The position numbers and the translations under genes were made by a program. Source: Myxococcus fulvus (lineage in GTDB: Bacteria; Myxococcota; Myxococcia; Myxococcales; Myxococcaceae). Taken from it: a stretch of DNA of 64,000 nt. The stretch covers positions 372,001-436,000 of the forward strand of contig NZ_FOIB01000008.1 of the NCBI RefSeq assembly GCF_900111765.1. Reading direction: 5' to 3'. Under the pieces are notes generated by a model. It did no database searches. It was not told where the DNA came from and saw only the letters and a list, made by a program, of their open reading frames with translations. Positions 1 to 64,000 of the stretch are shown one piece after another. Each line of letters begins with the position of its first letter. The first letter of the stretch is position 1.

Positions 1-2
1 CC

Positions 3-1625
3 GTGGTGGAGCTGCAGGACGGGCGCGCGGTGCTGCGCGGCCTCAATGACGGCGCGTTCCCCGCGGACGTCGGGGACGTGCTGCAGCTCTCCTTCGAGGT
101 CGGCGGCCAGAGCTACTCGGGCGCCACCAGCGTGCTGCGCCGGGGCGACAACGACGTGGCGCTGAGCGTGCCGCGCTCGGTGGGGCTGCAGAACCGCCGC
201 GGCCTGCAGCGCTTCCGGCTGGGCCCCGACCACCGCTTCCTCGTCACCTTCCACGCGCCCATCAACGGCGAGCGCATCACCCGCTCGGTGCTGGATTTGA
301 GCGGCCGCGGCTTCGCGTTCCCGTTCGACGCGTCCTGCGAGGTGCTGCCCGCCGGCTCCCAGCTGGAGGTGTCGCTCTTGTTGCCGGATGGCTCGGAGGT
401 GCCGTGCCGCGCGGAGGTCCGCTCGGTGGACGCGGTCAACACCGACAGCCGGTTCGACCGCAGCCTGCGCCCGTACCGCTGCGGCGTGCGGCTGCTCGAG
501 GTGCCGACGAAGATTCGCGACGCCATCCATGACGCCTTCATGGCGTCGCGCAGCGGGGCCTCGCGCGATGGCGGCCAGGAGAAGCTGGCGGACATCTGGA
601 AGATGATGGAGGAGTCCCACTACACCTTCCATCCGGACTACCCCTTCGGCGGCGAGGCGGGCTACCTGGACGCGCTGGAGCACACCCACCGGCGGCTCGC
701 GGAGGCCAAGGACTTGGGCCGCTCCATCCTCTACGCGGACGCGGGCGCCATCATGGGACACGTGGGCGGCTTGAGGATGCACTCGCGCTCGTGGCTGGTG
801 CAGCACCTGGCGGTGCGGCCCGGCTACCACCGGCACGAGCAGATCGCCAACGATCTGACGGCGCTCGCGGTGGAGATGGGCGAGGCCATCGAGGACGTGG
901 AGTTCCTGCGCTACATGTGGCGCAGCGACAACCGGTGGCCCAACCGGCTGGGCACGTGGCTGGCCCGCGTCATGGAGAACCGCGGCTTCAGCATGCTGCG
1001 CGCCTTCCACTACATGCGGCTGCCCCTGGAGCTGGCGCCCCAGGCCCCGGCGACGATGTTGACGGTGCGCGAGGGGACGTCCGAGGACCGCGCCTGGCTG
1101 GAGGCGCACCTGCGCGCCCGGGGCGAGGTGGTCCGCGTGCTGGCGGAGGACCTCCAGGCGGAGCCGGACGCGGAGGACCAGATGCGCGCGCGCTTCGCGG
1201 CCGCGGGGCTGTACCGCGACCGGCGCATGTTCGTCGTCGACGGGGAGCACGGCCCGCTGGCGCTGGCGCTGGTGGAGGAGGCGTCCCCGGGCCTGAGCTA
1301 CATCGAGGTCACCAACGGCTTCTGGCTGGAGGTGGCCGACCGCTCGCACCCCTTGGCGAAGCGGGCGCTGGAGACCCTGGTCCACCGGTGCATCGCCCAC
1401 GCCCGCGCGCGGGGCCGGCCCTCGGCGGTGGGCCTGGTGGCGGACGAGGACGCGCCGCTGCTCGCGTCGATGGGCTTCGGGGACCAGGGGCGCTTCTGCG
1501 AGTGGATCTTCCACCGCTCCATGGTCCGCCGCTGGTGCGACTTGTGGCGCTCGCTCTTCGAGCGGCTCAGCCGCCCGCGCCGCGCCTCCGCCCAGCCGTC
1601 CTCCGAGGACGCTTCATGTACTTGA
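3..1625 (+). CDS. PilZ domain protein with C-terminal acetyltransferase-like region (5'-partial)
   Basis: The frame is open to the left edge, so the N-terminus is probably cut off; the first visible codons are GTG GTG. Residues ~60-180 look like a PilZ domain: an Arg-rich stretch (LQRFRL) followed ~25 residues later by DLSGRG, matching the D/N-x-S-x-x-G c-di-GMP-binding motif. Residues ~200-510 look like a fused GNAT-type acyltransferase: a GHVGGLRMH-like strand, a basic helix region, and a second half ending in an ASMGFG turn. Inference: a c-di-GMP-responsive enzyme or effector, cytoplasmic. Its stop codon lies inside the next gene (ATGTACTTGATGG), so it is translationally coupled to the methyltransferase and hybrid kinase that follow. 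The PilZ call is firm; the acetyltransferase call rests on general pattern only. Confidence 0.75.
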   Translation: MVELQDGRAVLRGLNDGAFPADVGDVLQLSFEVGGQSYSGATSVLRRGDNDVALSVPRSVGLQNRRGLQRFRLGPDHRFLVTFHAPINGERITRSVLDLSGRGFAFPFDASCEVLPAGSQLEVSLLLPDGSEVPCRAEVRSVDAVNTDSRFDRSLRPYRCGVRLLEVPTKIRDAIHDAFMASRSGASRDGGQEKLADIWKMMEESHYTFHPDYPFGGEAGYLDALEHTHRRLAEAKDLGRSILYADAGAIMGHVGGLRMHSRSWLVQHLAVRPGYHRHEQIANDLTALAVEMGEAIEDVEFLRYMWRSDNRWPNRLGTWLARVMENRGFSMLRAFHYMRLPLELAPQAPATMLTVREGTSEDRAWLEAHLRARGEVVRVLAEDLQAEPDAEDQMRARFAAAGLYRDRRMFVVDGEHGPLALALVEEASPGLSYIEVTNGFWLEVADRSHPLAKRALETLVHRCIAHARARGRPSAVGLVADEDAPLLASMGFGDQGRFCEWIFHRSMVRRWCDLWRSLFERLSRPRRASAQPSSEDASCT

Positions 1626-2400
1626 TGGAGTCCACGGAAGAGGGCCGTCGGCTGCTCGCGCAGGAAGGCGCGTCCGGCTACGTGCGGACCCTCCTGGGCT
1701 CCACGGGGCTCGTCACCGGCACGCGCGCGCTCGACGCGGGCTGCGGCCCCGGTGGCATCTCCGAGACGATGGCGGACCTGGTCGGCCCCACCGGCCAGGT
1801 GACGGGCGTGGACCTCAACGAGGACCGGCTGCGCGAGGCCTCCCTGCGCAACGCCCACCGTCCCTGGCTGCGCTTCCATCAGGCGGACATCCGCCGCACC
1901 GGGTTGCCGGACGCGTCGGTGGACTACGTCTGGAGCCAGTACGTCTTCGAGTACCTGCCGGACCGGCCCGTGGCGCTCGCGGAGCTGATGCGCGTCACCC
2001 GGCCCGGCGGCAAGGTGGTGGTGTCGGACATCGACGGGCTGGGCTTCCAGAACTGGCCCTTCTCCGACGCGCTGCGTGACGGCACCCAGCGCATCGTCGA
2101 CGCGCTGGCCACGCGGGGGTTCGACCTGCACGTCGGGCGCAAGCTCTTCTCGGAGTTCCGCGAGGCGGGGCTGGTGGACGTGAAGGTGCACCTGCTGCCG
2201 TTCTACCTGGTGGCCGGGGCCGCGGACGCCCGGCTGATGCGGGACTGGGAGGTGCGATTCGCCGCGCTGGCCCCGGTGGCCGCGCCCGCCTTCGGGGGCA
2301 TGGAGCCCTACCAGGCCCACTGCCGCGACTTCCTGGCCATGTTGGCGGACCCCGCCGGACTCAAGTATGCGGTGACGCTGGTGACGGAGGGAACCCGGCC

Positions 2401-2404
<4 letters not shown>
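1616..2404 (+). CDS. Class I SAM-dependent methyltransferase
   Basis: About 262 residues. Motif I is LDAGCGPGG near residue 40, followed by the acidic residue ending strand 2 (GVDLNEDRL) and a Met11/Met12-type core with HQADIR and VTRPGGKVVVSD. Small-molecule methyltransferases of this type transfer a methyl group from SAM; the substrate cannot be read from sequence. The start chosen is ATG 1616, with GAGGA at a good distance upstream; a second ATG at 1625 forms a TGATG junction with the preceding stop. The gene overlaps the PilZ gene at its 5' end and the kinase at its 3' end (TTGA), so all three are co-translated. Inference: it may modify a component of the same signalling pathway. Confidence 0.85.
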
Positions 2405-5319
<2,915 letters not shown>

Positions 5320-5438
5320 GCCTCATGCGGGTGGAGGCTCGACTCGGCGCGGCGTGACGACGTCCGGAGGGCGGGGCGGGGGGCGGGGGAATTCTCGGCC
5401 GTCCCCGTTGTCCACTCACGCACGGCTGTCGTTGGGTC

Positions 5439-5447
5439 TGCTACAGT
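5439..5447 (+). promoter_or_regulatory. Extended -10 promoter element of the POT transporter gene
   Basis: TGCTACAGT is an extended -10 (TGn plus TACAGT) about 50 nt before the chosen ATG at 5499. No good -35 is seen 16-18 nt upstream. It predicts a leader of about 45 nt. Confidence 0.4.
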
Positions 5448-5498
5448 CAAGTGCTCTTTACGTCACACCCCCATCCACCCACCGAAGGAAACCTCGGC

Positions 5499-6893
5499 AT
5501 GCAAGGAACCGTAGCCGCGGGCGCTGCCCGTCAGGGGCACCCGCGAGGGTTGTACCTCCTGTTCTTCACCGAAATGTGGGAGCGCATGTCGTATTACGGC
5601 ATGCGCGGCCTGCTCGTCCTATTCCTCACGAGCCAGGTCAACGGGGGCTTCGGGTGGAGCAAGAGCGAAGCGCTCAGCCTCTACGGAACGTACACCGGCC
5701 TGGTGTACCTGACGCCCATCGTCGGCGGCTTCATCGCGGACCGCTTCATGGGGCAGCGCCGGGCGGTGGTGCTCGGTGGCGTGTTGATGATGATAGGCCA
5801 CCTGGTCCTCGCGCTCCCCAGCGTGATGATGTTCTACGTGGGCCTGGGCTTCCTCATCATCGGCAACGGCTTCTTCAAGCCGAACATCTCCACCATGGTG
5901 GGCGGGCTGTACGCGCCGGGTGATGGCCGTCGGGATGGTGCCTTCACCATCTTCTACATGGGCATCAACCTGGGCGCGATGCTCGGCAACTTCATCTGCG
6001 GCACGCTGGGTGAGAAGGTCGGCTGGCACTGGGGCTTCGGCTCCGCCGGCGTCGGCATGTTCCTGGGCCTGATTGCCTTCCTCTCGCTGCAGAAGAAGCT
6101 GCTGGGGGACGTGGGCCTGGCGCCCGTGAAGCCCACGCCGCAGACGCAGGTGGCGCAGGCCGGCGGGGAGAAGAAGGGCTTCAGCCGCGATGAGATCGAC
6201 CGCATCGTCGTCATCTTCATCATCGCCCTCTTCGTCGTCGCCTTCTGGGCGGGCTTCGAGCAGGCCGGCGGTCTGATGAACCTCTACACGAACGAGAAGG
6301 TGGACCGGCACATCCTGTTCGGGGAGGTCCCCACCACCTGGTTCCAGAACTTCAACTCGTTCTTCATCGTCGCGCTGGCGCCGGTGTTCGCGGGGCTGTG
6401 GGGGTGGCTGGCCGCGCGCGGCAAGGACCCGAGCATCCCGGTGAAGATGGGCATGGGCCTGGTGTTCCTCTCCATCGGCTTCGTCTTCATGCTGGGCGCC
6501 TCCAACCAGAGCGCGGATGTGGGCAAGGCGGCCGCGTACTGGGTCATCCTGGCGTACCTGTTCCACACCATGGGCGAGCTGTGCCTGTCACCGGTGGGCC
6601 TCTCCATGGTGACCAAGGTCGCGCCCCAGCGCATCGTCTCCGCGATGATGGGCGTGTGGTTCCTGGCGAACGCGGCGGCCAACAAGCTCTCCGGCGTCAT
6701 CGGCGGCTACTCGGAGAAGCTGGGCGAGTTCGACATCTTCCTCTACATCTCCATCGGCACGGGCATCGCCGGCCTCATCCTCCTGGTCGTCTCGCCCGTG
6801 CTGAAGAAGATGATGCACGGCACCGACGAGGTGAAGCCCGCCTCGCCCACCAACGAGCAGGCCCAGGGCGGCTCCTCGGTGGCCGCGGCCTAG
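5499..6893 (+). CDS. POT/PTR-family proton-dependent oligopeptide transporter
   Basis: 464 residues from ATG 5499 (GAAGGA upstream; an upstream in-frame GTG at 5451 lacks a ribosome site and adds an unlikely leader). Family signs: FFTEMWERMSYYGMR in the first helix (E-x-x-E/R-F-x-Y-Y-G type motif), GGFIADRFMGQRR after helix 2, and GNGFFKPNIS in helix 4. Around 12-14 hydrophobic segments. Members import di- and tripeptides by proton symport in the inner membrane, which suits a predatory, proteolytic bacterium. A second family member lies head-on at 7008-8456. C-terminal tail is Ala/Ser rich. Confidence 0.93.
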   Translation: MQGTVAAGAARQGHPRGLYLLFFTEMWERMSYYGMRGLLVLFLTSQVNGGFGWSKSEALSLYGTYTGLVYLTPIVGGFIADRFMGQRRAVVLGGVLMMIGHLVLALPSVMMFYVGLGFLIIGNGFFKPNISTMVGGLYAPGDGRRDGAFTIFYMGINLGAMLGNFICGTLGEKVGWHWGFGSAGVGMFLGLIAFLSLQKKLLGDVGLAPVKPTPQTQVAQAGGEKKGFSRDEIDRIVVIFIIALFVVAFWAGFEQAGGLMNLYTNEKVDRHILFGEVPTTWFQNFNSFFIVALAPVFAGLWGWLAARGKDPSIPVKMGMGLVFLSIGFVFMLGASNQSADVGKAAAYWVILAYLFHTMGELCLSPVGLSMVTKVAPQRIVSAMMGVWFLANAAANKLSGVIGGYSEKLGEFDIFLYISIGTGIAGLILLVVSPVLKKMMHGTDEVKPASPTNEQAQGGSSVAAA

Positions 6894-6906
6894 CTGGAAA
6901 CGACGA

Positions 6907-6940
6907 GGGGCGCGCCTCCCTGAAAGGAGAAGCGCGCCCC
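6907..6940 (+). terminator. Hairpin terminator of the plus-strand POT gene
   Basis: GGGGCGCGC (6907-6915) pairs with GCGCGCCCC (6932-6940); an inner CTCC/GGAG stem extends it. Starts 13 nt after the stop codon. Only a short T run (TT) follows. Confidence 0.65.
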
Positions 6941-6960
6941 TTGGCTTCGACGAAGCACCC

Positions 6961-6998
6961 GACGCCGGAGCGCCTCTCACGTGGAGGGCTCCGGCGTC
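6961..6998 (-). terminator. Hairpin terminator of the minus-strand POT gene
   Basis: GACGCCGGAG (6961-6970) pairs perfectly with CTCCGGCGTC (6989-6998). It lies 9 nt past the stop codon of the convergent gene and is distinct from the hairpin at 6907-6940. Confidence 0.65.
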
Positions 6999-7007
6999 GC
7001 TGTTTCT

Positions 7008-8456
7008 TCAGGCCGACTTCGCCGTGATTCCCGCCGCGTTGCGCTCCTCGGTGGGGAGCGGCGCGGACGTCTGGTACCAGTCGCGCACCACGTAGCGGCG
7101 GGCCACCAGCGCCATGCCCACGGCGGCGACCAGGGCCATGCCCGCGTAGAAGAAGAACTGGCCGGAGCCGGAGAAGACGTTGAGCGCCGCGGCGATGGCC
7201 ACCGCCACGTTGGCCAGCGTGTTCGTCACCAGCCACACGCTCTGGATGGTGCCCTTCATCTGCCGGGGCGCCTGCGTGTACGCGAACTCCAGGCCCGTGG
7301 TGGACATCAGGATTTCGCCGAGCGTCAGCACCACGTACGGCAGGATCTGCCACGCGATGTTCAGCGTCGTGCCGCCCTCCATCGCCACCTGGAAGAAGCC
7401 GGCGATGATGAACGACACCGCGCCGAAGACGAGCCCCAGCGGCATGCGCCGCAGCGGCGTCAGCTCCCATCCCGAGCGCTGGAACAGCGGGTACACCACC
7501 GCCGTCAGGAAGGGGATGAGCAGCATCACCAGCATCGGGTTGACGAACTGCATCTGGCTGGGCTGGAAGACGAACCCGCCCACGTTCAGGTCCATGGAGC
7601 GCGCCTGCACCACCCACGTGGACGCCTTCTGGTCGAACAGCATCCAGAAGAAGGGCACGAAGGGCAGCATCAGCCCGCTCACGCGGAACACCGCCTTGGC
7701 GCCCTCCACGGCCTCGTCGGGGTGCTGGGCCTTGGCGCCGTCCAGCCAGTGGCCGCCCTGGCCCTTGTTCTTCAGCGCGCTGCTCACCACCTTGAAGAAC
7801 GAGTGCGGGTTGGCCCCCGTCGGCGGCACCATCACGTAGTGGCGCCGGCCCGCCCAGAAGATGACCGTCGCGATGAACATCAGCACGCCCGGGATTCCGA
7901 AGGCGACCGACGGGCCGAAGTTCTTGAGCAGCAGCGGGATGAACAGCGACGCGAAGAACGAGCCGAAGTTGATGGTCCAGTAGAAGATGGCGAAGAGCTT
8001 CTTCACCAGGTGGCTGTTGGACTCGTTGAACTGGTCTCCCGCCATCGCCGCGACGCACGGCTTGATTCCGCCGCTGCCCACGGCAATCAGCGCCAGGCCC
8101 GTGTAGAAGCCCGTGGCGTTGTTCTCGAAGATGGCGAGCAGCGCGTGGCCGATGCAGTAGACGATGCTCAGCCAGAGGATGGTGCGGTACTTCCCGAAGA
8201 AGCGGTCCGCCAGGTACCCACCGATGAGCGGGAAGAAGTACACCCCCGCCATGAAGGTGTGCATCAGGCTCTTGCCCTGGGCCTCGCGCAGCCCCGTGTC
8301 GGGCACCGCGTTGCGCAGCAGGTAGTCGATGAGGAACACCGTGAGGATGTTCCGCATCCCGTAGAAGCTGAAGCGCTCACACGCCTCGTTGCCGATGATG
8401 AAGGGTATCTGCGGCGGGAACTTGTTGTTCTGCGGTACCGCGGGACTCTCAGCCAT
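7008..8456 (-). CDS. POT/PTR-family proton-dependent oligopeptide transporter (second copy)
   Basis: 482 residues. Shares the family signature with its convergent neighbour: ACERFSFYGMRNIL in helix 1, GGYLADRFFGKYRT after helix 2, GSGGIKPCVAA in helix 4. It is clearly diverged from the neighbour, carries a longer central loop (FKVVSSALKNKG region), and is more like the eukaryotic-type PTR subgroup. Start ATG 8456 with GGGAG about 11 nt upstream. Inner membrane; peptide uptake inferred from family. The gene has its own ~470-nt upstream region. Confidence 0.92.
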   Translation of the reverse strand: MAESPAVPQNNKFPPQIPFIIGNEACERFSFYGMRNILTVFLIDYLLRNAVPDTGLREAQGKSLMHTFMAGVYFFPLIGGYLADRFFGKYRTILWLSIVYCIGHALLAIFENNATGFYTGLALIAVGSGGIKPCVAAMAGDQFNESNSHLVKKLFAIFYWTINFGSFFASLFIPLLLKNFGPSVAFGIPGVLMFIATVIFWAGRRHYVMVPPTGANPHSFFKVVSSALKNKGQGGHWLDGAKAQHPDEAVEGAKAVFRVSGLMLPFVPFFWMLFDQKASTWVVQARSMDLNVGGFVFQPSQMQFVNPMLVMLLIPFLTAVVYPLFQRSGWELTPLRRMPLGLVFGAVSFIIAGFFQVAMEGGTTLNIAWQILPYVVLTLGEILMSTTGLEFAYTQAPRQMKGTIQSVWLVTNTLANVAVAIAAALNVFSGSGQFFFYAGMALVAAVGMALVARRYVVRDWYQTSAPLPTEERNAAGITAKSA

Positions 8457-8766
8457 GAGTCGGGGTGCTCCCTGGTGGCGAAAGGTGGGGGCGCCTGGAA
8501 GGCAAGGGGCCCAACCCTACCCAACGCGCGCGCCGGACTCCACCGAAGCCCCGCGTCCCACGTCACTCCGTCACCCCGAGCGGCCCCTCCCTGCACGGTG
8601 GGGCGACCTGGGCTTGGGCTGCCCGCCTTGCCCGTGCCGCGATGCGGCGTGCGTCACGTACCCCGTGCCCACGGCGCAGTCGCACCGGAATTCTCGCGCG
8701 AATGTGCCTCGCGCGTTCCGATGCGAGTGCGTGTTTATTGATGCAACTTAAGCGGACTGGGCCTGT

Positions 8767-8794
8767 TTGACAGGAATTGATGAGGCCCTATCAT
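8767..8794 (+). promoter_or_regulatory. Sigma-70-like promoter with no protein gene downstream
   Basis: TTGACA (8767-8772), 16-nt spacer, TATCAT (8789-8794). The -35 is a perfect consensus and overlaps the dyad CCTGT-ttg-ACAGG, a possible operator. The only thing downstream on this strand is the antisense of the uvrA 3' end. Confidence 0.45.
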
Positions 8795-8800
8795 ATGACA

Positions 8801-8898
8801 CGCGGCTGAAACTGATTTCGCGTCTCACACCCCACCTGTGAAGTCTTCCTCCAAGGTGGACGGGGGGTAAGGGGTGAATGAAGGCACCCCTGCCCCCC
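8801..8898 (+). ncRNA. Candidate small RNA, about 100 nt
   Basis: Predicted from the promoter at 8767-8794 (start near 8801) and the G/C hairpin ending at 8898. An internal CCACCT/AGGTGG stem sits at 8832-8859. No open frame. There is no T tract after the hairpin, so the 3' end is uncertain; the hairpin may instead serve only uvrA. Confidence 0.3.
8862..8898 (-). terminator. Probable uvrA terminator hairpin
   Basis: Nested stem: GGGGGG (8862-8867) with CCCCCC (8893-8898) and GGGGTG (8871-8876) with CACCCC (8885-8890). Lies about 32 nt past the uvrA stop. It could act on either strand. Confidence 0.5.
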
Positions 8899-8930
8899 GC
8901 TCCATGTTGCTGGAAGCGGCCGGTGTGTGT

Positions 8931-11831
8931 TCAGCCCGTGGCGCCGGGCTGCGCGGGCCTGGCTTCCGCCACGCGCTTGCCCACCCGGGCGCGCCGGGAC
9001 TTGCCCAGCACGTGCGCCAGGTAGCGGCCGGTGTGGCTGGCCTGCACCTTGGCCACGCTCTCCGGAGTGCCCACGGCCAGCACCTGGCCTCCGCCGGCGC
9101 CGCCCTCGGGGCCCATGTCGATGAGCCAGTCCGCGCTCTTGATGACATCCAGGTTGTGCTCGATGACGAGCACGCTGTTGCCGGCGGCCACCAGCCGGTT
9201 GAGCACGGACAACAGCTTGCGGATGTCCTCGAAGTGCAGGCCCGTGGTGGGCTCGTCCAGGATGTAGAGCGTGCGGCCCGTGGCCACGCGCGCCAATTCA
9301 CGCGCCAGCTTGATGCGCTGGGCCTCGCCGCCGGACAGGGTGGGGGAGGGCTGTCCCAGGCGGATGTAGCCCAGGCCCACGTCGCCCAGCGTCTGCAGCA
9401 CGCGCATGATGTCCTTGTGCGCGCCGAAGTGCTCCTGCGCCTCGCGCACGCTCATGTCGAGCGTCTCCGCGATGTTCTTGCCCTTGTAGCGCACGCGCAG
9501 CGTCGCCTCGTTGAAGCGCTTGCCGTTGCAGACCTCGCAGGGCACGTACACGTCCGCCAGGAAGTGCATCTCCACCAGCTTGACGCCGTCGCCCTCGCAT
9601 GACTCGCAGCGGCCGCCCTTGATGTTGAAGCTGAAGCGGCCCGGCCCGTAGCCGAACGCGCGGGCCTCCGGCGTCAGCGCGAACACCTCGCGGATGGCGT
9701 CGAACACCTTGGTGTACGTGGCGGGGTTGCTGCGCGGCGTGCGGCCGATGGGCCGCTGGTCGATGTCGATGACCTTGTCCAGGTGCTCGAAGCCCAGCAC
9801 CGCCTTGTGCTTCCCGGGCGACTCGCGGCTGTCGTACAGGTGCTTGGCCAGGGCGGGGTAGAGGATCTCGTTGATGAGCGTGGACTTGCCCGCGCCGGAC
9901 ACGCCGGTGACGGCGGTGAAGATGCCCAGCGGAATCACCGCGTCCACGTCCCGGAGGTTGTTCTCCTTCGCGCCTTGAATCACCAGCTGATGCTTGGGAT
10001 TGGGCGCGCGGCGCTCCTCGGGGATTTCAATCTCCAGCCGTCCGGAGAGGTAGCCGCCGGTGAGGCTGTTCTCGTCCGCCATCACCTGCTTGGGCGTGCC
10101 CTGCGACACCACCTGGCCGCCCAGCTCCCCCGCGCCCGGGCCGAAGTCCACCAGCCAGTCCGCGTCCTCCATCGTCTCCTCGTCGTGCTCCACGACGATG
10201 ACGGAGTTGCCCAAATCCCGCAGGCGCTTGAGCGTGGTGAGCAGCTTGCCGTTGTCACGCTGGTGCAGGCCGATGGAGGGCTCGTCCAGGATGTAGATGA
10301 CGCCCGTCAGCTCGCTGCCCATCTGCGACGCCAGCCGGATGCGCTGGCTCTCGCCGCCCGACAGCGTGGACGCGGTGCGGTCCAGCATCAGATAGCCCAG
10401 GCCCACGTCGACCAGGAACGACAGGCGGCTGCGAATCTCCTTCAGCAGTTCGGTGGCGATCTTCCGCTCGTGCTCGGACAGGGCCAGCGCGCCCAGGAAC
10501 GCGAGCGCGTCCGCGATGGTCAGCCGGCTCAGCTCGACGATCGAGTGCGCGTGGACCTTCACCGCGCGGCTCTCGGGGCGCAGGCGCTCGCCCTTGCAGG
10601 TGGGGCAGGGCTTGTTGCTGAAGTACTTCTGCAGCTCGGTGCGGCGGGCCTCGGACGTCGTCGTCTTGAAGTTGCGCATCATGCGCTCGACGAGCCCCTC
10701 CCACTCCATCTTGTACTTGCCGTTGTCGCCCCACTCGACGGTGAAGCTCTTGCCCTTGGCGCCGTTCATCAGCGTGTCGCGCTCGCGCTTCGACAGCTTC
10801 CCGTAGGGCACGTCCAGATCAATCTTGAACGCCTTGGACAGGCTCTCCACGAAGTCCGCCGTCCAGCCCTCGCCGCGGTTCATCCCGTTGGCCCAGGGTT
10901 CGATGGCGCCGTCGCGGATGCTGCGAGACGGGTCCGGCACGATGAGGTCCGGGTCCATCTCCGGCCGGGTGCCCAGGCCGTTGCAGTCCGTGCACATGCC
11001 CAGCGGGTTGTTGAAGGAGAACGACGCGGGCGTCAAATCCCCGAAGGAGATGCCGCAGGAGGGGCACGCGTTGAGCTCGCTCATCACCCGGTCCGCGCTC
11101 GCCGCGCCCGTCTCGTTGGTGATGATGAGCGTGCCCTTGCCCTCGCGCAGCGCGGTCTCCACCGAGTCCGTCAGCCGCGTCTTGATGTCCGCCTTGAGCA
11201 CCAGCCGGTCGATGACCAGCTCGATGTCGTGCTTGGACTTCTTGTCCAGCTCGATGCGCTCCTCCAGGCTCTTGAGCGCCCCGTCGATGCGCGCGCGGGA
11301 GAAGCCGCGCTTCTGCGCCTCGGTGAGCAGGTCTTTGTGCTCGCCCTTGCGGTTGGTCACCAGTGGCGCCAGCACCTGGAGCTTGCTGCCCGAGGGCATC
11401 TTCAGGATTTCGTCGACAATCTGCTGCGCGCTCTGCTTGCCGACCTTGCGGCCGCAGTTGGGGCAGTGCTGCACGCCGATGGAGGCGTAGAGCACGCGCA
11501 GGTAGTCGTGCACCTCGGTGACGGTGCCCACCGTCGAGCGGGGGTTGTTGCTGGCCGCCTTCTGCTCGATGGAGATGGTGGGCGACAGGCCCCGGATGGT
11601 GTCGTACTTGGGCTTCTCCATCTGCCCGAGGAACTGACGGGCGTAGGCGGAGAGGCTCTCGACGTAGCGGCGCTGGCCTTCCGCGTAGAGCGTGTCGAAG
11701 GCGAGCGAGCTCTTGCCGGAGCCGGAGACCCCCGTGAAGACGACGAGCTTCTTCTTGGGGATGTCCAGGGAGACGTTCTTGAGGTTGTGCTCCTTGGCGC
11801 CTCGGAGGGAGATGACGTCGGGCTCGGACAT
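8931..11831 (-). CDS. uvrA: Excinuclease ABC subunit UvrA
   Basis: 966 residues, close to the usual ~940. UvrA is the damage-scanning ATPase of nucleotide excision repair; it loads UvrB. Seen: first Walker [10 protein letters not shown] (K40), first signature [14 protein letters not shown], second Walker [10 protein letters not shown], second signature [25 protein letters not shown], and Cys pairs of the zinc modules ([40 protein letters not shown]). Start ATG 11831 ([11 protein letters not shown]) is where homology begins; there is no Shine-Dalgarno but a -10-like TAGATC 17 nt upstream, so the mRNA may be leaderless. The partner genes uvrB and uvrC are at 56.7-60.8 kb. Confidence 0.97.
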
Positions 11832-11842
11832 GATGGGCGGGC

Positions 11843-11867
11843 GATCTACCACTGAACAGGTGCTCCG
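11843..11867 (-). promoter_or_regulatory. uvrA promoter with LexA-like operator
   Basis: On the minus strand TGGTAGATC gives an extended -10 (hexamer 11848-11843). Directly upstream, 11867-11851 reads CGGAGCACCTGTTCAGT, which matches 14 of 17 positions of the myxobacterial LexA consensus as I remember it (CTRHAMRYBYGTTCAGS). A repressor here would occupy the promoter spacer. No convincing -35. Confidence 0.4.
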
Positions 11868-12013
11868 GTAGCTCAAAAAACCTGGAGAGGAGGGTGGATG
11901 GTCCTCAACGCGTGGCGTTGCGCTCCCACTCCCACCCGTGCCGGCCACCCGAGCGGGCGACCAGGGGCCGCTGGAGCCCCGCCCGGGTTTCCGATAGAGG
12001 GGCGCCTCCTCCT

Positions 12014-12919
12014 ATGTCCTCCCGCTGGGTCCTCCCCGTGCGCTACCGCGGCACGCCACTGCTCGTCTTCGCGAGCGTGCTGTTCGCGGTGATGGCGCTG
12101 TGCACCCGTCTGCTGGCCGGTCGCCTGTCCCCGGGCCAGGTGGCGTCCGGGCGCTTCGCCATCGGCCTGCTGTTCCTCGCGCTGTTCTTCCCGCTGATGC
12201 GGCGCAGGCCCCGCTTCGGCCGGGTCCATCTGTGGGCCCTGCGCGGCATCTTCGGCGGCGCGGCCGTCTACCTCTACTTCGTGGCGCTGGACCGGATGTC
12301 GGTGGGGCCCGCGGTGCTGCTCAACGCGTGCTGGCCCATCTACGCGGCCATCATCGGCTGGCTGTTCCTGGGCGAGCGCGTGACGGGGGCGCTGCTCGCG
12401 GGGCTGGTGCTCACCACGGTGGGCGCGGGGCTCGTCATGTGGAGCACGGTGGCCCAGGACGTGTCGCTGACCTTGGGGCTGGGCGCGTGGGCGGGCATGG
12501 CGTCGGCGGTGCTGGGCGGCGCGGCCGTGGTGGTGATACGCGCGCTGCGGCACGAGACGGACGCGGCCACCGTGTTCCTCTCCTTCTGTCTGTTCGGCCT
12601 GCTCTTCAGCCTGCCCTTCGCGCTCGCCGATTGGAGGCCGCTCGGCTGGGATGTCGTGCTTCCGCTGTTGGGCGTGGGGGTTTCCTCCGTGGTGGCGCAG
12701 ATGGCCTTCACGTATGCCCTGGGCTACGTCACCGCGGTGGCCGGCGGGGTCGCCACCCAGTCGACGCCGGTCTTCTCGTGGGTGCTGGCGGCGGTGCTGT
12801 TGGATGAGGCCGTCTCGCCCCTGGCCGTGACGGGCGCCCTGGTGTGCATGGTGGGCGTCCTTTGGGGAACGGGCGTGCTGGAGCGCCTGCGCACCCCGCA
12901 GTCGAAGCCCGCGCCCTGA
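12014..12919 (+). CDS. EamA/DMT-family transporter
   Basis: 301 residues with ten hydrophobic segments in two repeats of five, the layout of drug/metabolite exporters (EamA). Visible family features: early SVLFAVMALCTRLLAG helix, VLLNACWPIYAAIIGWLFLGER (helix 4 start of the first repeat) and the matching TQSTPVFSWVLAAVLLDEAV in the second repeat. Inner membrane; substrate unknown. Start ATG 12014 was chosen because the preceding in-frame residues are not membrane-like; no Shine-Dalgarno is seen, but GATAGAGG lies 19 nt upstream. Divergent from uvrA with 182 nt between start codons. No partner genes. Confidence 0.85.
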   Translation: MSSRWVLPVRYRGTPLLVFASVLFAVMALCTRLLAGRLSPGQVASGRFAIGLLFLALFFPLMRRRPRFGRVHLWALRGIFGGAAVYLYFVALDRMSVGPAVLLNACWPIYAAIIGWLFLGERVTGALLAGLVLTTVGAGLVMWSTVAQDVSLTLGLGAWAGMASAVLGGAAVVVIRALRHETDAATVFLSFCLFGLLFSLPFALADWRPLGWDVVLPLLGVGVSSVVAQMAFTYALGYVTAVAGGVATQSTPVFSWVLAAVLLDEAVSPLAVTGALVCMVGVLWGTGVLERLRTPQSKPAP

Positions 12920-13194
12920 GGCGCTCGGGTGCCCAGGGCGGGCTGGTGGTTTGTCCCGACTGTCACCTGGCGTTCCTGAAGTAATTCCAGTCCCACCCGC
13001 CCCCAGGGAAACGTTCTTCCCACGGCGGAGAACCCCTTTTCCCAGCCACGCCCAAGAGTTGCCACGTTGGCCGGTGGACGTCTGGTGCCGCCGTGCGTCG
13101 GGCACCTGGGTTGCAACGCGCCCCCTCCGCCGGAATCGCGCGGGTGCGAGGCCGCGCGGAATCCGGGCTCGGGAGTCGTGGGGAGGCAGCAACG

Positions 13195-16140
13195 ATGAGA
13201 CGTCTGTTTTGGGTGGCGTGGGTGGCGGTGGCGTTGGTGGTGGGGACGGGGTGTGAGCGCCCGTCGTCCCAGCGGGCGAAGAGCGCCTTCGTGGTGCGCC
13301 CCGAGACCATCGACTTCGGCCCCGCCGCGCTGGGCCGCACCAAGAGCTTCAAGCTGAAGGTGACCAACGGCGGCCGCGCGTCCTACCGCGTGGAGGGCGC
13401 CAGCTCCACCATCCCCAACGTCACGGTGCCGCCGTTCGAGCCCTTCACGCTGGGGGCGGGCGCCGAGCGCGAAATCGAGGTGCACTTCAAGCCCGAGGTC
13501 GAGGGCACGGTGCAGGGCGCGCTGGAGCTCATCACGGACGCGGACGCCCAGGGGCAGGTGCCGGTGTCCGGCCGGGGCGTGAAGGCCTTCGTGGAGGTGC
13601 CGCTGACGGAGCTGGACTTCGGCAACGTGGCCATGGGCTTCGTGGAGATGCGCCAGGTGACGGTGAAGAACCCCTCCGACGTGGAGACGCCGCTGGCGGT
13701 GTCGGTGCAGGGTGCGGACCTGGACCAGTTCACCGCCGAGCACGGCGAGGCGCCCACGCTGGCGCCCGGCGAGGAGCGGGTGTTGTCGGTGGCCTTCGCG
13801 CCCCGGCGCCTGGGCGCGGCCGCGGCGGAGCTGCACATCGCCGTGTGCGAGGGCTGTGAGCCGGCGGTGGTGCCACTCAAGGGCATGGGCGTGGCGTCCA
13901 AGCTGGAGGTGACGCCGCTGCGGCTGGACTTCGGGCGCGTGGCGCTGGGGGCCAGCGCGGAGCAGTCCATCACCGTGCGCAACCAGGGCACCGAGTCCTT
14001 GCGCTGGTCCGGCGTGGAGCTGCAGCTCAACCCGGGCGGCGTGTACCGCGTGGTGAGCGAGCCCGTCCTCAGCGGCGGCCTGCTGGCCGCGGGCGCGAGC
14101 GTGGAGGTCCGCGTGGCCTTCACCCCCGTGGTGCTGGGGCGCGCGGGCGAGGGGCGCGTCGAGGTGGGCGTGCGCGAGCAGGGCTCCTCCGCGCCGGGCC
14201 CGAAGGTGTCGCTCACGGGCGAGGGCGGCACGTCGTGCGTGGCGGTGAAGCCGCGTGACCTGGACTTCGGCGTGGTGGCCGAGGGCATGACGGCGACGCG
14301 GCCGGTGGAGGTCATCAACCGCTGCCGCGACAGCGTGCTCGTCAACAACCTGAACCTGACGACGGCGCAGGGCGGCTACTTCACCCTGGCGCAGGCGCCG
14401 GCCAGCGTGACGGTGCCCGCGGGCCAGTCCGCCTTCGTGGGCATCACCTTCAGCCCGCGCGTGGGCGCGGCGGGCCGGAGCGAGGGGCAGCTCGCGGTGA
14501 GCGTGCGCGCGGGGAGCACCACGTCCACGGAGGGCGTGACGTTGAAGGGCGAGGGCCGCGCCTTCAAGCCGTGCCAGTACTCGCTGCCGCAGCAGCTGAA
14601 GTTCGGGAAGGTGCCGGTGGGCGCGGAGGTGGGGCTGGGGGTGACGTTGCGCAACACCGGCACGGAGGCGTGCTACCTGGCGTCCATGCAGCTGGTGGCG
14701 GGCTCCGACCCGTCCTTCCTCGCGCAGTCGGTGCCCAACCACGTGCTCGAGCCGGGCCAGAAGGCCACGCTGGTGGTGCGCTTCAAGCCGGAGGAGGAGG
14801 GGCCCTTCGAGGGGCTCGCGGAGGCATGGGTGAACCACCCGACGCTGGGCCACCCGCTGGTGTCGCTCGTGGGCGAGGGCGTGAAGGGCTGCTTCGCGCT
14901 GCAGCCGACGACGGTGGACTTCGGCGTCACCAAGCTGTCGTGTGGTCCTCGCACGCGGGAGTTGGTCGCCATCAACGAGTGCATCGGCCCGGTGAAGGTG
15001 GCCGGCATGACGCTGGAGCAGGCGGGCGAGGAGTTCTCGGTGCAGTCGGCGAGCGCCTTCCCGTCCTCGATTGCCGCGGGCGGCCGGGTGAAGCTGACGG
15101 CGCGCTACACGCCGACGGACGACGGCGACGACGCGGCGGCGGTGCGCTTCCGGCTGGAGGATGGGAGCGAGTACACGGCGGGCCTGTTGGGCCGGGGCGT
15201 GACGAAGGCGGAGCAGACGGACCGCTTCTTCCAGGAGTCGAAGGCGAAGGTGGACGTGCTCTTCGTGGTGGATAACTCGGGCTCGATGATGGAGGAGCAG
15301 CAGAGTCTGGGGCAGAACTTCGCGGCCTTCCTGAGCGCGGCGAGCGCGGCGGCGGTGGACTACCGCATCGGCGTCACCACGACGGGCCTGGATGAGTCCC
15401 CGGGCGGCTGGTCCGAGTGCCCGGGCGGCGCGCAGGGCGGGGAGAACGGGCGCCTGTTCCCGGTGGACGGCTCGCGCCCCCGCATCATCACGCCGGACAC
15501 GCCCAACGCGGCCGCGGTGTTCGCGGACAACACCCGCGTGGGCGTGTGTCATTGGAACGAGCAGGGCCTGGACGCGGCGCACCGCGCCCTGTCGGACCCG
15601 CTGCTCTACAACCTGGATGACACCCGCACGCCGCTGCCCAACGACGGCAACGGCGGGTTCCTGCGCGAGGACGCGAAGCTGGCCATCATCTTCCTGTCGG
15701 ACGAGGAGGACTTCAGCTCGCAGCCGGTGTCCTTCTACGAGACGTACTTCCTGGCGCTGAAGGGCAACGACAAGGCGAAGCTCAGCATCAACGCGATTGT
15801 CGGCCCCATGGACCTGGCCACCTGCCCCACGTCGAGCAGCGCCGGCAGCCGCTACATCCAGCTGGCGAACACGACGGGCGGCGTGGTGGAGAGCATCTGC
15901 ACGCCCAACTGGGCCGCGTCCCTGGAGAAGCTCTCCAACAGCGCCTTCGGCCCCAACCGCAAGTTCCCCCTGTCCGAGGAGCCCGCGGACACCACGCGCA
16001 TCGTCGTCCACGTGGACGGCGTGCAGGTGCTGTCGGGCTGGGAGTACGACGCGCGCACCAACAGCATCATCTTCGACCGGGACTCCGCTCCCGCGCCGGG
16101 CTCGCTGGTGGAGGTGACGTACCCGCTGGGCTGCAACTAG
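13195..16140 (+). CDS. Large lipoprotein with ASH-type repeats and a von Willebrand A domain
   Basis: 981 residues from ATG 13195 with GGAGG upstream. Signal peptide with lipobox VVGTGC, so lipid-anchored. Residues ~30-660 hold about six Ig-like repeats of ~100 residues, each opening with a LDFG-V-G pattern and carrying a GGRASYR/NNPS-like loop and G-E-G/G-R-G-V end (ASH, also called choice-of-anchor D). Then a von Willebrand A domain with MIDAS motif DNSGSMM (D693), typical of adhesion or metal-dependent protein binding; the region KLAIIFLSDEEDF fits its fourth strand. The C-terminal ~60 residues form a further beta domain (VHVDGVQVLSGWEYD). Inference: a surface or periplasmic adhesion or scaffold protein. 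Monocistronic; hairpin follows at 16168. Confidence 0.85.
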   Translation: MRRLFWVAWVAVALVVGTGCERPSSQRAKSAFVVRPETIDFGPAALGRTKSFKLKVTNGGRASYRVEGASSTIPNVTVPPFEPFTLGAGAEREIEVHFKPEVEGTVQGALELITDADAQGQVPVSGRGVKAFVEVPLTELDFGNVAMGFVEMRQVTVKNPSDVETPLAVSVQGADLDQFTAEHGEAPTLAPGEERVLSVAFAPRRLGAAAAELHIAVCEGCEPAVVPLKGMGVASKLEVTPLRLDFGRVALGASAEQSITVRNQGTESLRWSGVELQLNPGGVYRVVSEPVLSGGLLAAGASVEVRVAFTPVVLGRAGEGRVEVGVREQGSSAPGPKVSLTGEGGTSCVAVKPRDLDFGVVAEGMTATRPVEVINRCRDSVLVNNLNLTTAQGGYFTLAQAPASVTVPAGQSAFVGITFSPRVGAAGRSEGQLAVSVRAGSTTSTEGVTLKGEGRAFKPCQYSLPQQLKFGKVPVGAEVGLGVTLRNTGTEACYLASMQLVAGSDPSFLAQSVPNHVLEPGQKATLVVRFKPEEEGPFEGLAEAWVNHPTLGHPLVSLVGEGVKGCFALQPTTVDFGVTKLSCGPRTRELVAINECIGPVKVAGMTLEQAGEEFSVQSASAFPSSIAAGGRVKLTARYTPTDDGDDAAAVRFRLEDGSEYTAGLLGRGVTKAEQTDRFFQESKAKVDVLFVVDNSGSMMEEQQSLGQNFAAFLSAASAAAVDYRIGVTTTGLDESPGGWSECPGGAQGGENGRLFPVDGSRPRIITPDTPNAAAVFADNTRVGVCHWNEQGLDAAHRALSDPLLYNLDDTRTPLPNDGNGGFLREDAKLAIIFLSDEEDFSSQPVSFYETYFLALKGNDKAKLSINAIVGPMDLATCPTSSSAGSRYIQLANTTGGVVESICTPNWAASLEKLSNSAFGPNRKFPLSEEPADTTRIVVHVDGVQVLSGWEYDARTNSIIFDRDSAPAPGSLVEVTYPLGCN

Positions 16141-16167
16141 CGCTCACGCGAAGTCGAAGGTGTGACG

Positions 16168-16200
16168 GCGCCGCGCTTCTCTTCTTGAGGGGCGCGGCGC
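16168..16200 (+). terminator. Hairpin terminator between convergent genes
   Basis: GCGCCGCGC (16168-16176) pairs with GCGCGGCGC (16192-16200), loop 15 nt. It is 28 nt after the lipoprotein stop and 15 nt from the stop of the small minus-strand gene, so it may serve both. Confidence 0.55.
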
Positions 16201-16214
16201 TCCGCGTTCCAGGA

Positions 16215-16565
16215 CTACGCGTTGGTCGTTCCCGTGGGGTCGCTGTGCACGGAGGGCGCCGAGCTCGTGGGCGAGTCATCGGGCGCGCTGGGATCGCTTT
16301 CGGGGCGCGCCATCCTGAAGATGCGCCCGATGACGCCTTGGACGAGGCTGAACACCCGCGAGAGGCCGCCACGCTCCGGGTCCGCGGCGCGAGTGCTGGC
16401 GTTGTCGTGGGTCGCCTTCGCCGACGCGGGGCGCTCGAAGGTCGAGCCGTCGCCCGGCGCGAGGGGCCTTGCGCGCGAGGGCGCCTGGTGCATGGGGGCT
16501 CGTGGCGGCTCGCGGAGCGTGGACCTTCGCGCGGTCAGGGACGACAGGCGGATGGGGGGCGACAC
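16215..16565 (-). CDS. Small unrecognised protein downstream of the kinase
   Basis: 116 residues from GTG 16565, which has GGAGG five bases upstream; an internal ATG at 16493 gives 92 residues. Codon third positions are over 90% G or C, as in true genes here, while first and second positions are mixed, supporting real coding. The protein is Ser/Pro/Ala/Thr rich and probably disordered except for one amphipathic segment near residues 66-85 (GGLSRVFSLVQGVIGRIFRM). No signal peptide and no known family recognised. It begins 34 nt after the kinase stop, in the same direction, so it may be the third gene of the sigma factor-kinase operon. It could also be a non-coding 3' region. Confidence 0.5.
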   Translation of the reverse strand: MSPPIRLSSLTARRSTLREPPRAPMHQAPSRARPLAPGDGSTFERPASAKATHDNASTRAADPERGGLSRVFSLVQGVIGRIFRMARPESDPSAPDDSPTSSAPSVHSDPTGTTNA

Positions 16566-16599
16566 GGCGACCTCCAGGCTCGAGGCTTCGGGGGTTGAG

Positions 16600-19599
<3,000 letters not shown>

Positions 19600-19603
19600 G
19601 GCC

Positions 19604-20395
19604 TCAGCGCAGAAGGTTCCGCACGCTCAACTCGAGCCCGCTCAGCAGCGTGCGGGCCAGGCTGTCCAGCTCCTCCGGGTCGTGGACCTGGAGTCGTCGT
19701 CGCAGCTCCTCGTGCGTGCGCTCGGTGAGGGTGTCCCGGGCGGCCTTGAGCCAGCGGGTCATGGTGGCGCGGCTGACGCCATGCAGCCGGCCGATGTCCT
19801 CCACGCCCACGTCCTCCACGAGGTGCAGTCGCAGGAAGGCGCGCTCGCGAGGCTCCATCGAGGCGAGCGCCGCGGCGATGGCGGCCTCGACGTCCGGGTG
19901 GTGTCGGTGCTTCAGCGCGGCGAAGGAGGCCTCCTGCACGGGCAGGAGCGCATCCCCCAGCGCGACCGGGTGGGCCGCGCGCTCCCGCAGCTCGGTGAGC
20001 GCCAGCCTCAGGGCCACGGTGCGGACCCAGGCCTCGAGGGGCCCGCGGCCGTCGTATTCGGCGAGGCGGGGTGGGGCGCCTTCGCGCGGGAGGAGCAGGC
20101 GCTCACGCAGCCGCTGCATCGCCTCGTCGACGACGTCGGGGGCCATGCGCCGTCGCGCCAGCGCTTGCCGGGCGGCGGGGAGCAGGCGGCGCTCGAAGAG
20201 GACGAGCGCCGCGGGAAGGCCGCGCGCGCAGGCGCAGGCGAGGTAGAGGTCCTCGACGTGACACGCCGTGGAGGAGGGGGCTTCGCCGTGGCGCGCGCGC
20301 AGGTGGGCGAGGAAGACGTCCCGTTCGAGCACCACGCCGGGCCAGGCGGAGCTGGCTCGGTGGAACAGGTCCTCGTCGGGGCGCGGCGGCTCCAT
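19604..20395 (-). CDS. RNA polymerase sigma-70-family factor (myxobacterial ECF-like type)
   Basis: 263 residues. An unusually long N-terminal part, then a region-2-like helix set (DLYLACACARGLPAALVLFERRLL split by DVVDEAMQRLRERL), GPLEAWVRTVALRLALTELR as the end of region 2, and region 4 (MEPRERAFLRLHL, then the helix-turn-helix VEDIGRLHGVSRATMTRWL). Region 1 and the long region 3 of housekeeping factors are absent. Start ATG 20395 is preferred over the upstream TTG 20413 because TACACT lies 15 nt upstream as a -10, which would put the TTG outside the transcript. The next gene four bases on encodes the zinc-finger kinase, its likely regulator. Confidence 0.85.
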   Translation of the reverse strand: MEPPRPDEDLFHRASSAWPGVVLERDVFLAHLRARHGEAPSSTACHVEDLYLACACARGLPAALVLFERRLLPAARQALARRRMAPDVVDEAMQRLRERLLLPREGAPPRLAEYDGRGPLEAWVRTVALRLALTELRERAAHPVALGDALLPVQEASFAALKHRHHPDVEAAIAAALASMEPRERAFLRLHLVEDVGVEDIGRLHGVSRATMTRWLKAARDTLTERTHEELRRRLQVHDPEELDSLARTLLSGLELSVRNLLR

Positions 20396-20404
20396 GCCTG
20401 GGGG

Positions 20405-20410
20405 AGTGTA
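20405..20410 (-). promoter_or_regulatory. -10-like element of the sigma factor gene
   Basis: TACACT 15 nt before ATG 20395, so the transcript would begin only a few bases before the start codon. No Shine-Dalgarno is present. No clear -35. Confidence 0.35.
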
Positions 20411-20456
20411 CAACGCGTGCCTCCGGTTCGCGGTCGAGGGGCTCGAGGTGCTGGCC

Positions 20457-21929
20457 CTACGAGGATGAGGAGGGGGTGGCCGGAGAGACGCCGGGCGGCG
20501 GGTGGATGGCGGTGGCGAAGCCCCCGGCGTGGTGTTCGGCGAGGAAGCGCGAGAGCTGCTCCGGGGTCAGCTCGCGGCAGGTGCTGGACGGGTCGTGGAC
20601 GATGAAGTTGCCCTCGGGCGTCATGCCCGTCACGGCGATCCAATGGCCGCCGGAGAAGTTGCCGGAGGCATTGGGGGGCTGCTCGTTGGCGAGCATGACG
20701 CTGCTCTCGCCGTTGACCGCGACGAGGTTGCCGGCGGCGAGCTGCTGCTGGATCCAGCGCACGTCGGAGCCCGCGTGGGTCTCCGAGGTGAGGCCCATGT
20801 TCGCGGCCATCTGCTCGATGCCGACGTAGCCGGTGCCCTCGGCGCCCATGCCGATGGAGTTGGCGAGCTGGTTGATGAAGGCTCCATCGGAGAGCCCTCC
20901 GCCGAAGCCATAGCCCTGGAGGATCATGGCCAGGGTGGTCGGGCCGCAGTTGGAGTTGCGGTTCCAGTCGTCCTCGGTGCCCTCGGAGGTGATCTGGTTG
21001 ATGTAGGGCACGGGGTACATCTCCCCGGGGGCGGTGGGCGGCGTGGCGCCCGGGGCCGAGGGGGCCACGCTTCCAGGCGAGGACGGAGTGCCCTGGGACG
21101 AGGGAGCCACGGTCCCGGGAGAGGACGGGGGCGAGGGGACGGTCAGCGTGCTGCCGGCGATGATGAGGTCGGGGTTCTCCAGGCCGTTGAGCTGGACGAC
21201 CTGCCGCGCGATCTCCTCCACGGGCCCGGGGACGCCCTGCTGCATCAGGCTCCTCGCGATGTCGCCCACGGTGTCTCCGGGCTGCACGTGCCAGCTCGTG
21301 GTGTCGGAGGTCTGGGGAGACGCGGGCACCAGGTCCTCGAGCGCCTCGGCGACGCGCGCGCCCTGCTCGCGAAGCGCGTGCATGCGGAGGGCGTCCTGGA
21401 ACTGCTCCTCCGATCCGGTGCCGTGTGCCTCCGTGAGGGCCTCGCGCAGGGCGTGCTCACGGAGTGCCGCGCTGGCCTCGTCGAGACGCCCGTCGCGGCG
21501 AGCGTCCATGAGGGCCTCGCGCAGGGCGTGCTCACGGAGCGCCGAGCCGACGTCCTCGAGACGCGTGTCGCGGCGAGCATCCGTGAGAGCCTCGCGCTGG
21601 CCACGCTCGCGGAGTGCCGCGCTGGCCTCGTCGAGGCGCCCGTCGCGCCGTGCTTCCTGGAGGGACTTCTTCAGGGCGTGCTCACGGAGCCTGGCGGACG
21701 CATCCTCGATTCGTCCGTCCTGGTGCGCAGCGCACGCCGGGGACTGTCGGTGCTCGTCACGGACCTCCTTCCTGGGAGCAGGGCCCCGCGCATCGAAGGA
21801 ATCGGGGCGGGCGCGCGACGGCGCATTCCCGGGAGGGCTCGGAGTGACAGGGCGGCGCGGGGCCGGCTCGGAGGACGGCTGGCGCACGGAACGGGCGAGC
21901 TGGGACTGAAAGAGAGAGCGGAGGGTCAT
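20457..21929 (-). CDS. LysM domain protein with C39-like cysteine peptidase domain and 25-residue repeats
   Basis: 490 residues, start ATG 21929. Residues 1-65 are basic and disordered; 66-191 are five 25-residue repeats with consensus DARRDGRLDEASAALREHALREALT, likely a charged helical rod; ~202-250 is a LysM peptidoglycan-binding domain (WHVQPGDTVGDIA, GSTLTVP); ~255-300 a Ser/Pro/Gly linker; ~305-470 a peptidase fold with NCGPTTLAMIL (Cys328), GGHWIAVTG (His429) and VHDPSS (Asp446), the Cys-His-Asp triad of C39-like peptidases. No Sec signal peptide is visible, so export may use another route or lysis. Inference: cleaves peptides, possibly in cell walls or of prey or rivals; a toxin-like role is possible. 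Single gene. Confidence 0.82.
   Translation of the reverse strand: MTLRSLFQSQLARSVRQPSSEPAPRRPVTPSPPGNAPSRARPDSFDARGPAPRKEVRDEHRQSPACAAHQDGRIEDASARLREHALKKSLQEARRDGRLDEASAALRERGQREALTDARRDTRLEDVGSALREHALREALMDARRDGRLDEASAALREHALREALTEAHGTGSEEQFQDALRMHALREQGARVAEALEDLVPASPQTSDTTSWHVQPGDTVGDIARSLMQQGVPGPVEEIARQVVQLNGLENPDLIIAGSTLTVPSPPSSPGTVAPSSQGTPSSPGSVAPSAPGATPPTAPGEMYPVPYINQITSEGTEDDWNRNSNCGPTTLAMILQGYGFGGGLSDGAFINQLANSIGMGAEGTGYVGIEQMAANMGLTSETHAGSDVRWIQQQLAAGNLVAVNGESSVMLANEQPPNASGNFSGGHWIAVTGMTPEGNFIVHDPSSTCRELTPEQLSRFLAEHHAGGFATAIHPPPGVSPATPSSSS
21357..21734 (-). repeat. Five imperfect 75-bp tandem repeats inside the peptidase gene
   Basis: Each unit encodes 25 residues (repeats at residues ~66-91, 92-116, 117-141, 142-166, 167-191). 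The middle three are most alike at DNA level (for example GCGCAGGGCGTGCTCACGGA recurs), so copy number could change by recombination. Confidence 0.8.
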
Positions 21930-22278
21930 TGCGTGCTCGGTGAGAGGGTTTGAATGGTTTGTCGATAAGATGCGAATATTTGTTTCGTGCCCGGATACGG
22001 TTCTTCCGCGCCTCCCCAATGAAATACCCAGAGGGGAAAGGCCTGGGGTTCCAGGGGGTTGGAAGAATCGTCGGAAACAATGAGCCACTAATTCGCCGGG
22101 CTGCGTCTCTCTTCGAGAACGCCCCTGTGAAACGATGATTGTGATTGTTATTGCGTCCGACGCCCGTCCCTCCAGTCCTCCGCGTACGAGCCGAAGTGTG
22201 GCTTTTCTGTCAGCCCTCGGTCCCATGGGGCGGGGATGACTCGACAGGGTGGATGAGCGGGTGCAGCCTTTGGGGGTG
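21930..22278. other. 349-nt divergent intergenic region, lower G+C
   Basis: Holds the promoters of the peptidase (minus) and phosphoesterase (plus) genes. It is markedly richer in A+T than the surroundings (for example 21950-22000 and 22130-22155). A dyad CCTGG-ggtt-CCAGG lies at 22042-22055. I find no convincing -10/-35 pair, RNA gene or small coding frame; the open frames here lack the G/C third-position bias. Confidence 0.5.
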
Positions 22279-23190
22279 ATGCCGGAGCCCCTCCTGGTTG
22301 CCGCCCTGGGTGACGTCCACGGTCGCTTCCACCGCGTGGAGACGTGGTTGGACGCGCTGGAGCAGTCGCGTGGTCGGCCGGTGGCGATGGTGCTCGCGGT
22401 GGGGGACGTGGAGGCGTTCCGCCGCGCGGATGACCATCGTCGCAAGGCCGCCAAGCGCACCATGCCCGCCGAGTTCGCCGAGTACGCGGACGGCGTCCGC
22501 CGCGTGAAGCGGCCCCTGTACTTCATCGGCGGCAACAACGAGGACTTCGAGGCGCTGCACGACTTCCAGGACGGGGGCGAGCTGGCGCCGGGCGTCACCT
22601 ACCTGGGCCGCGCCGGCGTGCGCGAACTCTCGGGACTGCGCGTGGGCTACCTGTCCGGCATCCACGCGCCGCGCTTCATCGACCAGCCCTTGAAGCGCCC
22701 CGTCACACAGGACCTGATGAAGCAGGCGGGCTACTTCCGCACCGCGGAGGTGGAGCGGGTGATGTCGCTTCGGGACGTGGACCTGATGCTCGTGCACGAG
22801 TGGCCCCGAGGCATCGTCCAGCGCGCGCGGGAGGAGAACCCCTCGCCGCCCCGGCCCTTGCCCTCGTACTGGATTGGCAATGGCGTGACGCGCCGCCTGG
22901 TGGACACGGTGCAGCCGAAGTGGCTGTTGTGTGGACACTCGCACAAGGCCTTCGCGGTGACGCTGGAGGGCGTGGGCCGCCCCGCCACGCGCATCGCCTG
23001 TCTGGACCAGGCCACGCGCCCCGAGGAGTCCGTCTTCTGGCTGGAGTACGAGGGCCGCGCCGTCGTGCGTGCCGGCTGGGGCGTCTCCGGCGCCGTCGCC
23101 TGGGAGCCGGGGTGGCGGTGGGATTTGTCCCGGCTGCCCGTCGTGGAGGGAGGGCACGACGGCGACGACGCTCCCGTGGGCGTGATGTAG
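22279..23190 (+). CDS. Calcineurin-like metallophosphoesterase related to lariat debranching enzyme DBR1
   Basis: 303 residues from ATG 22279 (a G-rich stretch just upstream; GTG 22249 is an alternative). Metal-site motifs in order: GDVHG (D12, H14), VGDVEAFRR (D43), FIGGNNE (N86, N87), LMLVHEWPRGI (H173), LLCGHSH (H220, H222). Beyond the general fold, the spacing and wording follow eukaryotic DBR1: GD-x-x-A-x-R, FIGGN-x-E, APGVTYLGRAGV, the LSGI turn and the HEWPRGI/HDWPR motif, which plain phosphatases lack. DBR1 hydrolyses 2'-5' branches. Two departures: Asp at position 12, where DBR1 has Cys, suggesting a two-metal site, and Asn87 in place of the general-acid His of GNHE. Function in this organism is unknown; single gene, convergent with the next with six bases between. 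Confidence 0.8.
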   Translation: MPEPLLVAALGDVHGRFHRVETWLDALEQSRGRPVAMVLAVGDVEAFRRADDHRRKAAKRTMPAEFAEYADGVRRVKRPLYFIGGNNEDFEALHDFQDGGELAPGVTYLGRAGVRELSGLRVGYLSGIHAPRFIDQPLKRPVTQDLMKQAGYFRTAEVERVMSLRDVDLMLVHEWPRGIVQRAREENPSPPRPLPSYWIGNGVTRRLVDTVQPKWLLCGHSHKAFAVTLEGVGRPATRIACLDQATRPEESVFWLEYEGRAVVRAGWGVSGAVAWEPGWRWDLSRLPVVEGGHDGDDAPVGVM

Positions 23191-23196
23191 CCCGGC

Positions 23197-24423
23197 TCAG
23201 GGCTGGCCGGGCTCCCAGTGTTCGAGCAGCACGTCCGCGCCCGGTGCGAGCAGGGCGCTGGCGGACGGAGGCGGCGCGTTGGGCCGCACGAGCCTGCGTC
23301 GCACGTTGGCGTCCAGGAACCTGCGCGTCAGGTCCGTGGCCGTGGCCCAGCCCCGGGCCACCGCCTGCGCCGTCTCCGACGACACCACTCCTGGCGCCAG
23401 CGTGGCGGCGGCGCCCACGCTGGTGAAGCCCACGTGCCGCATGCCGGGGATGCGAATCATCCACCGATGCGCGCCGCGCAAAGACTCGAGCATCTCGAAG
23501 TCGGGCACCACCACGGCGTCGTCCTCCTGGAACAGGTGCAGCAGGGGGACCTGGACCCGCTCCGGGTGGAAGTCCGGCAGGCCCTTCAACCATTCCTTTC
23601 CGCGCCGGGTCGCGATGCCTCCATCCAGGCTCACCAGCGCGCCCGCCTCGGGATGCGCGAGCGCGAAGAGGAAGGCCGCGCGAGCACCCAGGCTGTGCCC
23701 GACCACGGCGACGCGCGAGGTGTCGATGCGGGCATCCGCGCGGAGGAAGTGCAGCGCGCGCTCCAGCTCCCGCGCCTGCCGTCTCGCGGTGGCGAGCACG
23801 TCGACGAGCGGCCCTGGCGGCTCTGCGCGAGTGGGCGAGGGCGTGGTGGCCACCACGTAGCCGTGGCTCGCCAGGTACTCGGCCAGCACGGCCTGATGGT
23901 GGGCGGAGTGATGACGGCCCTGCGCCACCAGCACGAGCGGGAAGCGTCCCGGCGCGGGCGGCGCGTGGGGCGTGGCCGTCATCGGCGCGTCGAGCCACGC
24001 GGCGGTGCTCTCCTCGGGCACGCCCAGGTCGACGAGTTGCTGCTCGTAGAGGGTGACGGCCTGGGTGGCGCGCGCCTCGTCGCGAGGCGTCTCGGGTTCG
24101 GACTCGAAGCCCATGAGGCCCACGTAGTCGCGATAGTGCAGGCGGGTCGCCGCGTCGCTCTCCCGCGTCGGGTACCAGACCGTGAGCTGGAGCGCCAAGG
24201 GGTCCTCCGGCGTGGCGGGAATGGCTTGCACGCGCAGCCCGACGCTCCAATGCCCCGCCTCCACCGGCCCCCAGATGGGCGGCGGGGTGACGAAGGGTTG
24301 GGGCGGCACGAGCAGGTAGCTGGGCGCGAAGCGGCTCGCGGAGTTGCAGCCGGCGACGAGCACCAGCGCCAGCGCGCCCGCGCGCCACGCCCGCCCGAGA
24401 CCTCCGCGGATGGCGGCCCTCAG
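23197..24423 (-). CDS. Lipoprotein alpha/beta hydrolase (PAF-acetylhydrolase/dienelactone-hydrolase type)
   Basis: About 408 residues. Mature part: nucleophile elbow VVGHSLGARA (Ser in GHSLG), an earlier YVVATTPSPTRAEPPG strand, DGGIATRRG, an EDDAVV acid region and a late GMRHVGFTS His. N-terminal lipobox ALVLVAGC after Arg-rich residues, so exported and lipid-anchored. Between the preceding in-frame stop-free shadow and the lipobox there is no ATG, TTG or usable GTG. The best start is CTG 24423, which overlaps the TGA of the PAP2 gene as CTGA; the only GTG lies inside the signal peptide core. Inference: coupled translation from a rare CTG start. Substrate unknown; the family cleaves short esters or phospholipid acetyl groups. 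Confidence 0.75.
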   Translation of the reverse strand: MRAAIRGGLGRAWRAGALALVLVAGCNSASRFAPSYLLVPPQPFVTPPPIWGPVEAGHWSVGLRVQAIPATPEDPLALQLTVWYPTRESDAATRLHYRDYVGLMGFESEPETPRDEARATQAVTLYEQQLVDLGVPEESTAAWLDAPMTATPHAPPAPGRFPLVLVAQGRHHSAHHQAVLAEYLASHGYVVATTPSPTRAEPPGPLVDVLATARRQARELERALHFLRADARIDTSRVAVVGHSLGARAAFLFALAHPEAGALVSLDGGIATRRGKEWLKGLPDFHPERVQVPLLHLFQEDDAVVVPDFEMLESLRGAHRWMIRIPGMRHVGFTSVGAAATLAPGVVSSETAQAVARGWATATDLTRRFLDANVRRRLVRPNAPPPSASALLAPGADVLLEHWEPGQP

Positions 24424-25337
24424 AAGACGCCCGAGAAGCCAGCCATGCGCGCGCCGGCGACGGGCATCAGCCGGGCGGCGGTAGGGGAGCGACGCGCGGC
24501 GCTGGACTCCACGCCACCGGTGCGGCCGTGCAACAGCAGGGGCACCGCGACGCCGAAGGCCGCGCCCATCACTGCGCCCGTGGCCACGTCGGTGAGGTAG
24601 TGCTTGTCGGCGCCCATGCGCAAGAGCCCCACGGAGGTGGCGAGCGGCAATCCCACGGCCCAGATCCACGCCTGGTTCTCGTAGCCGCGCAGCGCGGCCA
24701 CCGTGCCCGCGGACACCACCAGCGAGAAGGCCAGGTTGGTGTGCCCGCTGTAGAACGACAGGTTGTTGTCGCTGGGCTGGTCGGTGAGGCGCTTCTGGTC
24801 CTCGGGCAGCACGTGGACGAAGGGGCGCTCGCGGCCGACCAGGAACTTCACCGTCTGGTTTGCCAGCGTCGCCAGCATGGCGCTCTCCAGGATGATGGTC
24901 GCGTCCTGCGCGAAGAACCGGTTCGGGCTGTCGGAGCCCCGCCCCACCGCGTACTGCAAACCCATGACACCGGCGGGCAGCACGCCGAAGCCGATGATGT
25001 TGCTCCAATGCGCCGCGCGGTGCCGCGACGCCTCCGTCCTTCCCGCGAGCCCCCGGCCCCAGCGGTCCACGCCGTTGAGCCGGTCCGTCCCGTCCGGAGC
25101 CCGGTCACACCAGCGGCACGTCGCGGGCGCCAGGTCGCTCTTGAAGAGCGCCTCGCTCGAAATCCAGAGCACGGCGGCCGAGCCGGTGATGACGCCGTCG
25201 CGAGCCCAGTCGAACTTCAGCTCGTGCAGACGGGGAGCGTCGCCGGCGGGCTGGGCCAGGGCCGGAGTCAGCGGAAGAAGCGCGAGGATCGCAGTGAGTG
25301 CGAGAATGGGAAAGGACGGGCGCACGGCGCGCAGCAT
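24420..25337 (-). CDS. PAP2-family phosphatase, exported
   Basis: 305 residues with a Sec signal peptide (LTAILALLPLTPALAQ). The three PAP2 motifs are present: KFLVGRERP (K-x6-RP), FYSGHT (P/Y-SGH) and RMGADKHYLTD (R-x5-H-x3-D), with several membrane segments around them. Family members dephosphorylate lipid phosphates (phosphatidate, undecaprenyl pyrophosphate) on the outer face of the inner membrane. The segment ATCRWCDRAPDG, with two Cys, and DRLNGVD near residues 70-95 are found in a periplasmic PAP2 subgroup. Translationally coupled to the hydrolase that follows. Divergent from the thioredoxin-domain gene with 72 nt between starts. On this strand TGTAGTCA, a -10 candidate, lies 35 nt upstream. 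Confidence 0.88.
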   Translation of the reverse strand: MLRAVRPSFPILALTAILALLPLTPALAQPAGDAPRLHELKFDWARDGVITGSAAVLWISSEALFKSDLAPATCRWCDRAPDGTDRLNGVDRWGRGLAGRTEASRHRAAHWSNIIGFGVLPAGVMGLQYAVGRGSDSPNRFFAQDATIILESAMLATLANQTVKFLVGRERPFVHVLPEDQKRLTDQPSDNNLSFYSGHTNLAFSLVVSAGTVAALRGYENQAWIWAVGLPLATSVGLLRMGADKHYLTDVATGAVMGAAFGVAVPLLLHGRTGGVESSAARRSPTAARLMPVAGARMAGFSGVF

Positions 25338-25409
25338 AGGGCGACGCTGGCGCGGCGCGAAGGGTTTGACTACAAGCGTCCGACTCCCATTCGCATCCGA
25401 GGCTTCATC

Positions 25410-27716
25410 GTGAGTACGCACCCCGTCGACCTGACGGCCGAGACCTTCGAACAGATGACTGGCAAGCCAGGGCTGGTCCTGGTGGACTTCTGGGCGGAGT
25501 GGTGTGGCCCCTGCCGCAACTTCGCGCCGACCTATGCCGCCACCGCGGAGAAGCACCCGGACGTCGTGTTCGGCAAGGTGGACACCGAGGCGCAGCAGGA
25601 GCTGTCGGGCCGGTTCCAGATTCAGTCCATCCCCACGCTGATGGCGTTCAAGGATGGCACCGTCGTCCACCGCTCCAGCGGCGCCATGTCGCCGGGCCGG
25701 CTGGACGCGCTGGTCAAGTCGCTCAAGACGCTGGACGTCGCCTACGCGAAGCAGGCCGAGGAGAACAAGAAGCTGACCGAGCAGGGCATCGTCCCGCCCG
25801 GCGTGCACCCCGAGGCGACGTGGGACGAGGGTGACAGCGAATGGGTGTATGGCGCCACGGACCCCAAGGGTCGCAAGCAGGGGCCCTACAAGTACTGGCG
25901 CGCGGACGGCACGCTCTGCAACGAGTGCAGCTTCGAGAACGACAAGCCCCACGGCCCCTTCAAGCGCTTCCACGAGAGCGGTGAGGTCTCCCAGGACGGC
26001 GACTTCGTGAAGGGGGAGCTGCACGGGCCGCGCACCTGGTACGCGTCCGAGAAGTTCACCACGGAGCGCATGCACGAGAACGGGGTCTCCACGCTCGTTC
26101 GCAAGACGGTGATGGTGTACGAGCACGGCCGCGTCACCGGCGTGACGCACTATGACGGCCAGGACCGCCGCGTGGTGCCGTCCACCGGCGAGCCGTACCC
26201 CGACCGTCCCGAGGGAATCCCGCTGGAGGCGGAGCTTCGCGAGGACCTGAACCAGTGGTCCCACGTCGAGCTGAACACCGACGGCGAGCGCCACGGGCTC
26301 GCGCGCTTCTGGCTCCAGGACGGCCAGCTGTTGTGGGAGGGCGAGTTCGTCGAGGGGCAGCGCCACGGCACCTATCGCTCGCTGGCGAAGGACGAGTACC
26401 TGGACCCGCGCGTCAAGTTCGACGAGGGTCGGTACGAGCAGGACGTGGCCTGTGGGAAGTGGACGCTGCTGGACGCGGACCGGCAGGTGGTGTTGACGCG
26501 GGACCTGGGCGTCGCGCAGGCGGAGGCGGAGCTGTCGGCGTCGCCGGTCTTCTCCAACGTGCCCCGGAGCGCGGAGGCCTGGCGTGAGTACGCGGCCACG
26601 TGCGTGGCGGCGCGCAAGCACCGCGAGGCGCTCCTGGCGCTGGCGCGCTCGGTGGCGATGGACCAGCAGGTGGCGCCGTTCCTCGAGCTGATGGAGCGCG
26701 TGGCGCTGCCGAGGACGCCGGACAACGCGAAGGCCACGGCGGGCGAGGCGCTGCAGAACGCGGCGGACTCCAGCTCGGCGCTGGCGGAGACGCTGGTGCG
26801 CGGTGGGGACGCGGGCATGTTGCTGCGGGCCCACGCGGTGCGCCTGGACCAGCTGGACCGGCCGAGGGCGGCGCTGGACTTCGTGAACGCGGCGCTGCTG
26901 GTCGCTCCGGAGCGCACGGCGTTCCTCTTCACCCGAGGCCTGGTCCTGTTGAACATGGGCATGGACTCGCACGCGTTGAAGGACGCGGAGGCGCTGGCGA
27001 AGGCGGAGCCGGGGACGGCCACGTTCCTGGGGACGTACGCGCGAGCGCTGTTCCCGGTGTTCGACTTCTGGCCGGCGAAGGAGAAGCCGGTGTCGACCTA
27101 CGAGGACCTGCCGGAGAAGCCCGCGCAGACGCTCGACGCCATCGTGCGCATCGTCCAGAAGTACGCCACGCGGCTGCAGCTCGTCCGCGCCGCGCTGCTG
27201 GGGCGCTTCAAGCCTGGCGCCGTGCTGCCGTGGATGCCGCCGGACGTGTCCGCCCTGTTGCCGGCGGGGCCGGTGGAGCTGGCCGAGGAGGAGGTGGAGA
27301 TTGGGGAGGACTCGGTCTCCGTCGACGAGACGCTGAGCGTGGCGGGCATGGGCCTGCCGGACCTCATCCGGCTGGCGCGTGGAGACTGGAACGCGCTCAC
27401 GTGGCTGTTGTGGGCCTGTGGGGAGTCGAAGGTGGTGCTGCCGAAGAAGGTGGCGCCTCCGGCGGACTTCGGACAGGCGGCGGGCATGTCGAGCCAGCGT
27501 CACTGGCGGGTGCGGGACCGCAAGGTGACGGGCGGCCGTGGCGCGCAGGCGTCGGGCGCGGCGGGCTTCGAGTTCGCGGGCGTGGAGATCGACGCCCTGC
27601 ACCCGAACCTCCTGGGCATCGCGGAGCAGCACTACGCGGAGATGCAGGCGATGTTCTATTGGCTGACGGACAGCCACAACGTTTCGCCCTGGCAGGACAA
27701 CCTGAGGGGGAGCTGA
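25410..27716 (+). CDS. Thioredoxin domain fused to MORN-type repeats and a TPR-like C-terminus
   Basis: 768 residues, start GTG 25410 with GAGG eight bases upstream. Residues 1-110: thioredoxin fold with WCGPC (Cys32, Cys35) and the cis-Pro in SIPT. Residues ~130-370: repeated G-x-Y/F-x-x-W/F-x-x-x-G segments (GPYKYWRADG, GPFKRFHESG, GLARFWLQDG, GTYRSLAKDE) as in MORN/YwqK-like antitoxin-component repeats. Residues ~375-560: paired helices like TPRs (EAWREYAATCVAARKHREAL). The last ~200 residues are unassigned. No signal peptide, so cytoplasmic. Three bases separate it from the FHA gene; the pair is an operon. Inference: redox-sensitive scaffold; the thioredoxin part is predicted active since both Cys are kept. 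Confidence 0.85.
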   Translation: MSTHPVDLTAETFEQMTGKPGLVLVDFWAEWCGPCRNFAPTYAATAEKHPDVVFGKVDTEAQQELSGRFQIQSIPTLMAFKDGTVVHRSSGAMSPGRLDALVKSLKTLDVAYAKQAEENKKLTEQGIVPPGVHPEATWDEGDSEWVYGATDPKGRKQGPYKYWRADGTLCNECSFENDKPHGPFKRFHESGEVSQDGDFVKGELHGPRTWYASEKFTTERMHENGVSTLVRKTVMVYEHGRVTGVTHYDGQDRRVVPSTGEPYPDRPEGIPLEAELREDLNQWSHVELNTDGERHGLARFWLQDGQLLWEGEFVEGQRHGTYRSLAKDEYLDPRVKFDEGRYEQDVACGKWTLLDADRQVVLTRDLGVAQAEAELSASPVFSNVPRSAEAWREYAATCVAARKHREALLALARSVAMDQQVAPFLELMERVALPRTPDNAKATAGEALQNAADSSSALAETLVRGGDAGMLLRAHAVRLDQLDRPRAALDFVNAALLVAPERTAFLFTRGLVLLNMGMDSHALKDAEALAKAEPGTATFLGTYARALFPVFDFWPAKEKPVSTYEDLPEKPAQTLDAIVRIVQKYATRLQLVRAALLGRFKPGAVLPWMPPDVSALLPAGPVELAEEEVEIGEDSVSVDETLSVAGMGLPDLIRLARGDWNALTWLLWACGESKVVLPKKVAPPADFGQAAGMSSQRHWRVRDRKVTGGRGAQASGAAGFEFAGVEIDALHPNLLGIAEQHYAEMQAMFYWLTDSHNVSPWQDNLRGS

Positions 27717-27719
27717 GTC

Positions 27720-29225
27720 ATGAACCGCACGCCTCGACAGGTCGAGATCGCCGACCCGCTGTGGAAGGCGCTGGAGACGATGAGCCGCGAGATGGGCGTG
27801 GACCGCGATGTCCTCGTCAATCAGGCACTCTTCTCGCTCGCACGGCAGTTCGGGTTCATCCAGCCCACGCAGGTGAGCCTCACCGAGACGGGCAGCGCGC
27901 CGGCCGTGGTGGCCGCGCCTGTGCCCGCGGTGGTTGCGCAGACGCCCGTGGCGACGCCAGTGGTCAGCGCCCCCGTCTCAGTGCCCGCGCCCGCCGCGGC
28001 GCCCGCGGTGACTGCTGCTCCGGCGGCAGCGGAGCCGGTGGCCACACCTCCCACGACGGTGCCTCCGATGAAGGCACCGGCCTCCGCGAAGGTCGCGGAC
28101 GTGGCCAATGAGCCCGCTGAGGTAGAGGCTCCGAAGGGCGCCGAGTCCGAAGCGGTCGCCGAGCGTGTTCGCGAAGTGGTGCGCGCCGTGGACCAGTCGG
28201 TGGAGGTGCAGCCGCCTCCGGCCGTCGCGCTCGCGGACACCGACGAAGAAGAGTCCAAGACCGGGGAGCACGAAGGAACTCCCGGGGCCGACGACGCGGA
28301 GGGTGCCGAGGCGAAGGCCGCCGAGAGCGCCAAGGACTCCGACGATGAGGACGCGGAGGGTTCCGAGGACTCCGAGGACGAGCCCGCCACGGAGAAGGAG
28401 CCCACGGTCGACGAGGCCGAGCTGCGCGAAGCTGTCGCCGCGCGCGTCCGTGACATCGTGGGGGACGTCGACCGCCTGGTCGAGCCCGTCGACGCGAAGC
28501 CCGATGAGGACTCGGACGATGACGAGGACTCGGACGATGATTCCGATGAGGACTCGGACGACGATGAGGACTCGGACGATGATTCCGATGAGGACTCGGA
28601 CGACGACGAGGATTCGGACGACGAGGACGCGGACGAGAAGGACTCGGACGACGATTCCGATGAGGACTCGGACGATGACGAGGACGCGGATGGCGACGCG
28701 GATGAGAAGGACTCCGGCGACGACGATTCCGACGAGGACTCGGACGACGATTCCGATGCAGACGAGGATGCGAAGCCAGCCTCAGGCAAGGCCGCGGTCG
28801 GCAAGGCGGCAGCGGCTTCCTCCGAGCCAGCGTTCGTGGACGAAGACTCCTCCGACCTGGTGACGGAGGCGAAGCCCGAGCCGAAGGCGCCGGCGGGCAA
28901 GCCGGACAAGACCATCATCGTGCAGGCTCCGCCGGAGCTGAAGGTGCACGTGAAGCTCGACGATGGCGAGCCGGTGCTGGTCGCTCGCGAGCGGTTCATC
29001 ATCGGCCGGGGTCCCAGCGCGGACCTGATGGTGAAGTCCGCCAGGGTCTCGCGTGAGCACGCGGTGATTCTGCGCGACGGCGATGAGGTCTTCATCGAGG
29101 ACCTCAAGTCCTCGAACGGCACCTGGTTCGACAACACGCGCATCGCGCGCCGTCAGGTCTCCGATGGCGAGGAGTACCTGCTGGGCGGCATCCGCATCAC
29201 CTTCTCGCTGACGACCGAGTCGTAA
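27720..29225 (+). CDS. Protein with RHH-like N-terminus, acidic Ser-Asp repeats and C-terminal FHA domain
   Basis: 501 residues. Residues 1-50 (RQVEIADPLWKALETMSRE, then DRDVLVNQALFSLARQFGF) look like a ribbon-helix-helix DNA-binding or dimerisation unit. Residues ~60-125 are Ala/Pro/Val rich. Residues ~150-375 are highly acidic, with DEDSDDDEDSDDDS repeats at ~261-300. Residues ~420-495 form an FHA domain: IIGRGPSADLMV, ARVSREHA (the phosphothreonine-binding R and S-x-x-H) and KSSNGTWF. FHA domains bind phosphothreonine, so a Ser/Thr kinase is a likely partner. Cytoplasmic. Follows the thioredoxin-MORN gene by three bases. The acidic region could mimic DNA or bind cations or basic proteins; that is a guess. 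Confidence 0.85.
   Translation: MNRTPRQVEIADPLWKALETMSREMGVDRDVLVNQALFSLARQFGFIQPTQVSLTETGSAPAVVAAPVPAVVAQTPVATPVVSAPVSVPAPAAAPAVTAAPAAAEPVATPPTTVPPMKAPASAKVADVANEPAEVEAPKGAESEAVAERVREVVRAVDQSVEVQPPPAVALADTDEEESKTGEHEGTPGADDAEGAEAKAAESAKDSDDEDAEGSEDSEDEPATEKEPTVDEAELREAVAARVRDIVGDVDRLVEPVDAKPDEDSDDDEDSDDDSDEDSDDDEDSDDDSDEDSDDDEDSDDEDADEKDSDDDSDEDSDDDEDADGDADEKDSGDDDSDEDSDDDSDADEDAKPASGKAAVGKAAAASSEPAFVDEDSSDLVTEAKPEPKAPAGKPDKTIIVQAPPELKVHVKLDDGEPVLVARERFIIGRGPSADLMVKSARVSREHAVILRDGDEVFIEDLKSSNGTWFDNTRIARRQVSDGEEYLLGGIRITFSLTTES
28503..28628 (+). repeat. 42-bp tandem repeats encoding Ser-Asp repeats
   Basis: Unit begins GATGAGGACTCGGACGA and encodes DEDSDDDEDSDDDS. Copies start at 28503, 28545 and 28587, the third degenerating after about 35 bp; looser copies continue to ~28770. 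All in frame (14 codons). Confidence 0.85.
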
Positions 29226-29238
29226 CGCGGACCCTCTC

Positions 29239-29269
29239 CGCCTCCACGGACGTCACGTTCGTGGAGGCG
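29239..29269. terminator. Hairpin between convergent genes
   Basis: CGCCTCCACG (29239-29248) pairs with CGTGGAGGCG (29260-29269), 10 bp perfect, loop 11 nt. 13 nt past the FHA stop; its right arm touches the stop codon of the opposing beta-propeller gene. Confidence 0.65.
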
Positions 29270-30331
29270 TCAGCGGGGAAGGGGCAGCGAGGCGACCCAG
29301 AAGACCTGGGGCAATGCGGCCTCCGGACCGCGAAGGATGCGGTCGCGGAGTCTCGCTTCGGTGACCCAGACCCTCCCCTCGTCGGACACGGTGAGATTCA
29401 CCGGGGACTCCATCCCCGATGCGAGCACCTCCAGGACCTTCGCGCCCCGGGACTTGCCCAGGACGTCGATACGGACGAGCCGCCCATCGCCGCTCTGTAT
29501 CGCGCCCTCGACGAGCAGCAGGCGTCCGTCTGGCGCGAAGCGCATTCCATCCGGATTCTCCAGGCGGCGCGGCAGTGGGACTTCACGGACGCTCGGACCC
29601 TGTCCCCTGGCTCCAGGACGAATCACGAAGAGACGACCTGGCCCGAAGGTGTTGATGGCGAGCGTGCTTCCATCGGGCGCGAGCGCGATTCCCGCTGGCC
29701 CCACCGCGCTCATCCCGGGGCCGCGAGCGCTGAAGCGTGGATCCATCACCCACGTCTCCCACGCCTCGCGGCCGGGCCGGAGGTACAGCACGGCGGCGCG
29801 GTTGCTATCCGTGACATACAGGCCGCCGTCCGGAGCCACTGCGAGGTCATTGCCGAGCGCGCCCGCCGGAAGCGGGATGACCTTGAGCAGCGCGCCAGAG
29901 CGGACGTCGAGCGCGAAGACGCGAGCCCCCCGTCCACCCGCGACGCCTTGGGGTCTCAGCAGTCCCATGGCGTCGGGAGACGTCCCCCACAGCAGGTTTC
30001 GAGGCGCGTCCAGACGGAGGCTCGTCACGGAGAACACCTGCTCGGAGCCCGGAAAGAACTCCGTCCAGTCACCGCCAGCGACACGCCGGAGCACCCGGCC
30101 ATCCGCCACTGAGCCGACATAGAGCGTTCCCTGGTCATCCACGGCGATGCCGTTGGGCACCGTGAAGCCCGAGGGGAGCGACATGCGCTCGAAGCCCCGC
30201 GGGCCGGGCGTGGTGCTCGCGGAGGCGGGTGTCACGGCCCCCGAAGCGGGGGCCTTCGGGTGCGGCGGAGTCGCGGGGGAGGTGGTGAGAAGCAACGTCG
30301 ACAAGACACTCGCGAGCGGCAGTGGGCACAT
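29270..30331 (-). CDS. Exported beta-propeller protein of SMP-30/NHL type
   Basis: 353 residues, ATG 30331. Signal peptide (PLASVLSTLLLTTSPA), then a Pro/Ala linker, then six-blade propeller repeats with the pattern PNGIAVDDQGTLYVGS, GNDLAVAPDGGLYVTDS, PAGIALAPDGSTLAI, PDGMRFAPDGRLLLVE, PVNLTVSDEGRVWVTE. This repeat set is that of SMP-30/gluconolactonase and related proteins; Asn and Asp positions that bind the metal are plausible but not certain. Periplasmic or secreted. Divergent from the LysR regulator at 30440 with 108 nt between starts, so that regulator may control it. Enzyme activity is not certain; it may be only a binding protein. Confidence 0.8.
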   Translation of the reverse strand: MCPLPLASVLSTLLLTTSPATPPHPKAPASGAVTPASASTTPGPRGFERMSLPSGFTVPNGIAVDDQGTLYVGSVADGRVLRRVAGGDWTEFFPGSEQVFSVTSLRLDAPRNLLWGTSPDAMGLLRPQGVAGGRGARVFALDVRSGALLKVIPLPAGALGNDLAVAPDGGLYVTDSNRAAVLYLRPGREAWETWVMDPRFSARGPGMSAVGPAGIALAPDGSTLAINTFGPGRLFVIRPGARGQGPSVREVPLPRRLENPDGMRFAPDGRLLLVEGAIQSGDGRLVRIDVLGKSRGAKVLEVLASGMESPVNLTVSDEGRVWVTEARLRDRILRGPEAALPQVFWVASLPLPR

Positions 30332-30439
30332 GAGATGGACTCCCAAGGGGACGCGCGGTGCATAACCCGCGAGCGACCCGGCATCATCGGGGCGCCGGGC
30401 ACGACACTCGTGCGCGAGACGCAAGAATCGGAGGGAGGC

Positions 30440-31441
30440 ATGGGCGTTGAGCGCTTGGAGCTGAGAGATCGGCTGGAGGACATGCTGGCCTTTTCGGCCG
30501 TGGCGCGCGCGCTGAGCTTCGCGGACGCGGCGCGGGAGCTGCGGGTGAGCGCGTCCACGCTGAGTCGACGGGTCGCTCGGTTGGAGGCCGCGCTCGGCGC
30601 CGCGTTGTTGAGACGCACGACGCGCCGGGTCTCCCTCACGGAGGCGGGCACCCTGTACCTGGAGCGATGTACGGATGTCCTCCAGCGCCTCGAAGAGGCG
30701 GACGCCCTGGTGTCCGGCTTCGGAGGAGCGCCGAGAGGGCGTCTGCGCGTGGCCGTGCCCAATCTCTTCGGGCAGCGTCACATCGCGCCGCTCGTTCCGG
30801 ACTTCATGCGCCGCTATCCGCGCATCACGTTGGAGCTCTCCTTCCAGGACCGCTACGTCAACCTCGTCGAGGAGAAGTTCGATGTGGCCATTCGGATTGG
30901 CGCGCTGCCGGACTCGAGCCTCGTGGCTCGACGATTGGCGACGATTCGTCGATTCCTGGTGGCGGCTCCGCGCTATCCCAGGGGCCGCGAGGCGCTGGCC
31001 CAGCCCGGTGACCTCGCGGCCCACCCGTGTCTCCAGTTCTCCCATTTCCAGGACGGAGAGACGTGGACCCTGGTGCGCGGCGTGGAGCGGACCACCGTGC
31101 GCATCCATCCCGTCTTGCGCACGGACAACGCGGAGGCGCTGCGGCTGGCCGCGCTCGGCGGTTGTGGTGTCTCGGCGCTCGCCACGTTCCTGGTGGATGA
31201 CGACCTGAGGACGGGCCGGCTCATCCGGATCCTGGAGGACTGGGCCCTGCCGGAGGTGGGCCTGTTCGCCGTGCACCCTCCCAGCAGACTGGTGTCGCCC
31301 AAGGCGCGTGTGTTCGTCGACTTCCTCGCGGAGCGACTGGCGGGTGAACCCTGGGAGCGCTCGGGAGCGGTGAGGCCCCGTCGGGCGCGGAAGCAAGGGG
31401 TTGCCGGCGGGGTGTCGCTGCGGCAGCGTGGCGCACAATGA
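30440..31441 (+). CDS. LysR-family transcriptional regulator
   Basis: 333 residues from ATG 30440 with GGAGGG four bases upstream. N-terminal winged helix-turn-helix (~16-75: FSAVARALSFADAARELRVSASTLSRRVARLEA, RRTTRRVSLTEAG), then the periplasmic-binding-like effector domain (~105-305) with the CrgA/YafC subgroup pattern LRVAVPNLFGQRHIAPL and FDVAIRIGALPDSSLVARRL. The C-terminal tail is basic. Typical for LysR proteins it is transcribed away from a neighbour, here the beta-propeller gene; the shared region 30332-30439 is the likely operator. It is coupled by ATGA to the acetyltransferase gene. Confidence 0.92.
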   Translation: MGVERLELRDRLEDMLAFSAVARALSFADAARELRVSASTLSRRVARLEAALGAALLRRTTRRVSLTEAGTLYLERCTDVLQRLEEADALVSGFGGAPRGRLRVAVPNLFGQRHIAPLVPDFMRRYPRITLELSFQDRYVNLVEEKFDVAIRIGALPDSSLVARRLATIRRFLVAAPRYPRGREALAQPGDLAAHPCLQFSHFQDGETWTLVRGVERTTVRIHPVLRTDNAEALRLAALGGCGVSALATFLVDDDLRTGRLIRILEDWALPEVGLFAVHPPSRLVSPKARVFVDFLAERLAGEPWERSGAVRPRRARKQGVAGGVSLRQRGAQ

Positions 31442-32256
31442 ACCGCGAGCCCATGGACCTCGTTCCCGCATCCGAGTGGTCCTTCCTGTCGCTGTCCACG
31501 CTGTTCGCGCGCGCCTTTGAGGGCTACTTCGTCCCCGTGCCGGATGCCCCCCAGGCGTTCGATGCGCGCGTGCGAAGCGAGCACATCTCGTTGACGGAGA
31601 GTCGGGTCGCTCGCGTGGGTGGTGAGGCGGTGGGGCTCGTGCTGATGGCGCGACGGGGCAACGTCAGCCGGGTCGCGGGCATGGGCATCGTTCCCAGCCG
31701 AAGAGGGCAGGGCCTGGGCGGCGAGATGCTGCGTCCCTTGCTGGAATCCGCACGCGCGCGCGGAGATGCGCGGATGGTGCTCGAGGTCATCGAGCAGAAC
31801 GCGCCCGCGGTGAAGCTCTACGAGCGACTGGGCTTCCGACGCATGCGGCGACTGGTGGGCTTCACGGGGACGCCGACGCCAGAGCCTGGAGCGCTGGAGG
31901 AAGTGGACCCGCGCGAGTGTGCGAAGCTCCTGCCCGCGGGCCTGCCATGGCAGCTCGACGCGGCGACGGTGATGGGCTTGTCCTCCCCAGCGGAGGCCTT
32001 CCGACTCGGTCCCGCCTTCGTGGTGGTGGCGGATGTCGCCGCGCCCACGCTCGGTCTGCGCTCGCTGGTGGTGGAGCCCTCGGCCCGAGGAAAGGGCGCG
32101 GGTCGGAGGCTGCTGCGGGCCCTGGCCGCCGCGCATCCCGGAAAGCCCCTGGCGGTGAGCGCCATCGTCCCCGAGGGCCTGTGTGACCGCTTCTTCCTGG
32201 GCCAGGGCTTCACCTACCCGGCGCTCTCGCAGCTCGAACTGGCGCACACCTTCTGA
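31438..32256 (+). CDS. Tandem GNAT-family N-acetyltransferase
   Basis: 272 residues. Starts at ATG 31438, overlapping the LysR stop by ATGA, so the two are translated together. First GNAT domain: GMGIVPSRRGQGLGGEML, the R/Q-x-x-G-x-G/A acetyl-CoA loop, then VIEQNAPAVKLYERLGF. A second, shorter GNAT half follows: LVVEPSARGKGAGRRLL and FFLGQGF. Two-domain GNATs of this kind transfer acetyl groups to amines, often antibiotics or amino acids; the substrate is not known. Cytoplasmic. Possibly it works on the effector of the LysR regulator. Confidence 0.88.
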   Translation: MNREPMDLVPASEWSFLSLSTLFARAFEGYFVPVPDAPQAFDARVRSEHISLTESRVARVGGEAVGLVLMARRGNVSRVAGMGIVPSRRGQGLGGEMLRPLLESARARGDARMVLEVIEQNAPAVKLYERLGFRRMRRLVGFTGTPTPEPGALEEVDPRECAKLLPAGLPWQLDAATVMGLSSPAEAFRLGPAFVVVADVAAPTLGLRSLVVEPSARGKGAGRRLLRALAAAHPGKPLAVSAIVPEGLCDRFFLGQGFTYPALSQLELAHTF

Positions 32257-32435
32257 CGCGCACCCGCTCCAGGGCTGAATTGCCACCCGGAAGCTCCAGG
32301 GCTTCTGGGTAAGCCGGTCATGGAGGTCCGGTTCGCGGGCCAACCATGGGAAACAGGTGGGCAGGCAGGCGGGCTCACGAACACACTGGGCGCGGAGTGA
32401 GGAATGGAGCATGAAAGCGACCCGTCCGGTCGTTC

Positions 32436-32441
32436 TAGACT
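32436..32441 (+). promoter_or_regulatory. -10-like element of the addB-like gene
   Basis: TAGACT lies 16 nt before ATG 32452. There is no Shine-Dalgarno before that ATG, so a leaderless transcript is suggested. No convincing -35. Confidence 0.35.
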
Positions 32442-32451
32442 CCACGCATCC

Positions 32452-35400
32452 ATGGCCCGTCCCGTCCGTACCCTCCATGTGTTCCCCGACGCCAGCCGGC
32501 GTCAGGCCGCGTTGCGCGCGGAAGGGAACGCTCGGGGGCTGGCGGTGGGGCGGGATTTGCTCACCTGGGAGGAGCTGCTCGTCGCGCTGGGCGGGGCTCG
32601 CGAGCTGAACCGGCGCCCCTGTCCCGCGGTGCTGGCGCGCGCGGTGATGTCCTCGCTGGGGCCGCAGTTGGGCAACACGCACTTCGGCGAGTACGTCCGG
32701 GAGCCGGCCTTCGCGCGCGCGGGGCTGGAGGTGGTGCTGGACCTGAAGGCCGGGCGCCTGTCGCCCCGGGAGCTCCAGGACGCGGTGGAGGTCCTCCCGC
32801 CCGAGCGGCAGAAGCACGTGCGGGTGCTCGCCCGGCTGTATCACCTGTACGAGCAGAAGCTGGCGGAGCTGGGGCTCGCGGACCGCGAGGACGTGCTGCG
32901 CGGGGCTCGTGAGGCGCTGGGCCAGGGCGTGTGGCCGGTGAGCTGGGATGGCGTGGGGACGCTCGTGCTGCACGGGGTCTACGACGTGCGCCCGTCCGGC
33001 CTGGAGCTGCTGCTGGCGTTGGCGGCGGCGTGTGAGTCGCGACGCGTGACGCTCCGGGTGGAGACGCCCGTGGGCGGCTCGCCGGTGGCGGACGCGGCGC
33101 TGGCCTCGCTGTTCCGGGCCTTCGAGAACCGCGGCGAGTCCATGCCGCACGTGGACCTCTTCAAGGCGGACGTCACCTTCGAGTCCCGGCCGTTCATCGA
33201 CCTGGGTCGCTTCGCCTTCTCGCCCCGGGCGCCGCGCAATGCGCTCGAGGACGCGAAGACCCAGCCTCGCGTGTGGAGCGCGGCCACGGCGCGCGAGGAG
33301 GCGCGACTGGTGGCCAGGGACGTGCGCCGGCTCATCGCGGAAGGGGCCGCGCCGTCGGACATCGCGATTGCATACCGTGAGCTGGGCGCGGAGGCGGGGT
33401 GGCTCGCCGAGTCGCTCGGTGAGCTGGGCGTGCCGGTGCGGTTGCCCTGGGGCGAGCCACTCTCGCTGGCCGGGCCGGTGCGTCTGGCATTGGACCTGCC
33501 GCTGCTGGTGGAGGACGGCTTCCCCGCCGAGCGCGTGGCGGAGCTGGTGGGCAGTCGCTACGCGCACATCCTGTCGCGCGGAGGTCCGGAGTCGCCCGCG
33601 AGCCTCTTCGCGCTGGCCGCCGTGCGGGACGACCGACTGGGCGCGCTGCGAGGCCGTGGTGCGTACGACGTGCGCCTCGAGGGCCTCGCGCGTCGGCTCC
33701 AGGCGCTCCAGGGTGCACAGAAGAAGGACGGCAGCGCGCGCATCCAGTCGGTGCGGGTGCTGCGTGAGCGCTGCGGTCTGTTGCTGGATTACTGCCGACG
33801 CATCCCCGAGAAGGCACCCGTCGCCGAGCAGCTGGCCGCGTGGTGGCACGTGGTGGAGCGGCTGGGACTGATGGACTCCGAGGGGCCGCTGGAGTCGCGC
33901 GCGGAAGGTGGACTGGCGGAGCGGGCGCTGGACGCGCGGTCGCGTGACGAGGCCGCGCGTGAGGCGCTGCGGCAGCGCGTCCAGGGACTGCTGCGGACGA
34001 TGAAGGCGGTGGGCGGAGGCCCGGTGCTGCGCCGGCGCACGTTCGGTCGATGGCTGCGCGACGCGATGTCGGAGGCGTACCTGCCCGCGCGAGGCCCCCG
34101 GGGCGCGGCGGTGGAGGTGCTGGAGGCGGCGGAGGTGCCCGGACGCTCCTTCCGTCACCTCTTCATCGCGGGGCTCACCGAGGGACGCTTCCCGGGACGG
34201 GATGTGCCCTCGCCACTGCTCGCGGACGCGGAGCGCTCGGCGCTCAATCAGCACCTGGGCCGTGATGTGTTCCGGCTGACGGGCGGTGAGTTCGAGGACC
34301 GCGCGGCGTGGCGGCTCACCGAGGACCGCCTGCTGTTCGCCAGCGCGCTCGCCGCGGCGGAGGAGACGCTGAGCCTGTCCTTCGCGGTGGAGGGGGCGGG
34401 CGGACAGGAGCAGGTGCCGTCCTCGTTCCTGGAGGAGGTGCGTCGGCTCACCGCGCTGAAGTGGACGCCGCGCTCGTTGCCGCCCATCCCTCCGTTGGAC
34501 GAGGTGCTCACCGAGTCGGAGCTGCGGCGCTGCGTGGCGCTCGAGGTCCTCTCGTATCCGAAGCTGCGCGTCACCGAGCCGGACGCCGCGGCGCCGCTGC
34601 TCAAGCGCCACTTCGACCGCGAGGCCTGGTACTCGGGCGCGCGCGAGCTGTCCTTGGTCGAGGTGGAGCGGCTGTACTTCTTCGGCGACCCGAAGATGAA
34701 GCCCGGGAAGTACACGGGCTCGGTGGATGCCAACACGATGCGCGCGTCGCTGCGCGAGGCCTTCCGCTTCGACCTCACGCGACCGTTGTCCGCGTCCGCG
34801 CTCGCGCGCTTCGGCAACTGCGGCTTCCAGGGCTTCCTCACGTACGGCCTGAAGGTGACGGAGCCGGACCGTCCGGGCGAGGAGTTCGACGCGCGCGGGC
34901 GCGGCACCTTCTGGCACCGTGTCGTGGAGGAGGTCTTCCAGTCGCTCAAGCAGCACCAGTTGCTGGGCAAGGCGCCGGAGGAGATTCCCGAGGAGGTGCT
35001 GGACTCCGCGCTCCAGTCCGCGGTGGCGCACTTCGAGAAGTTCCACCACGTGGGGCATCCCGCGCTGTGGAAGCTGGCGCACGAGCGCGCTCGGGCGATG
35101 GCGCGTCGCATCCTGGTGGACGAGCGGCGCGGGCTGCCCTTCGAGCGGATGGTGCCGGAGGGCTTCGAGCTCCAGTTCGGCCCCGCCGCCGAGGACGACC
35201 GGTGGCGCCACGTCATGTTGCCCATCGACGGGGACGCCATCGTCTTCGAGGGGAAGATCGACCGGCTCGACGTGTCCGGCTCGGAGGTGGGCGTCATCGA
35301 CTACAAGTCCGGGCGCCTGGACAAGAACGAGCTGAAGAAGCGGCTGCTCACGTCCGACTTCCAACTGCCGCTGTACCTCTTCGCCGCGCGGGAGAGTGGC

Positions 35401-35691
35401 CACCAGAACGCGAGCCAGGCCGCGTGGTTCTCGCTGCGCACGGGCAACACCATCCACCTGTCGGAGGTGGTCCCCGCGCAGGAGCTGGACGAGCTGTTGT
35501 CCACGGACCCCGAAGTGCGCGCGAAGGTGGCGGAGAAGGAAGGCGGGCGCAACCTGCCCAACGCCGTGGAGTCGCTGGTGCGCACGCTTCGCGAGGGCCA
35601 GTTCGCCGCGCGGCCCCAGGACTGTGGCTCCTGCGGGTTCCGCGCCGTGTGCCGCATCACCGAGCGACGGATGACGGAGGAGGGGAGTTGA
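32452..35691 (+). CDS. addB: AddB-like helicase/Fe-S nuclease subunit
   Basis: 1079 residues from ATG 32452 (an in-frame ATG at 32404 has a crowded GAGGA and is the alternative). The N-terminal ~700 residues have the layout of an inactivated helicase (VFPDASRR, LLTWEELL, AYRELGAEAGWLAESL) without a Walker A, as in AddB. The C-terminus is a PD-(D/E)XK nuclease: FWHRVVEEVF, then D937 in FEGKIDRLD and D950/K952 in VIDYKSG, followed by DFQLPLYL. Four cysteines, C790 (FGNCGFQGF) and C1058-x2-C1061-x5-C1067 (CGSCGFRAVC), match the Fe-S cluster of AddB. With the next gene it should form a double-strand-break end-processing complex that feeds RecA. TTGA overlap with the AddA-like gene. Confidence 0.85.
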   Translation: MARPVRTLHVFPDASRRQAALRAEGNARGLAVGRDLLTWEELLVALGGARELNRRPCPAVLARAVMSSLGPQLGNTHFGEYVREPAFARAGLEVVLDLKAGRLSPRELQDAVEVLPPERQKHVRVLARLYHLYEQKLAELGLADREDVLRGAREALGQGVWPVSWDGVGTLVLHGVYDVRPSGLELLLALAAACESRRVTLRVETPVGGSPVADAALASLFRAFENRGESMPHVDLFKADVTFESRPFIDLGRFAFSPRAPRNALEDAKTQPRVWSAATAREEARLVARDVRRLIAEGAAPSDIAIAYRELGAEAGWLAESLGELGVPVRLPWGEPLSLAGPVRLALDLPLLVEDGFPAERVAELVGSRYAHILSRGGPESPASLFALAAVRDDRLGALRGRGAYDVRLEGLARRLQALQGAQKKDGSARIQSVRVLRERCGLLLDYCRRIPEKAPVAEQLAAWWHVVERLGLMDSEGPLESRAEGGLAERALDARSRDEAAREALRQRVQGLLRTMKAVGGGPVLRRRTFGRWLRDAMSEAYLPARGPRGAAVEVLEAAEVPGRSFRHLFIAGLTEGRFPGRDVPSPLLADAERSALNQHLGRDVFRLTGGEFEDRAAWRLTEDRLLFASALAAAEETLSLSFAVEGAGGQEQVPSSFLEEVRRLTALKWTPRSLPPIPPLDEVLTESELRRCVALEVLSYPKLRVTEPDAAAPLLKRHFDREAWYSGARELSLVEVERLYFFGDPKMKPGKYTGSVDANTMRASLREAFRFDLTRPLSASALARFGNCGFQGFLTYGLKVTEPDRPGEEFDARGRGTFWHRVVEEVFQSLKQHQLLGKAPEEIPEEVLDSALQSAVAHFEKFHHVGHPALWKLAHERARAMARRILVDERRGLPFERMVPEGFELQFGPAAEDDRWRHVMLPIDGDAIVFEGKIDRLDVSGSEVGVIDYKSGRLDKNELKKRLLTSDFQLPLYLFAARESGHQNASQAAWFSLRTGNTIHLSEVVPAQELDELLSTDPEVRAKVAEKEGGRNLPNAVESLVRTLREGQFAARPQDCGSCGFRAVCRITERRMTEEGS

Positions 35692-38600
35692 GCACGGCCC
35701 CTTCCATCCTCGCGCTGGAGCGCAACCTGGCGCTCATGGCGGGCGCCGGCGCGGGCAAGACGTACAGCCTGGTGACGATGACGCTGCACCTGCTCGCGGG
35801 CGCGCGCGAGGCGGGTGGCCCCTTGCGTCCCGCGCGGCTGTGCATGCTGACCTTCACCGACAAGGCCGCGGCGGAGATGCGCGCGCGCCTGCGGATGCGC
35901 CTGGATGGGCTGGCACAGGGCGAGGCGAAGCTGGACCAGGAGGTGGAGCTGCGCGCCTCGCTCTCCCGGCTGGACCGCCCGTTCCCGTTGCCCGAGGCGT
36001 GGCGACAGCTGCGCGAGGAGATGGGCGCGGCCACGGTGGGCACGTTCCACTCGCTCTGCGGTCAGTTGCTGCGACGCGCGCCGCCGGCGGTGGGCATCGA
36101 CCCGAGCTTCGAGGTGCTCGACGAGCTCGAGGCGTCCAGCCTGGTGCAGGACGTGTGCGAGCGCGTCGTGCTGGATGCGCTGGAGGCGGGTGACGCGCAG
36201 GTGCGTGAGCTGTGTCAGGAGCTGGGGTTCTCCGGCTCCGGGTTCTCCGATGGCCTGGTCGCCGCGCTGGTGTCGGTCTACGGCAAGCTGCGTGAGGAGG
36301 GGCTGCGCGCGGCCTCCGCGGCGGTGGCCGACGTGGCGCAGGCCCGCGAGGAGTTCGACGAAGCGCTGAAGGAGTGCCTGCGCCTGTGCATGGAGGTGCG
36401 GGCGCTGGACGCCAAGGGCGAGTGGAGCCAGTTGGTGGGCGCGCTGGAGAAGGCGCTCAACGGGATGACGGCGGAGAACTTCCAGAAGGGAGACCGCTAC
36501 CCGTGGCTGCGCGCCTGCTTCGCGACGGACACGCGCAACATCGCGCGGCTCAGCAAGGGCGCCGCGGGCCCGGTGCGCGAGCTGTACTGGCGCATCTACA
36601 AGGGCAAGACGGACGGCTCGGTGCGCATGCTCGTCGACGCGTGGGCGGCGTGGCACACCGCGCCCTTCGAGGCGACCTTCCGCGAGCTGCTCGGCCGCGT
36701 GGAGACCCGGCACGACGCGGAGTTCTCGCGCCGCAACGTGTTCGACTTCACCTCGCTGCTCGTCAAGGCGCGCGACCTGCTGAGGGACCATCCCGAGTTC
36801 CGTCGGCAGGTGCAGGAGCGCGTGGGTGCCCTGCTGGTGGACGAGTTCCAGGACACCAACCGGCTCCAGCTGGAGCTGGTGCTGCTGCTCGCGGAGCAGC
36901 GCGAGGGTGGGCCTCGTGAGCTGACGGCGGAGATGGACCTGCCATCCGCGCTGCCGTTGGAGCCCGCGTTCCTCTGCGCGGTGGGAGACCGCAAGCAGTC
37001 CATCTACGAGTTCCGTGGCGCGGACGTCTCCGTCTTCACGCTGCTGTCGAAGAAGGTGGAGGAGGAGGGCGGCACGCGCGGCTTCCTCCAGCACAACCGC
37101 CGCTCGGTGCCGGGGCTGTTGTCCTTCTTCAACCACGCCTTCGCCGGGGTGCTGGTGGCGGCGGACTCGCATGCGCCCCGTCCGTTCGAGGTCGTCTACG
37201 TCCCCGAGGAGGACGACCTGTCGCCCGTGCGCGCCTCGCTCACCGAGGCCCCCGTGGTGGAGCGACTCCACCTGGAGGAGCAGGAGACGGCCGGAGACCT
37301 GCGGTGGCTGGACGCGGACTGCACCGCGAGACGGCTGCGCATCCTGCTCGCGCCCGGCGCGCTCCCCACGGTGGCTCGCGAGGATGGCGAGGGCTCACGT
37401 CCCGCGCGCGGTGGCGACGTGGCGATGCTCTTCCGGACCTTCACGCACCTGGAGGTGTACCGGCAGGCGCTCATCCGCCACGGCGTGCCGCACCGGGTGC
37501 TGCGCGGACGCGGGTTCTACGGCGCGCAGGAGGTGCTGGACCTGGCCTCGCTGCTGGCGCTGCTGGCGGACACGGAGGACGCGCTCGCCTTCGCCGCCGT
37601 CTTGCGCTCGCCGCTCGTGGGCCTGTCGGACGCGACCTTGTTCCTGCTCGCCGGGGAGCAGCCGCTGTCGCTGGCGTCGCCTCGACTGACGGATGACGAG
37701 GTGCTCGCCACCTTGCCGGAGCGTGAGCGACAGCGCCTGAAGACCTTCCTGGAGGCACTGCCCGCGCTGTGCCGGGAGCGGGACAGGTTGGGTGTGAGGG
37801 AGCTGTTGCTCTCCGCGCTGGACCTGACGGGCTACCGCGAGGCGCTCGCGGGCTCTCCCTATGCGGAGCAGGCGAGCGCCAACGTGGAGAAGCTGCTCGC
37901 GCTGGCCTCGCGTCGCGACGAGCGGGGCTCGGGCGGGTGCGTGGCCTTCGCCCGCGAGCTGCGCATGCTGGCCGAGTCCTCTCCGAACGAAGCGCAGGCG
38001 GACCTGCTCGACGCCGGAGATCCGCGCGCGGTGCAGCTGCTCACCATCCACCGCGCCAAGGGCCTGGAGTGGCCCATCGTCGTCGTACCCGGCATGGGCG
38101 GTCGACGCCGGAGCACCTCCGCCCGCGCGCACTTCGAGCGCTCGCACGGCATCGCCCTGCGCCCCTGGGTGCCGGACTCGCTGGACGGCTACACGTCCAA
38201 TCGCTTCGAGGCGGTGCGCCAGGAGCTGAAGGCCCGCGAGGACGCCGAGTATCGCCGCCTGCTCTACGTGGCCCTCACCCGCGCCAGGGACTTGCTGGTG
38301 CTCTCCGGTGGCGAGGAGCCACGTGCGGGCAAGGATTCGTGGTGGCACCTCGTCGACGCCCGGCTGGAGGACGTCACCACGCGCGAGCTCGTCACGGACG
38401 TGGACGTGGACGAGCTGCCTCCGCCCAGGGACCCGGAGCCGCCCGGGCCCGAGGAGATGGCGCGCGCGGGTGCACGTGTGGAGGCCGCGCTGCTGCGCGT
38501 GCGCGGCGGCACGCTGGACCTCGCCGAGTCCTCGGCGTCCCTCAGCGCGCCGGTGAGCTCGGTGCAGGACTTCATCACCTGCCCGCGTCGCTTCCACTAC

Positions 38601-39347
38601 GTGCACCGCCTGGGCCTGCGCGGCGCGCCCTGGCCGTGGGAGGTGGCGCCGCGGGAGACCCCGCTCGTCGTCGAGCCGGAGGGCTGGCTCCCCGAGCGCA
38701 GCCCCGCGGAGCGGGTGCGCCATCTGCTGAGCGCCTCGGACCTGCGGCTGTGCTCGGCCCGTGACGTGGACGTCACGGAGCGCCGCGCGCACCTGGAGGC
38801 CTTGCTGCGCGAGGCGGGCGCATTGGCCGAGGACCCGGGCATGGAGGCGGTCCTGGGCACGGCGGAGCGCTGGCTCGCCACCGACTTCGCCCGGATGCTG
38901 GCGGAGTCCCCGCCGCGCGGCGTGCACCGGGGCCTGGCCTTCACCCTGGTGGTGGACGAGGGCATCTCCCTGGAGGGTGAGATGGATGTCCTCTGGGAGT
39001 CACCTCGCGGCGAGGCGGTGGTGGTGACCTACAAGTCGGGTGGACGGCATCCGTTGGGAGCGGCCGCGTACGCCCACGAGCTGGACGCGCTGGAGCTGGC
39101 GGCGCGACGGATGGTGCGAGCGGGCGTCCCCGTGCGTGTGGGCGTCGTCTTCCTGGGGGAGGAGCGGCCGGAGCCCGAGTGGCGGGCGGACGCGGCGCGC
39201 CCCGAGGAGGCCGCCAGGCGGCTCGCGGACGCGACCCGGGCGTTGGCACGGGGGGAGGTGCGTGGCGCCTGGGTGGGACGAGAGAGGGCGACCTGCCAGG
39301 CCCTGCATTGTGGCTTCTCGGAACACTGTCACCCGGCCCCTCCCGCG

Positions 39348-39353
<6 letters not shown>
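35688..39353 (+). CDS. addA: AddA-like UvrD helicase with C-terminal Fe-S nuclease-like domain
   Basis: 1221 residues from TTG 35688, which overlaps the AddB stop, with GGAGGGGAG before it. Superfamily 1 helicase motifs: MAGAGAGKTYSL (Walker A K24), TFTDKAAAEMRARL, LVDEFQDTN (Walker B), VGDRKQSIYEFRGAD, LLTIHRAKGLEWPIV and LLYVALTRARDLLVL. The C-terminus (~960-1221) has GEMDVL with D1100, but the expected D-Y-K is T1114-Y-K, so one metal-binding acid is missing. Four cysteines, C965 (TCPRRF), C1203, C1208 and C1214, have the Cas4/AddB Fe-S spacing, unusual for an AddA. Cytoplasmic, with AddB. Confidence 0.88.
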
Positions 39354-40676
<1,323 letters not shown>

Positions 40677-40682
40677 GACGGG

Positions 40683-40717
40683 CCACACCCTCGGAGAAAC
40701 TCCCACCGAGGGTGTGG
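40683..40717 (+). terminator. purA terminator hairpin
   Basis: CCACACCCTCGG (40683-40694) pairs perfectly with CCGAGGGTGTGG (40706-40717), loop 11 nt, six bases past the stop codon. 12-bp stem, the longest in the window; no T run. Confidence 0.75.
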
Positions 40718-40724
40718 GCGCATC

Positions 40725-40753
40725 GTGACGTCGTCCCCGGTTTCTGCTACGGC
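40725..40753 (+). promoter_or_regulatory. Promoter of the TPR protein gene
   Basis: GTGACG (40725-40730), 17-nt spacer, TGC-TACGGC with hexamer at 40748-40753 (extended -10). Gives a leader of about 20 nt containing GGGGGA before ATG 40781. Confidence 0.4.
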
Positions 40754-40780
40754 AACCGGTGCAACCCCTTGGGGGACGTC

Positions 40781-42469
40781 ATGCACCTGGTACGCAAGTC
40801 CGTCATCGTCCTGTCCGCGGTGCTGCTGCTCGGTGCCGCGGAGCCCTCCGAGCCCGCCCGGGCCGCCTTCGCTCGCGGAGAGTCCGCCCTGGGCGCGGGC
40901 CGCCTGGACGAGGCCGCCGCCGCGTACCGTGAAGCGCTGGCCGCCACCCCGGGCTATGCCCCCGCGCTCAACGGCCTGGGCAGCGTGGCCTTCCGACAGG
41001 GCAAGCTGAAGGACGCCATCGCGCGTTTCGGCGAGGCCACGCAGGCGGACCCGCTCCACAAGATGGCGTACTTCAACCTGGGCTATGCCGCGCGCAAGGC
41101 CGGGGACGCCGCCACCGCCGCCCGCGCCTACGGGCGCTATGTCGAGCTCGAGCCGGACGACGCGGATGGCTACTACGGCCTCGCGGAGAGCCACCGCCAG
41201 CTCGGCGACAAGCCCCAGGCCATCGCCGCGTATCAGGGTTACATCGCCCGGGAGAACCGGCCCTCCGAGCAGATCTGGGTCCAGAAGGCGCGCGGCTACC
41301 TGAAGTCGCTCGGCGCCTCGCCCCTGCCGCCCGAGTCCTCGAAGCCGCTCCCGCGCGTCGCCCCGCCTGCGACGAGCACGCTCGGCGCCTCGCCCGAGTC
41401 CTCGAAGCCGCTTCCGCGCGTCGCCGAAGCGCCGCCTCCGACGAGCACCCTCGGCGGCTCGCCCGAGTCCTCGAAGCCGCTGCCTCATGTCGCCGAGGCG
41501 CCGCCTGCGACGAGCACCCTGGGCGGCTCGCCCGAGACGCCGAAGCCGCTTCCGCGCGTCGTCGCGGCACCGACAACGATGAGCACCCTGGGCGTCGCGC
41601 CGGTGACGCCTCCCTCGCGGGCGACGGCCGACGGCGCGGACCTGCGCGAGAAGGGGACGCCCCCGAGCGGCGCAGTGGCCCCGTCCGCCGCGACGCCCTC
41701 GGCGCAGGAGCCGGTGCCCTTCCCGTCGAAACCCTCGGCCGAAATCACGCAGGCGCGCACACCGAACCCCGCGCTGGCGGCGGCGCGCATCCGCGACGGC
41801 GATGCGCTGATGAAGGAGCGCCGCTACCGCGAGGCGGCCTTCGCGTTCCTGGATGCGTCGCACGCGGACGAGGGCCACGTGGAGGCCTTGTTCAAGCTGG
41901 GCAACGCGCTGGCGGTGCTCGGCTACTACGGGCAGGCGGTGGAGAAGTGGGAGTCCGCCATCCAGCTCACGAAGGACGCGGCCATCCGTCAGAGCGCGCA
42001 GGACAACATCGCGCGAGCGCGCACGAAGATGGCGCAGTCGGGCGCCTCTCCGCAGGCGGCGGGACAGGCCCCGGGCTCCGGACCTGTCGCGGAGACGACA
42101 CGGGCGCAGGCCCGGAGGGCCTATGAGCAGGGCGTGCAGCGCATCGGCTCGCGCGACTTCGCCACGGCGCTGACGCACCTGACCCAGGCCATCCAGTTGG
42201 AGCCGATGCTCGCGGTGGCCTACACCGCGCGCGGCAGCGCCAACATCGGCCTGCGTCGCTACGCGGAGGCCGCGGCGGACTATCAGTTCGCGATGGAGCT
42301 GGAGCCCCAGGCCGCGTCCCCCCTGTACGGGTTGGCCGAGTCCTACCGCGCCCTGGGTCGCAACGCGGAGGCGCGGGGGCTCTACGAGCGCTATGCCGCC
42401 TCGTCGGCCGCGGACGTCCGTCCCCAGCTCCAGGAGGAATCCCGACAGAAGGCCGTGAAGCTGCGTTGA
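40781..42469 (+). CDS. Exported TPR protein with a Pro-rich repeat linker
   Basis: 562 residues, ATG 40781 with GGGGGAC upstream. Signal peptide VIVLSAVLLLGAA. Two TPR blocks: ~25-165 (ALNGLGSVAFRQGKLKDAIARFGEATQ, MAYFNLGYAARKAGD) and ~330-560 (FKLGNALAVLGYYGQAVEKWESAI, AYTARGSANIGLRRYAEAAADYQFAMELEP). Between them a ~150-residue linker with four repeats like ESSKPLPRVAEAPPPTSTLG. TPRs bind partner proteins; this one likely sits in the periplasm or envelope. It follows purA with separate terminator and promoter, and no functional partner is evident next to it. Confidence 0.8.
   Translation: MHLVRKSVIVLSAVLLLGAAEPSEPARAAFARGESALGAGRLDEAAAAYREALAATPGYAPALNGLGSVAFRQGKLKDAIARFGEATQADPLHKMAYFNLGYAARKAGDAATAARAYGRYVELEPDDADGYYGLAESHRQLGDKPQAIAAYQGYIARENRPSEQIWVQKARGYLKSLGASPLPPESSKPLPRVAPPATSTLGASPESSKPLPRVAEAPPPTSTLGGSPESSKPLPHVAEAPPATSTLGGSPETPKPLPRVVAAPTTMSTLGVAPVTPPSRATADGADLREKGTPPSGAVAPSAATPSAQEPVPFPSKPSAEITQARTPNPALAAARIRDGDALMKERRYREAAFAFLDASHADEGHVEALFKLGNALAVLGYYGQAVEKWESAIQLTKDAAIRQSAQDNIARARTKMAQSGASPQAAGQAPGSGPVAETTRAQARRAYEQGVQRIGSRDFATALTHLTQAIQLEPMLAVAYTARGSANIGLRRYAEAAADYQFAMELEPQAASPLYGLAESYRALGRNAEARGLYERYAASSAADVRPQLQEESRQKAVKLR
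41331..41606 (+). repeat. Four imperfect ~66-69-bp tandem repeats encoding a Pro-rich linker
   Basis: Each starts with CCCGAGTCCTCGAAGCCGCT or a close variant and encodes ESSKPLPRVA-x-APP-x-TSTLGGSP. In frame; a likely site of copy-number change. Confidence 0.75.
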
Positions 42470-42532
42470 CCGGCGGCCAGGCGTGGCAGGGCGCCGGTAG
42501 ACCCTGTCAGCCCCAAGCATTAATTTGGAGGC

Positions 42533-42964
42533 ATGACCGGGCGCGATGCGGAGATGCACGGACGGCAGGTCTTCCGCCCACGTCGGAGCCTCTCGGCTGC
42601 GATGGCGGCGGCGGGTCTGCTCTGGGTGGCGGTGCTGCTCTACCTCTTCAAGTTCGAAGGGGTGCCGCTGAAGACCTTCCTCTCGGCGGGCTTCTTCATC
42701 CTCTTCTTCGGCGTCTCGCTCGCGTACTACGCACGCACGCTCATCGTCGTGGACGCCCGGGGCATCACCTACCGGGGCATGGTGCGCACCCGGCGCTTCG
42801 CGTTCTCGGACATCCGCAACGTGGACGTGCTACCGGGCCCCGTCACCGTCTACGCCATCCGTGGACAGTGGGGATTCGTGCACTTCACCAGCTTCTTCCT
42901 GCACCACCAGACGCTCGCCCGGATTCTCGTCGAACGCGCGGGGTTGGCGCCGCTGCCGGGTTGA
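42533..42964 (+). CDS. Small membrane protein with bacterial PH-like domain
   Basis: 143 residues from ATG 42533 with TTGGAGGC before it. Two membrane helices (~23-42 and ~47-66), then a short beta-rich domain: TLIVVDARGITYRGMVRTRRFAFSDIRNVDVLPG, the strand order of bacterial PH-like domains (DUF2244/YdbS-like). Inner membrane with the domain in the cytoplasm. No known role. Convergent with the FHA gene, four bases between the stops. Confidence 0.7.
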   Translation: MTGRDAEMHGRQVFRPRRSLSAAMAAAGLLWVAVLLYLFKFEGVPLKTFLSAGFFILFFGVSLAYYARTLIVVDARGITYRGMVRTRRFAFSDIRNVDVLPGPVTVYAIRGQWGFVHFTSFFLHHQTLARILVERAGLAPLPG

Positions 42965-42968
42965 CGCG

Positions 42969-43793
42969 CTAGGTCGTCGTCAGGACGTAGGTGACGAGCA
43001 GTCCCGCCAGCGCCGCGGTGCCTCCCAGCCCGATGAACCACCACTCCGCGCGAGCCTTCCGCCGAGGAGGCGCCGTCTCCGCTGGCCCCGTGTCCGAGAG
43101 ATTTTCCTCGGGGGATTCCGGAGCGGCCGGCTCCACGGGCGCCTCGTCCAGGGCCGCCTGGAAGCGCAGCAGCGTGCGCCCCAGCTCCAGCACGTCGCCG
43201 TCGCACAGCGTGACGGGCTCCTGGACGCGCTCCCCGTTGACGTAGACGCCGTTGGGGCTGCCCAGGTCCTCCAGGACGAACACACCTTCTTCGTGGTGGA
43301 TGCGCGCGTGGTTGCGGGACACGGACCTGTCGCGAAGGCGCAGCGTGGCCTCCTGTCCCCGACCCAGGTCCGTGTGGGCGTCCGCGAGCGCGTGCATCCG
43401 GCCCACGTCGAGTCCCGTCAGGCAGGTGAGGGTGGCCGCGCGGGAAGGGGTCGCGTCCAGGCCCGTGAGCAGCCCCTTGAGCACGGCGACGGTGCCCTGG
43501 GCGCGTTGCTCGGGTGTCTCCGGGAGGACACTCAGGCGCATCGTGTCGGGCAGGCCCACCACCTCGCCGGGGAGCACCAGCCTCGACACGCCCGGGGGCA
43601 CGAGCACCCCGTTGACGTCGAAGGTCCGGGTCGCCTCCACCATGAGCCGCTGCCCCTCGATGTGCAGGGACAAGAGGTGGGGAGGCAGGGCCTCCAGGCG
43701 GACATGGTCCTCGGGACCGCCGCCCAGCAGGTGATGGCCCTCGGGCAATTCGAAGGGCGTGGTGGTGCCCAGGTGCTGGAATTCGAAGCGCAT
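42969..43793 (-). CDS. FHA-domain membrane protein with a degenerate second FHA fold
   Basis: 274 residues from ATG 43793. Residues ~1-95 follow the FHA strand pattern (FELPEGHHLLGGGPEDHVRL, LMVEATRTFDVNGVLVPPG) but lack the phosphate-binding Arg and S-x-x-H. Residues ~130-225 form a canonical FHA domain: LGRGQEATLRLRDRSVSRNHARI and DLGSPNGVYVNGERV. One C-terminal membrane helix (~250-270) ending at the terminus, so tail-anchored with both FHA units in the cytoplasm. FHA domains bind phosphothreonine. The layout recalls FHA subunits of secretion systems, but no such genes are near. No Shine-Dalgarno before ATG. Confidence 0.82.
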   Translation of the reverse strand: MRFEFQHLGTTTPFELPEGHHLLGGGPEDHVRLEALPPHLLSLHIEGQRLMVEATRTFDVNGVLVPPGVSRLVLPGEVVGLPDTMRLSVLPETPEQRAQGTVAVLKGLLTGLDATPSRAATLTCLTGLDVGRMHALADAHTDLGRGQEATLRLRDRSVSRNHARIHHEEGVFVLEDLGSPNGVYVNGERVQEPVTLCDGDVLELGRTLLRFQAALDEAPVEPAAPESPEENLSDTGPAETAPPRRKARAEWWFIGLGGTAALAGLLVTYVLTTT

Positions 43794-43902
43794 GGCCCGG
43801 GCTGGAGCAACGGGTGGACCGCCCCGGCGCACGGGGATTCGCGTGCTTGGCGCGCGGGTGCGTCCCGGCCGCTGGCCCGGCCCGTCCTCGCTGTGAGACG
43901 GC

Positions 43903-44658
43903 TCAGGCGGCCGGGTCGAGGGAAGTGTTCACTTCCGACACTCGCGCGCCGGGATGGACGGCCACCGCGGAGCCATCCGCGACGAACGCGGAGGCGGGCG
44001 TGCCTCGCAGGAAGGGCACGAAGCGCTCGCCGTACAGCTTCGCCACGTCGCACTCGAAGACGGGGTCCTCGGCGCGCCACACGGACCAGCGCGGGTGCTC
44101 CACGCGGTACTCCGCGGTGCCTCCGTCCCGCTGAGGGGTGTAGCCCCAGTAGTGCTCGGTGATGAACTCCTCCTGCGAATCCGGAGCGCTGGGCAGGGGC
44201 GCGCCCCGCGTGCGCGCCGCGAGTCGATGCCAGCGGCCCTCGTGCTTCCAGCCGTACTCCAGGCGGCCCGGTGCGCCCTGCTCGGCGCCGTCCATCTCCA
44301 CGGTGTGCCGCATTGGCAGCGCCAGGTACGGCTCGTTGTAGACGACGCGCGCCACCGTCGCGATGGCCCACCGGGGGACGAGCTCCCGCACGAAGGCCAC
44401 GCCCCGTCGCCACCCCTCGGGTCCGCGGTGGCGCACGTAGTAGCGGAGGTTGACCTCGTCGAAGTCGCGATGGAACGGCACCGCGAGCCCTCGCACGCGC
44501 GTGTCGAGGAAGCGGAAGCCCACCATGCTGGCGAAGGCCTTGCCCTGCCACGTGTCCAGCTCCGTGCCTCGGGGGACGAGCGGCGCGAGCACCTTCGGGT
44601 CCACCTCGTAGTTGAGCATCACGAGGTAGCGCCACGTGGCTGTCAGGAAGGGGCTCAT
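43903..44658 (-). CDS. DUF2071 (YqjF-like) protein
   Basis: 251 residues, ATG 44658 with GAAGGGAC before it. Family features: WRYLVMLNYEVDPKVLAPLVPRGTELDTWQGKAFASMVGF at the N-terminus, NLRYYVRHRGPEGWRRGVAFVRELVPRWAIATVAR, then EEFITEHYWGYT. The full-length DUF2071 fold resembles acetoacetate decarboxylase, but the catalytic Lys is not assured, and no reaction is known for the family. Cytoplasmic. Followed at 44724 upstream by an unrelated membrane protein gene in the same direction. Confidence 0.8.
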   Translation of the reverse strand: MSPFLTATWRYLVMLNYEVDPKVLAPLVPRGTELDTWQGKAFASMVGFRFLDTRVRGLAVPFHRDFDEVNLRYYVRHRGPEGWRRGVAFVRELVPRWAIATVARVVYNEPYLALPMRHTVEMDGAEQGAPGRLEYGWKHEGRWHRLAARTRGAPLPSAPDSQEEFITEHYWGYTPQRDGGTAEYRVEHPRWSVWRAEDPVFECDVAKLYGERFVPFLRGTPASAFVADGSAVAVHPGARVSEVNTSLDPAA

Positions 44659-44723
44659 GTCCCTTCGTAATCCGCGCCGGGCCCACGTGTCCGGGCCGCT
44701 GTCACGGGCCCTCGCACTCCGCC

Positions 44724-45437
44724 TTACTGGAGTCGGAAGCCGATGTTCTGTGGGAGCGAGAACATGTACGCGCTCGCGACCACCATCATCACCACGCCCA
44801 GGGCGAGCAACGAGATCTTCAGCGACGGGTGGTCGAGCTTCGTGGCCACGCCCGCGAAGAAGAGGACGGAGGCGAAGAGCACGACGCAGAAGGTGAAGTT
44901 GTCGCCGTTCTGGTTGGCCTGCCGCGCCCTCTCGAACGTCGTGGCCGCCTCTTCGTTCAGCAGTCGGCTGCGCTCGCGAGGCGCCGGGTAGTATTCGGGC
45001 CGCGTGAAGGGCGTGTCCGGCGGCGCGACGCCCGGCGCGAGGCCCTCCGCGCGCCACGCCTCGAAGGCGGGACGGAACTCCTCGCGGAAGCGCTGCTCGA
45101 AGAATTGCGCCCGCTGCTCGTCGCCGTCGCTCCATGCGGCGGCCCAGTTCCCGAAGGTGCTCGTGTCCACCTCGACGAGCAGCGCCATCTCGTTGGAGGC
45201 GCGGATGGCCTCGGAGCGCAGCGCGTTCGCCTTGCTGTACTCGTAGGACTGCTCGCCGCTCCAGCGGGTGGACTGGTACGCACTCCACGCGGAGCCGACG
45301 GTGGCGAGCGCGAGCAGCACGGTGGCGAGCAGCTCGACCATGTACTCACGCCTGCGCTCTCGCGCGGGGCGCAAGTGGAGGATGGCGTCGGCGAGCTCCT
45401 TGTGGAACTCGTGGGGAGCCGGGGATGACGTGCTCAT
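44724..45437 (-). CDS. Membrane protein of unknown function with three hydrophobic segments
   Basis: 237 residues, ATG 45437 with GGAGG six bases upstream. First membrane helix at ~34-55 (LLATVLLALATVGSAWSAYQ), a ~120-residue outside part rich in charged and aromatic residues, then two helices at ~183-200 and ~207-228. Similar three-helix proteins are common in myxobacteria and proteobacteria as unnamed membrane proteins. No catalytic motif is seen. It starts 18 bases past the stop of the LppP/LprE-like gene, so the two are probably co-transcribed. Confidence 0.75.
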   Translation of the reverse strand: MSTSSPAPHEFHKELADAILHLRPARERRREYMVELLATVLLALATVGSAWSAYQSTRWSGEQSYEYSKANALRSEAIRASNEMALLVEVDTSTFGNWAAAWSDGDEQRAQFFEQRFREEFRPAFEAWRAEGLAPGVAPPDTPFTRPEYYPAPRERSRLLNEEAATTFERARQANQNGDNFTFCVVLFASVLFFAGVATKLDHPSLKISLLALGVVMMVVASAYMFSLPQNIGFRLQ

Positions 45438-45455
45438 GCGGGGCCTCCAGTCCTG

Positions 45456-46064
45456 TCACGGTGAGGACGTCGGCTGTGTGGTGGCCGAGGTCGCCGTCAC
45501 CACGGGGCCCTTGGGCCCAGGCTGGATTTCGTAGTCGACGGAGGCCTGTCGGGACGGGCAGCACAGCGGGTCCTGGTCCGAGTAGCGGCGCACCGCGCCC
45601 GTCAGGCTCTTCGCGTTCACCAGCCGCACGTCCCCGAGCGCTCCGTCGAACCGGTCCGACATGGGCTCCGGGGACAACGTGCCCGCGAAGCGGCCGTCGA
45701 CGAAGACGAACACCTGGTAGCCCATGGCGCGGCACTGGCCGTCACCCTCGGCCGCGGCGGTGATGACCTCCGTCGTGTCGTAGACCTGCAGCGCGCCCAG
45801 CAGCGTCCAGCCCGCCTTCACCACGGCCCGGTCCGACGCGGTGGTCGGCTTGCGCGCGAGCTTCGCGCAGGGGCCGGTGCGCAGGGACTGGCCATCGCCA
45901 CGAGGTGCCTTGGGCAGCGGGGCCCCCGACACGTTCCACGACGCCAGGGGCTGCTTGTCCACCCACGCGGAGCCGGTGGCCTGGGGCGCGGCGGGCGACG
46001 CGGCCAGGGAGGGGGCCGCCATGAGGAGCAGGACGGCGGGGATGAGCACTCGACGTCGCGACAT
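45456..46064 (-). CDS. Secreted LppP/LprE-family-like protein
   Basis: 202 residues from ATG 46064 with GGAGG eight bases upstream. Signal peptide (IPAVLLLMAAPSLAA), no lipobox. The body carries a Cys near residue 66 (GPCAKLARKP), then VFVFVDGRFAGTLSPEPMSDRFDG and RYSDQDPLCCPSRQ, the pattern of the LppP/LprE family known from actinobacterial lipoproteins. Probable disulphides. Role unknown, envelope. Divergent from the CBM9-like lipoprotein gene. Confidence 0.72.
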   Translation of the reverse strand: MSRRRVLIPAVLLLMAAPSLAASPAAPQATGSAWVDKQPLASWNVSGAPLPKAPRGDGQSLRTGPCAKLARKPTTASDRAVVKAGWTLLGALQVYDTTEVITAAAEGDGQCRAMGYQVFVFVDGRFAGTLSPEPMSDRFDGALGDVRLVNAKSLTGAVRRYSDQDPLCCPSRQASVDYEIQPGPKGPVVTATSATTQPTSSP

Positions 46065-46199
46065 GGGCGAGACCTCCGGTAGCAAGATGGCCCTGTCTCG
46101 CGCGAATGGGACGTGGGACGCGCGGGCGGGCAGGTGAGCGGAGGGCCGCCCGGGTCGGATGCAGGCGCGATGGAGCCCACCTCGTCGCGGGAAGGCCGC

Positions 46200-46205
46200 T
46201 AGGAT
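46200..46205 (+). promoter_or_regulatory. -10-like element of the CBM9-like lipoprotein gene
   Basis: TAGGAT 17 nt before ATG 46217, flanked by GCGGG (46187-46191) and CCCGC (46207-46211). No Shine-Dalgarno before the ATG. Confidence 0.3.
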
Positions 46206-46216
46206 GCCCGCCGCCG

Positions 46217-47413
46217 ATGCGCACTCCCTCCATCGTCCTCTTCCTGACCCTCTCGTGTTCCGTGGCCGCGTGCCGCGATGAACAGGCGGGCCCCAAGCCG
46301 CGCACGCAGCGTCTGCCGGAGCCTGCTCGCGCCCGTGTCCTGGACGCCGCGCCCTCGGACCTGACCTTCCGCGCGGGCACGACGTTCGCCGGCGGCTCGG
46401 TGGTGTACCTGGGCTCGAAGGTGACGCCCGCGAACGCCGCCCCGGGGCAGCAGGTCCAGCTCTCCCACTACTTCCAGGCGCGCGCGCAGCCGCCCCAGGG
46501 CTACGGCTTCTTCGTCCACGTGGTGGACGTGGCGAGCGGCGGCATGGTCGTCAACGCGGACCACGAAATCCAGGACGGCGCCGCGCCGTTGGCCACGTGG
46601 CCGGTGGGCAAGGTCATCGAGGATGTCCATGTCGTGCCCATGCCCAACACCCCCGCGCGGGTGATGCTGGGCTTCTGGCGCGGCGATGAGCGGCTGGCCG
46701 TGGACGACGCCTCCGCGCAGGACGGCGCGAACCGGATGCTCGGGCCCCAGCTCGGTGGCGCCGCGCCGGAGCTCCCCGAGTACGTCGTCCGCCGGGCCGA
46801 GGCAGCGCCCAAGCTGGATGGCGTGCTCGATGACGCGGTCTGGAAGACGGCGACGCCGGTGGTGCTGAAGGGCAGCTTCGATGGGCGCGCGGTGCGGCTG
46901 CGCACCGAGGCGCGCCTTGCCTACGACGACGCGTACCTGTACGTGGCCTTCGACTGCGAGGACCCGGATGTCTGGGGCACGCTGCGCAAGCGCGACGACC
47001 CCATCTACGAGCAGGAGGTGGTGGAGATCTTCCTCGACGCCAACGCGGACGGGCGCACGTACAACGAGCTGCAGGTGTCACCGCACAACGTCCAGTTCGA
47101 CGCGTACTTCCCCGCGCGTCGGCAGGGCATGGACCTGTCGTGGGACTCCGGGCTGACGTCCGCCGTGAAGGTGCGAGGCACGCTGGATGACGCCTCCGAC
47201 AAGGACGAGGGCTGGTCCGTGGAGATGCGCATCCCGTTCGCGAAGCTCGCGGAGGTGCCCCGGGTGCCGCCGCGACCCGGGGACAAGTGGCGCTTCAATC
47301 TCTATCGGCTGGAGCACCACGGCCGGAAGACGGTGGAAGGCCAGGCCTTCTCACCGCTCTTCGTCGGCGACTTCCACGCGCTGCCGCGCTTCGGGTGGCT
47401 GACGTTCCAGTGA
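46217..47413 (+). CDS. Lipoprotein with carbohydrate-binding family-9-like domain
   Basis: 398 residues from ATG 46217. Signal peptide with lipobox SCSVAAC. Residues ~40-185 are a beta-sandwich (YLGSKVTPANAAPGQQVQLSHYFQAR); ~195-398 match the CBM9-like fold used for cytochrome- or sugar-binding: APKLDGVLDDAVWKTA, LAYDDAYLYVAFDCEDPDVW, EVVEIFLDANADGR, YNELQVSPHNVQFDAYF and WSVEMRIPFAKL. Family domains often end membrane-bound or secreted hydrolases; here no catalytic domain is attached. Outer membrane or periplasm. Substrate unknown. Confidence 0.82.
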   Translation: MRTPSIVLFLTLSCSVAACRDEQAGPKPRTQRLPEPARARVLDAAPSDLTFRAGTTFAGGSVVYLGSKVTPANAAPGQQVQLSHYFQARAQPPQGYGFFVHVVDVASGGMVVNADHEIQDGAAPLATWPVGKVIEDVHVVPMPNTPARVMLGFWRGDERLAVDDASAQDGANRMLGPQLGGAAPELPEYVVRRAEAAPKLDGVLDDAVWKTATPVVLKGSFDGRAVRLRTEARLAYDDAYLYVAFDCEDPDVWGTLRKRDDPIYEQEVVEIFLDANADGRTYNELQVSPHNVQFDAYFPARRQGMDLSWDSGLTSAVKVRGTLDDASDKDEGWSVEMRIPFAKLAEVPRVPPRPGDKWRFNLYRLEHHGRKTVEGQAFSPLFVGDFHALPRFGWLTFQ

Positions 47414-47431
47414 GGTGCCGCGCCCGCGCGC

Positions 47432-47686
47432 TCAGGCGTGCGGGGTGATGTCCCACTGGGCGTCCGCGACGGAGCGCTCGGAGGGGTCCCCCAGGAAGCG
47501 GAGGAAACCCTGGAGCTCGAGCGTGTCGATGAGCTCCTCGGCCTCCTGTTGGGAGTACCCCTTCAGGTCCGCGAGCAGGTCGCGCATGAGCGACTTGCCA
47601 CGCAGATAGCCCACGGGTTCTCCAGGGCCGAGCTTGGCCTTCAGGTCCGCCGTCAACTCACGCAGGTCGATGTCCTCGGGAATCAT
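47432..47686 (-). CDS. Small hypothetical protein after comEC
   Basis: 84 residues from ATG 47686; TTG 47722 would give 96 residues but overlaps comEC. The protein is acidic and helical (MIPEDIDLRELTADLKAKL, LLADLKGYSQQEAEELIDTLELQGFL), with a shape like a small winged-helix or regulatory helix bundle. No family recognised. Four bases from the comEC stop, same strand, so part of the same transcript. Confidence 0.65.
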   Translation of the reverse strand: MIPEDIDLRELTADLKAKLGPGEPVGYLRGKSLMRDLLADLKGYSQQEAEELIDTLELQGFLRFLGDPSERSVADAQWDITPHA

Positions 47687-47690
47687 CGGC

Positions 47691-50150
47691 TCAACGATGG
47701 GAATGACGCTCCCCGACGGCAAGTCGTGGTGTGGAGGGCTCCGGCTCGCGCGTCAGGTGAGGGACCAGCCGGACTTCCCGCCCATCACTCTCCACCGTGA
47801 CGGCCCCGTCGATGTCCGTCCGCCAACACTCGCTGCCCAGGGCGCGGTAGCGCGCTTCGACTTCCGGGTGGGGGAAGCCGAAGCGGTTGCGCCGGCCGAC
47901 GCAGAAGACGACATGCTTGGGGCGCACCCGCTCCAGCAGCGCCTGGGTGGAGGACGTCCGGGAGCCATGGTGTGGCGCCTTCATCACCGTCACCGGGCCC
48001 AGGCCTTCCGTCAGCAGCTCCTCCGCGTCGTGCTCCATGTCGCCGGGCAGGAGCACCGTGACATCGCCATGGCGCACGCGCAGCACCACGCTGCGGTCAT
48101 TGACGCCCTCCAGCAGCTCGCGCTCCGTCGGGCCGGGCGGCCCCAGCACCTCCACCGTCGCGTCTCCCAGGCGGAGTGGCGGATGGCCTGCTTCGACCTC
48201 CTCGACCCGCGCGCTGCCCGCCGCCTCCACCACCTGCCGTGACAGGGGACCGCCCTCGTCGCCCGCGGGCAGCCAGAGGCGCGCGGTGGGCACCTGTCCC
48301 AAGGTCGATATCAATCCCAGCGCGTGGTCCGGGTGGGGATGGGACAGCACCGTCAAATCCAGCGCGGAGATGCCCTGGTGCCGCAGGTAGGGCAGCACGA
48401 AGCGCGTGCCCGTGTCCGCGCCGTTGGGCGCGCCGCCTCCGTCCACCAGCGCATGGTGTCCCCGCGAGCTGAGCACCACGGCGTCTCCTTGCCCCACGGA
48501 GAGGAAGGTGACGCGCAGGCCCGGCTGCGGCATCAACCGGGGCACGAGCACCGCGGCGACGAGCGCCACGGGCGTGAGCCACAGGCCGTGTCTCCACCGC
48601 CCCGAGCCCAGGGCCCACACCAGCAATCCCAGCGCATACGGCGCGGCCCAGACCCCGAGCGACGGCACCTCCACCGAGGCCAGGGGCATGGCCGCGAACA
48701 CGCGCGTCACCCACAGCAGCGCCTCCGACGCCCAGGCGCCCGCCCACAGCACGGGCGTGGCCACGACGGGCGAGATGACGAACAACGCCGCCCCTCCCGC
48801 CGCCAGCCCCGTGAGCAGGCCACAGAGGGGCAGGGCGACGACGTTGGACAGGAGCCCCGCCAGGCTCACCCGTCCGAAGGCCGAGGCCACCACGGGCAGT
48901 CCCGCGAGCGTGGCCGCGCCGCTCGCGCACAGCGTCTGCGCCATGGCCTCGCGCGACTGATGCCACCACCGCACCCATCGGCGAGGCTCGCGAGGGTCCG
49001 CGGGCGTCAGGGGGAGCGCCAGCCGCAGCGCGGGCACGAGCACGACCAGGCCGAAGACCGCCAGGAACGACAGCCGCAAGGACAGGTCCTCCACGCTGGA
49101 GGGCGCCCACAATCCCAGCACCAGCGCCGCGGCGCAGAGGCCATTGAGCCCATCCGCGCGCTTCCACCACGCCAGCCCCAGCAGCACCACCGTGGCCATC
49201 ACCGCCGAGCGCACCGCCGGAGGCTGGTTCCCGGTGAACAGCACATAGGCCCAGACGAAGGGCACGGCCGCTGGCGCCGCCACCCGACGCGCATCCAACA
49301 TCCGCCACCGCGCGCCCGCTCGCACCAGCAACCACCGCAGCACCGCGAGCGTCATCAGCGCGAGCGCCGCGACATGCAGGCCGCTCACGCTGAGCACGTG
49401 CGCGAGGCCCGCGCGTGAGAAGGCGTCCTCCCACTCGGCGTCCAGCTCCGCCCGGCGTCCCGCCGCCAACGTCAGGAAGAGGGCCGCCGAGTCCCGCGAC
49501 GGCGCCACCCGGTGCGTCTGCTCCGCGAGCCGCTCGCGCGTGCCCTCCAGGTTCCACCGCCACGTCGACGCGAGCGACAACACCAGCACCCGCTCCGCGC
49601 TCGTGGACCCGGTGAAGGCCACGCCCTGTCGCCGCCGGACCGAGGAGAAGTCCTTCTCACCCGGATTGGCCGCCGGAGCATCCGGGGTGAGCCGCGTCCG
49701 CGCTCGAAGCCGCTGGCCCGGCAGCAACGCCAGGGGCGCGCCACGCAACGTCAGGTTCACCTTGAACCGGGCCGGCTCGAGCGCGGCCTCCGAGGGGCCC
49801 GCCCGGGCCACCACGAGCCGCACGCGCGTGCCGCCCTCCACGGCGTCCACCCGCTCCGCCTCGCCCTCCAGCACCGCCTCGCCGCCGCCCTGGAGGGACG
49901 CGGGCACCTGCACCCGGGCCTCCCAGTGCGACAGGCCGGCTCCCGCCATCCAGAGTGCCCCCAACACCGCCAGGTGAGCACCAGGCAGCCGGGCGAGCGC
50001 CAGGCCGACCAGTCCCAGCAAAACCCCGCAGACCAGAAATAGCTCCGCCGAGCCATCCGTTCCGGGTGACCAGAGAGCGCCCAGCAGCAGGCTCAGCGAA
50101 GGAAAGAAGAGGGGACGCGTCCCCAGGTCGCGCCAAGCGTAACGTTCCAC
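47691..50150 (-). CDS. comEC: ComEC/Rec2 DNA-uptake channel
   Basis: 819 residues from GTG 50150; TTG 50222 would add 24 mostly Arg/Trp residues and is the alternative. Structure as in ComEC: N-terminal helices and an OB-like DUF4131 region (~60-190), the Competence core of about seven helices (LAHVLSVSGLHVAAL, RSAVMATVVLLGLAWW), and a C-terminal metallo-beta-lactamase-like domain with SVGQGDAVVL, SHPHPDH and KAPHHGSRTS. ComEC moves single-stranded DNA across the inner membrane and the C-terminal domain may degrade the other strand. No other com genes adjacent. Confidence 0.93.
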   Translation of the reverse strand: MERYAWRDLGTRPLFFPSLSLLLGALWSPGTDGSAELFLVCGVLLGLVGLALARLPGAHLAVLGALWMAGAGLSHWEARVQVPASLQGGGEAVLEGEAERVDAVEGGTRVRLVVARAGPSEAALEPARFKVNLTLRGAPLALLPGQRLRARTRLTPDAPAANPGEKDFSSVRRRQGVAFTGSTSAERVLVLSLASTWRWNLEGTRERLAEQTHRVAPSRDSAALFLTLAAGRRAELDAEWEDAFSRAGLAHVLSVSGLHVAALALMTLAVLRWLLVRAGARWRMLDARRVAAPAAVPFVWAYVLFTGNQPPAVRSAVMATVVLLGLAWWKRADGLNGLCAAALVLGLWAPSSVEDLSLRLSFLAVFGLVVLVPALRLALPLTPADPREPRRWVRWWHQSREAMAQTLCASGAATLAGLPVVASAFGRVSLAGLLSNVVALPLCGLLTGLAAGGAALFVISPVVATPVLWAGAWASEALLWVTRVFAAMPLASVEVPSLGVWAAPYALGLLVWALGSGRWRHGLWLTPVALVAAVLVPRLMPQPGLRVTFLSVGQGDAVVLSSRGHHALVDGGGAPNGADTGTRFVLPYLRHQGISALDLTVLSHPHPDHALGLISTLGQVPTARLWLPAGDEGGPLSRQVVEAAGSARVEEVEAGHPPLRLGDATVEVLGPPGPTERELLEGVNDRSVVLRVRHGDVTVLLPGDMEHDAEELLTEGLGPVTVMKAPHHGSRTSSTQALLERVRPKHVVFCVGRRNRFGFPHPEVEARYRALGSECWRTDIDGAVTVESDGREVRLVPHLTREPEPSTPRLAVGERHSHR

Positions 50151-50260
50151 CCACCACCCCGACCTGCACCGTCCGTCACGCCAGCTCGCACACCGAGCGT
50201 CATCGCGTACGAAAACCGACAACGTAGTCGGACGCGTTCTGGGTGGTCAAGGCGTTATCG

Positions 50261-50289
50261 TTGCCCGTTGATGTGGTTTGTGGTAGTAG
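50261..50289 (+). promoter_or_regulatory. Candidate cdnL promoter
   Basis: TTGCCC (50261-50266), 17-nt spacer, TGG-TAGTAG with hexamer at 50284-50289. Leader about 45 nt with GGAGG at 50331-50335. Confidence 0.35.
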
Positions 50290-50341
50290 TGCCCGGCTTG
50301 TTGATGGAAGGCCGGTTGCGAGTCTTTCAAGGAGGCAGTTA

Positions 50342-50836
50342 GTGCAGACCAGCTTCAAGACTGGTGACAAGGCGGTTTATCCGGGCCAGGGCGTCGGTGA
50401 GGTGATGGGTATCGAACACACCGAAGTGGCCGGGCAGCGCCAGTCGTTCTACGTGCTGCGCATCCTGGAGAACGGGATGCGGATCATGATCCCGATCAAC
50501 AAGGTCGGGTCGGTCGGCCTCCGGGAGATCATCAGCGAGGAGGATGTGAAGCAGGTCTATTCCATCCTCAAGGAGAAGGACATCTCGGTCGACTCCACCA
50601 CCTGGAACCGTCGGTACCGGGAGTACATGGAGAAGATCAAGACGGGCTCCGTCTTCGAGATCGCCGAGGTGCTGCGTGACCTCTACCTCCTGAAGGGCGA
50701 CAAGGACCTGTCGTTCGGCGAGCGCAAGATGCTCGACACCGCGCGCTCGCTGCTCATCAAGGAGCTGTCGCTCGCGAAGGACTGCTCCGAGGAAGAGATC
50801 GAGTCGGACCTGAAGAAGATCTTCAACCTGGCCTGA
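50342..50836 (+). CDS. cdnL: CdnL, CarD-family RNA polymerase-binding protein
   Basis: 164 residues from GTG 50342, with GGAGG six bases upstream; length and sequence (FKTGDKAVYPGQGVGEV, QSFYVLRILENGMRIMIP, VDSTTWNRRYREYMEKI) match CdnL of Myxococcus closely as I know it. CdnL binds the beta subunit of RNA polymerase through its N-terminal Tudor-like RID domain and stabilises the open promoter complex through a helical C-terminus containing a key Trp; here NRRYREYMEKIKTGS holds the Trp (W in TTWNRR). Essential in Myxococcus. Monocistronic with its own terminator. Unlike CarD it has no HMGA-type tail. Confidence 0.96.
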   Translation: MQTSFKTGDKAVYPGQGVGEVMGIEHTEVAGQRQSFYVLRILENGMRIMIPINKVGSVGLREIISEEDVKQVYSILKEKDISVDSTTWNRRYREYMEKIKTGSVFEIAEVLRDLYLLKGDKDLSFGERKMLDTARSLLIKELSLAKDCSEEEIESDLKKIFNLA

Positions 50837-50861
50837 TCCGGGCCTCCAGCCCGACACTCCC

Positions 50862-50892
50862 GCCCCGGGTTCCCTCACAGGGAGCTCGGGGC
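50862..50892 (+). terminator. cdnL terminator hairpin
   Basis: GCCCCG (50862-50867) with CGGGGC (50887-50892) and TCCCT (50871-50875) with AGGGA (50879-50883), three-base loop. Followed by TTCGTGTTT. Confidence 0.65.
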
Positions 50893-50908
50893 TTCGTGTT
50901 TGTGCGTC

Positions 50909-51571
50909 ATGATTGAGCCGTCATCCTCCTCCTCGGCGCGGGCCGAGCGGGACCTCCGCATCGCCGAGCTGGAAGCGAGGCTCGCGCGCCGTCGCGTGGG
51001 CGTCAGGCCCGTGGCCGCAATGCTGGGCATCGTGGTGAGCCTCGCGCTGCTGGCGATGCAGCGCCGGGAGCTGGCGTATGTCTTTTCCCCGGCCGCTCCG
51101 CTCACGTTGGGCGTGGAGGGGGACTACCGGTTCGACGCGCTGGTCTCCAATCGCTACGCCCAGGTGCACGGCATCCCCACCGCGCGGGGCGCGTACGAGC
51201 GCGAGGGCGGCGCGACGTTCGTGCTGGTGGGCCTGCGCGAGTCTCCGTTCGTGGTGCGCAGGCTCGCGTTGCCCGGGGAGGACTGGGTGGAGGGCAGGCC
51301 GCCTCCTTCACCGGACTCACGGCCCTTCGCCCTCCGGGGGCGGCTCCTGGCGCAGGAGGACGCGCCTCGGTACCGGGACGCGCTCGGACTGTTGAAGGGC
51401 ATGGGAGAGCTCCAGCCCCACGAGGGACGGCTGTGGCTGCTCATCGAAGGGGAGCGCCCCGGTGAGGACCGGGGGCGGGTGCTGGTGGCCCTGGCGCTGC
51501 TCGCGTTCGCGGTGTTGAACGCGGTGCTGCTGGTCAGGGGGCTGACTCGGCGGTGGTCTCCAGGCGCCTGA
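50909..51571 (+). CDS. Membrane protein of unknown function
   Basis: 220 residues from ATG 50909 (GTG 50900 is an alternative). A coiled N-terminus (RAERDLRIAELEARLARRR), a membrane helix (~38-58), a ~120-residue outer domain opening GDYRFDALVSNRYAQVHG, and a second helix at ~193-212 (VLVALALLAFAVLNAVLL). The domain pattern is shared with unnamed myxobacterial inner membrane proteins. Its last 38 bases overlap the 3' end of the opposite FHA gene. Function unknown. Confidence 0.7.
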   Translation: MIEPSSSSSARAERDLRIAELEARLARRRVGVRPVAAMLGIVVSLALLAMQRRELAYVFSPAAPLTLGVEGDYRFDALVSNRYAQVHGIPTARGAYEREGGATFVLVGLRESPFVVRRLALPGEDWVEGRPPPSPDSRPFALRGRLLAQEDAPRYRDALGLLKGMGELQPHEGRLWLLIEGERPGEDRGRVLVALALLAFAVLNAVLLVRGLTRRWSPGA

Positions 51572-53252
51572 GACCCTCGATGGCGCTGCGGTTGCTCGAG
51601 TCGTACTTGAGGGCCTGCTGGAAGGCGGCCCGCGCGGCGGCTGAGTCGTGGGCCTTCACGTGGTCCACGCCGGAGCGGACGTACAGGATGGAGAGCTGCT
51701 TGCGCAGCTGCGGCCCCTGGCGGCTCCAGCCCTTGGAGAGCTCCTGGTCGATCTGCGCCGCGAGCGCGAGCTGGGAGATGGCGCGCGCCGTGTCGCCCTT
51801 CGCGAGCGCCTTGCGTGACTCGGCGCTGGTGGCCTCGAAGCGGACGAGCTGGGCGTGGAGCGTGTTGAGGCGGGCGCCCTTGGCGAGGTCCATTGCGCCA
51901 GCCAGGTCGTTGGCTTCGTAGAGGCGCAGGACGTCCGCCTCCGTCACGGGGCCCGTGGGCTTCGACGGCGCGGCCTTGGTGTCCGACACCGCGGCGGTGG
52001 CTTCGGGGAAGGCCATCACCTCCACGTCCGCGCTGGCACTGCTCGGCCGGACGGCGCCCGAGGCGATGTCCCGGGCACTCGGAGACGCAACCGTGTTGCT
52101 CGGCTGCGAACCCCGGCTCGCACCCGAGGCGATGTCGCGCGCGCTCATTCCGGTGACCGCAACCGTGTTGCTGGAGCCAGCGGCGCTCTGTCCGTCCGAG
52201 ACCTTCTCGGTCCGCGAGCCGCCCTCGCCGGTGTCCTGCTGTTGCCCGGTCCGGTTGCCATTCCTGGCGATGTCTCGGGCGCTGAGCCCAGCAGGAGACG
52301 CGGGGCGCCTCGTGCCCGAACCCTCATCCGGGGCAGTCCGCTCGACCTTCGTGGTCCCCGCGCTCTCTCCGCCAGAACCCTCACCCTCGTTGGCCGCGCG
52401 TCCCGTCACGGTCCGCGCATTGCCCGGGTCCACGAGCAGGGGCGGCTCGGCATTCGTATCGCCGCTCGCCGTCGTCGCGCCCGCGTTCGTCGTCGCGCTC
52501 TCGGTGGGGTTCACCGTGCGACTCGAACTCAATCCCACGGCCAGCACCGTCACCAGCGCGGCCACGGTGGAGCCCACGCCCGCGGCGACGAGCCCCACAC
52601 CCAGCGGCCCCAATCCCCGCTTGCGAGGCACGGGCGGAGGCATGGCCTGGGAGATGGCGGGCAGACCCGCGGCGGGCGTGCCTCCCGGACCGCGCAGGCG
52701 CAGCAGCGCGTTGCCCAGGGTAATCTCGTCGCCCGACATCACCTCCACCTCGCCCGTGACGCGGACGCGGTTGAGGAAGGTGCCGTTCTGGCTGCCCAGA
52801 TCCTTCAGGAGGAACTGGTCCCCCGTGCGGATGACCTGCGCGTGTCGCCGGCTGATGGACGGGTGCTGCAGCCTCAGGTCCGAGGACGACGACCGCCCCA
52901 ACACCAACGAGCCCTGCTGCACGGGCACCAGCTGCCCGATTCCGGGGCCGCGCTCGACGTACAGGAAGGCCGGCGGGTGACCGGGGTTCGAGTACTCGCG
53001 GCCCCAGTCGAACCTGGCCGACAGCTCCCGGTCCGCCTTGTCCCGACCCTTGCCCGAGCCCTGACGGGGCGCCTTGCGCGGGCCCGCCGGATACTGGGGC
53101 ACACGCTGGGGACGCGGGTCATCGGCCTGCAGCGGCGCCACCTCGTCATCGTCGAAGGGCAGCTCCACCTCGGGCTCCTTCGGCGCCTGCGAACCCGGCG
53201 GGCGGGGAGGGCGGGGCGGGCGCTTGGGATTCGGTGGAGCCATGAACACCAT
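51534..53252 (-). CDS. FHA domain protein with a TPR-like tail and SARDIA repeats
   Basis: 572 residues (ATG 53252; ATG 53243 gives 569). Residues ~1-85: Pro/Arg-rich. ~95-185: FHA domain with LVLGRSSSSDLRL, HPSISRRHAQV and DLGSQNGTFLN, the phosphothreonine site complete. One membrane helix at ~215-240. ~250-420 is disordered and holds GLSARDIARNG, GMSARDIASGAS and SPSARDIASGAV repeats. The C-terminal ~130 residues are helical pairs like TPRs (AISQLALAAQIDQELSKGW, AARAAFQQALKYDSSNRSA). Inner membrane; FHA side in the cytoplasm. Partner kinase not identified. Confidence 0.83.
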   Translation of the reverse strand: MVFMAPPNPKRPPRPPRPPGSQAPKEPEVELPFDDDEVAPLQADDPRPQRVPQYPAGPRKAPRQGSGKGRDKADRELSARFDWGREYSNPGHPPAFLYVERGPGIGQLVPVQQGSLVLGRSSSSDLRLQHPSISRRHAQVIRTGDQFLLKDLGSQNGTFLNRVRVTGEVEVMSGDEITLGNALLRLRGPGGTPAAGLPAISQAMPPPVPRKRGLGPLGVGLVAAGVGSTVAALVTVLAVGLSSSRTVNPTESATTNAGATTASGDTNAEPPLLVDPGNARTVTGRAANEGEGSGGESAGTTKVERTAPDEGSGTRRPASPAGLSARDIARNGNRTGQQQDTGEGGSRTEKVSDGQSAAGSSNTVAVTGMSARDIASGASRGSQPSNTVASPSARDIASGAVRPSSASADVEVMAFPEATAAVSDTKAAPSKPTGPVTEADVLRLYEANDLAGAMDLAKGARLNTLHAQLVRFEATSAESRKALAKGDTARAISQLALAAQIDQELSKGWSRQGPQLRKQLSILYVRSGVDHVKAHDSAAARAAFQQALKYDSSNRSAIEGLRRLETTAESAP

Positions 53253-53363
53253 TCTCGCTGATTGAGGACCGGCTGGAAGGTTCTCAGGGCCTGGGCGTCC
53301 GAAGTTGTCCAGGTCCGATGGTTTCCCCCAGCCCTTCCGGATTCAAGACCCCGTGAATGCTGG

Positions 53364-53390
53364 CCTGTACAGGGACCGGGAATCTAGAGT
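53364..53390 (+). promoter_or_regulatory. Palindrome and -10-like element before cysS
   Basis: CCTGTACAGG (53364-53373) is a perfect 10-bp palindrome; TAGAGT at 53385-53390 is a possible -10, 42 nt before ATG 53427. The palindrome would sit in the spacer/-35 region. Confidence 0.3.
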
Positions 53391-53426
53391 GGCGGCCACA
53401 CGCACAAAGACGGACCTCCAGGAGGA

Positions 53427-54908
53427 ATGGCGCAAGTGACGACTCCCCCCACCATCCGGCTCTTCAACACGATGACCATGCAGAAGGAGCTCTTGCAGCC
53501 CTCTGTCCCGGGCTGCGTGGGGGTCTATGTCTGTGGGCCCACGGTCTACAGTTACATCCATATCGGGAATGCTCGCACCTTCACGTCATTCGACGTGGTG
53601 GTCCGCTACCTCCGGTACCGGGGACTCCAGGTCCGTTATGTCCGGAACTTCACGGACGTGGACGACAAGATCATCAAGGCCGCCCAGGAGACGGGCGAGG
53701 CCCCGGTGGCGCTGGCGCAGCGCTACGTCGACATCTTCCGCGAGGACGCGAAGGCGCTGCACATGCTGGAGCCGGACGTGGCGCCCAAGGTGAGCGACCA
53801 CCTGCCGGAAATCATCGGCATCATCCAGAAACTCGTGGACAAGGGCTTCGCCTACGCCTCCCAGGGCGACGTGTACTTCTCCGTCAGCGCCGACAAGGAC
53901 TACGCGAAGCTGTCCAAGCGTCACCTGGAGGATTTGTGCGTGGGCGAGCGCGTACAGCCCGGAGACCAGAAGCGCGAGCCGCTCGACTTCGCGCTGTGGA
54001 AGGCGGCCAAGCCCGGCGAGCCCGCGTGGGAGAGCCCCTGGGGCCCGGGGCGTCCGGGCTGGCACATCGAGTGCTCCGCGATGAGCGCGAAGTACCTGGG
54101 TGAGACGTTCGACATCCACGGCGGCGCGCTGGACCTCATCTTCCCCCACCACGAGAACGAAATCGCCCAGAGCGAGTCCGCCAACGGGGTGGAGTTCGCG
54201 AAGTACTGGATGCACTGCGGCTTCCTGGACCTGGAAGGCGCGAAGATGTCCAAGTCGCTGGGCAACGTGGTGCGCCTGCGTGACGCGCTCCAGCGGGTGG
54301 ACGCGGAGGCCCTGCGCTTCTTCTTCCTCTCCACGCACTACCGCCACCCGCTCAGCTTCTCCGACAAGGCCCTGGCCGACGCGGAGGCGCGCATGGAGTA
54401 CTTCTACGAGACCCTGCGCAAGGTGGACGAGCGGCTCGCCGGCAAGGACTTCGGCGAAGGGCCGCTGCACGGCGAGCCCCACCGCTTCCTCGCCGAGTTC
54501 GAGTGCGCCATGGACGACGACTTCAACAGCGCGGGCGGCCTGGGCGCGTTGTCGGGGCTGTTCGGCCTGATGAACGAGCTGACCGACAAGCCGCCGGTGA
54601 AGGACAAGGCGCTCGTGGGGCGCACGCTGCGCGCGCTGCGCGAGGACGTGCGCAAGGTGTCCGGCGTGCTCGGCCTGTTCGAGGACGACTCCAGCGCGTG
54701 GCTCCTGCGCCGGCGTGAGCGCGCGGTGCGCGAGCGGGGCATCGACGTGGCGGAGGTGGAGCGGCTGCTCGGTGAGCGGACGGCCGCTCGGGCGGCCAAA
54801 GACTTCGCCGCCGCGGACCGGGTGCGGACCACGCTCAAGGAGAAGGGCGTGGAAATCATGGATACGCCCGCTGGCACCTCGTGGAAGGTGGCGGCCGCGC
54901 AGGGCTGA
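53427..54908 (+). CDS. cysS: Cysteinyl-tRNA synthetase
   Basis: 493 residues, ATG 53427 with AGGAGG immediately before it (tight spacing). Class I signatures HIGN (HIGH motif variant, in YSYIHIGNARTF) and KMSKS (AKMSKSLGN); zinc ligands at the CGPTVY Cys, ECSAM Cys, and HHENEIAQSE. Charges tRNA-Cys in the cytoplasm. Full length for the family. It precedes the exported M28 peptidase, with 44 nt between. Confidence 0.97.
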   Translation: MAQVTTPPTIRLFNTMTMQKELLQPSVPGCVGVYVCGPTVYSYIHIGNARTFTSFDVVVRYLRYRGLQVRYVRNFTDVDDKIIKAAQETGEAPVALAQRYVDIFREDAKALHMLEPDVAPKVSDHLPEIIGIIQKLVDKGFAYASQGDVYFSVSADKDYAKLSKRHLEDLCVGERVQPGDQKREPLDFALWKAAKPGEPAWESPWGPGRPGWHIECSAMSAKYLGETFDIHGGALDLIFPHHENEIAQSESANGVEFAKYWMHCGFLDLEGAKMSKSLGNVVRLRDALQRVDAEALRFFFLSTHYRHPLSFSDKALADAEARMEYFYETLRKVDERLAGKDFGEGPLHGEPHRFLAEFECAMDDDFNSAGGLGALSGLFGLMNELTDKPPVKDKALVGRTLRALREDVRKVSGVLGLFEDDSSAWLLRRRERAVRERGIDVAEVERLLGERTAARAAKDFAAADRVRTTLKEKGVEIMDTPAGTSWKVAAAQG

Positions 54909-54916
54909 GGGGCTGC

Positions 54917-54952
54917 GGTGCCCCGGGCCTTCGTGTTAGGGCTCGGGGCACC
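54917..54952 (+). promoter_or_regulatory. 9-bp inverted repeat touching the M28 peptidase start codon
   Basis: GGTGCCCCG (54917-54925) pairs with CGGGGCACC (54944-54952); ATG follows directly at 54953. TGTTAGGGC (54934-54942), an extended -10-like element, lies in the loop. It may be the cysS terminator, an operator or both. Confidence 0.45.
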
Positions 54953-56650
54953 ATGAAGCACCTGCTGTCACTGCTACTGGCCCTGGCCTCCGCTCCCGCG
55001 CTCGCCCAGCGCGCGCCCCTCGTCACGCCCGCCGAGAAGACGGCCGCGGGCACCATCGACCCGGACGTGCTGCGCGCGCACATCCGCTTCCTCGCGCATG
55101 ACTTGCTCGAGGGACGTGGACCCGGCACCCGGGGCGACGCGTTGGGGCAGGCGTACATCGCCTCGCAGTTCGAGGCCCTGGGCCTGAAGCCCGCGGGCAC
55201 GGACGGAACGTTCTTCCAGCCCTTCGACCTGGTGGGCGTCACCGGCCATCCCCAGACGATCTCCGTGCGCGCGCCCCTGGGCAACGCGGAGCTGAAGTTC
55301 CACGAGGACTTCATCGCGGTGTCGGGCGTGCAGAGCCCCGAGGCCCGGCTGGATGCCTCCGAGCTCGTCTTCGTGGGCTATGGCATCCAGGCGCCCGAGT
55401 ACGACTGGGACGACTTCAAGGGGATGGACGTGCGCGGCAAGACGCTGCTCATCCTCAACAGCGACCCGGAGGATGACCCGCGCATCTTCGGTGGGCGCAC
55501 GCGGCTGTGGTACGGCCGCTGGGATTACAAGTACGAGCAGGCGGCGAAGGTGGGCGCGGCGGGCGCCATCATCCTGCACACCACGCCGAGCGCCGGCTAT
55601 CCGTGGCAGGTGGTCCAGTCGTCGTGGACGGGTGAGCAGTTCGAGCTGCCCGCCACCACCGGCCCCCGGCTTCAGGTGAAGGCGTGGACGACGGAGGACG
55701 CCACGCGCCGGGTGCTGCAGCTCGCGGGGCGGGACTTGGAGACGCTGCGCGCCGCCGCGCAGTCGCGTGACTTCCAGCCCGTGCCGCTGGGTGTGACGGT
55801 GTCCACGCGCTTCGCCAACGAGGTGCGCCGCCGGCCCACCGCGAACGTGCTCGCGCTGTTGCCAGGCAGTGACGCGAAGCTGTCCAACGAGGTGGTGCTC
55901 TACAGCGCGCACCACGACCACCTGGGCAAGAAGGAGGGCGGCAAGCCGGGCGAGGACACCATCTACAACGGCGCGCTCGACAACGCGGCGGGCGTGTCCG
56001 CGATGCTGTCGGTGGCGCGCGCGTATCGCTCGCTGCCCAAGGCTCCGCGCCGCTCCATCCTCTTCGCGGCCGTGGCCGCGGAGGAGCAGGGGTTGCTGGG
56101 CTCGCAGTACCTCGCGGAGCATCCGCCCGTGCCCGCGGGCCGCATCGCCGCCAACGTCAACATCGACGGCGCCAACATCCACGGACGCACGCGCGACATC
56201 ACCGTCATTGGCCTGGGCAAGTCCAACCTGGACGCGGTCATCACGGCGCTGGCGAAGACGCAGAGCCGCGTGGTGAAGGCGGACCAGCTGTCGGACCGGG
56301 GCTTCTTCTACCGCTCGGACCAGTTCAACTTCGCGCGCCAGGGCATCCCCGCCGCGTACTTCGGCAGCGGCATGGACTTCATCGGCAAGCCGGAGGGCTG
56401 GGGCCGTCAGCAGCGCGAGGCGTGGGAGGCCAAGCACTACCACCAGCCGTCCGACGAGCTGCGCGCGGATTGGGACATGACCGGCGCGGTGGAGGACGCC
56501 CGGCTGTTCTTCCTGCTGGGGGCCCACGTGGCCCGCGTGCCGGAGCTGCCGCGCTGGAACAAGGGCGACGAGTTCGAGGCGGCCCGCCTGGCGGCCTTGA
56601 AGGCGCTCGAGGCGCCCAGGACGCCTCCGTCGGAAGGCGCCTCGAAGTAG
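54953..56650 (+). CDS. Exported M28-family zinc metallopeptidase (aminopeptidase)
   Basis: 565 residues with a signal peptide (LLSLLLALASAPALAQ). Propeptide/PA-type insert at ~130-260 (LRVGYGIQAPEYD, AAKVGAAGAIILHT). Peptidase motifs: YSAHHDHLG (His and Asp metal ligands), YNGALDNAAGVSAML (bridging Asp), AAEEQGLLGS (catalytic Glu and ligand Glu), VNIDGANI (Asp) and HYHQPSDEL (His). All five metal ligands are kept. Periplasmic or secreted; releases N-terminal amino acids, useful to a predator. No ribosome site before ATG. Confidence 0.9.
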   Translation: MKHLLSLLLALASAPALAQRAPLVTPAEKTAAGTIDPDVLRAHIRFLAHDLLEGRGPGTRGDALGQAYIASQFEALGLKPAGTDGTFFQPFDLVGVTGHPQTISVRAPLGNAELKFHEDFIAVSGVQSPEARLDASELVFVGYGIQAPEYDWDDFKGMDVRGKTLLILNSDPEDDPRIFGGRTRLWYGRWDYKYEQAAKVGAAGAIILHTTPSAGYPWQVVQSSWTGEQFELPATTGPRLQVKAWTTEDATRRVLQLAGRDLETLRAAAQSRDFQPVPLGVTVSTRFANEVRRRPTANVLALLPGSDAKLSNEVVLYSAHHDHLGKKEGGKPGEDTIYNGALDNAAGVSAMLSVARAYRSLPKAPRRSILFAAVAAEEQGLLGSQYLAEHPPVPAGRIAANVNIDGANIHGRTRDITVIGLGKSNLDAVITALAKTQSRVVKADQLSDRGFFYRSDQFNFARQGIPAAYFGSGMDFIGKPEGWGRQQREAWEAKHYHQPSDELRADWDMTGAVEDARLFFLLGAHVARVPELPRWNKGDEFEAARLAALKALEAPRTPPSEGASK

Positions 56651-56708
56651 GGCAGGGGCCGCTCCGTCCGCCGGTCGACGAGCGGGTACAAATGTGCAGT
56701 GTTTCCCT

Positions 56709-56732
56709 CCGCGAGGGTGTTAAACCTCGCGG
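56709..56732 (+). promoter_or_regulatory. 8-bp inverted repeat next to the uvrB start codon
   Basis: CCGCGAGG (56709-56716) pairs with CCTCGCGG (56725-56732); ATG is at 56735. The loop holds TGTTAAAcc, an extended -10-like element (TG at 56718, TAAACC 56721-56726). No Shine-Dalgarno before uvrB. Confidence 0.45.
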
Positions 56733-56734
56733 AT

Positions 56735-58837
<2,103 letters not shown>

Positions 58838-58849
58838 GAGGCGCCTGTC

Positions 58850-60790
58850 ATGGACGTGAAGCTCCAGGAGAAGCTCGACGCCCTCCCCACCGAGCCCGGC
58901 GTGTACCTGATGAAGGACCGCCGCGGGCAGATCATCTACGTGGGCAAGGCCATCAACCTGCGCAGCCGCGTGCGCTCGTACTTCACACGCACGGGGGACA
59001 CGCGCGTCTTCGTGTCGCTGCTCGACGAGCTGCTTGGCGACCTGGAGACGGTGCTCGTCCACAACGAGAAGGAGGCGCTGCTCCTCGAGAACGAGCTCAT
59101 CAAGAAGCACCGTCCACGCTTCAACGTCCTGCTCAAGGACGACAAGCAGTTCATCTCGCTGCGCCTGGACCGCACCCACGCCTATCCGCGCCTGGAGGTC
59201 GTCCGCAAGTACGAGCGCGACGGGGCGCGCTACTTCGGCCCGTACTCCAGCGCGGGCGCCATCCGCGAGACGCTGCGCATCATCAACCGCTACTTCCGGC
59301 TGCGCACCTGCACGGACCACGTGCTGGCCAACCGCAAGCGCCCCTGTCTGTTGTTCCAGATTGGCCGCTGCCCGGCCCCGTGCGTCCACCCCGTCCCCGA
59401 GGACGACTACCGTCGCAGCGTGGACGAGGTCGTCATGTTCCTGGAGGGCAAGGCGAGTGAGCTGGTGGAGGGCCTGCGGCTGCGGATGAAGCGGGCGGCG
59501 CAGGACCTGAAGTTCGAGGAGGCCGCGCGGGTGCGCGACCAACTGCTCGCCATTGAACGAAGCCTGGAGCGTCAGAAGGTCGCCACCACGGACTTCAAGG
59601 ACCAGGACGTGTTCGCCCTCTACCGCGAGGGGGACCGCATCCTGTTCTACGTCCTCTGGGTCCGTCAGGGCCGCCTCAACGGCGGACAGGCGTTCCCCTT
59701 CGGCAGCCAGGAGTTCCCCAACGAGGAACTGCTCGCCTCGTTCGTGAACCTCTACTACGACCAGGGCAGCTTCGTGCCGGAGGAGGTGCTGCTGCCGCTG
59801 GAGCCCGAGGACGGCCTCGCGGGGCTGGAGGGCCTGCTCACCGAGCGGAAGGGCGAGCGCGTGCGCGTCATGGTCCCCAAGCGGGGGGAGAAGCACGAGC
59901 TGGTGAAGATGGCGGAGAAGAACGCCGAGCAGGCCTTCATCGAGCGCCGGCGCACCAAGGACGAGACCGACCAGGTGCTCTCCCGCCTCCAGCAGCGGCT
60001 GGGCCTGCGCAACTTCCCGCGCCGCATGGAGTGCTTCGACATCTCCCACTTCCAGGGCTCCGCCATCGTCGCCTCCCAGGTGGCCGTGACGGATGGCGAG
60101 GCCGACAAGTCCCGCTACCGGAAGTACAAGATCAAGACGCTGGAGAAGCAGGACGACTTCGCCAGCATGTACGAGGTCGTCACGCGCCGGCTCAAGCGCG
60201 GGCAGGAGGACGGCGACCTGCCGGACCTGCTCGTCATCGACGGCGGCAAGGGCCAGCTCGCCAGCGCGCACGCGGCCATGAAGGACCTGGGCGTGGACAC
60301 GGTGGACGTGGTGGGCCTGGCCAAGAGCCGGGACCTGGAAGTCTTCGACCGGGACGCGGAGAGCGCTCGCAGCCCCGAGCGGGTGTTCGTCGTGGGGCGA
60401 AAGGACCCCATCGTCCTGGCGCAGAACTCGGCGGAGATGTTCATGCTGACGCGCATGCGGGACGAGGCCCACCGCTTCGCCATCACCTTCCAGAAACAGG
60501 TGCTGCGAAAGAGCCGGGTGCGCTCGGCGCTGGAGGACATCCCGGGGGTGGGGGAGGTGCGGCGCAAGGCGCTCCTGCGGCACTTCGGCTCGCTCAAGCG
60601 CGTGGGCGAGGCGAGCATCGAGGAGCTGGCGGAGGTCGTCGGTCCGGCGGTGGCGGAGCGGGTCCATGCGGGGCTTCATGGACACCCCGACGAAGAGGCC
60701 GAGGACCCCGTCCGGGAGGCTTCCCTGGATGACGCCACCGAACCCTCGCACGAAAAATCACGGGGAGGGTCGCCACCCGGTGCGGCGTGA
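58850..60790 (+). CDS. uvrC: Excinuclease ABC subunit UvrC
   Basis: 646 residues. Makes both incisions in nucleotide excision repair. GIY-YIG domain at the N-terminus ([18 protein letters not shown]; catalytic Arg and Glu follow in LRSRVRSYF and LLLENELIK), Cys cluster [14 protein letters not shown] motif ([17 protein letters not shown]), the RNase H-like domain with CFDISHFQG and VIDGGKGQL, and C-terminal helix-hairpin-helix ([13 protein letters not shown]). Operon with uvrB; the tail after residue 600 is acidic and variable. Confidence 0.97.
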
Positions 60791-60854
60791 TTAATTTCCG
60801 CTGCAGACTGCGGGGGGAAGCGCGCTGGAACCGCGACGTTCCTGGGGTTTTTAA

Positions 60855-60884
60855 TTGCGACTGGGCTCCGCGCTGATTTATAGC
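60855..60884 (+). promoter_or_regulatory. Promoter of the DUF507 gene
   Basis: TTGCGA (60855-60860), 18-nt spacer, TATAGC (60879-60884), in a locally A+T-rich stretch; leader about 40 nt with GAGGGAC before ATG 60927. Confidence 0.45.
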
Positions 60885-60926
60885 GGTTGACGATTCGAGC
60901 AGATCCAAAGAGGGCGAGGGACCGAC

Positions 60927-61445
60927 ATGAGGCTGTATCCGAAGGTGATCCCGATCATTTCGCGAGAGACGATTCAACGGCTCATGCAGGATGGGGACAT
61001 CGAGGTGGAGCCGATGCGCGTGGCGGACGCCGAGATGGACCTTTCGGCCATCATGCGTGAGTACCTCGCGAACGAAGAGCGTGTGAACCAGGCGACTCGC
61101 GAGGCGCTGGAGCGTCGTGGATACGACCCCTCCAAGTTCAACCAGGTGAAGCGCGAGATGGCCGACGTCCGCGGCTTCAAGATGGGCGACGAGGGCATCG
61201 AGTACGTCATCAACCAGATGATCGAGTTCCTCCTCATCAGCCGGAACGTCGAGGAGGTATTCTCGGCGGATAACTCGCTGCGTCAGAAGATCCACGTGGT
61301 GATGAAGAAGCACCTGGACGTGGACGAGGACATCGACAAGGAAGCGCGCTCCCGCCTGAAGCACCTGCAGGAGGGAACGAGCAGCTTCGAGATCGAGTAC
61401 AACAAGACGGTGGAGCAGATCCGCCGCGCTCGGGGCCTCATCTAG
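60927..61445 (+). CDS. DUF507 family protein
   Basis: 172 residues, ATG 60927 with GAGGG upstream. Highly charged all-helical protein, MRLYPKVIPIISRETIQRL at the start and a second copy-like half (YVINQMIEFLLISRNVEEVFSADNSLRQKIHVVMKKHLDVDEDIDKEARSRL), which is the DUF507 pattern seen in Deltaproteobacteria-type genomes. No enzymatic motif; no membrane segment. Own promoter. Lowest-G+C codon use among neighbours (more AAG/GAG/ATC), consistent with a well-conserved, highly expressed gene. Confidence 0.85.
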   Translation: MRLYPKVIPIISRETIQRLMQDGDIEVEPMRVADAEMDLSAIMREYLANEERVNQATREALERRGYDPSKFNQVKREMADVRGFKMGDEGIEYVINQMIEFLLISRNVEEVFSADNSLRQKIHVVMKKHLDVDEDIDKEARSRLKHLQEGTSSFEIEYNKTVEQIRRARGLI

Positions 61446-61515
61446 TCTTCTTGGAGAGAGGGGACTGTCGTTCCCCGCTCCGCTGCCTACCTTGTTGCAC
61501 AAGGAGGCAGCGTCG

Positions 61516-63003
61516 ATGGCGGGACCTCTCACCACGCTTCTTTTGTCCGGAGTACTGGCCGCCGGGCCAGGCGGGTTCACGTTCGAGGGCCGGGAGGCCA
61601 GCGCGGGGACCGAGCGACCGGACGGCTTCTTCATCCAAGGACCCTTGCCCTTCACGGACCTGGCCGAATCCGGCACGGGGAGCGCCGAGCTCACCGTGGA
61701 GGACCGGGTGGACCTGGCGCAGGCCACGTACGGCGACAAGGCGGCCTTCCAGGCGTCGTTCCGCCTGGGGAACACCGAGTACCGGGTGGAGCTCGCCCAG
61801 GCCGGTTTCCCGCCCGCCCAGGCCCGTTCCCAGGGCTCGTCGACCTTGCCCCCGCCACCCCGGCACACGGTGGGCGGTGGCGTGCTCCTGAACGTGCCCC
61901 TCTATGGCGACAGCGGGCTGGGGTGGTCGGTCATGACCCGCTCCCACGCGGCGGTGGCCGTGTGGGGTGTGGGGAGCGTGTGGCGCGATGGCCGGTTGCT
62001 GACGGACACGGCGCTCATCCACGTGGCGGCGTTGGACGCGGGGGCATTCGCGGATGATTCGACGCACCGGATGCTGCGTCAGGCGCGGGCGGGGGACACG
62101 GAGCTGGTGGTGCTCGCGTACAACCTGCCGACGGACGTCGAGCGTCGGGGCTTCGTGCAGTTCGTGTTCGAGGACGTGGCCATCGAGGTGGCTGGGGTTC
62201 CGGTGCGTTCGGTGGCCGTGGTGGAGAACACGGGGAACCTGACGGTGGAGCCGACGCGGCTGACGCCGGTGCCGGCGAACGTCGCGCCCGGCCTGCCGCC
62301 CATCCTTCCGCAGCCGACGGCGACGGGAGGCAGCGGCCTGGCGACGGGGACGTCCGTGTCCGCGCCGGAGGTGGGGACGCCCGGGGGCAGTCGGGTGTTC
62401 GTGGGCGGGGGGCAGGGCGGCACGGTGGTGCAGGGTGGCGCCACGGTGGGGACGGGGACGGCCGACGTGACGGCGCCCGAGGCGCCCGCGGTGGTGAGTG
62501 GCGGCTTCCCCACGAGCGTGGTGGCGGAGCCGCCGGTGAACATCTCGGGGGTGACATTGGGGACGCCGACGACGAGCCCGACGCTCGCGGCGGAGGGTGT
62601 GCTGACGACGGGCGCGTCGCCGGTGGGGACGGCGCCTGGGTTCTTCGGCTCCTCGGGGACGACGTCGAGTCTGGCGACGACGGGGTCGTTCTCGGTGCCG
62701 GTGCCCTCCGTGACGACGCCGAGCTTCGATGCGTTCCTGGGGACGTCGCAGGTGAGCCCGGGGATCCTCGCGACGGCGCCTCCGCTCAATGCGGCGCCAG
62801 GCTCACCGCCGCCGGGGCTGCTCGGAACGCCCACGCCGCTCAACGCCGCGCCCGCGCCGCCGCTCTTCGGGTCTCCCACGCCGTTGAACGCGGGGTCCGC
62901 CACGACGCTGCCCGCGACGCCCGCTCCGGCCAATGCGACGCCCGCCCCGGCCAGTGCTGTGCCCGCGACGTCGGCGCCAGGCGGCGCGGCTCCGGCGAAC
63001 TGA
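61516..63003 (+). CDS. Secreted Ser/Thr/Pro/Gly-rich protein with structured N-terminal half
   Basis: 495 residues from ATG 61516 with AAGGAGG eight bases upstream. Signal peptide-like TLLLSGVLAAGPG. Residues ~20-250: beta-rich domain (FRLGNTEYRVELAQAG, GLGWSVMTRSHAAVAVWGVGSVWRDGRLL, VVLAYNLPTDVERRGFVQFVF). Residues ~255-495: low complexity, with PLNAAP or PLNAGS repeated (~4 copies) and many TP/SP/GT steps. Likely exported. I recognise no family; an unlinked outer protein or spore/matrix component is possible. Confidence 0.7.
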   Translation: MAGPLTTLLLSGVLAAGPGGFTFEGREASAGTERPDGFFIQGPLPFTDLAESGTGSAELTVEDRVDLAQATYGDKAAFQASFRLGNTEYRVELAQAGFPPAQARSQGSSTLPPPPRHTVGGGVLLNVPLYGDSGLGWSVMTRSHAAVAVWGVGSVWRDGRLLTDTALIHVAALDAGAFADDSTHRMLRQARAGDTELVVLAYNLPTDVERRGFVQFVFEDVAIEVAGVPVRSVAVVENTGNLTVEPTRLTPVPANVAPGLPPILPQPTATGGSGLATGTSVSAPEVGTPGGSRVFVGGGQGGTVVQGGATVGTGTADVTAPEAPAVVSGGFPTSVVAEPPVNISGVTLGTPTTSPTLAAEGVLTTGASPVGTAPGFFGSSGTTSSLATTGSFSVPVPSVTTPSFDAFLGTSQVSPGILATAPPLNAAPGSPPPGLLGTPTPLNAAPAPPLFGSPTPLNAGSATTLPATPAPANATPAPASAVPATSAPGGAAPAN

Positions 63004-63020
63004 GGCGAGGGTCGGTGACG

Positions 63021-63250
63021 ACGTGCGGGCGCACCGCGAGCGTTTGTTGCTCGCGGTGCTGCTCCGTGAAAGCGGTTGTGACCTGTGCATCCGCCTCGCG
63101 GCGCAGGCGGGCGACGGCTTGGTGTCGACGTGACAAGGCGAATCGAGAGAGGTCGTCGCTCGCATTGCTCCTATGCGAGCACGGTCGTGGCCCGCGCATC
63201 CGCCTCGCGCGTGAGCAGGCAAAGGCTCGGCGTCGACGTGACAGGAGTGA
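63021..63250 (+). repeat. Decayed ~108-bp tandem repeat, non-coding
   Basis: Copies begin with ACGTG at 63021, 63128 and 63236 (periods 107 and 108 nt; the third is only a stub). Best-kept part: GCATCCGCCTCGCG at 63087 and 63197 and GTCGACGTGACA at 63124 and 63232. No open frame runs through; looks like remains of a repeat gene. Confidence 0.65.
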
Positions 63251-63296
63251 GCAGCTTCAACGCGGCGTTGGGTGCGCGACAGTGTGGTGTCGGTGG

Positions 63297-63659
63297 TCAG
63301 CGGACTCGCGAGGGCGCGCCCTGATGCGCCATCGCGGCCGCCTGGGCCAATCGCTTGCGAATCTGGACGACGACGTCGTGCAGCTCGTCGAGCCGCTCGA
63401 GGACGCGAAGGTCATCCCCGGTGTTGATGAGGTTCACCGGTGACAGCGTCGCGCCGCGTAACGTGCTCAACACGTCGTGGAAGTGCGCTTCCACGTCACC
63501 GAGTGCATCCAGCCCTTCCCTCAAGTCATCCTCGAGCAGGTCGACGAGCACCGCCGCGTCGGTGCGAGCGGGGAGCGCGCGGGCGAGGCGTTCGGTGGCC
63601 ACTCGGACCGGGTCGGCCTGGCGCGAGAGCACGGGGGCGGCGAGGGCGAGAGGGGGCAT
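63297..63659 (-). CDS. Small helical protein of unknown function
   Basis: 120 residues from ATG 63659 (GTG 63686 would add nine). Mostly helix: ERLARALPARTDAAVLVDLLEDDLREGLDALGDVEAHFHDVLSTLRG, then LERLDELHDVVVQIRKRL. No signal peptide or known family. The composition and third-position G/C fit a gene. Runs toward the decayed repeat. About 60 nt separate its start from the next gene. Confidence 0.6.
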   Translation of the reverse strand: MPPLALAAPVLSRQADPVRVATERLARALPARTDAAVLVDLLEDDLREGLDALGDVEAHFHDVLSTLRGATLSPVNLINTGDDLRVLERLDELHDVVVQIRKRLAQAAAMAHQGAPSRVR

Positions 63660-63719
63660 GGGCTCGACGCTACAGGCCCGTAGCACCTCGTCAATTTTCC
63701 CGCCCCCGCGCCTCGGCCC

Positions 63720-64000
63720 TCAGCTGCCCTTCGCCGCGAACGCCTCTCGATGGGCCGACAGGAAATGGCTGACGCTGACGGGCGCCTGACCCGTGAGGTC
63801 CGCGATGGCCGAGGTCACTCCGCTCATGCGCCCCTGCGCCACCGCCACATCGAACGATGCGTAGGCCGCCGCCAACGGCGCGGGAAACCCATGCGCCACC
63901 AGGCCTGATGCCAGACTCGCCGCGTCCACGGCGACGTACTCAACCGGCCGCCCCGACAACTCACTCGCGAACCGCGCCAGCTCCGCCTGCGTCACCGCCG
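63720..64000 (-). CDS. C-terminal part of NmrA-like NAD(P)-binding oxidoreductase (cut by window end)
   Basis: About 93 visible residues; the frame runs on past the right edge. LTQAELARFASELSGRPVEYVAVD and QGRMSGVTSAIADLTGQAPVSVSHFLSAHREAF are the C-terminal signature of NmrA/QorB-type NAD(P)-dependent proteins of the SDR superfamily. The Rossmann N-terminus is outside the window. Substrate unknown. Confidence 0.75.
   Translation of the reverse strand, partial: AVTQAELARFASELSGRPVEYVAVDAASLASGLVAHGFPAPLAAAYASFDVAVAQGRMSGVTSAIADLTGQAPVSVSHFLSAHREAFAAKGS

Follow-up and report, generated by a model that had tools for sequence, protein, structure and literature searches.

A Dbr1-clade metallophosphoesterase with a variant active site in Myxococcus fulvus and other Myxococcota

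The window analysed here, a stretch of 64,000 nucleotides from one contig of Myxococcus fulvus, encodes a protein of the known Dbr1 clade that has a variant active site. In human cells, Dbr1 opens the lariats of introns. Several of the pieces with which Dbr1 reads and cuts a branch appear to be missing from the window protein, judging from the changed counterparts of His91, of Tyr64, and of the loop contacts, yet the two-metal site looks complete, since all seven metal ligands are kept. The protein defines a subfamily, hereafter A, that has so far been seen in Myxococcota only. A probably does a different job from Dbr1, because its active site is rebuilt and the gene is kept in some bacteria that show no sign of a retron.

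The Gene and Its Kinship to Dbr1

The open reading frame of A in the window is intact from ATG to TAG and encodes 303 amino acids:

22279..23190, plus strand: gene for the family A Dbr1-clade metallophosphoesterase, 303 aa and stop (assigned from sequence, genome survey, profile, and predicted fold)

All the motifs named in the initial annotation of this gene are present in the product, namely GDVEAFR (42-48), FIGGNNE (82-88), and APGVTYLGRAGV (103-114), followed in the later half by LSGI (125-128) and HEWPRGI (173-179); the numbering of Asp12 and Asn87 given there is correct. Pfam places the protein in the calcineurin-like metallophosphoesterases (PF00149, 44.4 bits against a curated cut-off of 21.5) and returns phosphoesterase models only, with no additional domain. 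No NCBIfam model matches the protein above its cut-off, and the YfcE family (TIGR00040) scores 11.9 bits against a curated cut-off of 56.25, which is below membership. A promoter and terminator scan of positions 21900-23300 found neither.

The label "DBR1-like" of the initial annotation is borne out by both sequence and predicted fold. When the single sequence is compared with PDB sequences by phmmer, Entamoeba Dbr1 is matched at E 1.7e-20 (76.8 bits) and CWF19L1 at E 3e-10; the list below E 1 is completed by a glycosyl hydrolase that is unrelated (0.28), and membership of another phosphoesterase family was rejected on this basis. A profile built from 15 family members, the kind of search that the annotation had proposed, puts Dbr1 far ahead (1.5e-27), followed by CWF19L1 (1.3e-11) and then LpxH (0.38), with Pfam giving the generic metallophosphoesterase. 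The structural comparison with Entamoeba Dbr1, also proposed there, points the same way. When the AlphaFold model of the window protein (pLDDT 91.7, pTM 0.90) is aligned with the top 995 chains from Foldseek, it matches Dbr1 with Z 29.9 over 250 residues at 2.3 Å, CWF19L1 is second (Z 23.8), and the next family follows at Z 18.1. These results support assignment to the Dbr1 clade, not to Dbr1 itself.

The window protein shares with Entamoeba histolytica Dbr1 (PDB 4PEH, 5K77) the metallophosphoesterase domain, the motif order GGNxE, YLG, SGI, HxWPxG, GHxH, and a segment of the length of the recognition loop together with the Arg that anchors this loop. It differs in having Asp for Cys14, Asn for His91, Arg for Tyr64, and altered loop contacts, and it has no separate C-terminal domain (262-354 in Entamoeba). 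The Entamoeba enzyme is described as requiring its C-terminal domain in vivo, along with the recognition loop at 130-158 (PMC4176325); the disordered C-terminal domain of human Dbr1 is described as dispensable for activity (PMC10470207). The window protein ends about 41 residues past the Dbr1-aligned part, and residues 295-303 of its model are of low confidence.

The second-best match in both sequence and fold is the N-terminal domain of CWF19L1/Drn1, the sister of Dbr1. In these proteins a noncatalytic N-terminal domain is followed by C-terminal domains, a layout that is not matched by a protein of 303 aa with phosphoesterase Pfam models alone and complete metal ligands. The CWF19L1 chain is far longer, at 538 residues, and Drn1 is described as noncatalytic (PMC10470207), whereas the window protein retains every metal ligand. 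Searches of open-licence PMC papers showed none on a bacterial Dbr1 relative; in the excerpts of PMC4569894, PMC6022877, and PMC7642983, which deal with bacteria or phages, "Dbr1-like" merely names a superfamily member.

Residues of the Active Site

Alignment with Dbr1 locates the following features in the gene:

22312..22320, plus strand: codons of D12-V13-H14, the first metal-site motif, with Asp where Dbr1 has Cys14
22456..22458, plus strand: codon of R60, aligned with Dbr1 Tyr64, which stacks on the branch adenine (role of Tyr64, PMC4176325)
22531..22542, plus strand: codons of G85-N86-N87-E88, the equivalent of GNHE, with Asn87 in place of the general acid His
22654..22740, plus strand: codons of S126-R154, 29 aa, the length of the Dbr1 lariat recognition loop 130-158, with R154 as the anchoring Arg (loop definition, PMC4176325)
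22795..22812, plus strand: codons of H173-E-W-P-R177-G178, with metal ligand H173 and invariant R177
22933..22944, plus strand: codons of G219-H220-S221-H222, the last metal ligands

Residues were compared in 106 sequences, obtained from 132 fetched proteins and Entamoeba Dbr1 after removal of 6 same-genome duplicates and 21 identical strings. Family A contributes 62 distinct sequences, a few of which are the same gene read from two alternative starts (L034 and L112, for example). All 62 keep the seven metal ligands (D12, H14, D43, N86, H173, H220, and H222) and the Arg177 that follows the HEWP motif. Asp12 stands at the position of Cys14 in 62/62, in agreement with the initial annotation, which had read this replacement as giving a full two-metal site. 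Cys14 is called invariant in Dbr1 (PMC4176325), and among the 106 aligned sequences a Cys at this position occurs in Entamoeba Dbr1 alone.

In Entamoeba Dbr1, His91 is described as positioned to protonate the 2'-oxygen, and the branch adenine as sandwiched by Tyr64 and His16 (PMC4176325). The GNHE motif is stated to be essential for debranching (PMC9606315). Every one of the 62 A sequences has Asn87 as the counterpart of the general acid His91 and Arg60 as the counterpart of Tyr64. The loop segment S126-R154 keeps the Dbr1 length and, in 62/62, the Arg158 counterpart R154; the contacts Lys134, Phe136, and Phe155 are changed, with Ala130 for Lys134 and Gly151 for Phe155 throughout the 62. The earlier caution that the activity may be altered is well founded.

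Beyond A and Entamoeba Dbr1, the alignment holds 43 bacterial, archaeal, and phage sequences, and position 91 is His in 42 of them (B, 20/20; cyanobacteria, 4/4; actinomycetes, 7/7; group C, 6/6). The sole exception is a Halorubrum lacusprofundi plasmid metallophosphoesterase (L069:4905-5543), which has GNNE but also Asn at the later ligand His180 and is a separate case of an altered site. The A gene is under purifying selection, with dN/dS values of 0.09, 0.21, and 0.23 against three relatives.

Phylogenetic Distribution

Among 195 Myxococcota genomes, some of them incomplete (G141, 82%) and each scored for at most 12 candidates for A and B and 8 for reverse transcriptases (RTs), 76 have a match to the window protein and 71 carry A (at least 51% identity). 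The difference is made up by G004, G013, G059, G165, and G193, whose matches reach 26-31% identity only. A second gene, B, with 33-39% identity to the window protein, is found in 30 of the 195. In one complete genome, the A gene (G118:C1:5535150-5536051) matches as two overlapping pieces, suggestive of a frameshift close to the 3' end. Another genome has a B match with one in-frame TGA (G127:C1:12590187-12590996), possibly a decaying copy.

When 84,980 species genomes were scanned with a joint alignment of A, B, and Dbr1, at least 61 loci were returned, a lower bound because the scan used a single short, narrow peptide pattern. Four of these loci are from cyanobacteria, seven from actinomycetes, one from a planctomycete, and one from an unplaced bacterium; the other 48 bear myxobacterial or delta-proteobacterial titles, one Comamonas excepted. 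The latter, L088 (BNCN01000003.1), is titled Comamonas sp. KCTC 72670 and contains a family A gene beside members of the neighbour clusters of Myxococcus loci. This title is probably wrong, since the neighbours come from the same clusters as those of the Myxococcus loci.

A forms one clade, composed of Myxococcota rows only, in two trees (support 100/99 and 100/100). Entamoeba Dbr1, whose branch is very long, is placed beside a cyanobacterial sequence in both (97/47 and 86/56). An alternative tree joining Dbr1 to A is not rejected (p-AU 0.177), with one Dbr1 domain sampled. The pairing of A with actinomycete sequences receives 98/94 in one tree but merely 77/46 in the other.

A viral origin of A was rejected: a scan of viral contigs gave 48 pattern matches and 0 relatives, and the sole phage-collection record matched, Rhodococcus phage Grayson, falls outside A in the tree. 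The Grayson protein (L070:3001-3732), annotated as hypothetical, is a remote relative (27% identity) and is encoded in a region with genes for an RtcB RNA ligase, a tRNA, a phosphoribosyl pyrophosphate transferase, and a nicotinate phosphoribosyltransferase.

Genomic Context

Three genes of the window recur around A in other genomes:

8931..11948, minus strand: uvrA (assigned by Pfam for the window gene); in 4/31 A loci, a gene of the uvrA cluster adjoins A in divergent orientation
13093..16140, plus strand: ORF for an ASH/HYDIN-domain protein, lipoprotein-like; in G117, a near relative, it is the gene immediately upstream of A
32404..35691, plus strand: PD-(D/E)XK (addB-like) gene, with homologues in the vicinity of A in L033, L035, L037, L041, and L047

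In G117, the ASH/HYDIN-domain gene, the usual upstream neighbour of A, is followed by A after 192 bp. About 6 kb (~16199-22188) separate the two genes in the window, and this segment is missing there in G117, whose best match to the segment's kinase gene is 70% over ~840 bases. The segment holds three minus-strand reading frames: a kinase-TPR gene at 16600-19599, a second ORF at 19604-20413, and a third, LysM-like one from 20457. The loci with a divergent uvrA-cluster gene are L033, L035, L043, and L132; the divergent A loci L120, L121, L126, and L130 have different neighbours. In G155, A overlaps the recJ stop by 4 bp, a coupling found in one genome only. DBR1 is described as opening msDNA in vitro, after which RecJ degrades it (PMC8989520), and the A-recJ pairing recalls this assay; G155 itself has no RVT_1 match.

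This context hints that A acts at nucleic-acid ends. The DNA-repair genes that adjoin A in some members are also compatible with A having turned into a 3'-5' phosphodiesterase or nuclease, in which the smaller Asn would relieve a clash between a 2'-OH and His91. Entamoeba Dbr1 is described as rejecting 3'-5' links partly through displacement of His91 by the neighbouring 2'-OH (PMC4176325). However, cleavage of 3'-5' links would be expected to profit from the very acid that A is missing, and Pfam gives a phosphoesterase with no extra domain; we consider this conversion unlikely.

A Second Family with the GNHE Motif

The window's genome carries both A and B, the latter at G000:C7:593528-594289 (L002, L057). 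A strain of M. xanthus likewise carries the two genes (L085 and L092). B is 36% identical to the window protein, belongs to the same clade, and likewise has Asp at the Cys14 position, but it retains GNHE (20/20) and the counterpart of Tyr64 (17/20), and A has neither. B also scores above A against Dbr1, in sequence (112.8 versus 76.8 bits) and in fold (Z 32.3 versus 29.9); the fold value for B comes from a model of its M. xanthus representative (L085, pLDDT 92.8). On these sequence and model comparisons, B is a better candidate than A for a bacterial 2'-5' debranching enzyme. Its cyanobacterial relatives have at most 37% identity to Entamoeba Dbr1.

Among the 14 B loci L048-L061, 7 have as the next gene on the same strand a member of the cluster that includes a DbpA-type DEAD-box RNA helicase (Pfam on one member). 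B-type loci also include L072-L085. A tie between B and group II introns was considered but not borne out: of 8 genomes whose relatives are B-like or actinomycete, 4 have the group II maturase domain PF08388, including 2 of 4 cyanobacteria, and the domain is absent from the window's genome. PADLOC gives one weak match for B, PDC-S10 (E 2.4e-5).

B is a possible partner for A, should A be catalytically dead and serve as a binding partner or scaffold in the manner of eukaryotic Drn1/CWF19L1. Replacement of the general acid in all members of A would fit such a role, as would the rank of CWF19L1, described as noncatalytic (PMC10470207), as second-best fold (Z 23.8) and the occurrence of B in 30/195 genomes. 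However, seven metal ligands invariant in 62/62 sequences are unexpected for a dead site, and no B match turned up in 41 of the 71 genomes with A; we consider the scaffold role improbable.

Co-occurrence with Retron Reverse Transcriptases

The initial annotation had proposed that the protein debranches msDNA and had looked to co-occurrence with retrons as a check. Four retron-type RTs (RVT_1) are encoded in the window's genome, all on other contigs than the window. Their best PADLOC matches are RT_XIII (three) and RT_other (one), and the 486-aa RT among the genome's proteins is one that we take to be of the Mx162 type. Rfam returned nothing at gathering threshold at the four RT loci, so msr RNAs are not confirmed there. 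An operon of A with a retron or defence gene was rejected, given RTs on other contigs and PADLOC matches of A to 0 families at E 0.001.

Mx162-type RTs were called at E 1e-30 or better against the 486-aa RT. Across the 195 genomes, 62 have A and the RT, 9 have A alone, 17 have the RT alone, and 107 have neither (Fisher p 3e-25). Within family f1, to which G060-G154, in 26 genera, appear to belong, the corresponding counts are 62, 8, 8, and 18 (p 8e-8). The co-occurrence is thus strong by genome, but by genus it reaches only p 0.047 (9, 4, 3, and 10), and kinship is ignored throughout these tests. Of the nine that have A alone, four encode another RVT_1 protein, and the other five (G060, G091, G140, G141, and G155) give no RVT_1 match at E 0.001. 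In our reading, shared ancestry fits the association better than a functional tie, because an RVT_1 match is missing from 5 of the 71 genomes with A, and A from 17 of those with the RT. The best explanation is that A is not tied to retrons and is widespread in family f1; within the core genera, a tie may still hold.

Debranching of 2'-5' links by A, in msDNA or in other branched nucleic acids, would have to proceed by metal catalysis alone. Such an activity would be in keeping with the Dbr1-clade sequence and fold, the segment of recognition-loop length with its anchoring Arg, the four RTs of the same genome, the Mx162-type RT in 62/71 A genomes (p 3e-25), and the action of DBR1 on msDNA ahead of RecJ (PMC8989520), given the overlap of A with recJ in G155. 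It is distinctly unlikely when set against the changed counterparts of His91, Tyr64, Phe155, and Lys134 in 62/62 sequences, the stated need for GNHE (PMC9606315), the five A genomes with no RVT_1 match, recJ-coupled G155 included, and the 17 RT genomes with no A. The proposal of an msDNA debranching enzyme is not supported: in 62/62 sequences, other residues stand in for the general acid, for the Tyr that stacks on the branch, and for the Dbr1-specific Cys, and 9 of 71 A genomes have no Mx162-type RT. Debranching of msDNA by A is unlikely.

Proposed Function

The reading that we favour, tentatively and with a little less than even confidence, is that A is a functional hydrolase with two metals, in which the Dbr1 fold has been turned to a phosphate-rich substrate, and that it is not tied to retrons. 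A metal-bound water would attack the phosphorus, as in Dbr1. The general acid being absent, the leaving group would not be protonated and would have to be one that needs no proton. The substrate might be a nucleotide or nucleic acid with a phosphoanhydride or another phosphate-rich end, and its phosphate may be held by Arg60 and Arg177, which the alignment would place close to the metals.

LpxH (UDP-2,3-diacylglucosamine hydrolase) is an active metallophosphoesterase that splits a pyrophosphate and has Arg at the catalytic His position, where A has Asn. This residue, Arg80, is described as binding the beta-phosphate of the pyrophosphate substrate (PMC5016852). LpxH has its own helical insertion domain, and its fold is remotely similar to that of A. 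Loss of the general acid could also just reduce the activity of A. In a scheme that divides the work between the two families, B would be a true prokaryotic debranching enzyme near the source of eukaryotic Dbr1, and A would act as a 5'-end deblocker, removing, for example, an adenylate or an RNA branch and letting RecJ-type exonucleases act; we regard this scheme as a long shot.

Implications

Dbr1 has been called central to eukaryotic RNA metabolism (PMC4176325) and is described as the sole known enzyme that selectively hydrolyses the 2'-5' link of lariats (PMC10470207). Bacterial relatives with the Dbr1 layout make the origin of the eukaryotic enzyme a testable question, and they do the same for bacterial debranching of msDNA or group II intron lariats. 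A is a natural experiment in which the Dbr1 fold has had its acid and its branch-binding residue swapped, and it is chiefly of interest for this change of active site and for pointing to B.
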